A stretch of DNA of 51,102 nucleotides from Candidatus Cloacimonadota bacterium (GTDB lineage Bacteria > Cloacimonadota > Cloacimonadia > Cloacimonadales > GCA-2742885). The DNA is taken from positions 1 through 51,102 of the forward strand of contig PDOO01000040.1 in assembly GCA_002742885.1 (NCBI GenBank), written 5' to 3'. The number at the start of each line of letters is the position of its first letter. Position 1 is the stretch's first letter. The notes under the pieces were generated by a model that did not search any database, was not told where the DNA came from, and worked only from the letters and a program-made list of their open reading frames with translations. This document shows positions 1 through 51,102 of the stretch, piece by piece. Made by a program: the position numbers and the translations under genes.

Positions 1-354
1 AAAATTATATTTGATAATACCGTATCTTACAATTTAAAGCTGTCTGACAGAGAATATATTCAAAAACTTTATAAAAAAAGGGAAGATTGTGATGATATAC
101 TCATAATTAAAAACGGTCTGGTTACAGATACATCTTTTTGTAACATAGTTTTTTATAATAATCTTGAATGGATTACGCCAAACTCCCCTCTTCTTAAAGG
201 CAGTATGAGAGCAAAACTGTTAAAAAACAGTATCATAAAAGAAAAAAAAGTAACTCCGGATGATATATACAAATATAAAAGCTATAAACTTATTAACGCT
301 ATGAGAGATATTAGAGATATTAAATCAAACTCTACAGATACAATTAAATTTTAA
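1..354 (+). CDS. Class IV aminotransferase, PabC-like (3' fragment)
   Basis: An open frame of 117 codons runs in from the window edge and stops at TAA 352-354; the 5' part is outside. The residues DDILIIKNGLVTDTSFCNIV, followed by TPNSPLLKGSMRAKLL and KLINAMRDI, match the C-terminal half of fold-type IV PLP enzymes of the short aminotransferase/4-amino-4-deoxychorismate lyase group seen in Bacteroidota. The threonine-rich T-D-T-S stretch is the phosphate-binding cup for PLP. The likely role is p-aminobenzoate (folate) synthesis, but branched-chain or D-amino-acid transaminases share the fold and the catalytic lysine is not in view. No clear terminator follows. Confidence 0.75.
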   Translation, partial: KIIFDNTVSYNLKLSDREYIQKLYKKREDCDDILIIKNGLVTDTSFCNIVFYNNLEWITPNSPLLKGSMRAKLLKNSIIKEKKVTPDDIYKYKSYKLINAMRDIRDIKSNSTDTIKF

Positions 355-471
355 TACCGCCAACCTGTTGCAGCCTAATAAAAAAAATCTTTTAAATAAT
401 GATATATTACTTTCTATTTCTTATTTAATAAAAATCAGGTTCAATCATCCGTAAACATGCAATAACATTAT

Positions 472-1077
472 TCATTGCAGTTTTACAGGTTGTCTTAAAA
501 TTGTTTTCATTTTTTCAGGAACAGTTTTTCTCGGGTCAGAAATATAAATCTCATGATGCAATCCATTTTCAACAAGTCCGTTTTTTTTCATAAAATCTTT
601 TATTTTATTTATTGTTTCGGATTCTGTTGAATATGATCCGACATGCATAATTTGAACACATTGTCCTTCCGTAATATTTTCCAATAAGATTTCTTTTATT
701 TTCTCAATTCTTTTTTTCTTAATCATGTTTACTTTTGCTTGTTCAAAGTTTTCTGAGTTTACAAATTTAGGAACTCTGATTAATAATTTCCAATACCATT
801 CGCTTCTTGGCGCATCCAAAGCATTTTTTTCTGAATTAACTCGCCAAAGTCCTTCAAGTTTTGGAACAGAAAAATCCATTTCTTGCTTTTTGCAAATATT
901 TTTTATTCCGTAAGCAAGCGGATAAAGAGCTTCAACTGCTTTTGTAAATTCAATTCCGGCAGGTTCGCCTTTTCCTGAAATCGTTAAAAATTTTAATTCC
1001 CCGAATTCTTTTATTTCAGGTTTCTTTTTAGCAGAATAATATTCTTTGTCTTGTTTTATCAAATCAGTTTTTTCCAT
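472..1077 (-). CDS. GyrI-like small-molecule-binding domain protein
   Basis: A 201-residue soluble protein. The C-terminal half, with MHVGSYSTE near residue 143 and HHEIYISDPRKTVPEKMKT near 174-192, is the hallmark of stand-alone GyrI-like proteins (COG4832 type). These share the SOUL/AraC effector-binding fold that binds hydrophobic compounds. There is no DNA-binding domain, so it is not a complete AraC or MerR regulator. An AGGAGAT-like ribosome site lies just upstream of the start (plus-strand 1080-1086). It is monocistronic and converges on the aminotransferase. Known relatives bind or hydrolyse hydrophobic toxic molecules; the ligand here is unknown. Confidence 0.8.
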   Translation of the reverse strand: MEKTDLIKQDKEYYSAKKKPEIKEFGELKFLTISGKGEPAGIEFTKAVEALYPLAYGIKNICKKQEMDFSVPKLEGLWRVNSEKNALDAPRSEWYWKLLIRVPKFVNSENFEQAKVNMIKKKRIEKIKEILLENITEGQCVQIMHVGSYSTESETINKIKDFMKKNGLVENGLHHEIYISDPRKTVPEKMKTILRQPVKLQ

Positions 1078-1264
1078 GCTAATCTCCTTATGTTATATTG
1101 GCAATTACAGAAAGTTGACCGTAAAAAACTTTTTATTTCGTCATTCAAGATTTTACTGAACGCAATCAGACAGCAAGTATTATTTTAAATCATGACGCAT
1201 AATTTAACTTACGTATTTTTTATATCCTTATATTTTCTATTAATACAATTACAATTAATTTTAA

Positions 1265-1300
1265 TAAAAACAAAAAAAGCCCCGATAAAAATCGAGGCTT
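1265..1300 (-). terminator. Rho-independent terminator of the gingipain-like gene
   Basis: On the minus strand a ten-base stem (1291-1300 with 1277-1286, one mismatch) and an AAAA-type loop are followed by a T-rich run. It lies about 25 bases after the stop codon of the protease gene. Confidence 0.8.
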
Positions 1301-1324
1301 AGATATAATTGCGTAAGCAAATAA

Positions 1325-4300
1325 TTACTTTATAAAAATCATTTTTCTGTTAACAGATTCTGATTTTGTTTGCAATTTATAGAAATAAACTCCGGAACCG
1401 ACTTTCTTGCCAGATGAATTTGATCCGTTCCAAGTTACGGTATGTTTACCTTTGGCAAATTTTTCGTTTCCGATCAGAGTTTTAACTTTTTGACCTTTTG
1501 TGTTGTAAACAGACAATGAAATATTTTCATCTTTCGGCAAAAAAAAGTTTATAGTTGTTCCGTTGCGAGTTTCTCCGTCCGCAAAAGGATTAGGATAATT
1601 TTGCGATAAAGTCAGAACATTGGGCAATGCGATGTCTTCATCCTTATCGGCAACAGGATTATCTCCGTAAAACCCGTTTCTCATGTAATTTCCTCTATAC
1701 ATAATCCAAGGAATCAAGTTTCCTTTATCGGTTTTAATATCCGTAACGGCAATCCCGTGATAATGCGCCGAAATGATTTCGTAATCTCCGTCCCAATCCA
1801 TATCGGCAACTGTTGCTCCGCAATATCCGCTAAGATTTTGCATGACGGGAGAATAACCTGTTTGGTTTCCGTTTTTCGTGAAAATATAAATATTGCTGAA
1901 ATTAGTTAAAGTGATTATTTCAGTTTCTCCGTTATCGTCCAAATCGGCAAGCAAAGGTCCGAAAGGCAGATTTTCTGAAACAGAAACAGGATATCCCAAT
2001 TGCAATTCACCGTCATCTTTAAAATAATAAATCTCTCCTCCGCGCGTCGTAACATAAGCGTAATAATCGCCGTCTTGTTCCAAAGCAATTTCATTGGAGC
2101 TTGGAGAAGAAAGTTGATATTCCCAATTTTTATTTCCGTCTTTATCTGTTTGAAAGAGTTTATTATTATTATCGGCAATATAGATATTTTTGTTTCCGTC
2201 AATTACCGGAGCAGACACATAATAACTTTCCGTACTGAAATCAAAGGAAGAAACAATCGTTCCGTCATTGTCTATCATTTTCAGCTCACCGTTAAAAAGC
2301 GGAGCCAATATTTCAAAATAACCGTCGTTATCAAAATCGGCAGCGGCAAGCTCAGGAAATACCAAATTTCCCAAATTAACGGGAAATCCGGGCAATTCTT
2401 CTCCGGACGAATCAAAGACATGAAGATCTCCGTCAATTCCCGAGCTGATTATTTCCTGTTTATCGTCTCCCCCGATGTTGGCAAGAACGGCAGTAACTCT
2501 TTGTTCTGCAAGTCCTGATTTTGCAAAAATAATCTCTCCGGAATTATCTTTAGCAATAATTTTTCCGTCCATGGTATTATAAGCGTAATCCATTAAATCA
2601 TCATCATTTATATGTCCCATTGCCAAATGAGTCTTGGTGATGGTTTCATCTTCTTCCATAACGGAAAAAAAAGATGAGTTATTTCTGAATTTGTAAATAT
2701 CTCCGTCTTGGCTTAAATCTAAAATTTCCCGATAGTCTTCTTCAATATTATACAAGGCAAGAGGAGAAGAACGGAAAACTTTTTGATTATCGGACCAAGG
2801 CCAGGTATTTTGATTTAACGAAGTTATAAAAGATACTTCATAGTCTCTGTTAAAAACGGAACCGTCAGCTTCGCCGTGAACGGAAAGTTTAAAAACAAAA
2901 GGTTCTATTTCAGCATCTGCATCAATCTCAAACGAAAAAGATTCCGAGCTTTCAACAGTCTGACCTGAATTAATTGCTCCGAAGTTTATAACATTATTGA
3001 ATATATTTATATTGGTATTTTCCGAAGTTAAAACAACTTGAGCGGAAGAGCAGTCATCCCATTCCTCGCCGTTTCTTAATGAAACAGTCAGAATTCCTGA
3101 TTCTCCGGGATTTATAACGCCGTCATTATCGCCTGAAGAATCGTCAAATTCATAATCAGCCAAATCAAGTTTGCAATATTGCCCGGAGGGAGTTTTAACT
3201 GAGGAAGTCGGGTCTCCGAAAAGCGTCAATTCATAATAAACCCAACGCATGACGGAACTGAAAGCAGCCTCGTTTATAAGTTGTTCTTTCGAATAAACCA
3301 AAGCTTTGCCGTGTTCTCTGATATTTTCTTCAAACAATGCTTTAAAATATTCTATATCATAAAATTGCGATGCTCCGTTCGTATTTCCCGGAGAATACCA
3401 TCCGTAACGGGTATTTCCCGTAAAAGCGTAAAGTCCGTGTTCGGAAATTACCAATCTTTCCGCAACAGATTCTCCCGGACCGCTTTCTCCCTCATCAAAA
3501 GCTCCCGGATAGCAGCCTTGCGAATAAATAAATCCGAATTCGCTGTTTTTGAGCGCATTAACCGTTCCGTTGGTTAATCCGAAAACGAAATGTGTGTTTG
3601 CATGTCCCATGTGATTTCCGACCGCAAATCCGTCATCAAAAGCTTCCGCAACTTTTTGAGCAGAATAATTATTGTCTCTCATGTAACGTTCTTTGACGAT
3701 AAAATCATTCGGAACATAAGGTTTTACTTCATCTTTGTAATCTCCGCCCCAGGTTACGGGGTTATTGTTGAGATTTTCTCCCAACATATAAGCAATTTTA
3801 TTGGAATAAGTATTTGATTCGGCATAATATAAGTTTTTGGCAAAGAAATTTTCAAAATCAATTTCCGAGTCTCCGGGCAAACGACCGACGGCAATTTCCG
3901 GATAAAAATCAACATCATCGTCTTCTTCTCCGTAAATATCGTTTCCGTTTGCATTCCAGTTTCCGTCCAAATTAGAGAAATAATAATCCGTCGGAATATT
4001 TGAATCAACCGTATCTCCGACATAACCGTAACAACCTCTGTAAGGCACAACTTCATCATCTCCGCCCAACAAAACATACTCCAAAGGCTCGGAAGTCGAA
4101 GCATAAGTTTGATAAGCGTCAATAATATAGTTGCGCAATTTTTCGGCATCGTCGTTACCGTCGTATTCGGCAAAAATTTCTTCCGTAAAAGTTATTCCGG
4201 TATGAATGCCTTCAGCTTCTTTTCTTTCAATAAAATCATCGAAAAGAGGAGCGAAATCTTCTCCGGTGACAATAATAAATTTATAGGGATCGTTTTCGTC

Positions 4301-4924
4301 AGGAATCCTTGAGTTTTGGCGAGAAAATGTTTTTTCGTAAGTTTCAAGATTGGTTTTATCCGCTCCAGGAAGTTTGATTTTTCTTGAAAAATCTTTCAAA
4401 AGTCCGATATTTTCTTTTTCAAACAAATCCGCATTTTCTTCATATTCCAAAACAACGGAGAATCGGTCAGACCATGAAATAATATTTTTCGCCGGATTGT
4501 AAACGTAAGGAAAAACATTGAATAGAGCAATTGCCAAACCGTTTTTAAATTGAGTTCCGATATAAATTATTTTCTCTTGCGGAAATTCTTTATCAGACTC
4601 GTAAATTTTCGATTTCGGCGCATAACCTGATTTTCCGGATGAAATCGGAACCTGTAAACCTGCCGGTTCCAAATAAGAATTTATCATATTTTTTGTTTTT
4701 GAAAATTCCAAATTAAATTTTTTAATTTCCATTCCCATCGGGAGTAAAATTTTCACGGGATAATAAGGTAAAAGCGGTTCTCCGGGATTCATAAGTTTCG
4801 GCAATCTCGCTGCGTTTTGTCTTAAAACTTTATCGGCGTTTTCAACTTCAAAAGTAAATCTCTGTTCAGCGAAAACGAAACTGATCAGAAACAACAAAAC
4901 GGCTGTAATCAATAATTTTTTCAT
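1325..4924 (-). CDS. Secreted gingipain-like cysteine peptidase (C25) with T9SS-type C-terminal domain
   Basis: A 1199-residue secreted protein. Residues 1-19 are a signal peptide (KKLL plus a hydrophobic core ending VFA). Residues about 25-190 resemble the gingipain propeptide. The C25 catalytic domain covers about 213-630: a caspase-like core beginning YKFIIVTG, the catalytic His in GHMGHAN (about 441) and the catalytic Cys in SQGCYPGAFD (about 471), with GDP near the end. A beta-sandwich follows, then a string of FG-GAP/VCBS-like propeller repeats (DINDDD, DFDNDG, DLDDNG and DMDWDG type, about 770-1090). It ends in a FlgD-like Ig domain (NYPNPF, GxGVYFYKL, KMIFIK), the usual T9SS cargo signal. 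It is probably surface-attached and digests extracellular protein. Its own terminator follows; no operon partner. Confidence 0.93.
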   Translation of the reverse strand: MKKLLITAVLLFLISFVFAEQRFTFEVENADKVLRQNAARLPKLMNPGEPLLPYYPVKILLPMGMEIKKFNLEFSKTKNMINSYLEPAGLQVPISSGKSGYAPKSKIYESDKEFPQEKIIYIGTQFKNGLAIALFNVFPYVYNPAKNIISWSDRFSVVLEYEENADLFEKENIGLLKDFSRKIKLPGADKTNLETYEKTFSRQNSRIPDENDPYKFIIVTGEDFAPLFDDFIERKEAEGIHTGITFTEEIFAEYDGNDDAEKLRNYIIDAYQTYASTSEPLEYVLLGGDDEVVPYRGCYGYVGDTVDSNIPTDYYFSNLDGNWNANGNDIYGEEDDDVDFYPEIAVGRLPGDSEIDFENFFAKNLYYAESNTYSNKIAYMLGENLNNNPVTWGGDYKDEVKPYVPNDFIVKERYMRDNNYSAQKVAEAFDDGFAVGNHMGHANTHFVFGLTNGTVNALKNSEFGFIYSQGCYPGAFDEGESGPGESVAERLVISEHGLYAFTGNTRYGWYSPGNTNGASQFYDIEYFKALFEENIREHGKALVYSKEQLINEAAFSSVMRWVYYELTLFGDPTSSVKTPSGQYCKLDLADYEFDDSSGDNDGVINPGESGILTVSLRNGEEWDDCSSAQVVLTSENTNINIFNNVINFGAINSGQTVESSESFSFEIDADAEIEPFVFKLSVHGEADGSVFNRDYEVSFITSLNQNTWPWSDNQKVFRSSPLALYNIEEDYREILDLSQDGDIYKFRNNSSFFSVMEEDETITKTHLAMGHINDDDLMDYAYNTMDGKIIAKDNSGEIIFAKSGLAEQRVTAVLANIGGDDKQEIISSGIDGDLHVFDSSGEELPGFPVNLGNLVFPELAAADFDNDGYFEILAPLFNGELKMIDNDGTIVSSFDFSTESYYVSAPVIDGNKNIYIADNNNKLFQTDKDGNKNWEYQLSSPSSNEIALEQDGDYYAYVTTRGGEIYYFKDDGELQLGYPVSVSENLPFGPLLADLDDNGETEIITLTNFSNIYIFTKNGNQTGYSPVMQNLSGYCGATVADMDWDGDYEIISAHYHGIAVTDIKTDKGNLIPWIMYRGNYMRNGFYGDNPVADKDEDIALPNVLTLSQNYPNPFADGETRNGTTINFFLPKDENISLSVYNTKGQKVKTLIGNEKFAKGKHTVTWNGSNSSGKKVGSGVYFYKLQTKSESVNRKMIFIK

Positions 4925-4980
4925 TAATCCTCCAAATAAATTTTTGCTGTATTTAAATTTTTAAGTTTAAGTTGAGCCTA

Positions 4981-5007
4981 TCAAAAAAAAACAGGGATTT
5001 CTCCCTG
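4981..5007 (-). terminator. Terminator of the der-plsY-purF-hldA operon
   Basis: Minus-strand stem CAGGGA/TCCCTG (5002-5007 with 4992-4997) with a four-base loop, then an uninterrupted run of eight T. It lies 180 bases beyond the hldA stop and is the first good terminator in that direction. Confidence 0.75.
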
Positions 5008-5188
5008 CCCAATAATAACGGGAAACGTAATAAGATAAACCTTTTCCAAGTTAAGACAAATATTATTTTATCTGAAAATCAAACCGAGAAAATATAAATT
5101 GCCGTCTCAGTAAAATTTATGATAAAACAATAAGTTAAAGTATCTGATTTCCCTTTCTCGTTATGTTTCATAAGTTACGCCGCATAAA

Positions 5189-6211
5189 TCAGTCAGAATC
5201 GCAACCTTTGTTTTTCTTTGAATTCTCAAAAGAATCAATAATCATTTCAGGCGTTACGGGAGAAATTCCCGCAACTCCGCAAACCGCCCCGGCGGCATGA
5301 TTGGCTATTAACGCCGATTCTTTTATATCGCAACCGCTGACCAGACAAAGCGTCAAAGTTCCTATAACCGAATCTCCCGCTCCGGAAACGTCAAAAACTT
5401 CCAAAGCAAAAGCAGGAATAGTATAAGGTTCATTTTCATCAGAAAAAACGGTAAGCCCTTTTTCTCCTTGAGTAATCAATAAATATTCGGCTCGTATTTT
5501 ACTCATCAAATCGCAGCTTACTTCAATAAATTGTTTATTGTCGGTAATTTTTAAGCCGGTATTTTTTTCTAATTCGTGCAAATTAGGTTTAAACACCGTA
5601 ACATTTTCATATTCAAAGAAATTATTAAATTTCGGATCAACGGTTACCGGAATTTTCAATTCGTTGCAACGGGCAATAACATGTTTTATTATCCTTTTAG
5701 ATAAAATTCCTTTATTGTAATCTTCCAAAATAACGGCATCCGTATTACTTATAAGAGACTCAAGTCTTTCTATGACAAGGTTCTCGGTTTCATAATCGAC
5801 AAAATGCCTGTCTTCCGTATCAATCCTTACAATTTGCTGTTTATGAGCCAAAATTCTGGTTTTAATCGTGGTTCTTCTTGACGAATCGGCAATTATATTA
5901 TCCGGATTTATTCCTTTTTCAATGAAAAGATTTTTCAAAATTTTACCGTTTTCGTCATTTCCGACCAAACCGATAAAATACGGATCAGCTCCCAAAGATT
6001 TTATATTGCTGACGACGTTTGCAGCGCCCCCGAGACGATATTCTTCGCCTTTGACATCAACAACCGGAACGGGAGCTTCCGGAGAAATACGCTCGACTCC
6101 TCCCCAAATATAATGATCAATCATCAAATCGCCGATAATAAGAATTTTTTTCCCCTTAAATCTTTTTATAACTTCGCGAATAAATTTTTTATCCATAACT
6201 AACCTAATCAA
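5189..6211 (-). CDS. hldA: D-glycero-beta-D-manno-heptose-7-phosphate kinase (HldE kinase domain, stand-alone)
   Basis: A 340-residue PfkB-family sugar kinase. IGDLMIDHYIWG and RISPEAPVPVV near the N-terminus, GGAANVV near 55, and DVSGAGDSVIGT near 290 (GAGD anion hole with the catalytic Asp) are typical of the RfaE/HldE kinase domain. It phosphorylates heptose 7-phosphate at C1 on the way to ADP-heptose for the LPS core. Escherichia HldE is a fusion; here the C-terminal adenylyltransferase half is absent, so an hldC-like gene must be elsewhere. The start overlaps the purF stop by 8 bases. An in-frame ATG six codons in (MDKKF) could be the real start. Confidence 0.9.
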   Translation of the reverse strand: MIRLVMDKKFIREVIKRFKGKKILIIGDLMIDHYIWGGVERISPEAPVPVVDVKGEEYRLGGAANVVSNIKSLGADPYFIGLVGNDENGKILKNLFIEKGINPDNIIADSSRRTTIKTRILAHKQQIVRIDTEDRHFVDYETENLVIERLESLISNTDAVILEDYNKGILSKRIIKHVIARCNELKIPVTVDPKFNNFFEYENVTVFKPNLHELEKNTGLKITDNKQFIEVSCDLMSKIRAEYLLITQGEKGLTVFSDENEPYTIPAFALEVFDVSGAGDSVIGTLTLCLVSGCDIKESALIANHAAGAVCGVAGISPVTPEMIIDSFENSKKNKGCDSD

Positions 6212-7565
6212 TGGGATAATTCCCCGTAAAACATGCGTCGCAATAAGAGCCCGGTTCTTTGACGCAATCTTTCAAATCATCAATATTCAGATACTTCAAG
6301 GAGTCGGCTCCCAAATATTCGCAAATTTCTTCCACTGATTTTTGATTGGCAATCAATTCTTGAGATGTAGGCGTGTCAATTCCGTAAAAACATGAATTTT
6401 TTACTTCAGGCGAACCGATTCTTAAATGAATTTCTCTGGCTCCGGCTTTTCTGACTAATTTCACAATTTTTCTTAACGTGGTTCCGCGAACAATTGAATC
6501 ATCAATCATAACGACGCTTTTTCCTTCAAAAAATCCCGGTAAAGTATTAAATTTTTGTTTAACGCTTTCATCCCTTATCGTCTGCTCCGGTTTTATAAAA
6601 GTTCTTCCCACATAATGATTTCTGATTAATGCCATTTCAAAGATAATATTTTTTCTTTTGGCGTAACCGAGAGCAATAAAATTAGCCGAATCGGGAACAG
6701 GCAAAACGGCATCGGCAACAATTTTGTCATTATCGGCAAGTTTTGCTCCGATCTTCTCTCTGACGTCATAAACTGCTTCTCCAAACTCAAAACTGTCAGG
6801 TCTTGAAAAATATATATGTTCGAAAATACAGTGTTTGTCGGAAGTTACCTGTCTGAAATCGTTGGGATCATGTTTGATTGAACGTCGTCCTTTTTCGTTT
6901 ACGACAATAATTTCGGCAGCTTCCATTTCATATTTTTTCTCAATTCCCAAAATATCCAAAGCGCATGATTCGGAAGCAACTACAAAAGTGCCGTCTTCAG
7001 TTTCTCCGTAAACCATGGGTCTGATGGCAAGCGGATCCCTGAACAAATACATTTCGGTTCTGGTAGCCAATACGGTGGAAAAAGCCCCTTTGAGAGTTGC
7101 CGTCATTTTATGTATTGCGTCTATCATGGACATATTTTCCTTTTCAACATAATAAACGATGAATTTAAGAATTAATTCTCCGTCGTTTCCGCTGGCAAAA
7201 TATACGCCTTTAGCTTCCAGTTTTCTTCTGACTTCGTTATAATTGACAATATCTCCGTTACTTGCCAGACAGAAAGAAGGTCCTGCCAAAGTTTCAACCA
7301 CATGAGGTTGAGAATTAAATTTTGATGATGAACCGCAGGTAGGATATCTGACATGACCGACAGCCAAATTGCCGGTAAGATACTTTAATTTTTCAGCCGT
7401 AAAAACTTCTTTTACCAAACCCAGAGATTTTTCAAGTCTTATTACTTTGCCGTCTGAAACAGCCATTCCGCAACTTTCCTGACCTCTGTGCTGTTCCGCA
7501 AATAATCCCAATGTTGCCAATTCGGCTGCTTTTTCATGGTTATACACCCCGATAATTCCACACAT
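6204..7565 (-). CDS. purF: Amidophosphoribosyltransferase
   Basis: A 453-residue first-committed enzyme of purine synthesis: PRPP plus glutamine gives phosphoribosylamine. Cys2 directly follows the initiator Met and is the glutaminase nucleophile, so no propeptide has to be removed. The Ntn domain (HRGQESCG, GHVRYPTCG) precedes the PRTase domain with its PRPP loop VVMIDDSIVRGTTLRK at about 351-366. Cys246, Cys392, Cys442 and Cys445 sit where the Bacillus-type enzyme binds a 4Fe-4S cluster, which suggests an oxygen-sensitive enzyme suited to an anaerobe. It lies in the der-plsY-purF-hldA operon, 21 bases after plsY, and overlaps hldA. Confidence 0.96.
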   Translation of the reverse strand: MCGIIGVYNHEKAAELATLGLFAEQHRGQESCGMAVSDGKVIRLEKSLGLVKEVFTAEKLKYLTGNLAVGHVRYPTCGSSSKFNSQPHVVETLAGPSFCLASNGDIVNYNEVRRKLEAKGVYFASGNDGELILKFIVYYVEKENMSMIDAIHKMTATLKGAFSTVLATRTEMYLFRDPLAIRPMVYGETEDGTFVVASESCALDILGIEKKYEMEAAEIIVVNEKGRRSIKHDPNDFRQVTSDKHCIFEHIYFSRPDSFEFGEAVYDVREKIGAKLADNDKIVADAVLPVPDSANFIALGYAKRKNIIFEMALIRNHYVGRTFIKPEQTIRDESVKQKFNTLPGFFEGKSVVMIDDSIVRGTTLRKIVKLVRKAGAREIHLRIGSPEVKNSCFYGIDTPTSQELIANQKSVEEICEYLGADSLKYLNIDDLKDCVKEPGSYCDACFTGNYPID

Positions 7566-7586
7566 TTAAATATTCTCCCGTAAATT

Positions 7587-8219
7587 TTATGCCGGTTTTT
7601 TCCCGGTTTTTTTGAAACTTATTTTATTTTCGTTACCGTCTGCTAAACGTTTTATGTTAGATTTATGTTTTATAATTATAAATAAAGCGGCAATTGCCGT
7701 AAAAATAAGATATTCCTTAGTTTTGAACCCGGATATAATATTTTGAATAAGTTCGGAAAGGAAAAGAATTGCAGCTGCTGAAACAGACCCTAAAGAGACA
7801 TATTTTGTTACCGCAACAATAATGATAAAAGAAAGAAAAGCAATACCTACGGAAACCGGAGTTAAAGCAATAAAAACTCCCAAAGAGACAGCAACGCCCT
7901 TTCCTCCCTTAAATTTCATGAAAACGGAAAATATATGTCCTGATATTGCCGAAAAAGCAAACAAGATCAGAATCGGATCCGTTGATTCCAATCCGCAAAA
8001 AATCTGACCGCCCCTTACAGCGACAAAACCTTTAGCGGCATCAAACAACATGGCAATAAGACCGCTTTTCCAACCCAAAATTCTCAATGCATTGGTTGCT
8101 CCTACATTGCCGGATCCATGCTTACGAATATCAATTCCTTTAAATTTTCCGAGAATGAAACCGAAAGGTATTCCGCATAAAACATACCCGACAAGAATGG
8201 AAATTATGATATAGGTCAT
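7587..8219 (-). CDS. plsY: Acyl-phosphate:glycerol-3-phosphate acyltransferase
   Basis: A 210-residue polytopic inner-membrane protein with about five hydrophobic segments. Three conserved cytoplasmic motifs of PlsY are visible: HGSGNVGATNALRILG (about 35-50), KFKGGKGVAVSLGV (about 103-116) and IKHKSNIKRL near the C-terminus. It makes lysophosphatidic acid from acyl-phosphate and glycerol 3-phosphate, the first step of phospholipid synthesis with PlsX. Its start codon directly abuts the der stop codon, so translation is probably coupled. The der-plsY order is common in bacteria. Confidence 0.95.
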   Translation of the reverse strand: MTYIIISILVGYVLCGIPFGFILGKFKGIDIRKHGSGNVGATNALRILGWKSGLIAMLFDAAKGFVAVRGGQIFCGLESTDPILILFAFSAISGHIFSVFMKFKGGKGVAVSLGVFIALTPVSVGIAFLSFIIIVAVTKYVSLGSVSAAAILFLSELIQNIISGFKTKEYLIFTAIAALFIIIKHKSNIKRLADGNENKISFKKTGKKPA

Positions 8220-9560
8220 TTAATTTTCATCTCCTGATTTTCTGCCTTTGAATTTTAATTTTACAGTTGCTCCCGTAAACTTGAAATACTCTCGCAACTG
8301 ATTATGCAAATATCTCTTGTAATGTGTTGTAATATGCTCAGGCGCATTGGTAAAACAAACAAAAGTCGGCGGATGAACGGAAACTTGAGTCATGAAATAA
8401 ATTTTAACGTGCTTGCCGCTTGAGTGAGAAGGCGGGAATTTTCCGACAACTCTTTCCAAAAATTTATTAAGCTCGGCAGTAGGAATCCGCTTTTGACTTT
8501 CATCGTAAACTTCAAGCGCCAAATCAAGAATTTTCCTGACGCGCTGACCTGTCTCAGCTGATGTAAAAATAATTGGGGCATAATTAAGAAAAGGTAAATC
8601 ATGCCTTATTTCTTCAGTAAATTTTTTGTGAGTGCGATTATCTTTTTCAATCAAATCCCATTTATTGGCAACTATTACTATATCGCGATAATGTCTGTAA
8701 GCGTAAGAAGCGATTTTTTTGTCCTGAACCGATATTTTTTCTTCGGAATTCAAAACCAAAATAGCAATGTCCGACCTGTTTATGCTGCTGATAGTTCGCA
8801 TGTTACTGTAATATTCTATGCCGTATTTTATATTTTTTTTTCGTCTTAGTCCGGCAGTATCGATAAAAGTAAGATCACGTCCGTGATACTTCATCTTTGA
8901 GTCTACAGCATCGCGAGTAGTGCCGGCAATTTCCGTAACAATATGTTTTTCTTCTCCGAGAAGACGATTTATAATAGATGATTTTCCGACGTTCGGTTTG
9001 CCTATAACGGCAATTTTTATGTCTTCCGCTTTTTCTTTTTCTTCATCTTCTTTCACGACAACCGTATCAATTCCGGAAACTAAAGCATCAAGAAAATTAC
9101 CTGTGTTTCTTCCGTGAGCGGCAGAGACCGGAAAAGCATCGTCAAAACCCAGTTGCAAAAAATCATAAATATCAAGTTCAAATTTTTCGTTATCGACCTT
9201 ATTGGCAACCAGCATGACTTTTTCGCGATAAGGACGCAGCATCTTTGCCAAATCAACATCAACGGAAGTTGTTCCGGTATGAGCATCCACAACAAAAAGA
9301 ATAAAATCAGCTTCATCAATGGCAATATTTGCCTGGAATTTTATGGCTTTATCAAAATTCTCTTCGGAATTGGGCACTATTCCGCCGGTATCAACCATAA
9401 TAAATTTACATCCGTTCCATTCGACTTCTTCATATTTTCTGTCTCTGGTAACACCTGCTTCAGCGTCAACGATTGCAACGCGTTTTCGCAACAACCTGTT
9501 AAATAAAGTCGATTTACCGACGTTAGGTCTTCCCACAATGGCAACAATACTTTTTCTCAT
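8220..9560 (-). CDS. der: Ribosome-assembly GTPase Der (EngA)
   Basis: A 446-residue double GTPase required for 50S subunit maturation. It has two tandem G domains, GRPNVGKST at about 10-18 and GKPNVGKSS near 190, each with DTAG/DTGG switch motifs and NKVD/NKWD specificity motifs. A C-terminal KH-like domain follows ([18 protein letters not shown]). I chose the ATG at 9558-9560 because TTGGAG lies 8-9 bases upstream; the frame is open for 18 more codons but those residues are not Der-like. It is the first gene of the operon and shares it with phospholipid, purine and LPS genes. Confidence 0.97.
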
Positions 9561-9775
9561 TTCATCTCCAATCTGATTTTTGCAATTTGCAAGATACATA
9601 TTTCCGAAACTCACGATTTCACAGAGTCAAATTCTTTAATGCGCTTGTCTTGTCAATTAAAACGGATGCCGCATAATAATAATTAATTTCATATTTTCTT
9701 TAAAGTTAAGAGGTTGCGTAACGGAGGATGTTTTAATAATTATTGAAAAAAACTTATGCCATTTTTACTGTAAAA

Positions 9776-10452
9776 TCAGTCAAGCTCTGTATAATCTAAA
9801 AATTTTTTAACCGAAAAAGATTTGCCGTGGGCGGGATAAACGGTTTTTATTCCGTAATCAATTAATTTTTTCCAACTTTTTTTGAGAGTTGCAAGGTCTT
9901 CCGCAAAAAAAGGCAAAGCCGGTTTGCAAACCATGGGGAAACGTTTATCGCCATATCTCCGACAAAAGCTTCTCCGGAATCCAATATAACGGAAACAGAG
10001 CCTGATGAATGCCCGGGCGTAAAAACAATTTTACCGTTTATTCCGAATTCAGATAATGATTTCTCTTCCCCGTTGACAATAATATCTGCCTCGCAAGGTT
10101 CAATTTGTTTATTTTTATTGTATATATTAAGAATTTTCTCTATTATTTTCCCTCTTGCAGTAAGGCTTGAAACAATTAAATGCTTCCCGTTTTCCAATAT
10201 ATCCAGCTCTGCGGCATGAACAATAATTTTGGCATTTGTATATTCTTTGACGGATTTGGCGCAACCTATATGATCCCAATGACAATGAGTTATAACAACC
10301 GCAGATATTTCTTTAGGATTAATTCCGTTCTTTTTTGTTTCTCTCAAAAAAACGTTAAAAGAATTATACGAGCCGGCATCAACAAGAATAATTCCCTTAT
10401 CCTTGATAAGATAAGAATTTGAAAAACCTGTTTTTAATGTTATTATTTTCAT
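9776..10452 (-). pseudogene. Metallo-beta-lactamase-fold hydrolase, frameshifted near its 3' end
   Basis: The intact frame (10452 down to 9862) gives a 196-residue MBL-fold protein with the zinc motif THCHWDHIG at residues 55-63, a second His in TPGHSSGS and GDMAIN. At about 9922-9930 the homologous frame changes. The next frame continues KPALPFFAEDLATLKKSW, then DYGIKTVYPAHGKSF, to a TGA at 9776-9778, supplying the final metal-binding His region. One base is missing from a short A-run (GCAAACC where GCAAAACC is expected). This is either a real mutation or a sequencing indel. It lies 4 bases after the HEAT-like gene. The substrate is unknown; relatives are glyoxalase II-like hydrolases. Confidence 0.8.
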
Positions 10453-10456
10453 TTTA

Positions 10457-11224
10457 TTATTGGAAGGAAAAACCTTTTCTTTTCAAAACCTCTATTATAT
10501 TTTCAGCTTCTCTTTTGATATAGGGCGAAGAGTCGCTCAGACAAAGTTTAAGATTTTCTGCCATCAGCGGAGATATTTCTTTTTCGGGTCGCCATGCCCA
10601 TAGACCGGCGGTTCTGTGGCTGATATAAAAATTTAAACCTGCCAAAGCATTCATGCGTATCGATTCGGATTCTATTCTTAAACATTCAAACCAAAAAGGC
10701 AACAATCTCTTGTCTCGAATATTTTGAACGGCAAGAAGAGCATTGGCAACAGCGTATTCGTCATGCAGATTAATATCATCCGTTATATATTTTATAATAT
10801 TTTTTTTTGCTTTTCCCCTGATGCCTCGGATTCCGGATATATCTGCATTTATTATAAGAGAGTTAAGCGTTAAAGCAGCTGAAAATCCTATTGTGCCCGG
10901 TTCGTTTGAATAAATTCCTGATCCTGATTCACCGGAAATATGATGAGAAGTTTTTTCTTTTAAATGAGACGAAACATACCTTTTGTCCCCCAGTAAAGGA
11001 AGAATAAGAGGGATAAGTTTATAACCTTTTGCAGTACCGAAAGAAGATGTTTTCAAAAGAGCTTCCGCAATATTCTCTGGATCTCCGGATTCAAGCAACA
11101 CTGCGGTTTTATTTAATTCAGGATTATAATGCCAGATAAAATAATTAACGATAAAAGCTGAGACAATAAGTCCGACAGCAAGAAAAAAACCTTTATAACT
11201 TTTTACCGGAATTAATATTTCCAT
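10457..11224 (-). CDS. Membrane-anchored HEAT-like repeat protein, function unknown
   Basis: A 255-residue protein with one hydrophobic segment (about 13-30, FFLAVGLIVSAFIVNYFIW), presumably an N-terminal anchor. The rest is helical with HEAT/PBS-like pairs: SGDPENIAEALL, LHDEYAVANALLAVQNI, SESIRMNALAGLNFY and SSPYIKREAENIIEVL. HEAT-like scaffolds bind partner proteins. I recognise no enzyme motif. It is translated just before the MBL-fold gene (4 bases apart), so the two form a small operon. The TATTCC element just before the start is a modest ribosome site. Confidence 0.7.
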   Translation of the reverse strand: MEILIPVKSYKGFFLAVGLIVSAFIVNYFIWHYNPELNKTAVLLESGDPENIAEALLKTSSFGTAKGYKLIPLILPLLGDKRYVSSHLKEKTSHHISGESGSGIYSNEPGTIGFSAALTLNSLIINADISGIRGIRGKAKKNIIKYITDDINLHDEYAVANALLAVQNIRDKRLLPFWFECLRIESESIRMNALAGLNFYISHRTAGLWAWRPEKEISPLMAENLKLCLSDSSPYIKREAENIIEVLKRKGFSFQ

Positions 11225-11444
11225 GCTGATATTCCTTTAGAATTTCAAATAAGTATATAAAAAATATCTTTTTGCGATAATCAACTTTGCAAATCCAGAT
11301 GTTGCGATAATTGATTCAACCCAAAACCTGATTACTGACGTTAATACTTAATTGCAGTACACTGTCGGAAACAGCCGAAAGAACAGCACGGAAAGCGAAA
11401 TTTATATCCGAGAGACTGTTATAAATATCAGCAAATAAAATAAA

Positions 11445-11521
11445 TGGAGCCGGGAAAGGGACTCGAACCCTCGACCTACTGATTACGAATCAGTTGCTCT
11501 GCCAGCTGAAGCTATCCCGGC
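11445..11521 (-). tRNA. tRNA-Thr (anticodon CGT)
   Basis: On the minus strand: a seven-pair acceptor stem GCCGGGA/TCCCGGC, a D arm, an anticodon stem ACTGA/TCAGT with loop TTCGTAA (anticodon CGT, reading ACG), a T arm containing GGTTCGAGTCC, and an encoded CCA end (77 bases with CCA). It lies just downstream of the lipoprotein gene on the same strand and could share its transcript. Confidence 0.95.
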
Positions 11522-11536
11522 TCTTTATTTTTTATT

Positions 11537-12211
11537 TTAAATATCGGATTCTTCCGATACAAAGTTAAACACGGATCGTTTCAAATGTTTTTTCAAAATT
11601 TTTTCTTCGGCTTCCGTACCGTTTATCGTAAAATAAAATCTTTTCGGAGCTTCAATTGCAAAGTGAATGCTGCGACCGCCGCTCAGATCAGACGGAAACC
11701 AGTAAGCAATATTTTTAATTTCGATACGATTCCCTCGAATCGTCAAAAAATCAAATTCATCAGAATCATTAAAATCATATTTTACAATAATTTCAATTTC
11801 TTTTTTTTCCGGATTATATTCGGTAAGAACTATCTCGTAAACATCATTTTTTTTGAGAAATTTATACGTTTGTTCGGGCGATAAATTTCGTCCGAGATAA
11901 CCTTCTCGCATAGTAATGAATTTATCAACCTCAACGATTTTTTTATCAACGATAATTCTTTCAAGATTAATATTTTTATCAATCGCAAAAAGACCTTTCT
12001 CGTAATCCTTAACTGATTCTCTGTCAACCGTAATCTTGTCATTAACCATAAAAGATTTTTCTTCGGGAAGATAAATCATAAAAATATCATGTTTAAGAAG
12101 AGGCAAAAGAACTCTCTTTCGTCCAAGTAATCCGAAACCTTGTTTTACCGTATTAAAACTGCATGAAAAAATCATAAACAACATTAAGACGGAAACAAGA
12201 ATATTTCTCAT
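11537..12211 (-). CDS. Putative lipoprotein, function unknown
   Basis: A 224-residue protein. It begins with a short lipoprotein signal (MRNILVSVLMLFMIFSC; lipobox-like residues before Cys17), so it is probably exported and acylated. The mature part mixes beta-strand-like and charged stretches (IIVDKKIVEVDKFITMREGY, EIEIIVKYDFNDSDEFDF) without any motif I recognise. It is monocistronic except for the tRNA-Thr 16 bases downstream. Confidence 0.7.
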   Translation of the reverse strand: MRNILVSVLMLFMIFSCSFNTVKQGFGLLGRKRVLLPLLKHDIFMIYLPEEKSFMVNDKITVDRESVKDYEKGLFAIDKNINLERIIVDKKIVEVDKFITMREGYLGRNLSPEQTYKFLKKNDVYEIVLTEYNPEKKEIEIIVKYDFNDSDEFDFLTIRGNRIEIKNIAYWFPSDLSGGRSIHFAIEAPKRFYFTINGTEAEEKILKKHLKRSVFNFVSEESDI

Positions 12212-12416
12212 ATTTTTCCTCTCTGAAAACTTTCGGACAAATTTTTATTTATCGTTTATTAGTCAAGTTTTCGTTTATTTTTTCCAAAAAAAATCCGACA
12301 ATAAATGATAAAAGGTAAAAAAGCTTGAAAGATATTACAACCGTAAATTATTTTGTCTCAGATTTTATTTAAGCATTAAGTTGATAAAATTAAGATTTTG
12401 CAAAAAAAGGAAATAA

Positions 12417-12917
12417 ATGCTGAAAGAAGAGATAAGAAAAACAGCTGAAGAAATGCACTTGAAGTACGGCTCCTGCTCACAATGCGTGTTGGCATCTCTT
12501 AAAGAACACGGTATTGAAATAAGCGATGAAGTAATCAAAGCAAGTCATATTTTTGCGGGCGGAACAGCCGGTTGCGGCGAAGGATTTTGCGGAGCGTTGA
12601 ACGGAGGTTTAACGGCAATAAGCTGTTTTAACGGAAGAGAAAGAAATGAATTCGGAATATCTGATGCCAAAGAGAACAAAAAGTTGGGAAAACGCCTCAT
12701 TAAAAAATTTCTAAAAGAATATAACGGTTTATTTTCATGCTCCGAAATTCAGACTTCATTTGTCGGCATTTCTTTTAATCACATGGATAACGAAAAAGTT
12801 AAAGTAAATTCGCAACATAAAGACAAGAAAAAAGCATGTAAAAAATCTTGTGCCGAACTTACCGGAAAAGTTGCCGAATGGACTTATGAAATATTGGATG
12901 AGAATGAATCTTTTTGA
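12417..12917 (+). CDS. C_GCAxxG_C_C family probable redox protein
   Basis: A 166-residue protein with Cys20, Cys23, Cys53, Cys58 and Cys70 arranged as SCSQC, GGTAGCGEGFCGALNGG and AISC. This fits the C_GCAxxG_C_C family (CGAxxG motif), thought to be redox-active and often found near transporters. GGAAAT lies 5 bases before the ATG. A Cys-rich tail (KKACKKSCAEL) extends it beyond the usual length of about 140. Its 3' end overlaps the start of the M20 gene, so the two are translationally coupled. The substrate is unknown. Confidence 0.85.
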   Translation: MLKEEIRKTAEEMHLKYGSCSQCVLASLKEHGIEISDEVIKASHIFAGGTAGCGEGFCGALNGGLTAISCFNGRERNEFGISDAKENKKLGKRLIKKFLKEYNGLFSCSEIQTSFVGISFNHMDNEKVKVNSQHKDKKKACKKSCAELTGKVAEWTYEILDENESF

Positions 12918-14010
12918 AATAAGAAAAAAACTCCATAAAATACCGGAACTGGGTTTTCTGGAATTTAAAACAACCAAATTTATAATTTCCGTCTTAAAAA
13001 AATATTCGGAATTGGAAATAGTGGAATTTGAGCCGACCGGATGTCTGGCAATTTATCGGAAAAATCCGGGGAAATTTAAATTATTCCGTTCCGACATTGA
13101 CGCATTGGCAATAAATGAGCAAACAAATTGCGATTTCCGATCCGAGCATCAGGGCAGAATGCATGCTTGCGGTCATGACGTACACATGACGGTTCTTCTC
13201 GGTTTAATCGACAAAATCATTACCGAAAAAATTGAGGCAAATTATTTGTTTTTATTTCAGCCCGCCGAAGAAGGTTTGGGCGGAATGAGAAAAATTTTGG
13301 GGACAGGAATCCTTGACAAGTTTGACATAAACGAAGCTTACGCTTTGCATGTTTCAGGAAATTATCCGACAGGTACAGTCGCTTCAAAACCGGGAATATT
13401 TTTCGGTATTCCGCGAGAGTTTGAAATAGAAATAAAAGGCAAAGGTTCTCATGCCGCCTTTCCGCAAAGCGGCAACGATGCCGTTTCGGCAGCTTGCTTC
13501 CTTATAAACCAAGTTCAAGTAATGCTGAAGAAAAAATTTTCGGCAACTGATCCCGTTATCTGTCATTTCGGTCAGATAAACGGAGGAACGGCGCAAAATT
13601 CCGTGGCTGAATCGGTTCAAATAAAAGGAACGACAAGAGCTCTTGCCAAAGATGTAAGTTTTGAAATAAACGCTATCCTTTTCAATTGTTTGAAATCAGC
13701 CGAATTAATGTACGGAGTAAAGACGAAAATAATATTTACCTCATATTTTGATCCGGTCGTAAATTCGGAGCATCTTTATAAAAAGCTGAAAAAGATTTTG
13801 CCTGAAAAATATAATTTTGAGGAAGCCGAAACCGTAATGACCGGCGAAGATTTCGGTTTTTTGTGCGAAAAATTTAACTCCCTGCTGTATTGGTTAGGAG
13901 TCGGAACGGAAAGCGGAGACTTACATGCTTCGACTTTTTTGCCGGACGAAGAAGCTGTTAACGTCGGAGTTGACGTGATGTTCAGACTTGCCGTTCAAAA
14001 TGAATATTAA
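12904..14010 (+). CDS. M20D-family amidohydrolase / aminoacyl-peptidase
   Basis: A 368-residue cytosolic zinc amidohydrolase of the IAL/HipO type. MHACGHDVHM at 86-95 contains metal ligands, PAEEGLGGM near 120 the catalytic Glu pair, and a dimerisation domain follows (KGKGSHAAFPQSGNDAV). TGEDFGFL and the late His of SGDLHAS complete the site. Relatives remove acyl or aromatic groups from N-acyl amino acids or short peptides. The ATG at 12904 gives the canonical start MNLFEIRKKLHKIPELG; the frame is open to a GTG at 12850, and an ATG at 12898 is also possible. It overlaps the preceding gene, and butyrate kinase follows 41 bases on. Confidence 0.9.
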   Translation: MNLFEIRKKLHKIPELGFLEFKTTKFIISVLKKYSELEIVEFEPTGCLAIYRKNPGKFKLFRSDIDALAINEQTNCDFRSEHQGRMHACGHDVHMTVLLGLIDKIITEKIEANYLFLFQPAEEGLGGMRKILGTGILDKFDINEAYALHVSGNYPTGTVASKPGIFFGIPREFEIEIKGKGSHAAFPQSGNDAVSAACFLINQVQVMLKKKFSATDPVICHFGQINGGTAQNSVAESVQIKGTTRALAKDVSFEINAILFNCLKSAELMYGVKTKIIFTSYFDPVVNSEHLYKKLKKILPEKYNFEEAETVMTGEDFGFLCEKFNSLLYWLGVGTESGDLHASTFLPDEEAVNVGVDVMFRLAVQNEY

Positions 14011-14051
14011 AAAAAAATACAATAAAAAATGCAAATTGCATTGGAGGAATT

Positions 14052-15128
14052 ATGAAATACAGAGTCTTGGCAATTAACCCGGGTTCTACTTCCACAAAAA
14101 TCGCCGTTTACGACGATACCAAAGAAATATTTACTAAAGTGTTGCGCCATGATCCCGCTGATCTCGATAAATTCGGCGGTATGATTGAACAATTTGAATA
14201 TCGTAAGGATCTTGTTTTGGACGCAATGAAAGAAAATAATGTCGAGATAACCTCTCTCGAAGCCGTTGTCGGAAGAGGCGGATTGGTACATGCCGTTCCG
14301 GGCGGAACTTTTGCCGTTAACGATAAAATGAAAGAAGATTTGAAAGATCCGTCTTTATGGGGCAGAATTCATGCCTCTAATCTCGGAGCTTTCATCGCAA
14401 GCTCAATCGCCGACAGTCAAAATATTCCCAGCTATATCGTTGACCCGGTTACAGTGGACGAATTTGATGAAATTGCTCGTATTTCCGGAATTCCGGAAAT
14501 CGAAAGAAAATCTCTTTTCCATGCTCTTAATCTCAGATATACCGCTCGTAAAGTTGCTTCCGATTTGAACAAAAAATTTGAAGAAACAAACTTGGTAGGC
14601 GTTCACATGGGCGGAGGAATTTCCGTAGTCGCAATAAATTCAGGAAGAGTTGTCGATGTGAATAACGCCTTATTGGGAATGGGTCCGTTTTCTCCTCAAA
14701 GAGCCGGAGCTTTACCGATAGGAGATTTAATAAATATGGCTTATTCCGGAGAATGGTCTAAAAAAGATTTACAGACTCGTCTGACCAAAACAGGCGGATT
14801 AACCGCTTATCTCGGTACCGACAGCGGAATAGAAGTTGAAGAAAGAATTCAAAAGGGCGACGAAAAAGCCAAGCTTATTTTGGAAGCAATGTGCTATCAG
14901 GTTGCCAAAGAAATCGGAGCCTCGGCATCCGTTCTTTCAGGAAAAGTTGATGCTGTATTCTTAACCGGAGGTCTTATTTACGGAGACAGAATTTACGAAG
15001 AAATCCGTAAAAGATCAGCTTATATAGCCCCGGTTCTTCGTTTCCCGGGAGAATTGGAAATGGAAGCTCTTTGTCAAGGAGCCGTAAGAGTTCTTAAAGG
15101 CGAAGAAGAAGCAAAAGAATATAAATAA
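14052..15128 (+). CDS. buk: Butyrate kinase
   Basis: A 358-residue ASKHA-fold acyl kinase. INPGSTSTKIAVY at 8-20 is the phosphate-1 motif, RGGLVHAVPGGTFAVN near 76-91 and HMGGGISVVAINSGR near 195 are typical of Buk rather than acetate kinase, and FLTGGLIYG near 300 is the adenosine motif. It converts butyryl-phosphate plus ADP to butyrate plus ATP; branched-chain acyl phosphates are also used in relatives. It implies substrate-level phosphorylation from acyl-CoAs. No ptb gene is beside it. GGAGG sits 5 bases before the ATG, and a strong terminator follows. Confidence 0.95.
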   Translation: MKYRVLAINPGSTSTKIAVYDDTKEIFTKVLRHDPADLDKFGGMIEQFEYRKDLVLDAMKENNVEITSLEAVVGRGGLVHAVPGGTFAVNDKMKEDLKDPSLWGRIHASNLGAFIASSIADSQNIPSYIVDPVTVDEFDEIARISGIPEIERKSLFHALNLRYTARKVASDLNKKFEETNLVGVHMGGGISVVAINSGRVVDVNNALLGMGPFSPQRAGALPIGDLINMAYSGEWSKKDLQTRLTKTGGLTAYLGTDSGIEVEERIQKGDEKAKLILEAMCYQVAKEIGASASVLSGKVDAVFLTGGLIYGDRIYEEIRKRSAYIAPVLRFPGELEMEALCQGAVRVLKGEEEAKEYK

Positions 15129-15138
15129 AATATTTCTG

Positions 15139-15170
15139 ATCCCCGATTCATTTCGGGGATTTTTATCTTT
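15139..15170 (+). terminator. Rho-independent terminator after buk
   Basis: Perfect eight-pair stem ATCCCCGA/TCGGGGAT (15139-15146 with 15153-15160), a six-base loop, then TTTTATCTTT. Confidence 0.88.
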
Positions 15171-15289
15171 AACTGAAAATAAGTTAATTCGTAAAATTTC
15201 CCGACTTTTTATGTTCAGCCGCCTCGCAATTTCATGATTTTTCATTTTTTCGGACAATAATTAATTTTAGGGTATTTTAAAGGAGATAT

Positions 15290-15709
15290 ATGATGAGCTT
15301 ATATTTAACAAGCAAAGATTTTAACGAAAACGATTCAGTTGAAAAACATGATTATTTATATCTGATTTTTAACAGAGGTTTCGGATGACCTTTCTGTCGA
15401 AAACACATGTTGCAGGCGCAACAAGACCTGAACAGATTTGAAGAAAAGAAAATTAAAGTTATTGCTGTTTGCCCGGAAAATCCGAAAGCAGTCAAAAAAT
15501 TTGCAGAGAAACACTCATTATCATTTGATTTAGTGTCTGACAAAAAACATGAAATTGCCGATAAATACGGTCAACAGGTAATATTTTTTAAATTGGGACG
15601 AATGCCGGCTCAGATAATTTGCAATAAAAAAGGCAAAGCGGTATTTAAGCATTACGCAAAAAATATGAAAGACATAGTTTCCAACGATGAAATTTTATCT
15701 AAATTCTGA
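15290..15709 (+). CDS. Probable selenocysteine peroxiredoxin (AhpC/TSA family), in-frame TGA at residue 33
   Basis: From an ATG behind AAAGGAG the frame reads 32 codons to TGA (15386-15388), then continues open for 106 more codons to a TGA at 15707-15709 (139 residues). The residues around the TGA read FNRGFG-U-PFCRKHM. The TGA replaces the first Cys of the CPFC motif seen in related thiol peroxidases (GxWCPFCRxQ), giving UPFC. The rest (IKVIAVCPENPKAVKKFAEK, FDLVSDKKHEIADKYG, PAQIICNKKGKAVFKH) is a normal thioredoxin-fold peroxiredoxin. A SECIS-like hairpin follows the TGA. If read as Sec it is a full-length peroxide reductase; otherwise it is a pseudogene with a nonsense mutation. Confidence 0.75.
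15386..15436 (+). promoter_or_regulatory. Candidate bacterial SECIS element
   Basis: Right after the TGA (15386-15388) lies a six-pair upper stem TGTTGC/GCAACA (15408-15413 with 15418-15423) capped by the loop AGGC. A lower stem TCTGT/ACAGA (15393-15397 with 15432-15436) lies beneath an internal loop. The apical loop begins 26 bases after the TGA and has G at its second position. Both agree with the loose bacterial SECIS consensus: loop 16-37 bases away, G in the first two loop positions. Confidence 0.65.
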
Positions 15710-15779
15710 TTTTTATTTCATCATTATTTTCTCTCTTCATTAAGAAGGTTACAGAGAAAAAAACATAAAGGAATAAATA

Positions 15780-16278
15780 TGACGAAAAGCAACTCGGGTA
15801 AAATTGTTGTTTCTCAAGATTTTCTTGATTTAAAAGAACAAATCAGGTATTTAAAAGAAAAACTTATCGCTTCGTTTGCCGAAAAAGACAAATTACTGTT
15901 TGTTTAATGCGAAATATTAAAAATGTACATGTAAGAAGCGGGACATTGGGAATTGGAGTGCTATGAGTTAATGACTCAGTATCGAAAACTCAAAAGAATT
16001 TCGGAAATCATCAGAAAAAAAATAAACAGACAAGAAGAAATATCTCTAAGCGAAATACAATTTATTCTGAAAAAATAATTTTCCAAAGACTAAACTGAAC
16101 TTAAAGAAAAATTAAAGAATATCAATACGATGACAAAGCAATTGTCGCAAAAAAACGAAGAAGCGTCAAAACAGGATATATTCCCAAAGCGGATAATCCT
16201 GTATTTGCAAGAATTATGGATGCCGGTAAACTTCTTTTCGGAAAAATAAAAAAAGGGAAAAATCGAAAATTGGATTAA
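15780..16278 (+). pseudogene. Decayed coiled-coil (J-domain-like) protein gene
   Basis: A start behind AAAGGAATAA gives MTKSNSGKIVVSQDFLDLKE and then TAA at 15906. The same frame goes on with protein-like sequence (GHWELECYELMTQYRKLKR, ISEIIRKKINRQEEISLSEI) broken by three more TAA codons. After the A-rich stretch near 16105-16120 the plausible frame changes (DDKAIVAKKRRSVKTGYIPK, then FARIMDAGKLLFGKI) and ends at 16278. The LKEKLI...ELECYELM...KLKRISEIIRKKINRQE pattern resembles the helical N-terminal part of a J-domain-like family, but no HPD motif remains. It is clearly non-functional as written; the family call is tentative. Confidence 0.55.
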
Positions 16279-16530
16279 AATAACTATCGATATTTATCTT
16301 CGAGAATAAACTTTTGGGATATAAATCTTGAAAATATTAATTTTTTATCTCTATATATTCAATAAATAAAAAATACGGATATAAACAATAACCGACAGAA
16401 AATATTGATTTTACATAAAATTTTTCCTTAACATTCCGAAAGCATTTCTCCAAAATCCTTAATTTGCTGCCTCAGAAAAATCTTAAATCAGCCTTGACAT
16501 GATAAAACTGTTTCAAAATCTGCCGTCGTA

Positions 16531-16688
16531 GGTTTTGGTTCATCCGTTTTTGCGGATGCTAAGATGGAATTCGGTGAAAAGCCGAAGCAGCCCCCGCTAC
16601 TGTAAGAAAGGACGAACGATCGTTGCCACTGTGAAACGGGAAGGTGATCAAGTAGGATGATATTCGAGTCAGGAGACATGCCAAAATC
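16531..16688 (+). promoter_or_regulatory. Cobalamin (B12) riboswitch aptamer
   Basis: The conserved core is present in order: GGTGAAAAGCCGAAGCAGCC near 16572 leading into CCCCGCTACTGTAAG, then GCCACTGTG, GGGAAGGTG, and the B12 box AGTCAGGAGACATGCC at 16667-16682. The closing P1 helix can form between 16531-16538 (GGTTTTGG) and 16681-16688 (CCAAAATC). It sits 115 bases upstream of the succinyl-CoA synthetase fusion and the EamA and YitT genes, and should lower their expression when B12 is plentiful. Confidence 0.95.
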
Positions 16689-16695
16689 GAAGACC

Positions 16696-16803
16696 TGATG
16701 CTTTCGGAGGGAAAGTCAGTCCGGTTCCGAGATACAGGATAATTGTGTCTGAAACGTGCTTGCATTCCCTCCTTGATTTGGTAAAAATTAAGGAGTAAAA
16801 AAA
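16696..16803 (+). promoter_or_regulatory. Riboswitch expression platform with ribosome-site sequestering hairpin
   Basis: The Shine-Dalgarno AAGGAG (16790-16795) can pair with CTCCTT (16769-16774). The helix extends inward to 11 pairs including one G-T (16769-16779 with 16785-16795) around a five-base loop. The upstream GGAGGGAA (16706-16713) is complementary to TTCCCTCC (16765-16772), which overlaps the anti-Shine-Dalgarno strand, so the two pairings exclude each other. The same GGAGG can also be the loop of a local hairpin (CTTTC/GAAAG). This is the geometry of a translational switch; no T-run terminator is present. Confidence 0.75.
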
Positions 16804-18816
16804 ATGAAATTACAAGAATTTCAAGGTAAAGAACTGTTCAAAGATTACGGAATTACAGTTCCTGAAAGTCAATTTATCCCCAAAAACGAAAAAACAATTA
16901 AAATTAATTTAGAATATCCTTTTGTTGTTAAAAGTCAAGTATTGGCAGGCGGAAGAGGCAAAGCCGGTTTAGTAAAATTCGTAAAAAATCAAGAAGAATT
17001 CGACGGTTGCATAGAACACATAATGACCAGCGAGCACAGAGGCGAAAAACCGGTCGGCGTATTGCTTGAAGCCGCTGCGGAATTGGACAAAGAATATTAT
17101 TTATCCATTTTGGTAAACCGCCAATTACGTTGTCTGAGTTTGATTTTTTCAAGTTTCGGGGGCGTGGACATAGAAGAAGTTGCCAAATCAAATAAAGAAC
17201 AAATTCATACTGTACACCTTGATCACAATAATTCAATCGAAGATTTGAGAGAAGATTTATTTTTGCTTAAAGATAATTTGAAAAATGACATACAATTCGA
17301 AACGTTTGTCGTATTCTGCTCCAAACTTCTCAAATTATTTACGGAAAAAGATCTTATGATGATTGAAATAAATCCGTTTATTTTTGTCAATGACACCGAA
17401 ATCTCGGCTCTTGACGCAGTTGTCGAAATAGATGATTCGGCATCATTCCGTCATCCGGATATTTTCGAAGAAGCCAAGAAAATAGAAAAATACACAGCAG
17501 AGACAAAAGAAGAAAATCCTTTTGGCAATCATTACGTTGAACTTGACGGAAACGTCGGAATACTCGGTTGCGGAGCCGGAATCGTAATGGCATCAATGGA
17601 TATGATAAGAAGCTTCGGCGGAAAACCCGCAAATTTCCTCGATATCGGAGGAGGAGCAAACAAGAAAACGACAGTCCAAGCTTTGGAAATTCTGCATGAA
17701 AATACCAACATAAAAAGTATCTTCATAAATATCTTCGGCGGAATAACTTTCTGCGACGAAATAGCAAAAGCAATCATAGACTTCCGAGCAACTCGCAAAA
17801 GAACTCTTCCTCTTATTATAAGAATGATGGGAAACAATGCTAAAGAAGCTATCAGATTATTAAAAGACAACGGTATTTTTGCTTTCAACAACATGGAAAA
17901 AGCAGCCGAAAAAGCAGTTAAACTCGCCAACAAAAAATACGACGATTTCTTTATTTCGTCTCAATCAAAAATTTTGGTTCAGGGAATCACGGGAAAATAC
18001 GGTTCTCACCATACTAAGAAAATGATGAACTACGGAACCAAAATAGTTGCCGGCGTCTCACAAAACAAAAACCATACGGAAATGCACGGAGTTCCCGTTT
18101 ACAATTCGGTAAAAGATGCCGTGAAAAATCATGATATAGACGTAAGCGTTATGTTTGTTCCCGCTCCTTTTGCCAAAAGCGCGGCTTTTGAAGCAATAGA
18201 TGCCAAAATTCCTTTGCTTGTTATCATAACCGAGCATATTCCGGTTAGAGACACGATGGAAATAATCCAATATGCCAACGAAAACGAAACAAAAGTAATC
18301 GGTCCTAACTGCCCGGGAATGATTAGAGTAAATCAGGCAAATCTCGGTATTATTCCGGGACATATCTTCCAAAAAGGAAATGTTGCCGTTCTCTCCAAAA
18401 GCGGAACTTTGCTTTACGAAATAGCCAGCGGCATCAGCCTTAACGCAGGCGGAATCTCTACGGCAATCGGTTTGGGAGGAGATCCGGTAACAGGAACTTC
18501 CATTTTGGATGCGATTCAATATTTCGAAAAATCATCCGAATCAAAATATATAGTTTATATAGGAGAAATCGGAGGCGGCGAAGAAGAAGAACGTCTCAGA
18601 GATTATCTCGCCGATAACAATTCCAAACCCATCATAGCCTTTTTTGCCGGTCAAAGCGCGCCTAGCGGAGCAAAGATGGGTCATGCCGGAGCAATCATTC
18701 AAGGCGAGAAATCAACTATTGCTTACAAGAAAAAAATCTTGTCGGAAGCAGGTTGCCATATTGCCGATCTTCCTTCCGATATTCATAAAATCATCAATAA
18801 ATTGGAGAATAATTAA
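16804..18816 (+). CDS. Succinyl-CoA synthetase, beta and alpha subunits fused (SucC-SucD)
   Basis: A 670-residue single chain. Residues 1-375 are a SucC-type beta subunit: ATP-grasp (KSQVLAGGRGKAG at 43-55), EINPF at 188-192 and the CoA-ligase part (FLDIGGGANKKT at 278-289, NIFGGITFCDEIA at 309-321). Residues about 382-670 are a SucD-type alpha subunit: CoA-binding GITGKYGSHH (394-403), IGPNCPGM and the phospho-His in MGHAGAI at His627. It interconverts succinyl-CoA and succinate with ATP or GTP. The beta-alpha order differs from ADP-forming acetyl-CoA synthetases, which are usually alpha-beta, and from the separate sucCD of most bacteria. It is controlled by the B12 riboswitch and is first of a three-gene operon. 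Another acyl-CoA substrate is possible. Confidence 0.9.
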   Translation: MKLQEFQGKELFKDYGITVPESQFIPKNEKTIKINLEYPFVVKSQVLAGGRGKAGLVKFVKNQEEFDGCIEHIMTSEHRGEKPVGVLLEAAAELDKEYYLSILVNRQLRCLSLIFSSFGGVDIEEVAKSNKEQIHTVHLDHNNSIEDLREDLFLLKDNLKNDIQFETFVVFCSKLLKLFTEKDLMMIEINPFIFVNDTEISALDAVVEIDDSASFRHPDIFEEAKKIEKYTAETKEENPFGNHYVELDGNVGILGCGAGIVMASMDMIRSFGGKPANFLDIGGGANKKTTVQALEILHENTNIKSIFINIFGGITFCDEIAKAIIDFRATRKRTLPLIIRMMGNNAKEAIRLLKDNGIFAFNNMEKAAEKAVKLANKKYDDFFISSQSKILVQGITGKYGSHHTKKMMNYGTKIVAGVSQNKNHTEMHGVPVYNSVKDAVKNHDIDVSVMFVPAPFAKSAAFEAIDAKIPLLVIITEHIPVRDTMEIIQYANENETKVIGPNCPGMIRVNQANLGIIPGHIFQKGNVAVLSKSGTLLYEIASGISLNAGGISTAIGLGGDPVTGTSILDAIQYFEKSSESKYIVYIGEIGGGEEEERLRDYLADNNSKPIIAFFAGQSAPSGAKMGHAGAIIQGEKSTIAYKKKILSEAGCHIADLPSDIHKIINKLENN

Positions 18817-19697
18817 TGAGTTATCTTTTCGTCTTATTCACGATCATTCTTTTTTCCACTCTCGAAGTAACGGGAAAATGGATTGGCGGTGAAGTTGATC
18901 CCATATCAATAACTTATCTTCGATTTTTAACGGGAGGATTATTCCTCCTCCCCTTTGCAATAAAATCAAAAGCGGAAAAACAAATTAAACTTTCCGGAAA
19001 AGAATATGCAGAGTTGTCGATTCTCGGAGTATTAAACGTAACTGTTGCCATGTTTGCTTTGCAATTGTCCATTTATTACGGAAAAGCTTCCATTGCGGCA
19101 ATTCTGATAAGCGCCAACCCGATTTTTGTCGGAATTTTCGGCAGAATAATTCTCAAGGAACAGGTTAATATATGGCAAAAAATCGGTATTGCCGTCGGAT
19201 TGACGGGAGTCGCAATAATTATTTTCCGGGAAAATTCTCATGTTGCCTGCAAAAACATGGAATTGGGAATTATTTTCGGTTTGATTTCAACCGTTTCATT
19301 CGGCTTATACACCGTTTTGTCCAAAAAATATATCAAACAATACGGAAATGCCGTAACCAACTCCGTCTCTTTCTTGGCAGGCGGACTTTGTCTTTTGGCA
19401 ATCTATCCGCTTTTACCTTTTGAATATCAGCCCAACATATTCAATTTAAAGAATATTGTTGCTATTCTTTATCTCGGAATATTTGTCTCAGGCATTGCTT
19501 ATGTTTCTTATTTCAAAGGATTGGAAAAAATATCCGCAGCCAAAGGCGCTGCCTTTTTCTTCCTGAAACCGATTTTGGCTACGATTCTGGCTTATTTCTT
19601 TTTCGGTGAAAATATAAATAAAATCCAGATACTGGGAATTGCCGTAGTACTTTTAGGAATGATGCTGCAACAACGTAAGACAGAGGCAAAAAAATGA
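18816..19697 (+). CDS. EamA/DMT-family transporter
   Basis: A 293-residue inner-membrane protein with about ten hydrophobic segments and the two EamA halves of the drug/metabolite transporter superfamily. Typical residues are ITYLRFLTGGLFLLPFA near 30-46, SIAAILISANPIFVGIFG near 92, FVSGIAYVSYFKGLEKI near 225 and FFLKPILATILAYFFFGE near 249. The start overlaps the sucCD stop by one base (TAATG), so it is in the riboswitch operon. Substrates of the family are amino acids, nucleotide sugars or metabolites; a B12 riboswitch over it allows a link to B12-related metabolites, but this is inference. Confidence 0.88.
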   Translation: MSYLFVLFTIILFSTLEVTGKWIGGEVDPISITYLRFLTGGLFLLPFAIKSKAEKQIKLSGKEYAELSILGVLNVTVAMFALQLSIYYGKASIAAILISANPIFVGIFGRIILKEQVNIWQKIGIAVGLTGVAIIIFRENSHVACKNMELGIIFGLISTVSFGLYTVLSKKYIKQYGNAVTNSVSFLAGGLCLLAIYPLLPFEYQPNIFNLKNIVAILYLGIFVSGIAYVSYFKGLEKISAAKGAAFFFLKPILATILAYFFFGENINKIQILGIAVVLLGMMLQQRKTEAKK

Positions 19698-20599
19698 AAA
19701 ACGAAACAACAAAAGAATTAATTAAAGACTTAATAGGGATTATTATCGGAACTTTTCTTTGCGGATTCGGATTTTCCTTATTTCTGATTCCTTACAAAGC
19801 TTCTCCGGGAGGCGTGGGCGGTATTTCGCAGATATTCTATTATTTGCTAAACTTCCCTGCAGGACTCAGTATGTTGGCGATAAATATCCCGCTTTTTCTT
19901 CTGGGGATAAAAAACTTCGGTAAAATGTTCGGATTTAAAACCGTTTTTGCCATGATCAGTTTAACATTTTTTACTGATATTTTGTCGCCGGATATATTGC
20001 TTAAATTTGAAACGATTAAACCTTTTCTTTTCAAAGTTTCAGAGCAATCTTATTCATTCACCAGCGAAATATTTTTGGCTGTAGTTGCCGGCTCCATTAT
20101 TGTAGGAGCAGGCTTCGGAACAGTTATAAAATTTAACGGATCAACTGGAGGTACGGACATTCCGGCTCTCATGTTAAGAAAACATTTCGGGATTTCCATA
20201 GGTAATGCTTATCTTATTATAGATACGTTAGTTATATTCTCCATAGGAATAATATTTAAAGATGCAAATCTCATCCTTTGGGGATTATTGTCTCTTTTCA
20301 TAAGCTCAAAAGTTTGTGATTTCATTATTGAAGGTTATTCATTGGCTAAATCGGTAATGATATTTTGTTCAAATCCGGAATTGATGCAAAAAAGGATAAA
20401 AGAAGAAATTAACAGAGATTCTGCTCTCGTCAACGGTTACGGAACTCTTATGCAAAATTCAAAAAATTATGTATATGTGGTCTTAAACAGAAGAGAATTG
20501 CCTAATCTTAAACATACCATAAAAGAAGTTGATGCCGATTCAGTCGTTACAATTCACGATATTCATGAAGCTATAGGAAAAGACTTCAAAAAACTGTAA
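19694..20599 (+). CDS. YitT-family membrane protein (DUF161/DUF2179)
   Basis: A 301-residue membrane protein. The first two-thirds hold five or six hydrophobic segments with the family signatures FGFSLFLIPYKASPGGVGGI (about 24-43) and KFNGSTGGTDIPALML near 150. A C-terminal soluble domain (about 215-301, DUF2179) has GTLMQNSKNYVYVVLNRREL and DSVVTIHDIHEAIG. The function of the family is unsettled. It overlaps the EamA gene by four bases (ATGA), so all three genes share the riboswitch transcript. Confidence 0.9.
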   Translation: MKNETTKELIKDLIGIIIGTFLCGFGFSLFLIPYKASPGGVGGISQIFYYLLNFPAGLSMLAINIPLFLLGIKNFGKMFGFKTVFAMISLTFFTDILSPDILLKFETIKPFLFKVSEQSYSFTSEIFLAVVAGSIIVGAGFGTVIKFNGSTGGTDIPALMLRKHFGISIGNAYLIIDTLVIFSIGIIFKDANLILWGLLSLFISSKVCDFIIEGYSLAKSVMIFCSNPELMQKRIKEEINRDSALVNGYGTLMQNSKNYVYVVLNRRELPNLKHTIKEVDADSVVTIHDIHEAIGKDFKKL

Positions 20600-20938
20600 T
20601 TTATAACTCTTGAGCCGCGGCAATATATTCCCAAATTAAATTCCGTTTCCCTTCTCAAGTCGCGGCTCCCTTTAATTCATTTTTTTCAGCAGGAAATACT
20701 CAAATTTATTTCACTTTTTCGTGTCAATTTAAAATTACAATCCTCTAAAATCATAAATAATATATCAGTAAAACCGTTAAGCATAAAAAGTCATAGTTTT
20801 TCGGCTCTTAATAAATTTTCCTGATAAGCAAAAATTTATCCTGAATAAATAAGTTGTTTATTGTCAAATCGATAATCAATTATATATTTTATAAAAATAT
20901 CAGTAAAAAACTTAAAGAATAATCAAGGAATAAATTTT
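20600..20938. other. Intergenic region with a GC-rich inverted repeat
   Basis: This 339-base AT-rich gap follows the YitT gene. It contains an eight-base perfect inverted repeat GAGCCGCG/CGCGGCTC (20612-20619 with 20661-20668, 41-base spacer) followed by TTTAATTCATTTTTTT. A nested CTTGAG/CTCAAG pair offers an alternative fold. It may be a terminator or the end of a small RNA. No other feature is visible before the M14 peptidase gene. Confidence 0.5.
20612..20687 (+). terminator. Possible terminator of the sucCD-eamA-yitT operon
   Basis: Eight G-C-rich pairs close a 41-base loop and a T-rich tail follows. The large loop makes this weaker than the other terminators in the window. Confidence 0.45.
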
Positions 20939-22846
20939 ATGATAAAGCGACTTTTTTTTGCATTATTTTTAATCTTGTATTTTTCATTTTTGCGAGCGCA
21001 AAATATTTATCCGCCGGATTCCGAATATACCGAACCCGATGAGGTTTTGGAAAAACTTCAAAATTGGGCAGATTCTCATTCCGATATATTTTATTGGACT
21101 GTTTTGGGTTACACCGAATACGGCAATAATCCGATTTACGGAATAAAAATATCCGATAACCCGAACTTGGAAGAACCCGGGGAGCCGGCTCTTTTATTTT
21201 GCGGACCGCATCAGTCTGAAGAGCTTTTGGGAACCGAAATAATCTTTGCCGAGATTGAAAAAGCATTGGAGCTTTATTATGAAAACGATACTTGGAAAAA
21301 TATTATTGATAATCGGGAAATTTGGTTTGTTCCTTATGTAAATGCTGACGGATTTCAAGTCGTAAACGGCGGTAAATACCATCTGAAAAGAAAGAATTTT
21401 GCCGACACAAACGAAAATTTTATTTTGGAACCTGATGACGGAGTTGATCTGAATAAAAACTATCCTTTCAATTGGGAATACGACGAAAATACTTACCCGG
21501 AATCGCCTTATTATAAAGGCAAAGCGCCTGAATCGGAAAGAGAAATACAAATAATGACGGAATTTTTCGATAAGCAGCGTTTTGTTTTTGCCGTATTTTA
21601 TCACAGCTCGGCAACCGGAGCTTTTGCCGAAAAAATTTTTTATCCCTGGGTTTACGAAAACGACATCTCCCCCGATTTTTATTATCTTAAACAAACAGCG
21701 GAGTTTATCTCCAGATTTTTGCCGAAAGATTACGAAAGCGGAAATTACGATTACAAAGTTCATAAAAATTCCAAACGCGGATTTGCGCGAGATTACATTT
21801 ATTCCGAATACCAGACAATGCCTCTGACCATCGAAGTCGGAGGAGTAAAAGACAATATTGCGATTATCAGACCGGGTAATGATCAATTAACAAAAATAAA
21901 GAAAAAACACACGGAAGCCTTTATCGAAATCACAAAAAAAATATCCGAAGAAATTATTGCCGTAAAATCTAACTTAAAACCTGATTCTCGCTTACTTGCA
22001 GAAGAATCTTTTCATCCCTCCGTAAAAGGTTTAAAAACAGATAAATTCGGATACGCTTACAGATGTTTTCCAAAATCAATAAAGCAATATAATCTTTCTT
22101 TTAACGGTCATAAAATAAAATTGCTCAGAAAAAATAAAAACGTATTTCTGAAATTTCCGATTGAAGAGTCAAAAGAAATTTATCAAGTTTTCAATGAAGA
22201 GATATTTGTTTCTCACGACTTTTTCGAAGAAATTACGGATAGCCTTTCCCCTGAAATTATCTTTCATCGTCAAAGAAAAAACAGTAAAATAAAAGGAAAA
22301 TTCATCAAATCCGGAAGATATGTAATTATAGATTCGACTGCTTCCGAAAATAAAACTGAAGTAAATATTCAAATGTGCAAAATAATCACCGAGGGTTATA
22401 AATATTTGACGCATTACAGAAATAATGATCCGCGTTATTATGCATTGCGAGAAGGAGAAAAAGCTTCGGTTTCGTTTTTAACGGCTGATCTCAATAACAT
22501 AAAATTGACAGGTCTGTTGATAAGATTTTCACCGACGGAAAGCGGGCGTAAAATAAAAGTAAGAATTATAAATGACAATTCTCAAAAAATAATCGCCGAT
22601 ACCGTATGTACCGTAAGTTTACGAGGCAATATGAATATATACGATCTTTCTCTGCCGGGAGGAGGACGATATTCGGCAGAATTTTATCCTGCAGACGGAA
22701 AAGAAATACAGGTTTTGGGTTCTCCTGTTGACAGATTTAATCCTGCTTCTCTTTCTGTCCGATTAAAGCGTTCTCATTGGGAGTACGTTACGGACAAAGA
22801 ATTTGCCGTTATGTTTATGATTAAAATAAAAAAGGTAAAAAAATGA
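20939..22846 (+). CDS. Secreted M14-family zinc carboxypeptidase
   Basis: A 635-residue exported peptidase. Residues 1-20 are a signal peptide ending FLRA. The M14 domain spans about 28-330 with zinc ligands His91 and Glu94 (GPHQSEELLG), VDLNKNYPFNW near 169-179 and the third ligand His222 (VFYHSSATG). The catalytic Glu lies in PLTIEVGG near 299. The substrate-binding Arg of the usual DLNRNY motif is Lys here (K173). The C-terminal 300 residues look beta-rich (jelly-roll-like) but lack the FlgD-like sorting domain of the gingipain-like protein. It starts an operon with the HAD and QueH genes. Confidence 0.9.
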   Translation: MIKRLFFALFLILYFSFLRAQNIYPPDSEYTEPDEVLEKLQNWADSHSDIFYWTVLGYTEYGNNPIYGIKISDNPNLEEPGEPALLFCGPHQSEELLGTEIIFAEIEKALELYYENDTWKNIIDNREIWFVPYVNADGFQVVNGGKYHLKRKNFADTNENFILEPDDGVDLNKNYPFNWEYDENTYPESPYYKGKAPESEREIQIMTEFFDKQRFVFAVFYHSSATGAFAEKIFYPWVYENDISPDFYYLKQTAEFISRFLPKDYESGNYDYKVHKNSKRGFARDYIYSEYQTMPLTIEVGGVKDNIAIIRPGNDQLTKIKKKHTEAFIEITKKISEEIIAVKSNLKPDSRLLAEESFHPSVKGLKTDKFGYAYRCFPKSIKQYNLSFNGHKIKLLRKNKNVFLKFPIEESKEIYQVFNEEIFVSHDFFEEITDSLSPEIIFHRQRKNSKIKGKFIKSGRYVIIDSTASENKTEVNIQMCKIITEGYKYLTHYRNNDPRYYALREGEKASVSFLTADLNNIKLTGLLIRFSPTESGRKIKVRIINDNSQKIIADTVCTVSLRGNMNIYDLSLPGGGRYSAEFYPADGKEIQVLGSPVDRFNPASLSVRLKRSHWEYVTDKEFAVMFMIKIKKVKK

Positions 22847-23508
22847 AATTTAAAGCGGTTATTTTTGACATGGACGGAACTTTAATCGATTCCATGGGTA
22901 TTTGGGAAAACGTGGATATTGAATTTTTGGGTAAACGAAATATAGAAGCTCCTGATAATCTTTTTGATGATATGGAATCCGGCAACACCTTTTTGGAAAT
23001 TGCCGAATACTTCAAAAATAAATTCGATTTACCGGAATCTCCCCATGAAATAATGAAAGAATGGTCTGAAATGACGGCTTGGCATTATGCTAACGATATA
23101 GGATTAAAGCCGGGAGTTATTGAGCTTCTGGATTATTTAAAACAAAATAAAGTAAAAATCGGTATCGGTACAAGCAATACCAAAGAACTCTCAGAGATGT
23201 GTCTTAAAAACAATAAAGTTTTATCTTATTTTGAAACCCTGATTGCGGGATGCGAAGATATAAAAGGAAAACCATTTCCTGATATTTTTTTGAAAGTTGC
23301 CCAAAATTTAGGAGTAAAACCGGAAGAATGTCTTGTTTTGGAAGATGTTCATGCCGGCGTAAGGGCAGCCAAAAATGCCGGTATGACCGTTTTTGCAATT
23401 GAAGATAAATACGCCTGCAAAGAAAAATCTCTTATAATGAGAGACTCTGACCGATACTATAAAAACTATGCTTTATTATTGGAAGACATAAAAAAATCAA
23501 TAATTTAA
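22843..23508 (+). CDS. HAD-superfamily hydrolase, beta-phosphoglucomutase-like
   Basis: A 221-residue HAD subfamily IA protein. Motif I FDMDGTLIDSM (Asp9 and Asp11) supplies the nucleophile and acid/base, a helical cap covers about 15-90, motif II is in IGIGTSNTKEL near 109, motif III in GKPFPDIFLKVA near 146, and motif IV in LVLEDVHAGVRAAKNAGM near 166. It probably dephosphorylates a small sugar phosphate or nucleotide. It overlaps the M14 stop by four bases (ATGA), so it is co-translated, but no functional link is evident. Confidence 0.9.
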   Translation: MKFKAVIFDMDGTLIDSMGIWENVDIEFLGKRNIEAPDNLFDDMESGNTFLEIAEYFKNKFDLPESPHEIMKEWSEMTAWHYANDIGLKPGVIELLDYLKQNKVKIGIGTSNTKELSEMCLKNNKVLSYFETLIAGCEDIKGKPFPDIFLKVAQNLGVKPEECLVLEDVHAGVRAAKNAGMTVFAIEDKYACKEKSLIMRDSDRYYKNYALLLEDIKKSII

Positions 23509-23522
23509 AAAACAGGAAAATC

Positions 23523-24074
23523 ATGAAAAAACTACTTATACATATATGTTGCGCGCCGTGCTTTATCGCTCCCTACACCCATCTAAAAGAAAGCTCAGAA
23601 TATAAATTATACGGCTTTTGGTTTAATCCCAACATTCATCCTTATTCCGAGTATTTAAAACGTCGAGATTGTCTGAAAGATTTTGCGGACAGAGAAAATA
23701 TTCACATGATTTGGAAAGATGAGTATAATTTGGAAAAATTCTTGCAGAATGTCTCTTACAGAGAAGCAAATCGTTGCAGTTATTGTTATTATGAACGGTT
23801 AAAATATACGGCAATCGTTGCTCGAAAAGGTAAATTTGACGGATTTACTTCAACTCTGTTGTACAGTAAAATGCAGAATCACAGTCAAATGAAAGAAGTT
23901 GCAGAATCTTTGGCAAAAGAGTATAATGTACCGTTTATTTATCAAGATTTCAGAGAATATTGGAAAGAAGGGATAAATTTATCCAAAGAACAAAACATGT
24001 ACAGACAACAATATTGCGGATGTATTTATTCGGAGAAACTGCGTTATTTTAAAGAAAGCAATGTGTTGAGATAA
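23523..24074 (+). CDS. queH: Epoxyqueuosine reductase QueH
   Basis: A 183-residue DUF208/QueH protein. It has the characteristic HICCAPC (Cys9, Cys10), FWFNPNIHPYSEYLKRRDC near 32-50, CSYCYYERL near 84-92, STLLYSKMQNH and QQYCGCIYSEK near 163-173. These Cys and Asp residues hold the Fe-S cluster and metal in QueH enzymes, which convert epoxyqueuosine to queuosine in tRNA, replacing the B12-dependent QueG. Using QueH here is B12-independent. It follows the HAD gene by 14 bases. Confidence 0.94.
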   Translation: MKKLLIHICCAPCFIAPYTHLKESSEYKLYGFWFNPNIHPYSEYLKRRDCLKDFADRENIHMIWKDEYNLEKFLQNVSYREANRCSYCYYERLKYTAIVARKGKFDGFTSTLLYSKMQNHSQMKEVAESLAKEYNVPFIYQDFREYWKEGINLSKEQNMYRQQYCGCIYSEKLRYFKESNVLR

Positions 24075-24124
24075 TCAGAAAATAAGATTCGCCGGATTAT
24101 TTGAAATCAATTTTATTAAAGGCA

Positions 24125-24163
24125 TAAAAATTACTGCCGAGAGAAAAAATCAATCGGCAGTAA
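24125..24163 (-). terminator. Terminator between queH and trxA
   Basis: Ten-pair perfect inverted repeat TTACTGCCGA/TCGGCAGTAA (24131-24140 with 24154-24163). On the minus strand it is followed by TTTTTATG, so it best terminates trxA; it may also stop convergent queH transcripts. Confidence 0.75.
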
Positions 24164-24169
24164 AATTAA

Positions 24170-24481
24170 TTACCTGAGAGCAGAAATTTTATCTTCAAAG
24201 AAAGCTTTCTTTCGTACTCCTGAAATCGTATCTTTCATTTCTCCGTCTTTGAAAATTATAACGGTCGGAATACTCATAATATCATATTTTGAAGCCAATT
24301 CTTCTTCATTGTCAATATCGACTTTAAGTATTTTTATATCCTGATTTTCTTTTGCCAATGCTTCTATTTCGGGAGCAATCATGCGACAGGGACCGCACCA
24401 GGATGCCCAAAAATCAACCAAAACAATTCCCTCTTGGATTTCACTGTAAAAATTCTCCGCATTAACTTCTTTTAAATTCAT
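24170..24481 (-). CDS. trxA: Thioredoxin
   Basis: A 103-residue single-domain cytosolic thioredoxin. The active site WASWCGPCRM places the redox pair at Cys29 and Cys32, with the buried Asp (VDFWA) and cis-Pro (MSIPTVIIF) in place. It reduces disulfides in ribonucleotide reductase and peroxiredoxins, and could reduce the Sec-peroxiredoxin of this window. GGAG lies 7 bases before the ATG. It is transcribed alone, divergent from the M42 peptidase. Confidence 0.96.
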   Translation of the reverse strand: MNLKEVNAENFYSEIQEGIVLVDFWASWCGPCRMIAPEIEALAKENQDIKILKVDIDNEEELASKYDIMSIPTVIIFKDGEMKDTISGVRKKAFFEDKISALR

Positions 24482-24893
24482 TTTTTCTCCATTATATTTA
24501 TTATTTTATTATTTCCTGAGACCCAAATATCAAATAACTCAGAGTAATTATTCCAAATTTTTATTTTTTGTGATTTTGTCCAAATAAAAATCCTGGGAAA
24601 CCGCAAAAAAGATGAATTAAAGAGGCATAAATTATATAAACTGCGTTTGATTGATTCTTATAATTAAAAGCATTAAATATTGTTACGTTTAATATCATAA
24701 ATAAAACACAATCTTACTCATTAAAAACCGTAAATAAAAATTAAATACCGTAAATTTAAAGTGGACAAAATTTACGTCATTCAAATTATTATTTCACGAT
24801 ATATTGAAAATAAAAAAATCAAAATAAAAGATTAATATCTATACATTTTTTTTAATAAACAGGCAAAATAAATTAAGGCAAAAAGGAGATAAA
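24482..24893. other. Divergent intergenic region between trxA and the M42 gene
   Basis: This 412-base, very AT-rich stretch must hold the promoters of both genes. The one clear structure is a nine-base perfect inverted repeat, CGTAAATTT/AAATTTACG (24749-24757 and 24768-24776, ten-base spacer), with a partial extra copy of ACCGTAAAT at about 24727. This is operator-like but of unknown meaning. No ORF is convincing. Confidence 0.4.
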
Positions 24894-25931
24894 ATGGATT
24901 ATCAAAAATATACCGAAAAATCTGTAAATTACATTAAAGAACTCTGTGAAATTCCTTCACCTTCGGGATTTACGAAAAAAGCCGAAGCTTGGTTGATGAA
25001 TAAATTTCAAGAATTGGGATTTAACGTTTATCAAAGTCATAAAGGCTCCGTAATTGCCGAAATCGGAGGCGAAGGAAATCCTCTTGTTTTTGCCGCTCAC
25101 ATCGATACTCTCGGGGCAATGGTACGTTCCGTTAAAAGCAACGGACAAATAAGAATCACCAAAGTAGGAGGATTTTCCGAAAATTTCATCGAAACAGAAA
25201 ATGCAATAATTCATACCAGAGAAGGCAAAGAATTTACCGGTACGGTACAGGTAATACACCCGGCAACTCATGTTTATTCTGATTCCGGGACCATGAAAAG
25301 AAACGACGAAAACGTGGAAGTCGTGCTTGACGAAAAAACAAAATCAAAAAGCGAAACGGAAAAACTCGGAATTTCAACAGGTGATTTTATATCGTTCGAT
25401 CCGCGTTTTGTTTATACCCAAAGCGGATTTTTGAAAAGTCGTCATCTGGATGATAAAGCAAGCGCAGGTCTGCTTGTCAGTTTAGCGGAAGCAGTAAAAA
25501 AAGAATCAATTGAGTTATCAAGAAAAGTTTATCTCGTCTTCACAAATTATGAAGAAGTCGGACACGGAGGAGCAGCAGGCATTCCGAAAGACATCAAAGA
25601 AATGATTTCCGTTGATATGGGTTGCGTGGGCGATGATCTGGAAGCAGACGAATACAAACTTTCTATTTGCGCCAAAGATTCCAGAGGACCTTACGATTAT
25701 GACGTTACCAATGCTTTAATCAACATCGCCAAAAAGGAAAAACTTAATTTTGCGGTTGATGTCTATCCTTATTACGGTTCAGACGCAGACGTAACTCTCG
25801 CAGCCGGATATGACATAAAGCACGGTTTAATAGGTCCGGGAGTTTTCGCTTCTCACGGCTACGAAAGAACCCACAGAGAAGGAATAGAAAATACTCTTAA
25901 ACTTTGCCTGAAATATATAAGCAAATTTTAA
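24894..25931 (+). CDS. M42-family metallo-aminopeptidase
   Basis: A 345-residue M42 (glutamyl aminopeptidase/endoglucanase-like) cytosolic peptidase. The metal and catalytic residues are in FAAHIDTLGAMV (about 62-73), KSRHLDDKASAG near 183, YEEVGHGGAAG near 225, SVDMG near 245, and the final ligand in SHGYERTHREG near 325. Such enzymes form large dodecameric shells that trim peptides from the N-terminus, fitting a peptide-fermenting lifestyle. GGAG stands 6 bases before the ATG. RibD follows 56 bases later. Confidence 0.92.
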   Translation: MDYQKYTEKSVNYIKELCEIPSPSGFTKKAEAWLMNKFQELGFNVYQSHKGSVIAEIGGEGNPLVFAAHIDTLGAMVRSVKSNGQIRITKVGGFSENFIETENAIIHTREGKEFTGTVQVIHPATHVYSDSGTMKRNDENVEVVLDEKTKSKSETEKLGISTGDFISFDPRFVYTQSGFLKSRHLDDKASAGLLVSLAEAVKKESIELSRKVYLVFTNYEEVGHGGAAGIPKDIKEMISVDMGCVGDDLEADEYKLSICAKDSRGPYDYDVTNALINIAKKEKLNFAVDVYPYYGSDADVTLAAGYDIKHGLIGPGVFASHGYERTHREGIENTLKLCLKYISKF

Positions 25932-25987
25932 AGATGAATATTTTTTAACGGGGAAAAACTATTCCGAAAAAACAAGCGGGAATAAAA

Positions 25988-27067
25988 ATGAATAAAATTT
26001 ATATGAAAAAAGCAATGGAGACAGCCGAAAAAGGAAGAGGAAAAACCTCGCCTAATCCTTTTGTCGGAGCAGTTATCGTGAAAAACGGGAATATCGTTGC
26101 CGAAGGATTTACCCAACCTTGGGGGCAAGATCACGCCGAAGTTCAAGCTTTGAAAAAAGCCGGGGAAAATGCTTACGGAGCAGATATTTACGTTACGTTG
26201 GAACCGTGTTCTCATTACGGTAAAACTCCTCCTTGCTGCCGGGCAATTGTTTCAGCCGGCATTAAAAACGTTTTTATCGGGATAAAAGACCCCAACCCCT
26301 TGGTATCAGGAAAAGGAATCGAATATTTGAAAAATGCCGGGGTAAACGTCAAATGCGGAATTTTGGCGGAAAAAATATCCCGGCAACTTGAATTTTTCCT
26401 TACTTTCATCAAAGAAAAAAGACCTTTTGTCATGATGAAAAATGCTGTTTCTCTGGACGGAAACATTGCTTCCGCAAACGGCGAATCAAAATGGATAACA
26501 TCGGAAGAAACAAGAAAAAAAGTTCATATTTTACGTTCGCAATATGATGTTCTCCTTACCGGAATCGGTACTGTATCGGCAGATAATCCCATGCTTAACG
26601 ACCGGGTTTCGGAAAATCCCAATCAACCTGTCAGAGCAGTGTTAGATACAAATCTTCGTCTTCCGCGAGACTCAAAAATAGCCCAAACGGCAAACGAACA
26701 GCCTGTTTGGGTTTTTACGAAATCAACCGATAAAACCGCAATCACGGAATTGGAAAAACTCGGAATCAGAGTTATAGCACAAAAAAACACAAACGAAAAA
26801 ATATCAATTAAGGAAGTTTTATCATATATTTACGAACAAAACCTTTATTCCGTCATGGCAGAAGCCGGTCCGGGTATAAATTCTGCTTTGCTTGATCAAA
26901 ATTTAATCGATAAATTTCATTATTTTATCGGCGGTAAAATAATCGGCGGCTCAAATTCCGTCTTCGGGAAATCAGCAATTTATTCTATGCAACAAAGCGT
27001 TTCCTTTGATATCAGAGAAATAAATAAAATCGGTTCTGATATTGAAATAATCGCTTACAAAAAATAA
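25988..27067 (+). CDS. ribD: Bifunctional riboflavin deaminase/reductase
   Basis: A 359-residue enzyme of flavin synthesis. The N-terminal deaminase domain (about 1-145) has the zinc motif HAEVQAL (His49, Glu51) and EPCSHYGKTPPCC (Cys74, Cys83). The C-terminal reductase domain (about 146-359) has PFVMMKNAVSLDGNIA, LLTGIGTVSADNPMLNDR and EAGPGIN for NADPH and substrate. It deaminates and then reduces the pyrimidine intermediate after GTP cyclohydrolase II. No other rib gene is beside it. The TamB-like gene begins 15 bases downstream. Confidence 0.96.
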   Translation: MNKIYMKKAMETAEKGRGKTSPNPFVGAVIVKNGNIVAEGFTQPWGQDHAEVQALKKAGENAYGADIYVTLEPCSHYGKTPPCCRAIVSAGIKNVFIGIKDPNPLVSGKGIEYLKNAGVNVKCGILAEKISRQLEFFLTFIKEKRPFVMMKNAVSLDGNIASANGESKWITSEETRKKVHILRSQYDVLLTGIGTVSADNPMLNDRVSENPNQPVRAVLDTNLRLPRDSKIAQTANEQPVWVFTKSTDKTAITELEKLGIRVIAQKNTNEKISIKEVLSYIYEQNLYSVMAEAGPGINSALLDQNLIDKFHYFIGGKIIGGSNSVFGKSAIYSMQQSVSFDIREINKIGSDIEIIAYKK

Positions 27068-27082
27068 AAAAATCCGAAATAA

Positions 27083-30000
27083 ATGAGAAATCGTCATTGG
27101 TTAATCTATATCGTTTTATTTTTATTTGCCGTAAACGCAATATATTTTATCAATAAAAAATTCAGAACGATCGAGAAAGTAATAATTTCTTCCATAGAAA
27201 AAAAAATTGAATCATCATTCGGCGTAAAAATAGATATAGAAAAATTTACGCTTAACGATCAAGAAATTACTTTTCAAAATATTTCAGCAGAAAACAACAT
27301 ATTTAAAGCTGATATTGATATGATTTTTATCCGATTCAGCCTGAGAAACATAATATTTTCCGATACCGATCCGATCTTGGAAAGCATAAAAATTTACAAT
27401 CCGGAAATTACCGTAACCGATTTCTCTATGCCGGAAAGCAATGAATCAGAAAAGGTCAGTTTTACGCTTCCGGAAAAACCGTTTTTTTCAAATGCCGGTA
27501 TTGTAAACGGCAAGATTATCATTCAAAAAAAATCATATCATTTTTCTCTTTTTAAATCAATCCCGGACTTTAATCTTAATCTTAATTGGGGTGACAGTCT
27601 CAAAGTTTCTCTTACCGCCGATTCTCTAAATGCAATTAAAGCTTACGGATTCGTAAAAGATAAAAAATACGATTTTGATTTGGACATAAAAGAACTCGGG
27701 TTTGAAAAAATGGAAATAACGGAAGATAATTTTCCGTCTCCTCGCATCTCCCTTAAAGCAAAAATTACGGACAGCGAAATAAACTATACGGGAAAAATAG
27801 GAAATGTTTCAGTACCGGGAAAAATAACCCGAATTGAAGATATTACGACGGATGAATTCAGTTTCAAAGGAAACGATTTACAATTTGATTTTCAAGCAAA
27901 TCTTGTTAAAACAATTTACGGAAACGCTTCTCTCAAAGGAAGCATAACAGATTTAATGACCAAACCTCATCTTTTGGCGTTTGTCGATGCAAAATACGAA
28001 TATAACAAATATGATGTTTATTCGCAAGGTAACCTGGAAGCCGTTTACGATTATTATTTCAATACAGATTATCCGACAACATTTTTGCTCACAGGCGATT
28101 CAGTTAAATACAGAGATATAAAAGGCGAAAATCTGAAAATCAAAGGTTCTCTTGATGACAGAGGAATTTTTTTCAATGAAATAAGTTTTTATTGGCAAAA
28201 TAACAAAGTAAAAGTAAGCGGAGTTTATCCGGATTACAAAAATTTCGATCTCGCTGTCAGAGCAGACTCGGCTTCTTTCAGACCGGGAGAAGTTAATATA
28301 TCAGGAAATTTCCGGGCAAATATGAAGCTGAATAATGACGGCAATATTTTAATAAATAGCGCTTCACCCGATCTTAACGTTTCATTTAAAGATATTCATT
28401 TCCCTGAACTTAATGCTCAATACATTATCTCAAACGACAATTTTTCTCTTAATTTAAAAGATGAAAAATCATCAATATCTGCCAATATTAAAGGAACGCC
28501 GGGTCTTCAAAATATCTCAGGAAAAGTTAATTTTGATCATTTTTCTCTGAAGGAAATGACCGATAATATCTATAATCTTCCCAATCTTACGGGGAAAATA
28601 CATATTGCAAAAAATACTGATCGAACAGAAATCAAATCAAATATCCGTATTTTTGAAGATAAATTCGGTAAACTTGACGGTCTTTTTGCGGGAAAATTTA
28701 TTGCGGATCACAAAGATAAAAAAACATTTTTCTACATGAAATCTCAATCGGCAGTATATAATTACGAAAATTTTTCTGCGGATATCTTAGCATCGGGAAC
28801 CTTTGATTCTCTCAAAACTGAAATTTTTAATATTAACGACAAAATTGATGTAGAGGTTTCATGCAGTAAAAAAGACAAATTCAAATCGCGTATCCGATTA
28901 AAGGGAAAGAATATTCCCGTAAAAAATTACATGAAATATTATTTTGAATACGAAAACTGGAAAAAATATACCGGTAATGCCGATTTTGATATTTTGTATG
29001 ACGGTTACGATAATGATAAATTATCGGGAAAGGTAAAATTAAACAACCTGAGCAACGGCTTCTTGAAAAAAATAAATTGTAACTTTTCCCTTAACGGAAA
29101 ACTTTCTTCAATTAATATTGATTCTCTGAAAATAAAGAATGAAAAAAATGAAATTATAGAAGCCGACATTTTCCTTAATCCTTCCGAAAAACAAATCAAA
29201 GCCGTTGCCGATTTTTCAAATATACATCTGTCAGATTGGTTCAAAAATTTACCCGTAAACGGCAATATAAGCGCTTATGCAGGTATAAATATAGGAAATA
29301 ACAAGCAAACAGCTGATCTTAAAATGACGGCATCTCAACTTTCAATAAACAAATTTATTGCCGATTCGGTTGCCGTTAATCTTTCTCAAAAACAAGATTT
29401 TTTGGAAATTGAACAATTTGAAATCAACAGCAAAGACCTCAGTTTAAATATGGAAGGAAATCTGGGATTAAACTTTTTCAACAATAATTATAAACATCCC
29501 GAAATGCAGACAAAATTAAATATTGAGGGCGATCTTTTGAAATCTCTGGTTCCTTTATCAGATTTTATTTCAGATGCAAAAAGTAAATTTCGCATAAGTT
29601 CTTTTTGGTCAATAAGCGATAATAACCTGAAAATCGATTCCATGGATTTTGCTGTTTCCAATGCTGAAATGATGCTTGGAGACGGACAAAATAAAATAGA
29701 TAACTTTGATTTTCAATTCAATATCTCAAATGATTCTTTAAAAATAAAAAATTTTTCGTTTGAGATGGGAAAAGGTAAAGTTTTTGCGGAAAATGAATTT
29801 AAGGACAAAAGAAATTTTCGGTTGCTTAACGTTAACATGGGAACGCTTAAAATTTCATCAGATAAATCGGGCATACCTATTCATCTGCCGGGTTATATGA
29901 GGAAAAATGACTTTGCGTACTTCGGTATTAAAGGACGAAACGACAATTATTTTAAAATTCTGGGTCCGAATGATCAAATAGATATTGAAGGAAATTTGAT

Positions 30001-31042
30001 AATTACTAACGGAGATATGATTTATCCTCCTTATACGAAAAATATTCTTAATTTTTTCAATTCTTTTAAAGAATCAGCTTCATTTCAAAATGATGATTTA
30101 AATCAATATCCGTTTAAACTTGATTTATTGCTCAAATTTTCGGAAAATAACCGCTACGTTACCTTCCCGCTTTCTCTGAAATTAAACGAAAGAAGCTTTA
30201 TCCATATTATATACGACGATAATTGGTTTGTCCGAGACATGCTGATTCGATCAGAAGAAGGTTCTCTGGAAATGTTCGGAACAGATTTTGAGACGGACTA
30301 TGCCGAGGTAACATTCGGGAAACTAAGAAATTATGCCAGTGTTTACGGAAGTTTTTACAGACAAGCTGGAGACGGAACCCGTATATCTTTGGAGATCATG
30401 CCGCGAGAAGAAAAAAATGCTCTGGGAACCTTGGAATTTAAACTTACCAGCGACGATCCGGAGGACAGAACAACTTCCGAAATTTTGGCTAAATTGAAAT
30501 ATAACCAGAGTATAGAGAATCTCCCCTATTACCAGCAGCAATATCTTTTGACAGATGAAGCTCTGCAAATAGCGGGCTACGAAATTCAGGCAACTTTCCT
30601 TGATCCGATTCTGTATCCGATAGAAACTTGGATAAGAAAAATGTTCTATTTGGATTACCTTTACGTAAAACCCGGGATTGTCGAGAATTTATTCAATGAA
30701 TATGCAGTTACATCAGATAACGACATTATAGGTCCGAGCGAAGAAAAAACAGAGACCGGCAACTTCGGAACGGGAATTTTATTAAACAACCTCAAAGTCA
30801 ATGCAGGACGCTATATATACCCGAAACTATTTCTTGATTACGGTACGCTTTTTCAGGAAATAACAAACATTACTTCCACAAAATTAGCGGTATCGCATAC
30901 AATCAGTTTGCGTTACGATTTACCGAAAAAATATAAATTAAAATTCAAATATATCATTGACGGAGAAAAACGCAATCATGCGACAGAAATTCGTCTGGAA
31001 AAATCTTTCAGATTTAATTTCGGTGATATTTTTTACAAATAA
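27083..31042 (+). CDS. TamB-like inter-membrane protein (AsmA-like family)
   Basis: A 1319-residue protein with one N-terminal membrane segment (about 8-24) and a long beta-rich body that fits the periplasm-spanning taco-shaped lipid conduits of the TamB/AsmA family. The N-terminus (NIFKADIDMIFIRFSLRNII, LESIKIYNPEITV) is AsmA-like. The C-terminal 300 residues are a DUF490/TamB_C domain (GDMIYPP, YVTFPLSLKLNER, GTLEFKLTSDDPEDRTTSEI) and end with alternating beta strands. TamB proteins aid lipid transport and outer-membrane protein insertion. Partner TamA is not in the window. Confidence 0.85.
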   Translation: MRNRHWLIYIVLFLFAVNAIYFINKKFRTIEKVIISSIEKKIESSFGVKIDIEKFTLNDQEITFQNISAENNIFKADIDMIFIRFSLRNIIFSDTDPILESIKIYNPEITVTDFSMPESNESEKVSFTLPEKPFFSNAGIVNGKIIIQKKSYHFSLFKSIPDFNLNLNWGDSLKVSLTADSLNAIKAYGFVKDKKYDFDLDIKELGFEKMEITEDNFPSPRISLKAKITDSEINYTGKIGNVSVPGKITRIEDITTDEFSFKGNDLQFDFQANLVKTIYGNASLKGSITDLMTKPHLLAFVDAKYEYNKYDVYSQGNLEAVYDYYFNTDYPTTFLLTGDSVKYRDIKGENLKIKGSLDDRGIFFNEISFYWQNNKVKVSGVYPDYKNFDLAVRADSASFRPGEVNISGNFRANMKLNNDGNILINSASPDLNVSFKDIHFPELNAQYIISNDNFSLNLKDEKSSISANIKGTPGLQNISGKVNFDHFSLKEMTDNIYNLPNLTGKIHIAKNTDRTEIKSNIRIFEDKFGKLDGLFAGKFIADHKDKKTFFYMKSQSAVYNYENFSADILASGTFDSLKTEIFNINDKIDVEVSCSKKDKFKSRIRLKGKNIPVKNYMKYYFEYENWKKYTGNADFDILYDGYDNDKLSGKVKLNNLSNGFLKKINCNFSLNGKLSSINIDSLKIKNEKNEIIEADIFLNPSEKQIKAVADFSNIHLSDWFKNLPVNGNISAYAGINIGNNKQTADLKMTASQLSINKFIADSVAVNLSQKQDFLEIEQFEINSKDLSLNMEGNLGLNFFNNNYKHPEMQTKLNIEGDLLKSLVPLSDFISDAKSKFRISSFWSISDNNLKIDSMDFAVSNAEMMLGDGQNKIDNFDFQFNISNDSLKIKNFSFEMGKGKVFAENEFKDKRNFRLLNVNMGTLKISSDKSGIPIHLPGYMRKNDFAYFGIKGRNDNYFKILGPNDQIDIEGNLIITNGDMIYPPYTKNILNFFNSFKESASFQNDDLNQYPFKLDLLLKFSENNRYVTFPLSLKLNERSFIHIIYDDNWFVRDMLIRSEEGSLEMFGTDFETDYAEVTFGKLRNYASVYGSFYRQAGDGTRISLEIMPREEKNALGTLEFKLTSDDPEDRTTSEILAKLKYNQSIENLPYYQQQYLLTDEALQIAGYEIQATFLDPILYPIETWIRKMFYLDYLYVKPGIVENLFNEYAVTSDNDIIGPSEEKTETGNFGTGILLNNLKVNAGRYIYPKLFLDYGTLFQEITNITSTKLAVSHTISLRYDLPKKYKLKFKYIIDGEKRNHATEIRLEKSFRFNFGDIFYK

Positions 31043-31044
31043 TA

Positions 31045-31935
31045 CTATTTTTCCATGGGATGACGAAGACGATGTTCTTCTATCAAATAGCTTAATTCAA
31101 CATTTGTGTAAATCTGAGTGGTGTTTATGCTGCTGTGTCCCAAAAGAGCCTGCACGATAAGTAAGTTTGCGCCTCCTTCCAAAAGATGAGTGGCAAAAGT
31201 ATGTCTCAATATGTGAGGATAAATATCTTTTTTGATGCCTGCTTCCAAAGATATTTTTTTCAAGACTTTCCAAATTCCCATTCTGGAAAGAGGATTTCCG
31301 AAACGATTAAGAAAAACAATATCCGTGTTTTTATTTTTTTTCAAACTGAGACGAGGCATAACAAGATACTTATTTAACCAAGCTCCGGCAACGCTTCCGG
31401 TCGGCACAATTCTTTGCTTTCTTCCCTTTCCCGTGATTCTCAAAAGATTATGATTAGCGTCAATATCGTGAATGCTCAAGTTTATTACTTCCGAAATTCG
31501 GAGTCCCCCAGCATACATCAATTCAAACATGGCTCGATTGCGATATTGTAAAGGAGATTCCGGTTGAATTGATTCCAATAACTTCGCAACCTCATCTTTA
31601 GATAAAACTCCGGGCAGTGATTTCATGATTTTTACGGCAGGAACAAAGGCAAAATCAACGTCATGCTCAATTTCTTCAGATGTCAAAAAAAAGAAAAAAT
31701 TTTTTAAAGAACTCCGCTTCCGAGCAATACTCTTTCCGCTTAATTCCATTTCTCGCAATTCATTTAGAAAATTTATAATGTCTTCCGAACAAAATTTCGC
31801 AATATCTTTTTCGAAATCTCCGAAAAATTGTTTCAAATCACTTATATAACTGTCTATGGAATTTTGAGTTAATCCTTTTTCTACTTTTAAAAAAAACTTG
31901 TAATTATTAAGATATGCCTTTATTTTTTTGTTCAT
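31045..31935 (-). CDS. Tyrosine recombinase XerC/XerD-like
   Basis: A 296-residue recombinase. The N-terminal SAM-like core-binding domain (about 1-90) precedes the catalytic domain with Arg146 (AGGLRISEV), Lys170 (ITGKGRKQR), the HILRH box (His241, Arg244), His267 (LLGHSS) and the nucleophile Tyr276 (TQIYTNV). The size and order fit the Xer proteins that resolve chromosome dimers at dif. No attachment-site pair, integrase cargo or dif-like site is evident nearby, so it is probably the housekeeping copy. Its stop lies 2 bases from that of the TamB-like gene, with no terminator between. Confidence 0.92.
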   Translation of the reverse strand: MNKKIKAYLNNYKFFLKVEKGLTQNSIDSYISDLKQFFGDFEKDIAKFCSEDIINFLNELREMELSGKSIARKRSSLKNFFFFLTSEEIEHDVDFAFVPAVKIMKSLPGVLSKDEVAKLLESIQPESPLQYRNRAMFELMYAGGLRISEVINLSIHDIDANHNLLRITGKGRKQRIVPTGSVAGAWLNKYLVMPRLSLKKNKNTDIVFLNRFGNPLSRMGIWKVLKKISLEAGIKKDIYPHILRHTFATHLLEGGANLLIVQALLGHSSINTTQIYTNVELSYLIEEHRLRHPMEK

Positions 31936-31986
31936 CGGAAGGTTCCGTCTAATTCAGACTTTCTGCAAAATTTCATAAAATTATTT

Positions 31987-32014
31987 TTAAAAAAAAGGCG
32001 GATTAAACCGCCTT
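31987..32014 (-). terminator. Terminator after guaB
   Basis: Minus-strand stem AAGGCGG/CCGCCTT (32008-32014 with 31995-32001) with a six-base loop, followed by a T-rich run. It lies just after the guaB stop. Confidence 0.85.
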
Positions 32015-32026
32015 AATAAAATACTT

Positions 32027-33804
<1,778 letters not shown>

Positions 33805-34326
33805 TTAGGACAATAAGTCGTCCAAAATTCTGCTTGCAATTTTATTGAGGACTTCCGGTTTATCATAAAATCCGCTTTCTATTTTGGCTTTTATTTCTTC
33901 AATTTTGGGAGAAATGTCATCTTCCGGCATTTTATCCAGTTCTTTAATTTGATGAACGTATTTAAGGATTTCTTTATTTTGCCGAATATTTTCGTTTATT
34001 AATTTATCAGATATAATATTTTCCGAGATAACTCTGATTTTTTCTTCTGTAATTTCATCATCGTTATTGAATCTCTGCAATTCTATTTTTCTTTTTTCCG
34101 ATATTTCATCTAAAGATTCAAGTTTTTTCAGAGCAAAACGCAGAATTGATTCTGTTTCCTGCAATTTCTTCGCTTTTGAGGAAAAAATAACCCGGTCTTT
34201 TTCTTTGGCTCCGTAAGCTTTTTCGGCTTTTGCATTTGAGCTCGCTTTCTTTTTATCTGTTTTTTGAACCTGCTCCCTGTTTATTTGTCGTAAAGCAAGG
34301 TCATTATTAATATTGTTGACTGACAT
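33805..34326 (-). CDS. FlgM-like protein (possible anti-sigma-28 factor)
   Basis: A 173-residue protein starting at the ATG 34324-34326, chosen because GAGGAGG lies 8 bases upstream; a longer frame from 34365 lacks such a site. It has a low-complexity lysine-rich N-terminus, DRVIFSSKAKKLQE near 47-60, and a C-terminal helix pair IEEIKAKIESGFYDKPEVLN followed by KIASRILDDLL. This is the pattern of the FlgM C-terminal helices that clamp sigma-28 (FliA), but it is longer than the typical 90-100 residues. It is the third gene of the flagellar operon. The family call is moderately secure. Confidence 0.6.
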   Translation of the reverse strand: MSVNNINNDLALRQINREQVQKTDKKKASSNAKAEKAYGAKEKDRVIFSSKAKKLQETESILRFALKKLESLDEISEKRKIELQRFNNDDEITEEKIRVISENIISDKLINENIRQNKEILKYVHQIKELDKMPEDDISPKIEEIKAKIESGFYDKPEVLNKIASRILDDLLS

Positions 34327-34379
34327 AGATGCCTCCTCTCCGAGAGGAAAAAAATATTTACGCAAAAGGTCAATAAAAA

Positions 34380-34814
34380 TCAGACAAATCTGCGTATTGA
34401 GTGTTGAGTTTGTTCTCTTTTATTTATTTTTTGAGCTTCTTCGTATTTAGGATTTGTTATAATCTCTTCAAAAGCCGTTTTCAAAGATTCCAATATATCT
34501 ATGACTTTCTTAATCATTTCAGGATCATTTTTGATATTTGCCTGACTCAGGTATTTAGTCAAAAATATATAGATGCTTCGTAAATTTTTGGAAATTTCTT
34601 TTCCTTTCTCCATATCCAAAGAATAATTTAATTCATCTATAATATCCTGAGTTTTATTTATGAATCTGCCTTTATCGTAAAAATTATTGTTTTCGGAAGC
34701 TTTTATCGCTTTTTTTAAAAAAGTTATGGCTCCCGAATACAACATAACAACAATTTTACCCCTGTTTGTTGTTTGAACATTTACTTTTTTATAGGTTTGA
34801 AACCTGTTATTCAT
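34380..34814 (-). CDS. fliS: Flagellar secretion chaperone FliS
   Basis: A 144-residue helical protein. The N-terminal FQTYKKVNVQTTNRGKIVVM and LYSGAITFLKKAI are the FliS signature. It binds the C-terminus of flagellin and keeps it unfolded for export. Its C-terminal tail (EAQKINKREQTQHSIRRFV) is extended and charged. It lies between fliD and the FlgM-like gene, 16 bases after fliD. Confidence 0.93.
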   Translation of the reverse strand: MNNRFQTYKKVNVQTTNRGKIVVMLYSGAITFLKKAIKASENNNFYDKGRFINKTQDIIDELNYSLDMEKGKEISKNLRSIYIFLTKYLSQANIKNDPEMIKKVIDILESLKTAFEEIITNPKYEEAQKINKREQTQHSIRRFV

Positions 34815-34830
34815 TTATAAACTCCCAAAT

Positions 34831-37224
34831 TTAAACCTGTTTAGGCATTGAAGCCTGCATTCTTTCCATTCTGCTGTTTGTTTCCTGCATTTTTACTTCA
34901 AGCCGGGCAAACTGTTCTTTAAGTCTTTTTTCAACCTGTTTAACCCGTGTTAACTCATTTTCTATTTTTTTATCGATATTCGATATAATATCTTCGTAGT
35001 TTTTCAGAAGAACTTTAATAGTTCCTTCATTTTCATCAATTAATTTGTCAACTGTTTCATCATATTCATGAGCTTTACCCTGTTTTATGCTGACTCGTCC
35101 GTTATAAGTTTGCGCTGTTCCGCCTACAACCTGCAAAGCCATACCGACAGCATCTCCGCTTATTGCGGTCAAGAACTTAGGATTACTGCTGTCTATAGAC
35201 AAATCCCATCCGTCCGCAGAAGTTTCGCCATCTTTCCAATAGCGTCCCCCGACAGCTTCTCCCGATGCGTTTACCGTTATAGAATAATTATAAACGCCGG
35301 CTTTAGTCAACCCTGTTGATCCGGAAAAAGATATTTCGCTGTTGGTGGTCGAACCGGCTTTATCCGCAGTAAAAAAGTTTACGGTTTCATCGGGATTTTC
35401 GATCAATTTTTCTTTAAAGACTTTTTCGTCAAATTCAAGGATTCCCTTGTCTCCGGTTTTAAAACCCAATTGCATCATCAAAAGGAGATCCTCATTTGAA
35501 TTGAATCCGACGGGACGACGACCGATAAAAGACATTAATTCGCCTTCTACCATTGTAACTCCGTAGTTTCCGACCAAAATTCCGGATGCTCCCGTTACAG
35601 CTTCGTCATTGTCATTCAACACAACTTTCGTAATTTCATTTACGTATTCTATGGTATCGTTGTAGGCATCGACGAATTCTTTCATTTTAGCAGTCATGGC
35701 ATCTGTGTCGTTTGTAATGGTTATATCTGCCGATCCGACGGATTTCAATGTTAAAGAAGCTCCCTCTATAATATCCGTTATCAGATTTGAGTTGCTTTGC
35801 AGATATTGATCCCCGGCAGGATAACCGTCCACTTTTATTAAAGCATTTTTGGCGCTTTGCGTCTCTTGGAAAACTCCGTTTTTAAATACTCCGTTGCTGA
35901 ATGAGGAAAAATCTATGTCATTTATTTTAAAAGCTGATCCGCTGTTTTTTCCGGTAATTGCCAGATGATAAGAATTTGCCGAACCTGAACCGTCGTTTAT
36001 TACGGAAGCTATAACTCCCGGATTATCAGGATCCTGATTTATAAGTTTTGCCAAACCGTTTAAAGAAGTGTTTTCGGGAACGCTTATCGGAGGAACAGCG
36101 ACTCCGGCATAAGAATAAGAAAAAGTTGCATCAGAAGTCGTAACAGCCGTTTTGTCTGCATCTCCTATTCCGGAATGAACTTCCCGTTCCGTTTGAGCCA
36201 ATCCGCTGTCCTGAGCCAATTGAATATTGGGATTGAACAAATCAACGGCAAAAGAATCTCCCGCTTTCAAATCCTGATCCAATGCTCCGGTATTAAAAGT
36301 AAGCTCCGTTCCTTGACGAATTTGTACGGTAATATCCGTATTGGCAGTTGCGTTTTGAGGGACCGTAACAGTATTGCTGACGTTTTCAACCGGGTCATAA
36401 TATTTCAGTTCTATCGCATCATTTCCGAGAGTTCCGTTTTTCATAACCGTAAAAGTGATGCGCTTATTCATAAAACCGGTATAATTACCTCCTGCGGTAA
36501 CATGAGCGCCAATATCTGCGGTTCCATTGCTCTTTATTACTTCAACCGATGATTGGATTGAGTTTTGGTTGAGATTTAAACCGGAGTCATCTGTATTTAT
36601 GACTATGGAAGCATTTGATCCTTCGGCTCCTCCGTGCAGTTTCAATCGGAATGAATCCAATGATGAATTATCCGACGATACTTCCGCATGAAGATGACTC
36701 ATACTTGACGGATTGGCAATGTTATGAGACGTAACGGCGTTTTCTATTTCGGCAGCAACATTATTCAAGGTTAAATCGTTTGTTGTTGCGTCCAACACCA
36801 CATTAATGGTATTTCCTTCTCCGTCATCAAGATTAATTGTTCGGATATTGCCCGCTTGTACAACAACCGTATCAGCAGTAAGGAATCCTTTGCTTGCCAA
36901 AATATGATTTGATTTTTCGGCAACCTCCAATTTATAGGAACCCGGAACCGCTGTACTGTCAACGGCTACGGAAGCAACATCCGTATTGGAAGATGACGAT
37001 GTTCTTTCATAAAACTTTGTTGCCGTATCAATTTTCTCCATTGCTTGACCGACACTCATCATTTTTGTACTCAATTCGTCTAATGCGCTGCTTTTATCTA
37101 CCCATTCCTGTTTCCAGGATTCCAATCTTTTGGCTTGAAATTTTTCAGCTTCCACAAGCTGTTTTACCATAGAATCAAAATCTATACCGCTGGCCAAACC
37201 GCTAAAACTTATTTCACCGGACAT
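34831..37224 (-). CDS. fliD: Flagellar filament cap protein FliD
   Basis: A 797-residue cap protein, much longer than the usual 450-600. The N-terminal domain (ISFSGLASGIDFDSMVKQLV) and the C-terminal coiled-coil (LKNYEDIISNIDKKIENELT, then RVKQVEKRLKEQFARLEVKM) are typical and mediate pentamer assembly on the filament tip. The middle (about 110-480) is expanded with beta-rich, Ig-like segments that would be surface-exposed. GAGGA lies 6 bases before the ATG. A sigma-54-type promoter lies 75 bases upstream. It is first in the fliD-fliS-flgM-like operon; flagellin is elsewhere. Confidence 0.95.
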   Translation of the reverse strand: MSGEISFSGLASGIDFDSMVKQLVEAEKFQAKRLESWKQEWVDKSSALDELSTKMMSVGQAMEKIDTATKFYERTSSSSNTDVASVAVDSTAVPGSYKLEVAEKSNHILASKGFLTADTVVVQAGNIRTINLDDGEGNTINVVLDATTNDLTLNNVAAEIENAVTSHNIANPSSMSHLHAEVSSDNSSLDSFRLKLHGGAEGSNASIVINTDDSGLNLNQNSIQSSVEVIKSNGTADIGAHVTAGGNYTGFMNKRITFTVMKNGTLGNDAIELKYYDPVENVSNTVTVPQNATANTDITVQIRQGTELTFNTGALDQDLKAGDSFAVDLFNPNIQLAQDSGLAQTEREVHSGIGDADKTAVTTSDATFSYSYAGVAVPPISVPENTSLNGLAKLINQDPDNPGVIASVINDGSGSANSYHLAITGKNSGSAFKINDIDFSSFSNGVFKNGVFQETQSAKNALIKVDGYPAGDQYLQSNSNLITDIIEGASLTLKSVGSADITITNDTDAMTAKMKEFVDAYNDTIEYVNEITKVVLNDNDEAVTGASGILVGNYGVTMVEGELMSFIGRRPVGFNSNEDLLLMMQLGFKTGDKGILEFDEKVFKEKLIENPDETVNFFTADKAGSTTNSEISFSGSTGLTKAGVYNYSITVNASGEAVGGRYWKDGETSADGWDLSIDSSNPKFLTAISGDAVGMALQVVGGTAQTYNGRVSIKQGKAHEYDETVDKLIDENEGTIKVLLKNYEDIISNIDKKIENELTRVKQVEKRLKEQFARLEVKMQETNSRMERMQASMPKQV

Positions 37225-37298
37225 ATTTTCCTCATTTTTAATAACTTTTACTGTGATAAGAAAAAATTACGCGTTTATTTGAAATTTTTTATCAATGA

Positions 37299-37314
37299 TG
37301 CAATGTATATGCCA
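37299..37314 (-). promoter_or_regulatory. Sigma-54 (RpoN) promoter of the fliD operon
   Basis: On the minus strand the sequence TGGCATATACATTGCA fits the -24/-12 consensus TGGCAC-N5-TTGCA: GG and GC are invariant and ten bases apart. Expected transcription start is about 37288, leaving a 64-base leader before the fliD ATG. Flagellar operons in several phyla use RpoN, which supports the call; the activator is outside the window. Confidence 0.75.
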
Positions 37315-37517
37315 AACGGTTATTACTGTATCGAGAAAATAACTCCGTTTTTTAAACTTTTATTTAATCTCCCGATAAGATTAATGAAATTTGCGGAAAT
37401 TTTTCAATTGCAGAATTTTTAAATGAATGCTTTATCTTCCTGATATATTGCTTGCAAAAGTTGTTTTATTTTATCCGATGCAGACAACAGAATATTTTTA
37501 CAAAAAATAATTTTAAA

Positions 37518-37544
37518 ATAAAAAAAGCCCCTTTAACGGGGCTT
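37518..37544 (-). terminator. Terminator after pckA
   Basis: Stem AAGCCCC/GGGGCTT (37538-37544 with 37525-37531), six-base loop, then TTTTTTTATTTT on the minus strand. Confidence 0.88.
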
Positions 37545-37555
37545 GACAAATGAGT

Positions 37556-39214
37556 TTATTTACCGGGGCATTGAGCTTTAACCGCCGGGTCTATATTTTT
37601 ATTGCCGTAAGCTTTGTCATAGTGATTCGAGAAGTCTTTCGCCAATTTTTCGGCACGTTTATCAAACGCATTTTTATCTTCCCAAGTGTTGCGAGGATTG
37701 AGTACGACTTCATCAACTCCGGGGCAAGATTTAGGAATACTTAAGTGGAATAATTCGTTTTCTTCATACTCAACGTTTTTTAATGTTCCGTTGATTGCCG
37801 ATTCCACTAATTTACGGGTAAGATTTATATCCATGCGTTTACCGACTCCGTAAGGACCTCCGCTCCAACCTGTGTTTATGAGGTAAACTTGAGTTCCGTG
37901 TTCTTTCATTTTTTTACCCAAGAGACTTGCGTAATCTTCAGGATTTCTCGGCATGAAAGGCTCTCCGAAGAATCTTGAGAATGTGGAAACAGGATCAACG
38001 ATACCCGTTTCGGTACCGGCTAATTTACTGGTATAACCCATGAGGAACCAGAGCATTGCCTGTTCCGGATTTAATTTTGCCGCAGGAGGCAAGACAGCGT
38101 TTGCGTCAGCCGTGAGGAAAAGAATGGTTTTAGGGTGTCCCGAAATTGAATCAGGTTTGATATTGCTCAAAAATTCCAAAGGATAAGAACCTCTGGAGTT
38201 TGGCGTAAGACGAGTATCGTCAACATCAAATTTACCTGACGGGAACATTAAGCAATTTTCAACTATCGAACCGTGTTTCAAATAATCGTCCTCATGGAAA
38301 ACGGCATTATGAATTTCAGGTTCTTTTTCAGGATTAAGGTTCACCAATTTGGCGTAACATCCGTTTTCAAAATTTGCCACTCCGTTGTCTGACCAACCGT
38401 GTTCGTCATCCCCGAGAAGAGCTCTTCCGGGATCGGCGGAAAGCGTGGTTTTTCCTGTTCCCGATAATCCCAGCAATAATGCGCAATCTCCGTCTTTACC
38501 TTCATTCGCCGAGCAATGTAAAGGAAGGATACCGTATTCGGGCAAATAATAGTTCATAACGGTAAACATCAGTTTTTTTACGCTTCCGCAATAAGCCGAA
38601 CCGAAAACAACGCCTGCCCTGCGTTGAAAGTCGAGAATAATTGCCATGTTTGAAGTTTTATTTTCGCTGACTTTGCGCAAGCGACCGTCATATTTTTCAG
38701 AGTTAAGTTTATCGTAAGGCAAAACCAAAAGGCTAAACCTTTTATCGCCGAAAATACTTTTATCAATATCTTCCGGCAAAAGTCTGAACATATTGTCGGT
38801 AAATACAGATGTAACAGCATGGCTTGAAATTGTTCTTACCGGCAACATATAATTTTCGTCGGCTCCGATAACGCGATCAGTTACGAATAATTGTTCTTTT
38901 CCCGACAAAGTTTGAATTGCATCATCAAAAATCATATCGGCTGTTTCCGGATCCAATGCGATATTGTTTGGAGAATCCCAATCTATATTGTTTGCATTTT
39001 CGTCAAATTTTACAATATAGGTATCTTTAGGGCTTCTTCCTGTTGATTCCGGGGGCGTCCAGGTTGCCAATGCTCCGCAAGCCGAAATAACCGCTTCACC
39101 GTTTTCAACAGCTTTTTTGATATATTGATCACGATCAATATTTATAAAAGCTTTTTCATGCTTTTCAACGATTTCATTTACTCGATTTTTAATATCCGTT
39201 CCCGAGTAGCTCAT
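37556..39214 (-). CDS. pckA: Phosphoenolpyruvate carboxykinase (ATP)
   Basis: A 552-residue ATP-type PEPCK. The P-loop GLSGTGKTTLSADPGR and the metal/oxaloacetate site EDDYLKHGSIVENC, with the kinase-1a and 2 motifs (GDDEHGWSDNG), are clear. GGAGG is 7 bases before the ATG 39212-39214, giving MSYSGTD; the longer frame to 39232 is inside the ribosome site. In fermenters the enzyme often runs toward oxaloacetate and makes ATP, feeding the malate-fumarate-succinate route that meets the SucCD fusion. Monocistronic, strong terminator. Confidence 0.96.
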   Translation of the reverse strand: MSYSGTDIKNRVNEIVEKHEKAFINIDRDQYIKKAVENGEAVISACGALATWTPPESTGRSPKDTYIVKFDENANNIDWDSPNNIALDPETADMIFDDAIQTLSGKEQLFVTDRVIGADENYMLPVRTISSHAVTSVFTDNMFRLLPEDIDKSIFGDKRFSLLVLPYDKLNSEKYDGRLRKVSENKTSNMAIILDFQRRAGVVFGSAYCGSVKKLMFTVMNYYLPEYGILPLHCSANEGKDGDCALLLGLSGTGKTTLSADPGRALLGDDEHGWSDNGVANFENGCYAKLVNLNPEKEPEIHNAVFHEDDYLKHGSIVENCLMFPSGKFDVDDTRLTPNSRGSYPLEFLSNIKPDSISGHPKTILFLTADANAVLPPAAKLNPEQAMLWFLMGYTSKLAGTETGIVDPVSTFSRFFGEPFMPRNPEDYASLLGKKMKEHGTQVYLINTGWSGGPYGVGKRMDINLTRKLVESAINGTLKNVEYEENELFHLSIPKSCPGVDEVVLNPRNTWEDKNAFDKRAEKLAKDFSNHYDKAYGNKNIDPAVKAQCPGK

Positions 39215-39543
39215 TTTATCCTCCAATTCCATAATTTAGAAAAGGCAAAAAAAGAGACATCCGTTACTGCCGTCAAACAAAAAAAGATTAAAATTTAACT
39301 AAAAAAAAAATAAATATTTCTATTGACTTTAAATCAATAAATTAAATCGGATTTTTTTTGATTTTTCATAAGTATATTATCCCGTTTATAAAGGTGTTAA
39401 GATGTTTTATCTGACCAATAAATTTTTATGTCATGAAGGCAAAATATTTAAATATCATCCAGAATAAATCAAAACTGAGAACAAATAAATCATCGTAAAT
39501 AAAAAAATATTTGTTATTTTATTATTATGTTATAAGAAAAAAA
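39215..39543. other. Gene-poor stretch before the TPR gene
   Basis: 329 AT-rich bases. A 21-codon ORF (39402-39467, plus strand) behind AAGGTG is the only candidate; it has no recognisable motif and may be chance. TTGACT occurs near 39323 without a convincing -10 at the right distance. Confidence 0.3.
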
Positions 39544-40425
39544 TTATTTCTCGGGATACTCCTTTTTTTCCTCCAACATTTTCTTGAGTTTGTTGTATAT
39601 TAAAGAAACCGGAGAAGAGTAAGGTTTTATTTTTTTTGCCTGAAGAACTGTTTTATAAGCTTCTTTTATCATATTGCGACTTATATATGTGTTTATTAAA
39701 TCCAGATAGAGAGGAAGATTGGTCGGAGTTTCTTCTATTGCATGCTTAAAGAGGTTTATGCTTTGCTCAAATTTTCCTATTTTTTCGGATGCAACGGCGT
39801 AAGCTCGATAAAATCCCTGCCCATTAAACTTCATCTTTTCGCATTTTTGAAATTCGTAATACGCCTTAATCCATTGTTTTTGCGCAGAATAGGAAATACC
39901 TTTAAAAAAATTCACTCTTCCCTGAGAACCGAATAAAGCTTCAGCGGAGCTTAATGTTTTTAAGGCTTTTTCGTATTGTCTGTTCATTAGATATTGTTCG
40001 CTCAGAAAGAAATAGGGTGTCTCGGTATCGGGATTTAATAAAAGCAGTTCTTCCAGAGTTTGTATAACCTCTCCTGTTTTATTTTTCCCTAACAAAGCAA
40101 CTGCTTTATTGTAAAGAGCTTCCGGATAGTTATCTTTTATTTTGTCATAATAATAAATTGCCAAATTTTCTTCTTTTAAGGCTAAATAACAATTTGCAAT
40201 TTTAAAATAAATATTCGTGTAAGAAGGGAAAATTTCGATTGCTTTTTGGAAATATTCGATTGCTTCGGGAAACAGCTTTCTTTCGTAAAATAATTGTCCC
40301 AATTCAAAATATAATTCATATTCTTCGGGAAATAAATCTGTTGCCTGTTTAAGCGTAGTTACCGCTTTAAGCCAATTTGTTTTCTTCTCAAATTGAGCCT
40401 GCCAAATATATTTTTTATATTCCAT
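39544..40425 (-). CDS. Tetratricopeptide repeat protein
   Basis: A 293-residue protein made of about seven TPR units with the W-L-G-Y-A-F-A-P pattern: YELYFELGQLFYERKLFPEA, TNIYFKIANCYLALKEENLA, ETPYFFLSEQYLMNRQYEKA and LPLYLDLINTYISRNMIKEA. It has no signal peptide, so it is probably cytosolic and a scaffold. It overlaps the dus gene by 11 bases and ends the HD-GYP-trmH-dus-TPR operon. The partner is unknown. Confidence 0.85.
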   Translation of the reverse strand: MEYKKYIWQAQFEKKTNWLKAVTTLKQATDLFPEEYELYFELGQLFYERKLFPEAIEYFQKAIEIFPSYTNIYFKIANCYLALKEENLAIYYYDKIKDNYPEALYNKAVALLGKNKTGEVIQTLEELLLLNPDTETPYFFLSEQYLMNRQYEKALKTLSSAEALFGSQGRVNFFKGISYSAQKQWIKAYYEFQKCEKMKFNGQGFYRAYAVASEKIGKFEQSINLFKHAIEETPTNLPLYLDLINTYISRNMIKEAYKTVLQAKKIKPYSSPVSLIYNKLKKMLEEKKEYPEK

Positions 40426-41398
40426 ATTTTTTTATGTTACCTTTATTATAATCGAATAAATTTTCCAAAATCTCAAAAATTTCATCTGCCGATTCTGATT
40501 TATTTATTTTATTTCTGGCATCAGCTCCTTTTCTTAAACCTTTAGTATAATAGCATATATGAGTCCTCATCTCTCGTAATGCTTTCAATTCTTCTTTATA
40601 TTTTAGAGTTAATTCGTAATGTTTTTTGATAATGCTCCAAATTTCTTCGGAAGTCGGGCAGCTCATTTTCTCGTTATTTAATTTTGCTTTTATTAATTTG
40701 AATATCCAAGGTTTTCCCAAAGCTCCTCTTCCTATCATAATTGAGTCGCAACCGGTAAATTTTTTCATTTCTTCGGCATCTTCCGGAGAAATAACATCTC
40801 CGTTTCCCGCTACAGGTACGGAGATATTCTCTTTAAGTATTTTTATATGTTCCCAATTGCTTTTTCCGGAAAACATTTGGACTCTGGTTCTGGGATGAAT
40901 TGTGATCAGATCACATCCTCCTTTTTCAGCTGATTTGCTGACTTCAAGAAAGTTAACAGAATCAGAATCCCAGCCTGATCTTATTTTTGCGGTTAACGGA
41001 ATATCATGCTTTATTAATTTTTCTTTCATGGACGAAACTATTCTGTAAATAAGTTCAGGATCTTTCATCAAAGCTGAACCGGAATTTCTTCTGACCACTT
41101 TTTTGACCGGGCAACCGAAATTTAAATCTATAAAATCAGGTTTAAGGGGAATCAACCGATCAAGACTTTTCGTCATAATGTCGGGATCGGAGCCGAACAC
41201 TTGAATTCCGTAAGGACGTTGATTTTCGTTGAAAACCGCATAAGGCAAAGTTCTTTCCGGCATATAAAATAATCCGTCGCAGGAAACCATTTCCGATACG
41301 GTAATATCTGCTCCCGAAAGTTTGCAAATTTCTCTAAATGCCTGATCAGTAAAACCTGCCAAAGGCGCCAACCAAAGTTGATCGGGTTTAAAAATCAT
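40415..41398 (-). CDS. dus: tRNA-dihydrouridine synthase
   Basis: A 327-residue FMN enzyme. The TIM barrel starts LAPLAGFTDQAFREI, the catalytic Cys lies in NFGCPVKKVVRRNSGSALMK (about 92-111), KIRSGWD and RTRVQMFSGKSNWE contact tRNA and FMN, and VAGNGDVISPEDA and IMIGRGALGKPW form the phosphate site. It reduces uridine in the D loop of tRNA. The C-terminal helix bundle is present. It overlaps the rRNA/tRNA methyltransferase gene by 11 bases, so both RNA-modifying enzymes are co-translated. Confidence 0.93.
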   Translation of the reverse strand: MIFKPDQLWLAPLAGFTDQAFREICKLSGADITVSEMVSCDGLFYMPERTLPYAVFNENQRPYGIQVFGSDPDIMTKSLDRLIPLKPDFIDLNFGCPVKKVVRRNSGSALMKDPELIYRIVSSMKEKLIKHDIPLTAKIRSGWDSDSVNFLEVSKSAEKGGCDLITIHPRTRVQMFSGKSNWEHIKILKENISVPVAGNGDVISPEDAEEMKKFTGCDSIMIGRGALGKPWIFKLIKAKLNNEKMSCPTSEEIWSIIKKHYELTLKYKEELKALREMRTHICYYTKGLRKGADARNKINKSESADEIFEILENLFDYNKGNIKKYGI

Positions 41399-42137
41399 TT
41401 TCCCGACTCTTGTAATTGAGATAAGACATGGCTATTCCGGCAGCCACGGCAACATTTAAAGATTCCATTTTACCGGTCATTGGCACGGTAATGCGTTTGT
41501 CGGAATTTTTAATTAAACTTTCGCTTATACCTCTGGCTTCCGAACCGATAATCAAAACAAAGGATTTCTCCGGCTTAAATTCATAAATATTTTCCGCATT
41601 TTCAAGGCAGGTTACTATTTTTTGATTAGGCAAAGACAAAAGCTCATCTGCGGTCATCACTTCAAAAGGAAATGAAAAAACAGCTCCCATTGAAGCATTA
41701 ATTACTTTCTGATTAAAAGGATCAACACAGTCAGAAGAAAGAATAACTCCGTCAAAATCAGCGGAAATTGCAGTCCGGAGTATTGTTCCGAGATTGCCCG
41801 GATCATTTATTTTATCCAGATACAAAAGTTTTTTCCGAGATTTGATTTTAACAGGAACAATACGAAAAAGCGCCGAAACTTTTTGCGGAGTTTCATTGTT
41901 GGAAATACGTCTCATCTGTTGAGCGCTTACCTCAAATACATTTTGAAGTTTTTTCTCGTAATAAATATGGGCATCTTCGGCGCAAGTAAGATAAATTTCT
42001 TCCGGCCAAACGCCGTTATCAATGATTTGATTTACTATGCGTTCGCCGTTTACAACAACTTTTTTAAATTGTTTTCTGTATTTTTTTTGCTTTAATTTTA
42101 CGATTTCTTTAATTCTTTTCTGAGTTATTTTTTGCAT
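41388..42137 (-). CDS. TrmH/SpoU-family RNA 2'-O-methyltransferase
   Basis: A 249-residue SPOUT methyltransferase. An L30e-like N-terminal domain (RKQFKKVVVNGERIVNQII) is followed by the knotted catalytic domain. This has motif 1 NDPGNLGTILRTA (about 111-123), motif 2 IGSEARGIS (about 197-205) and motif 3 MTGKMESLNVAVAAGIA near 220, which bind SAM. It methylates a ribose in rRNA or tRNA (RlmB or TrmH type; the exact site cannot be told). It lies 11 bases after the HD-GYP gene. Confidence 0.9.
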   Translation of the reverse strand: MQKITQKRIKEIVKLKQKKYRKQFKKVVVNGERIVNQIIDNGVWPEEIYLTCAEDAHIYYEKKLQNVFEVSAQQMRRISNNETPQKVSALFRIVPVKIKSRKKLLYLDKINDPGNLGTILRTAISADFDGVILSSDCVDPFNQKVINASMGAVFSFPFEVMTADELLSLPNQKIVTCLENAENIYEFKPEKSFVLIIGSEARGISESLIKNSDKRITVPMTGKMESLNVAVAAGIAMSYLNYKSRENDF

Positions 42138-42148
42138 AAAATCCTGAT

Positions 42149-43819
42149 TTATTGTTTATATATTTTTCTTATTTTTTCAAAATCAACGTCATCAATTTGC
42201 CTTGACGGCAAATATTTCTCGGCATATTCCAAGTATAAACCCGTATCAATGAGCAAATCCAGAAGATTTGCGTCAATATCATTATCTTTTACCATGAATG
42301 CCAAAATCTTAAATGTTTCAGACAATGTTTTACCTTTTTTGTAAGGACGATCCGAGGCCGTTAAGGCTTCATATAAATCTGCTATAGCTATAATTCTTGA
42401 TTGAAGGGGCAATTCGTTTTCCGTGAGTTTTCCCGGGTATCCGGAGCCGTTCAGTTTTTCATGATGCGATGCGGCATAATCCGGAACATTTTTTAATTTT
42501 TCAGGGAAACTTATTTTAGACAGCATTTTTTTGGTAATGACGACATGTTCTCTCATAATATCTATTTCTTCAGGAAGCAAAGTTCCTTTTCTTATGGAAA
42601 GATTTTTAAATTCGTCTTCGTTGATAATAAAATAAGAACGTCCTGAGCTTTCGTAAGAAAAATCAAGAATTTCTTTCAAATAATTTAAGTCTTCATCTCT
42701 GAGGAATTCGCCTCCGATATTAAGTTTTTCGGTAAAAATACGATATTCTTTGACTTTTTCTTTCAATCTTTTCAATTCCGTTGATTTATCGTCCAAGCCT
42801 TTCAATTCGGAAATTTCGATATCCTTATCCAGAACAATATCCAAAGTATCGAATCTGCTCATTACAAGTTCAATGCGATCAAAAATAGTTTGCAACTTAG
42901 TAGCTTTATCCATAACATGAAGAGGAGTAGTAATTTTTCCCAAGTCGTGAACCCAGCCGGAAAGTTTAATTTCTTCAAGTTCGTCGTGATTAAATTTGAT
43001 GTCTTTATAAAATCCGGAATCAGAAGTTTGAATTTTATCGGCAATTGCTTCAGTAAGTTTCGCAACTCTTGTAATATGCCCGCCCGTATAAGGAGACTTG
43101 CTGTCGATTGCTTCGGCAATGGCTTGAATCATTTCATACAGTAATTTCTTGAGATCATTTATCAAAACCCTGTTTGAAAGAGATATTGCCGCCTGTGAAG
43201 CAAGTGATTTCAGCATCGCTATATGTTCATCCGTGAATGATATGACATGTCCTTCGTGATCCTGAGCATTTATCAGCTGGATTACGCCCAATACTTTATT
43301 TTCATGATTTTTAAGAGGGATGGCAACCATTGATTTGGAACGATAATTATTCATTTTGTCAAATTTTTTGGAGCCTGAACAATCAAAAACATCCTGATGA
43401 TAAATATCTTCAAACTGATAACTTTCAGCATTGATTACCGCAATGGCAGCAGCATTTGTTTTGTTGTCGCTGCCGTCTTCATTTTTCAATAAAACAGGAG
43501 GCCAATTTATGTTAGAATATCTTCCGCCCATTTTTAAATTCATGGATCGGTTAAGAACAAACTCAAAACGCAATGAATGCCCGTCGTTGCTTACGGAATA
43601 TATGGTTGCGCCGTCGGCATTGGTATAAGCAACTGCTTCGTTCAGGATCAATTCAAAAATATAGGACAGTCTTCTTTCGGCAGAAAGAGCTATTCCTATA
43701 TTGGTCAGACTTTTTATGTGTTTAAGTTGTTCTTTTCCGTAATCGTTTACTTCATTCACTACTTTATTTAAAAGTGAATTTAATCGTTTATTTTGACTTA
43801 AATTCATTAAGTTTTCCAT
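42149..43819 (-). CDS. GAF-HD-GYP cyclic-di-GMP phosphodiesterase
   Basis: A 556-residue signalling protein from the ATG 43817-43819, chosen because GGAG lies 7 bases upstream (a longer frame to 43843 exists). A coiled-coil is followed by a GAF domain (about 40-215) and a split HD-GYP domain: the HD pair in SGWVHDLGKITTP near 285, and HHEKLNGSGYPGKL near 455-468. The GYP motif has Asn where many have Asp (HHExxDGxGYP). It probably degrades cyclic-di-GMP, fitting motility control alongside the nearby flagellar operon. Confidence 0.9.
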   Translation of the reverse strand: MENLMNLSQNKRLNSLLNKVVNEVNDYGKEQLKHIKSLTNIGIALSAERRLSYIFELILNEAVAYTNADGATIYSVSNDGHSLRFEFVLNRSMNLKMGGRYSNINWPPVLLKNEDGSDNKTNAAAIAVINAESYQFEDIYHQDVFDCSGSKKFDKMNNYRSKSMVAIPLKNHENKVLGVIQLINAQDHEGHVISFTDEHIAMLKSLASQAAISLSNRVLINDLKKLLYEMIQAIAEAIDSKSPYTGGHITRVAKLTEAIADKIQTSDSGFYKDIKFNHDELEEIKLSGWVHDLGKITTPLHVMDKATKLQTIFDRIELVMSRFDTLDIVLDKDIEISELKGLDDKSTELKRLKEKVKEYRIFTEKLNIGGEFLRDEDLNYLKEILDFSYESSGRSYFIINEDEFKNLSIRKGTLLPEEIDIMREHVVITKKMLSKISFPEKLKNVPDYAASHHEKLNGSGYPGKLTENELPLQSRIIAIADLYEALTASDRPYKKGKTLSETFKILAFMVKDNDIDANLLDLLIDTGLYLEYAEKYLPSRQIDDVDFEKIRKIYKQ

Positions 43820-43871
43820 ATTTTCTCCAAAATAATTTGACATTAAAGAAATTTTGTATCTTTTATATTAA

Positions 43872-43891
43872 CTTGACCGTTTAATGTCAAG
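43872..43891 (+). promoter_or_regulatory. Inverted repeat before the isochorismatase-like gene
   Basis: CTTGAC (43872-43877) and GTCAAG (43886-43891) form a perfect six-pair inverted repeat with an eight-base spacer, 15 bases before the start. It could be an operator or a leader hairpin; I cannot tell which. Confidence 0.3.
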
Positions 43892-43906
43892 ACTAAAGGA
43901 GAATTT

Positions 43907-44443
43907 ATGAAAACAAAAACAGAAAACATGATGTTTGTAATGATTGATATTCAAGAAAAACTTTTACATTTGATAGCAGAAAATCAAGAAGTTATCAAAA
44001 ATGCAAACATACTTAACAAAGCTTCCGAAATTTTCGGAATCCCTCTTTTGGTAACAGAACAATACAAGAAAGGTCTGGGAGAAACCGTCTCAGAAATTAA
44101 AATCGGAAAAGATGCGATTTATGCCGAAAAAACATCTTTCAGCATTTTTGACGAAAAAATTTCCGAATTATTAAAGAAAAGCGGGAAAAAAGTTCTCGTT
44201 ATGTACGGAATAGAAGCGCACATCTGCGTTTTGCAATCCGTTCTTGATGCTTTGGCGGAAGATTATGAAGTTTATTTGGTTACTGATGCAGTATCATCAA
44301 GAAAGCTTTACAATAAAGAGGCTGCTTTGGACAGAATGCTTGATTACGGAGCAGAATTGGTAACAACAGAAATGCTGCTTTTTGAAATTTTAGGCGATTC
44401 ATCTCATCCTTCATTCAGGGAAATATCGAAATTAATAAAGTAA
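43907..44443 (+). CDS. Isochorismatase-family cysteine hydrolase
   Basis: A 178-residue alpha/beta hydrolase. VMIDIQEKLLH contains the catalytic Asp, and YGIEAHICVLQSVLDAL near 104 holds the nucleophile Cys and the cis-peptide. DAVSSR and AELVTTEMLLFEIL match the YcaC/nicotinamidase-like group. The substrate is probably a small amide or an unknown cysteine-hydrolase substrate. A GGAG site stands 7 bases before the ATG. Single gene. Confidence 0.85.
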   Translation: MKTKTENMMFVMIDIQEKLLHLIAENQEVIKNANILNKASEIFGIPLLVTEQYKKGLGETVSEIKIGKDAIYAEKTSFSIFDEKISELLKKSGKKVLVMYGIEAHICVLQSVLDALAEDYEVYLVTDAVSSRKLYNKEAALDRMLDYGAELVTTEMLLFEILGDSSHPSFREISKLIK

Positions 44444-44506
44444 AACCTTTTGGCGCTGTAAATGCTCAAATAAAAGCTGAGTGACATAGTTAAAATAAAA
44501 CCTCTT

Positions 44507-44545
44507 GGGATAGGGGATGATATATTCCCTTCCCTTTTTTATTTT
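44507..44545 (+). terminator. Terminator after the isochorismatase-like gene
   Basis: GGGA-TA-GGGGA pairs with TCCC-T-TCCC around a short loop, followed by TTTTTTATTTTT. Confidence 0.75.
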
Positions 44546-44625
44546 TCCGTTTTTAACTTCTTTTCTTTGACAATTTTTATACTGATTTCAAAAAGTCTCA
44601 CAATTTATTTAAATTTGAGGAAGAT

Positions 44626-45603
44626 ATGAAAAAGAAGATATTGATTATTACTACCGGTGGAACCATCGCCATGAAATATGATGAAGAAAAAGGAATTGTT
44701 CCCGCGCCTGATTTAGTGGAATTTCTTACAACTTTTCCCCAGATAAATGATATTGCAGAAATTGAAGTTTTGGAATTTTCAAATATACCGAGTCCTTTTG
44801 TAACTCCTGAAATTATGAATAAACTGGCAAGACTGGTTGACCTGAAAATTTTGGATTACGACGGAATTGTCATCACCCACGGCACAGATACACTGGAAGA
44901 AAGTTCGTATTTCCTGGATTTAGTTCTTACCACCAGGAAACCGGTAATTTTTACAGCAGCCATGAGAAACGGTTCAGATTTGGGTCTGGACGGTCCGCGC
45001 AATATTGTAGGAGCCGTAAGAGCAGCATGTCATCCCGAATCCGCCGATAAAGGCGTTTTGGTTGTCATGAACGATAAAATACACTCCGCCTGCGATGTTG
45101 TAAAAACAGATACGGGGAGAGTTGAATCTTTTGAATCAATAGATTTGGGAATTTTAGGAATAATAGATCCCGATCAGGTGGTATATTATCGTCAAGTAGC
45201 GCGCAAAGAAAGAATTTGGACAACTGAAATAGATACAGATATTGACCTGATAAAATGCACTTCCGGAATGAGAGATCATTTTATTCAAAGTTCAATAGAC
45301 AACAAAGCCAAAGCAATAGTTATAGAAGCATTCGGACGGGGAAACGTTCCGGTTACAATAGTAGAAGCCATAAAAAAAGCAATTGAAGCGGGAATAATGG
45401 TAGTGATAGTTTCCCGAGCCTATTCAGGAAGAGTTTTAGCTCAATACGGTTACGACGGAGGCGGAAAGCATTTGCAAAGTTTGGGAGCTGTTCTGGGCGG
45501 AGACCAAAGAGGACAAAAAGTAAGAATAAAATTAATGTGTCTTTTCGGAAAATACAAAGATCCCGATATGGTTAAAAAATTTTTTGTCAATTCCTTAAAA
45601 TAA
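44626..45603 (+). CDS. ansA: L-asparaginase
   Basis: A 325-residue asparaginase/glutaminase-family protein. The two catalytic threonines lie in TTGGTIAMKYD (about 9-19) and HGTDTLEESSYF (about 86-97), with the neighbouring Asp. Later parts, such as TAAMRNGSDLGLDGPRN and VIEAFGRGNVP, match the family. It hydrolyses asparagine to aspartate and ammonia. It lacks a signal peptide, so it is cytosolic (type I-like). GAGG precedes the ATG by 7 bases. It supplies amino-acid carbon for fermentation. Confidence 0.93.
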   Translation: MKKKILIITTGGTIAMKYDEEKGIVPAPDLVEFLTTFPQINDIAEIEVLEFSNIPSPFVTPEIMNKLARLVDLKILDYDGIVITHGTDTLEESSYFLDLVLTTRKPVIFTAAMRNGSDLGLDGPRNIVGAVRAACHPESADKGVLVVMNDKIHSACDVVKTDTGRVESFESIDLGILGIIDPDQVVYYRQVARKERIWTTEIDTDIDLIKCTSGMRDHFIQSSIDNKAKAIVIEAFGRGNVPVTIVEAIKKAIEAGIMVVIVSRAYSGRVLAQYGYDGGGKHLQSLGAVLGGDQRGQKVRIKLMCLFGKYKDPDMVKKFFVNSLK

Positions 45604-45714
45604 AACTCTTGCCCCTTTATCATTTGCAGTTTCAACATGTATAATTAAAGTTTACGGATAATGCAATAATATTTTATTTATTCAACCGCAATACTTTTAA
45701 ATTAAAATAATTAT

Positions 45715-45747
45715 TTCGGAGTCATAAATTTTACGGCTCCGAATTTT
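45715..45747 (+). terminator. Hairpin between ansA and the DUF2130 gene
   Basis: Perfect TTCGGAG/CTCCGAA repeat (45715-45721 with 45737-45743) with a 15-base loop and TTTT after it. It separates convergent genes and may act in both directions. Confidence 0.5.
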
Positions 45748-45760
45748 ACATTATCGCCCT

Positions 45761-47311
45761 TTATTTACTTTTATCTCTCACGGCATCAAACTTTTTCTTC
45801 ATGGTAGGGTTGCCAAAGGTAAGTTTTTTTATTGTCAAATCATCTGCTTTATTATTGGCAAGACGTAAATTATTTTCAGAAGATAAAAGAGCATCCCTTG
45901 TCTTCTGAAGATGAATTATTGTTTTATCTATTTCATTAATCGCAGTTTTAAACTTCCTGCTTGCCAAATCGTAATTATAAGCAAAACCTTTTTTAAACGA
46001 CTCTATTTTTTCTTCAAATTTAGTAATATCAATATTCTGATTTCTTATTAAATTAAGTTCCTGCTTGTATTGCAATGAGTTCATTGCGGCATTGCGAAGA
46101 ATAGTAATGATAGGAATAAAAAATTGAGGTCGGATAACATACATTTTTTGATATTTGTAAGATACGTCAACAATACCGTTATTGTACAACTCGCTTTCAG
46201 ACTCCAATAAAGAAACCAAAACAGCATATTCACAGTTTTTATTTTTACGGTCTTTATCAAGCTTTGCAAAAAAATCTTCGTTTTTTTTCTTTGTCGCCGT
46301 CGCCTCGTTTTCATTCTTCATTTCAAACATTACGGAAATAATTTCATTTCCCGATTCATCTGTTTCTCTATAAATAAAATCGCCTTTAGTACCGCTGCTT
46401 GCATCGTTATCTTTTCCGAAATATGCTTTGGGAAATGCCGTTGATCTAAGTTTATTAAACTCTGTTTCACAATGTTGCTCAAGGGTTTCGCCTACCATTT
46501 TTGTAGAAAGTTTAAGTTTAAAATCACGTAAACGCGCAATCTCGGCATCTTTCATTCTGATTGTTTCTTCTTTTGCCGTCAACTTATTCGTATATTCTTC
46601 TTTAACGGATTTTTCAATAAGTTTATTTTCTGTTTCTTTTATTTTCAAGTCATTTAAAAGAGCATCTCGTTCTTTTTCAATCTTTTTAGTTGCTTCCGAG
46701 ACAGCTAACATCTTTTCACTCTCGAATTTTTCTATTTTTGCTTTCATTTCTGAAATAAGAATTGCTTTTTCAGATAGTTTTTCCGCAAGCTCTGCTTCAT
46801 TTTTAGCTTTCAATGCAACAATGTATTTATCTTTCTCAGCCAATTCTTCTCTCAATGTTTTTTTTATATCGGATTCAGCTAATTTTACGGCTGCTTCCAT
46901 TTCCGTTTCTTTTATTTTCAAATTATTTAAAAGAGCATCTCGTTCTTTTTCAATTTTTTTTACCGCTTCAGAAACTGCTAATTTTTTTTCGCTTTCAGAT
47001 CTTTCTATTTTGGATTTCATTTCTGAAATAAGAATTTCTTTTTCAGATAATTTTTCTGCAAGTTCCGTCTCATTTTCAGCTTTCAAGGCAGCGATATTTT
47101 TATCTTTCTCCGCCAATTTTATTTGCAACTTGTTTTTAAAGTCCGCTTCAACCAATTTTACGGCATTCAATTTTTCCTTTTCAGCTAAAGCAAGTCTTTC
47201 GGATAATTCTTCTTCAAATTGATGATCTCTAACCTGCTTAACTATGTCGGCAAATCCTGCTTTATCAACCTTGAAAGCTTTTTTGCAATTAGGACAAATT
47301 ATTTCATTCAT
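45761..47311 (-). CDS. DUF2130 coiled-coil protein
   Basis: A 516-residue protein. [13 protein letters not shown] at the start is the DUF2130-type N-terminal CxxC element. Residues about 30-260 form a long coiled-coil. The C-terminal DUF2130 domain ([45 protein letters not shown]) resembles a restriction-endonuclease-like fold with GDF and FEMK near the acidic residues; nuclease activity is inference. A 91-residue tandem duplication lies in the coil. The ATG at 47309-47311 is chosen because GAGGA lies before it. Monocistronic. Confidence 0.85.
46628..47161 (-). repeat. Tandem duplication (273-base unit) inside the DUF2130 gene
   Basis: Two successive stretches encode near-identical coiled-coil (46889-47161 and 46628-46888). 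Shared residues include [17 protein letters not shown], ILISEMKxKIE, ESEKxLAVSEA, and [20 protein letters not shown]. The copies differ mainly at scattered positions, so the duplication is not brand new. Confidence 0.85.
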
Positions 47312-47800
47312 AAAATTCCTCATTATTTATTTTTCCGTTTATTAACTTACAGAATAATAATTATTATCAAAAAATTTGTTTTTCTTCAATGATTCATGCA
47401 GTTTTATGTATTATGTCTTTTGAGTCAAATTCAAAATTGCAGTCAGGATATTCAGGAACACTGTTGGAGAGACTCCGGATGAATTAAATATAATCCGGTA
47501 TGTTTACCCTTGATTTAAGAAAAGAAGGAAAATGAATAAATTTAAGGATTTCTCCGCTTTATAATGAATCATGTTTTTTTAGCAGGCAGTGTCTCAAAAA
47601 GTAATTTTTATTCTTTCGTATTTTATTTTCAATCAACTTAACTGTATATTTTTCAAAATGTTTATTAATCTTTCATATTTAACGTTTTATCCTGCAATTT
47701 TTTATTATAACTCATCTTAAAAAATAAAATGTCTTGACACCTGTGAGACCAATTTATTTTTATTCCTAAAAGAGAATAATTCTTATCTAGGAGAAAGTAA
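47312..47800. other. Divergent intergenic region upstream of the Fur-family gene
   Basis: About 489 AT-rich bases. A CCGGAT/ATCCGG inverted repeat lies near 47477-47498. A promoter-like TTGACA is at 47734-47739, with TTTTAT 18 bases on. No further gene was recognised. Confidence 0.4.
47734..47783 (+). promoter_or_regulatory. Candidate promoter and Fur/PerR-like operator of the perR-katG locus
   Basis: TTGACA (47734-47739) and TTTTAT (47758-47763) are a plausible -35/-10 pair. AGAATAATTCT (47773-47783), a perfect 5-1-5 palindrome, would overlap the transcription start. It resembles, but does not fully match, the TTATAAT-N-ATTATAA PerR box. Autoregulation would be expected for this family. Confidence 0.4.
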
Positions 47801-50442
<2,642 letters not shown>

Positions 50443-50455
50443 TAATACTTTAATC

Positions 50456-50490
50456 GGTTGCCTGATATTTTAGGCAGCCTCTTTTTATTT
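50456..50490 (+). terminator. Terminator after katG
   Basis: GGTTGCCT (50456-50463) pairs with AGGCAGCC (50472-50479, one G-T) around an eight-base loop, followed by TCTTTTTATTT. Confidence 0.82.
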
Positions 50491-50580
50491 CCGAGCCTGA
50501 TTTCCTCTTTTAATTCAATAACCTTTCTTATTTTAATGCTTACTTTAATTCCTTTATTGATGATTTTTTGAGTAACATAT

Positions 50581-50661
50581 AATATTGATCGCTCCGGCTC
50601 CCGGTTCTCCGTAATGAGGACAAACGCCTTCCACACAACGATCAGCCAAAAATCTTTTGTC
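50581..50661 (-). pseudogene. Possible metG (methionyl-tRNA synthetase) fragment
   Basis: About 27 residues read DKRFLADRCVEGVCPHYGEP, then GAGAINI. The first 20 resemble the zinc-domain entry of MetG (FLPDRxVxGTCPxCGxxxARGDQC). No surrounding MetG sequence is seen in any frame, so it would be a remnant. Chance similarity is possible for so short a match. Confidence 0.3.
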
Positions 50662-50684
50662 GTGTTAGCAATAATACTGCTTAT

Positions 50685-50858
50685 TTAGCTAAGTTTCGAT
50701 AAATACGTTATCGCATAATCTTTAAGAGAAATAAAATGTAAAACATCAGGGCAGGAACATCCTGCTTCCGAAAATCTTTTATTTGAATCGTCTCCGTTAC
50801 CGGGATCAGCAGGTTTATTTGCTTCGGCGCATCCCCCGAAAATCATCAGAAGACTCAT
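50685..50858 (-). CDS. Short lipoprotein-like ORF
   Basis: 57 codons from an ATG at 50856-50858 encode a hydrophobic start and a lipobox-like MIFGGC, then Cys-containing, proline-rich sequence (EAGCSCPDVL). The frame is open further upstream (KKSSCILTILYFSIVALMS) with a typical lipoprotein signal but no start codon there, so the gene may have lost its original start. Low confidence; possibly a remnant. Confidence 0.3.
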   Translation of the reverse strand: MSLLMIFGGCAEANKPADPGNGDDSNKRFSEAGCSCPDVLHFISLKDYAITYLSKLS

Positions 50859-51041
50859 TAAAGCAACAATTGAAAAATAAAGAATTGTTAAAATACATGA
50901 AGACTTTTTAAATTAAAGCCGGAATCATTTGATGTAATAAAGCAAAAATTAAACCGGAAGAAAACAAAAATACAATATACTGAAAAAAAATAATCTAAAG
51001 TTGTTAAATCTTAAAATAAAAAAAAAGGTCAGGCTATTATT

Positions 51042-51102
51042 TTGGCGGCTTCCTACTCTCCCACACAGTTGCCCGTGCAGTACCATCGGCGTAAGCAAGC
51101 TT
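51042..51102 (-). rRNA. rrf: 5S ribosomal RNA (3' end, partial)
   Basis: On the minus strand the sequence ACGCCGATGGTACTGCACGG, then GTGGGAGAGTAGGAAGCCGCC, is the conserved 3' half of 5S rRNA. It runs off the window at 51102. A T-rich run (minus-strand TTTTTTTTTATTTT at 51014-51027) follows as terminator. The 16S/23S genes would lie outside, upstream on this strand. Confidence 0.92.

Follow-up and report, generated by a model that had tools for sequence, protein, structure and literature searches.

Peroxiredoxin-like ('Prx-like') selenoproteins with a UxxC motif were described by 2005 in the Sargasso Sea set, according to the available part of PMC1088965, and a 'Prx-like thiol:disulfide oxidoreductase' is listed as a selenoprotein in the excerpts of PMC1794560 and PMC13188914. 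The selenocysteine (Sec)-containing peroxiredoxins known so far, as presented in the same excerpted sources, carry the motif TxxU (PMC13188914, PMC1088965), while in an ocean set the group designated 'Prx-like 1' comprised 225 Sec and 2,740 Cys sequences (PMC2398784, excerpt). For the bacterial SECIS element (bSECIS), the accessible text of PMC13188914 gives a rule requiring a loop of 3-9 nt, a stem of 4-16 bp and a G in the first two loop positions, with the further terms of a distance of 16-37 nt from the UGA and a minimum free energy of -7.5 kcal/mol or lower. The stretch of DNA analyzed here (hereafter the window) comprises 51,102 nucleotides of contig PDOO01000040.1 from a Candidatus Cloacimonadota bacterium (assembly GCA_002742885.1), and contains a gene which very probably joins this already described kind of redox selenoprotein.

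The gene, its surroundings and the Sec machinery of the genome

The features of the locus are as follows.

15138..15161, + strand: terminator-like stem-loop after the upstream gene, recognized by pattern only
15280..15285, + strand: Shine-Dalgarno-like AAGGAG 5' of the ATG, read directly
15290..15709, + strand: probable selenoprotein gene, 139 aa, PF00578 AhpC/TSA family, UxxC type, with the stop codon TGA at 15707-15709
15386..15388, + strand: TGA, the predicted codon of Sec33, read in the sequence and TGA in 80/80 kept relatives
15395..15397, + strand: codon of Cys36, the partner of Sec33 in UPFC, lying on the peroxidatic Cys of Prx in alignments
15408..15423, + strand: bacterial SECIS-like hairpin UGUUGC-AGGC-GCAACA with 6 bp, a 4-nt loop at 15414-15417 and 25 nt between the UGA and the loop

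Read through its single internal TGA, the frame 15290-15709 translates as MMSLYLTSKDF...NRGFG-U-PFCRKHM...SKF, with Sec in the context N-R-G-F-G-U-P-F-C-R; the observation in the earlier note of one in-frame TGA giving U-P-F-C within an otherwise intact frame of 139 residues was thus borne out by the sequence and its read-through translation. The mechanical list of open reading frames (>=80 aa) contains only the piece behind the TGA (15407-15709, 100 aa). When the TGA was read through, the protein matched PF00578 (AhpC-TSA) with 66.6 bits (cut-off 26) and PF08534 (Redoxin) with 48.4 bits (cut-off 26.6), both matches spanning the TGA. The query in these Pfam searches, as well as in the NCBIfam, structure, phage and plasmid searches, was the 139-aa protein with one extra C, the final TGA having been read as well.

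The upstream gene belongs to the Pfam acetate kinase family, and the terminator-like stem-loop behind it suggests that the selenoprotein gene probably has its own transcript and is transcribed alone. No shared operon was seen among the relatives described below, the largest cluster of flanking ORFs covering 9/80 loci (best 80 of 177 relatives). Directly downstream, at about 15779-16280 (+ strand), lies an apparent gene relic, a plausible protein frame interrupted at several points by in-frame TAA; no Pfam match was obtained for the two longest of its early open pieces. Further on, a cobalamin riboswitch (RF00174, 120.9 bits; 16519-16699, + strand) precedes a 670-aa gene (16804-18816), the Pfam domains of which are those of CoA ligases (ATP-grasp_2, Ligase_CoA, CoA_binding). 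A thioredoxin gene (WCGPC; 24170-24481, - strand) encodes a possible reductant for the selenoprotein.

The genome assembly comprises 2,171,621 bases in 53 contigs and is 93.62% complete. All of the components for which the earlier note had advised a genome search are present, with one match each over the curated cut-off: tRNA-Sec with the anticodon UCA (60 bits, Rfam cut-off 47), selA (524.7 bits, cut-off 267.9), selB (360.6 bits, cut-off 242.25) and selD (356.9 bits, cut-off 125). Among 14 control genomes the corresponding cut-offs were exceeded in 5 for tRNA-Sec, 1 for selA, 2 for selB and 2 for selD. The selD gene of the window's genome has an in-frame TGA of its own, a single one, in the motif SGUGAK, and a second PF00578 gene, L063 (526-1233, 235 aa; G000:C21:637-1035), has a TGA in FTFVUATEV, that is TxxU; we take this gene to be PrxU. 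Taken together, the machinery genes and the further TGA-bearing selD and L063 indicate that the organism, judged by its genes, decodes Sec; the window gene supports Sec decoding in this lineage and represents one selenoprotein more. As a side observation, among the PF00578 matches listed with frames of about 240 aa in genomes of the phylum, many have one TGA, and those that were read contain TFVU.

Relatives and conservation of the Sec codon

Relatives were sought in 84,980 species genomes with a two-row alignment, in which Sec was given as X, and two peptide patterns without the Sec codon, one of which starts directly after this codon and fixes Cys36 and its neighbours to Gln +9. The scan returned 177 relatives, and in all of the best 80, which were kept, TGA occupies the Sec codon and the matched stretch is free of further stops. 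Since the peptide patterns excluded that codon, its identity in 80/80 relatives is more than chance. The record titles among the kept 80 name Chloroflexi, Deltaproteobacteria, Actinobacteria, Syntrophomonadaceae and a spirochaete, as well as the candidate divisions KSB1, KSB3 and GN15; these relatives are not fully independent, two being from one genome and a few being near-identical. Of these best 80 of 177 relatives, 35 have ORFs ending in TGA. In 49 genomes holding relatives (49 of the 80 loci), selA was over the cut-off in 47, below it in one and absent from one.

A profile search (E 1e-25) of 400 genomes from the phylum of one relative, some of which overlap with the kept 80, gave 52 matches in 48 genomes. 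TGA is present in 51 of them, one of which also has a TAA, and stands at the same codon in all 30 of the 51 that were located by codon. The one stop-free match, G402 (L185, G402:C99:42600-44100, minus strand), reads CPFC and is the only Cys form seen. Homologues with random in-frame stops, which the earlier note had named as evidence that would speak against Sec, were absent from the 80 kept relatives, and one of the 52 further matches carries an extra TAA.

In a tblastn search of plasmids 31 records were matched, the best being the Thermomicrobium roseum megaplasmid NC_011961.1 (33.6%, E 4e-20). Its ORF L057 (1399-1866, in the record from 545266 on) has TGA at the same codon, the frame continues beyond it, and a strong SECIS-like hairpin follows the UGA. 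The annotated 'hypothetical protein' WP_012643006.1 of T. roseum stops exactly at that UGA, so genes of this kind can be cut at UGA by annotation. The plasmid record, taken alone, is without selA.

In the window's own phylum, no second family member was found with the family alignment in the other 123 of 124 genomes searched; the only other match (G069) is weak (E 9.2e-11), stop-free and reads TPGC, i.e., is of the ordinary Prx type. A single-sequence scan of genome contigs with the window protein found nothing. A phage origin of the gene was considered and rejected, as phage records gave no match at E 1e-5 and none of the 15 stretches of viral contigs fitting a pattern encodes a relative.

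The window's subgroup is characterized by the signature NRGF-UP[FY]C-RxHMAQLR ... GRMPA, where the conserved GRMPA may correspond in function to the cis-proline of thioredoxin. Within the subgroup the window copy is highly divergent: its end branch in the tree of 82 rows is 4.63 versus a median of 0.27, and its placement in the tree is unsure because this branch is so long. Among the 26 near-invariant columns (>=97% in the other 33 rows) the window protein keeps 19, both redox residues included, and has 7 changed; as aligned, it also lacks about 9 residues at the N-terminus.

A SECIS-like hairpin within the coding sequence

The hairpin downstream of the window's UGA agrees with the loop, stem, G and spacing terms of the bSECIS rule (6 bp, AGGC, 25 nt). 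The free energy was -10 for a 54-nt fold, and -6.1 kcal/mol for the top hairpin alone, which is weaker than the -7.5 of the rule. Across the family, the loop, stem and spacing terms were applied with the energy cut-off left out and G-U pairs allowed; so defined, a hairpin is present at 82/82 family sites, with the 25 nt spacing in 81 and -3 kcal/mol or better in 81. By the same test, hairpins follow the UGA in selD and L063 of the window's genome. On the two strands of the window together, 47 of the 1910 other TGA are also followed by a hairpin at least as stable by this rule, and the single-sequence fold of 54 nt is ordinary in comparison with shuffles (z -0.68, 43/200 shuffles as good). Nine Rfam matches were obtained around the gene at a lax threshold, all far under their gathering scores.

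Codon usage under the hairpin is constrained. In the best 80 of 177 loci, Ala +8 is GCG in 79/80, Gln +9 is CAG in 80/80 and Leu +10 is TTG in 80/80, versus 23% of Ala, 64% of Gln and 17% of Leu elsewhere in the same ORFs; of the further conserved columns that were examined, Cys36 alone has an equally fixed codon (TGC, 79/80). In the window copy the residues under the hairpin are LQAQ versus AQLR in the family, and two stem pairs are changed on both sides, with compensation. Among 109 aligned rows, 105 of them distinct, the window alone has U-A at pair 26-35, the 108 others having C-G; at pair 25-36, G-C or G-U is found in 103 rows, A-U in one, U-A in the window and no pairing in 4. In the Cys form G402, a single natural control, 3/6 pairs are kept, both loop-closing pairs are broken and other codons are used.

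Pair counting alone cannot tell the hairpin from slid versions of itself, because the stem is partly self-similar (slid by -2, three of its positions pair in 108, 109 and 106 of the 109 rows), and the argument for the hairpin rests therefore on the codon constraint and the compensated pairs of the window. As judged from the sequences, this comparative SECIS evidence is stronger than the single-sequence fold. The subgroup represents a clean example of an RNA structure constraining a protein sequence, with three synonymous codons frozen across distant phyla; the same constraint is absent in the lone Cys form seen, and one lineage has rewired the hairpin by compensated changes. Two variants were noted besides: in the CRAxLARLR/M subgroup (7/109 rows) the hairpin, as seen by eye, is nearer to the UGA, and in L160 the loop at 29-32 after the UGA is AUUU rather than AGUU, which breaks the G rule of bSECIS at the usual place and makes L160 a possible exception to it.

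Interpretation and comparison with known redox proteins

Considering the Sec machinery, the conserved TGA, the hairpin, the frozen codons and the compensated pairs, the gene is very probably a functional selenoprotein gene with SECIS-guided decoding of the UGA by SelB, whose product would be a Prx-like oxidoreductase with a Sec33-Pro-Phe-Cys36 centre. The suggestion of the earlier note that a selenoprotein is probable is thereby backed by the machinery genes, by the conservation of both the TGA and the hairpin, and by the synonymous-codon constraint. The observed part of this explanation consists of the gene sequence, the genes of the machinery, the conservation among relatives and the hairpin. 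As to the mechanism, SelB with Sec-tRNA-Sec would read UGA 15386-15388 as selenocysteine, guided by the hairpin inside the coding sequence; Sec33, which stands at the N-terminal end of a thioredoxin-type xxxC motif, would most likely attack a peroxide or a disulfide; Cys36 would resolve the adduct as a selenenylsulfide; and a thioredoxin, such as the one encoded in the window, could re-reduce the protein.

The position of Sec bears on the kind of protein expected. Cys36 is invariant in 34/34 rows of the family alignment; in HMMER alignments to solved structures it is paired with the peroxidatic Cys of 2cx3 (motif FSPVC) and Sec33 with the Ser of this motif, the Thr of DTPG is the counterpart of Sec33 in 3drn, and ResA aligns to the window protein via its CxxC. 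The Pro of the Prx motif PxxxT/SxxC is replaced by Arg29, and R-G-F-G-U-P-F-C, with Sec at the Thr position, thus differs from the classical motif as well as from TxxU. The earlier note had taken the TGA to replace the peroxidatic Cys, a reading which the PF00578 score over the cut-off and the AhpC/TSA-like sequence could favor, and peroxidase activity would be compatible with a UxxC protein. This assignment nevertheless did not hold, Cys36 taking the peroxidatic position and Sec33 that of the Ser/Thr three residues before it; moreover, the Sec-peroxiredoxins known from the consulted excerpts are TxxU (PMC13188914, PMC1088965), to which L063 of the same genome conforms instead. We therefore regard a Sec-peroxiredoxin sensu stricto as unlikely, and correct the assignment of the Sec residue to the thioredoxin-type position rather than the peroxidase cysteine; by its sequence, the predicted protein is of the UxxC type.

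The TGA could also be a nonsense mutation that stopped a decaying cysteine gene at codon 33, and the neighbouring relic with its in-frame TAA, the very long branch and the failure to find a second member in the 123 other genomes of the phylum would be in line with it. However, the same TGA in 80/80 kept relatives from several phyla, the full Sec machinery, the hairpin kept through compensated changes and the otherwise intact frame with 19/26 near-invariant residues make such an origin highly improbable, and the TGA conservation together with the SECIS led us to reject a pseudogene. The long branch, the shortened N-terminus and the changed columns (7/26) make relaxed selection conceivable, i.e., a genuine selenoprotein gene, still decodable though of no further importance, that is losing its function in this lineage; the compensated stem changes and the intact frame nevertheless speak for ongoing selection on Sec insertion, and we consider such a loss quite unlikely. 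As to an ordinary amino acid assigned to TGA genome-wide, or an assembly error, the probability is negligible: the window ORF itself ends in TGA, as do 35/80 ORFs of the kept relatives, in agreement with the earlier view that TGA is not generally reassigned; the UCA-anticodon tRNA examined is tRNA-Sec; and TGA stands at this codon in many separate assemblies.

With the functional selenoprotein gene as the preferred reading, we lean, by a modest degree of confidence, towards a broader picture in which this Prx-like subgroup is nearly always Sec, carries a near-frozen SECIS across phyla, lies under the NCBIfam cut-offs and has been cut by annotation at least once (T. roseum), the window lineage being a fast-evolving one that rewired its SECIS and kept the RNA hairpin. 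Indeed, none of the seven proteins tested, namely the window protein and six relatives, scored over the cut-off of any NCBIfam model; the best match for all seven was NF040769 (SelL-related), with 58.1 bits for the window protein and 53.0-84.5 bits for the six relatives, all under the curated cut-off of 120.

SelL is a UxxU protein, and the window protein differs from SelL and the SelL-related proteins of NF040769 in being UxxC. PrxU (NF040737) likewise combines PF00578 with Sec, and the same genome holds one such TxxU gene, L063, but PrxU is a longer protein whose Sec, within TxxU, occupies the peroxidatic position. Bcp/PrxQ and ResA resemble the window protein in sequence among the solved structures, and ResA has the same two-residue spacing; both differ from it in lacking Sec, the Bcp type having TxxC (as in the L023 gene of this genome) and ResA CxxC. 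The predicted protein fits the Prx-like thiol:disulfide oxidoreductases (UxxC/UxxU), which, as the excerpted literature describes them, share with it PF00578 and, where Sec-peroxiredoxins have TxxU, a thioredoxin-like UxxC; the match is one of description, not of sequences, and the activity is predicted. 'Prx-like 1' differs in being mostly Cys (225 Sec and 2,740 Cys in the excerpt of PMC2398784), whereas the window's subgroup is nearly all Sec, so that, at the thresholds used, the nearly all-Sec pattern applies to a narrower group.
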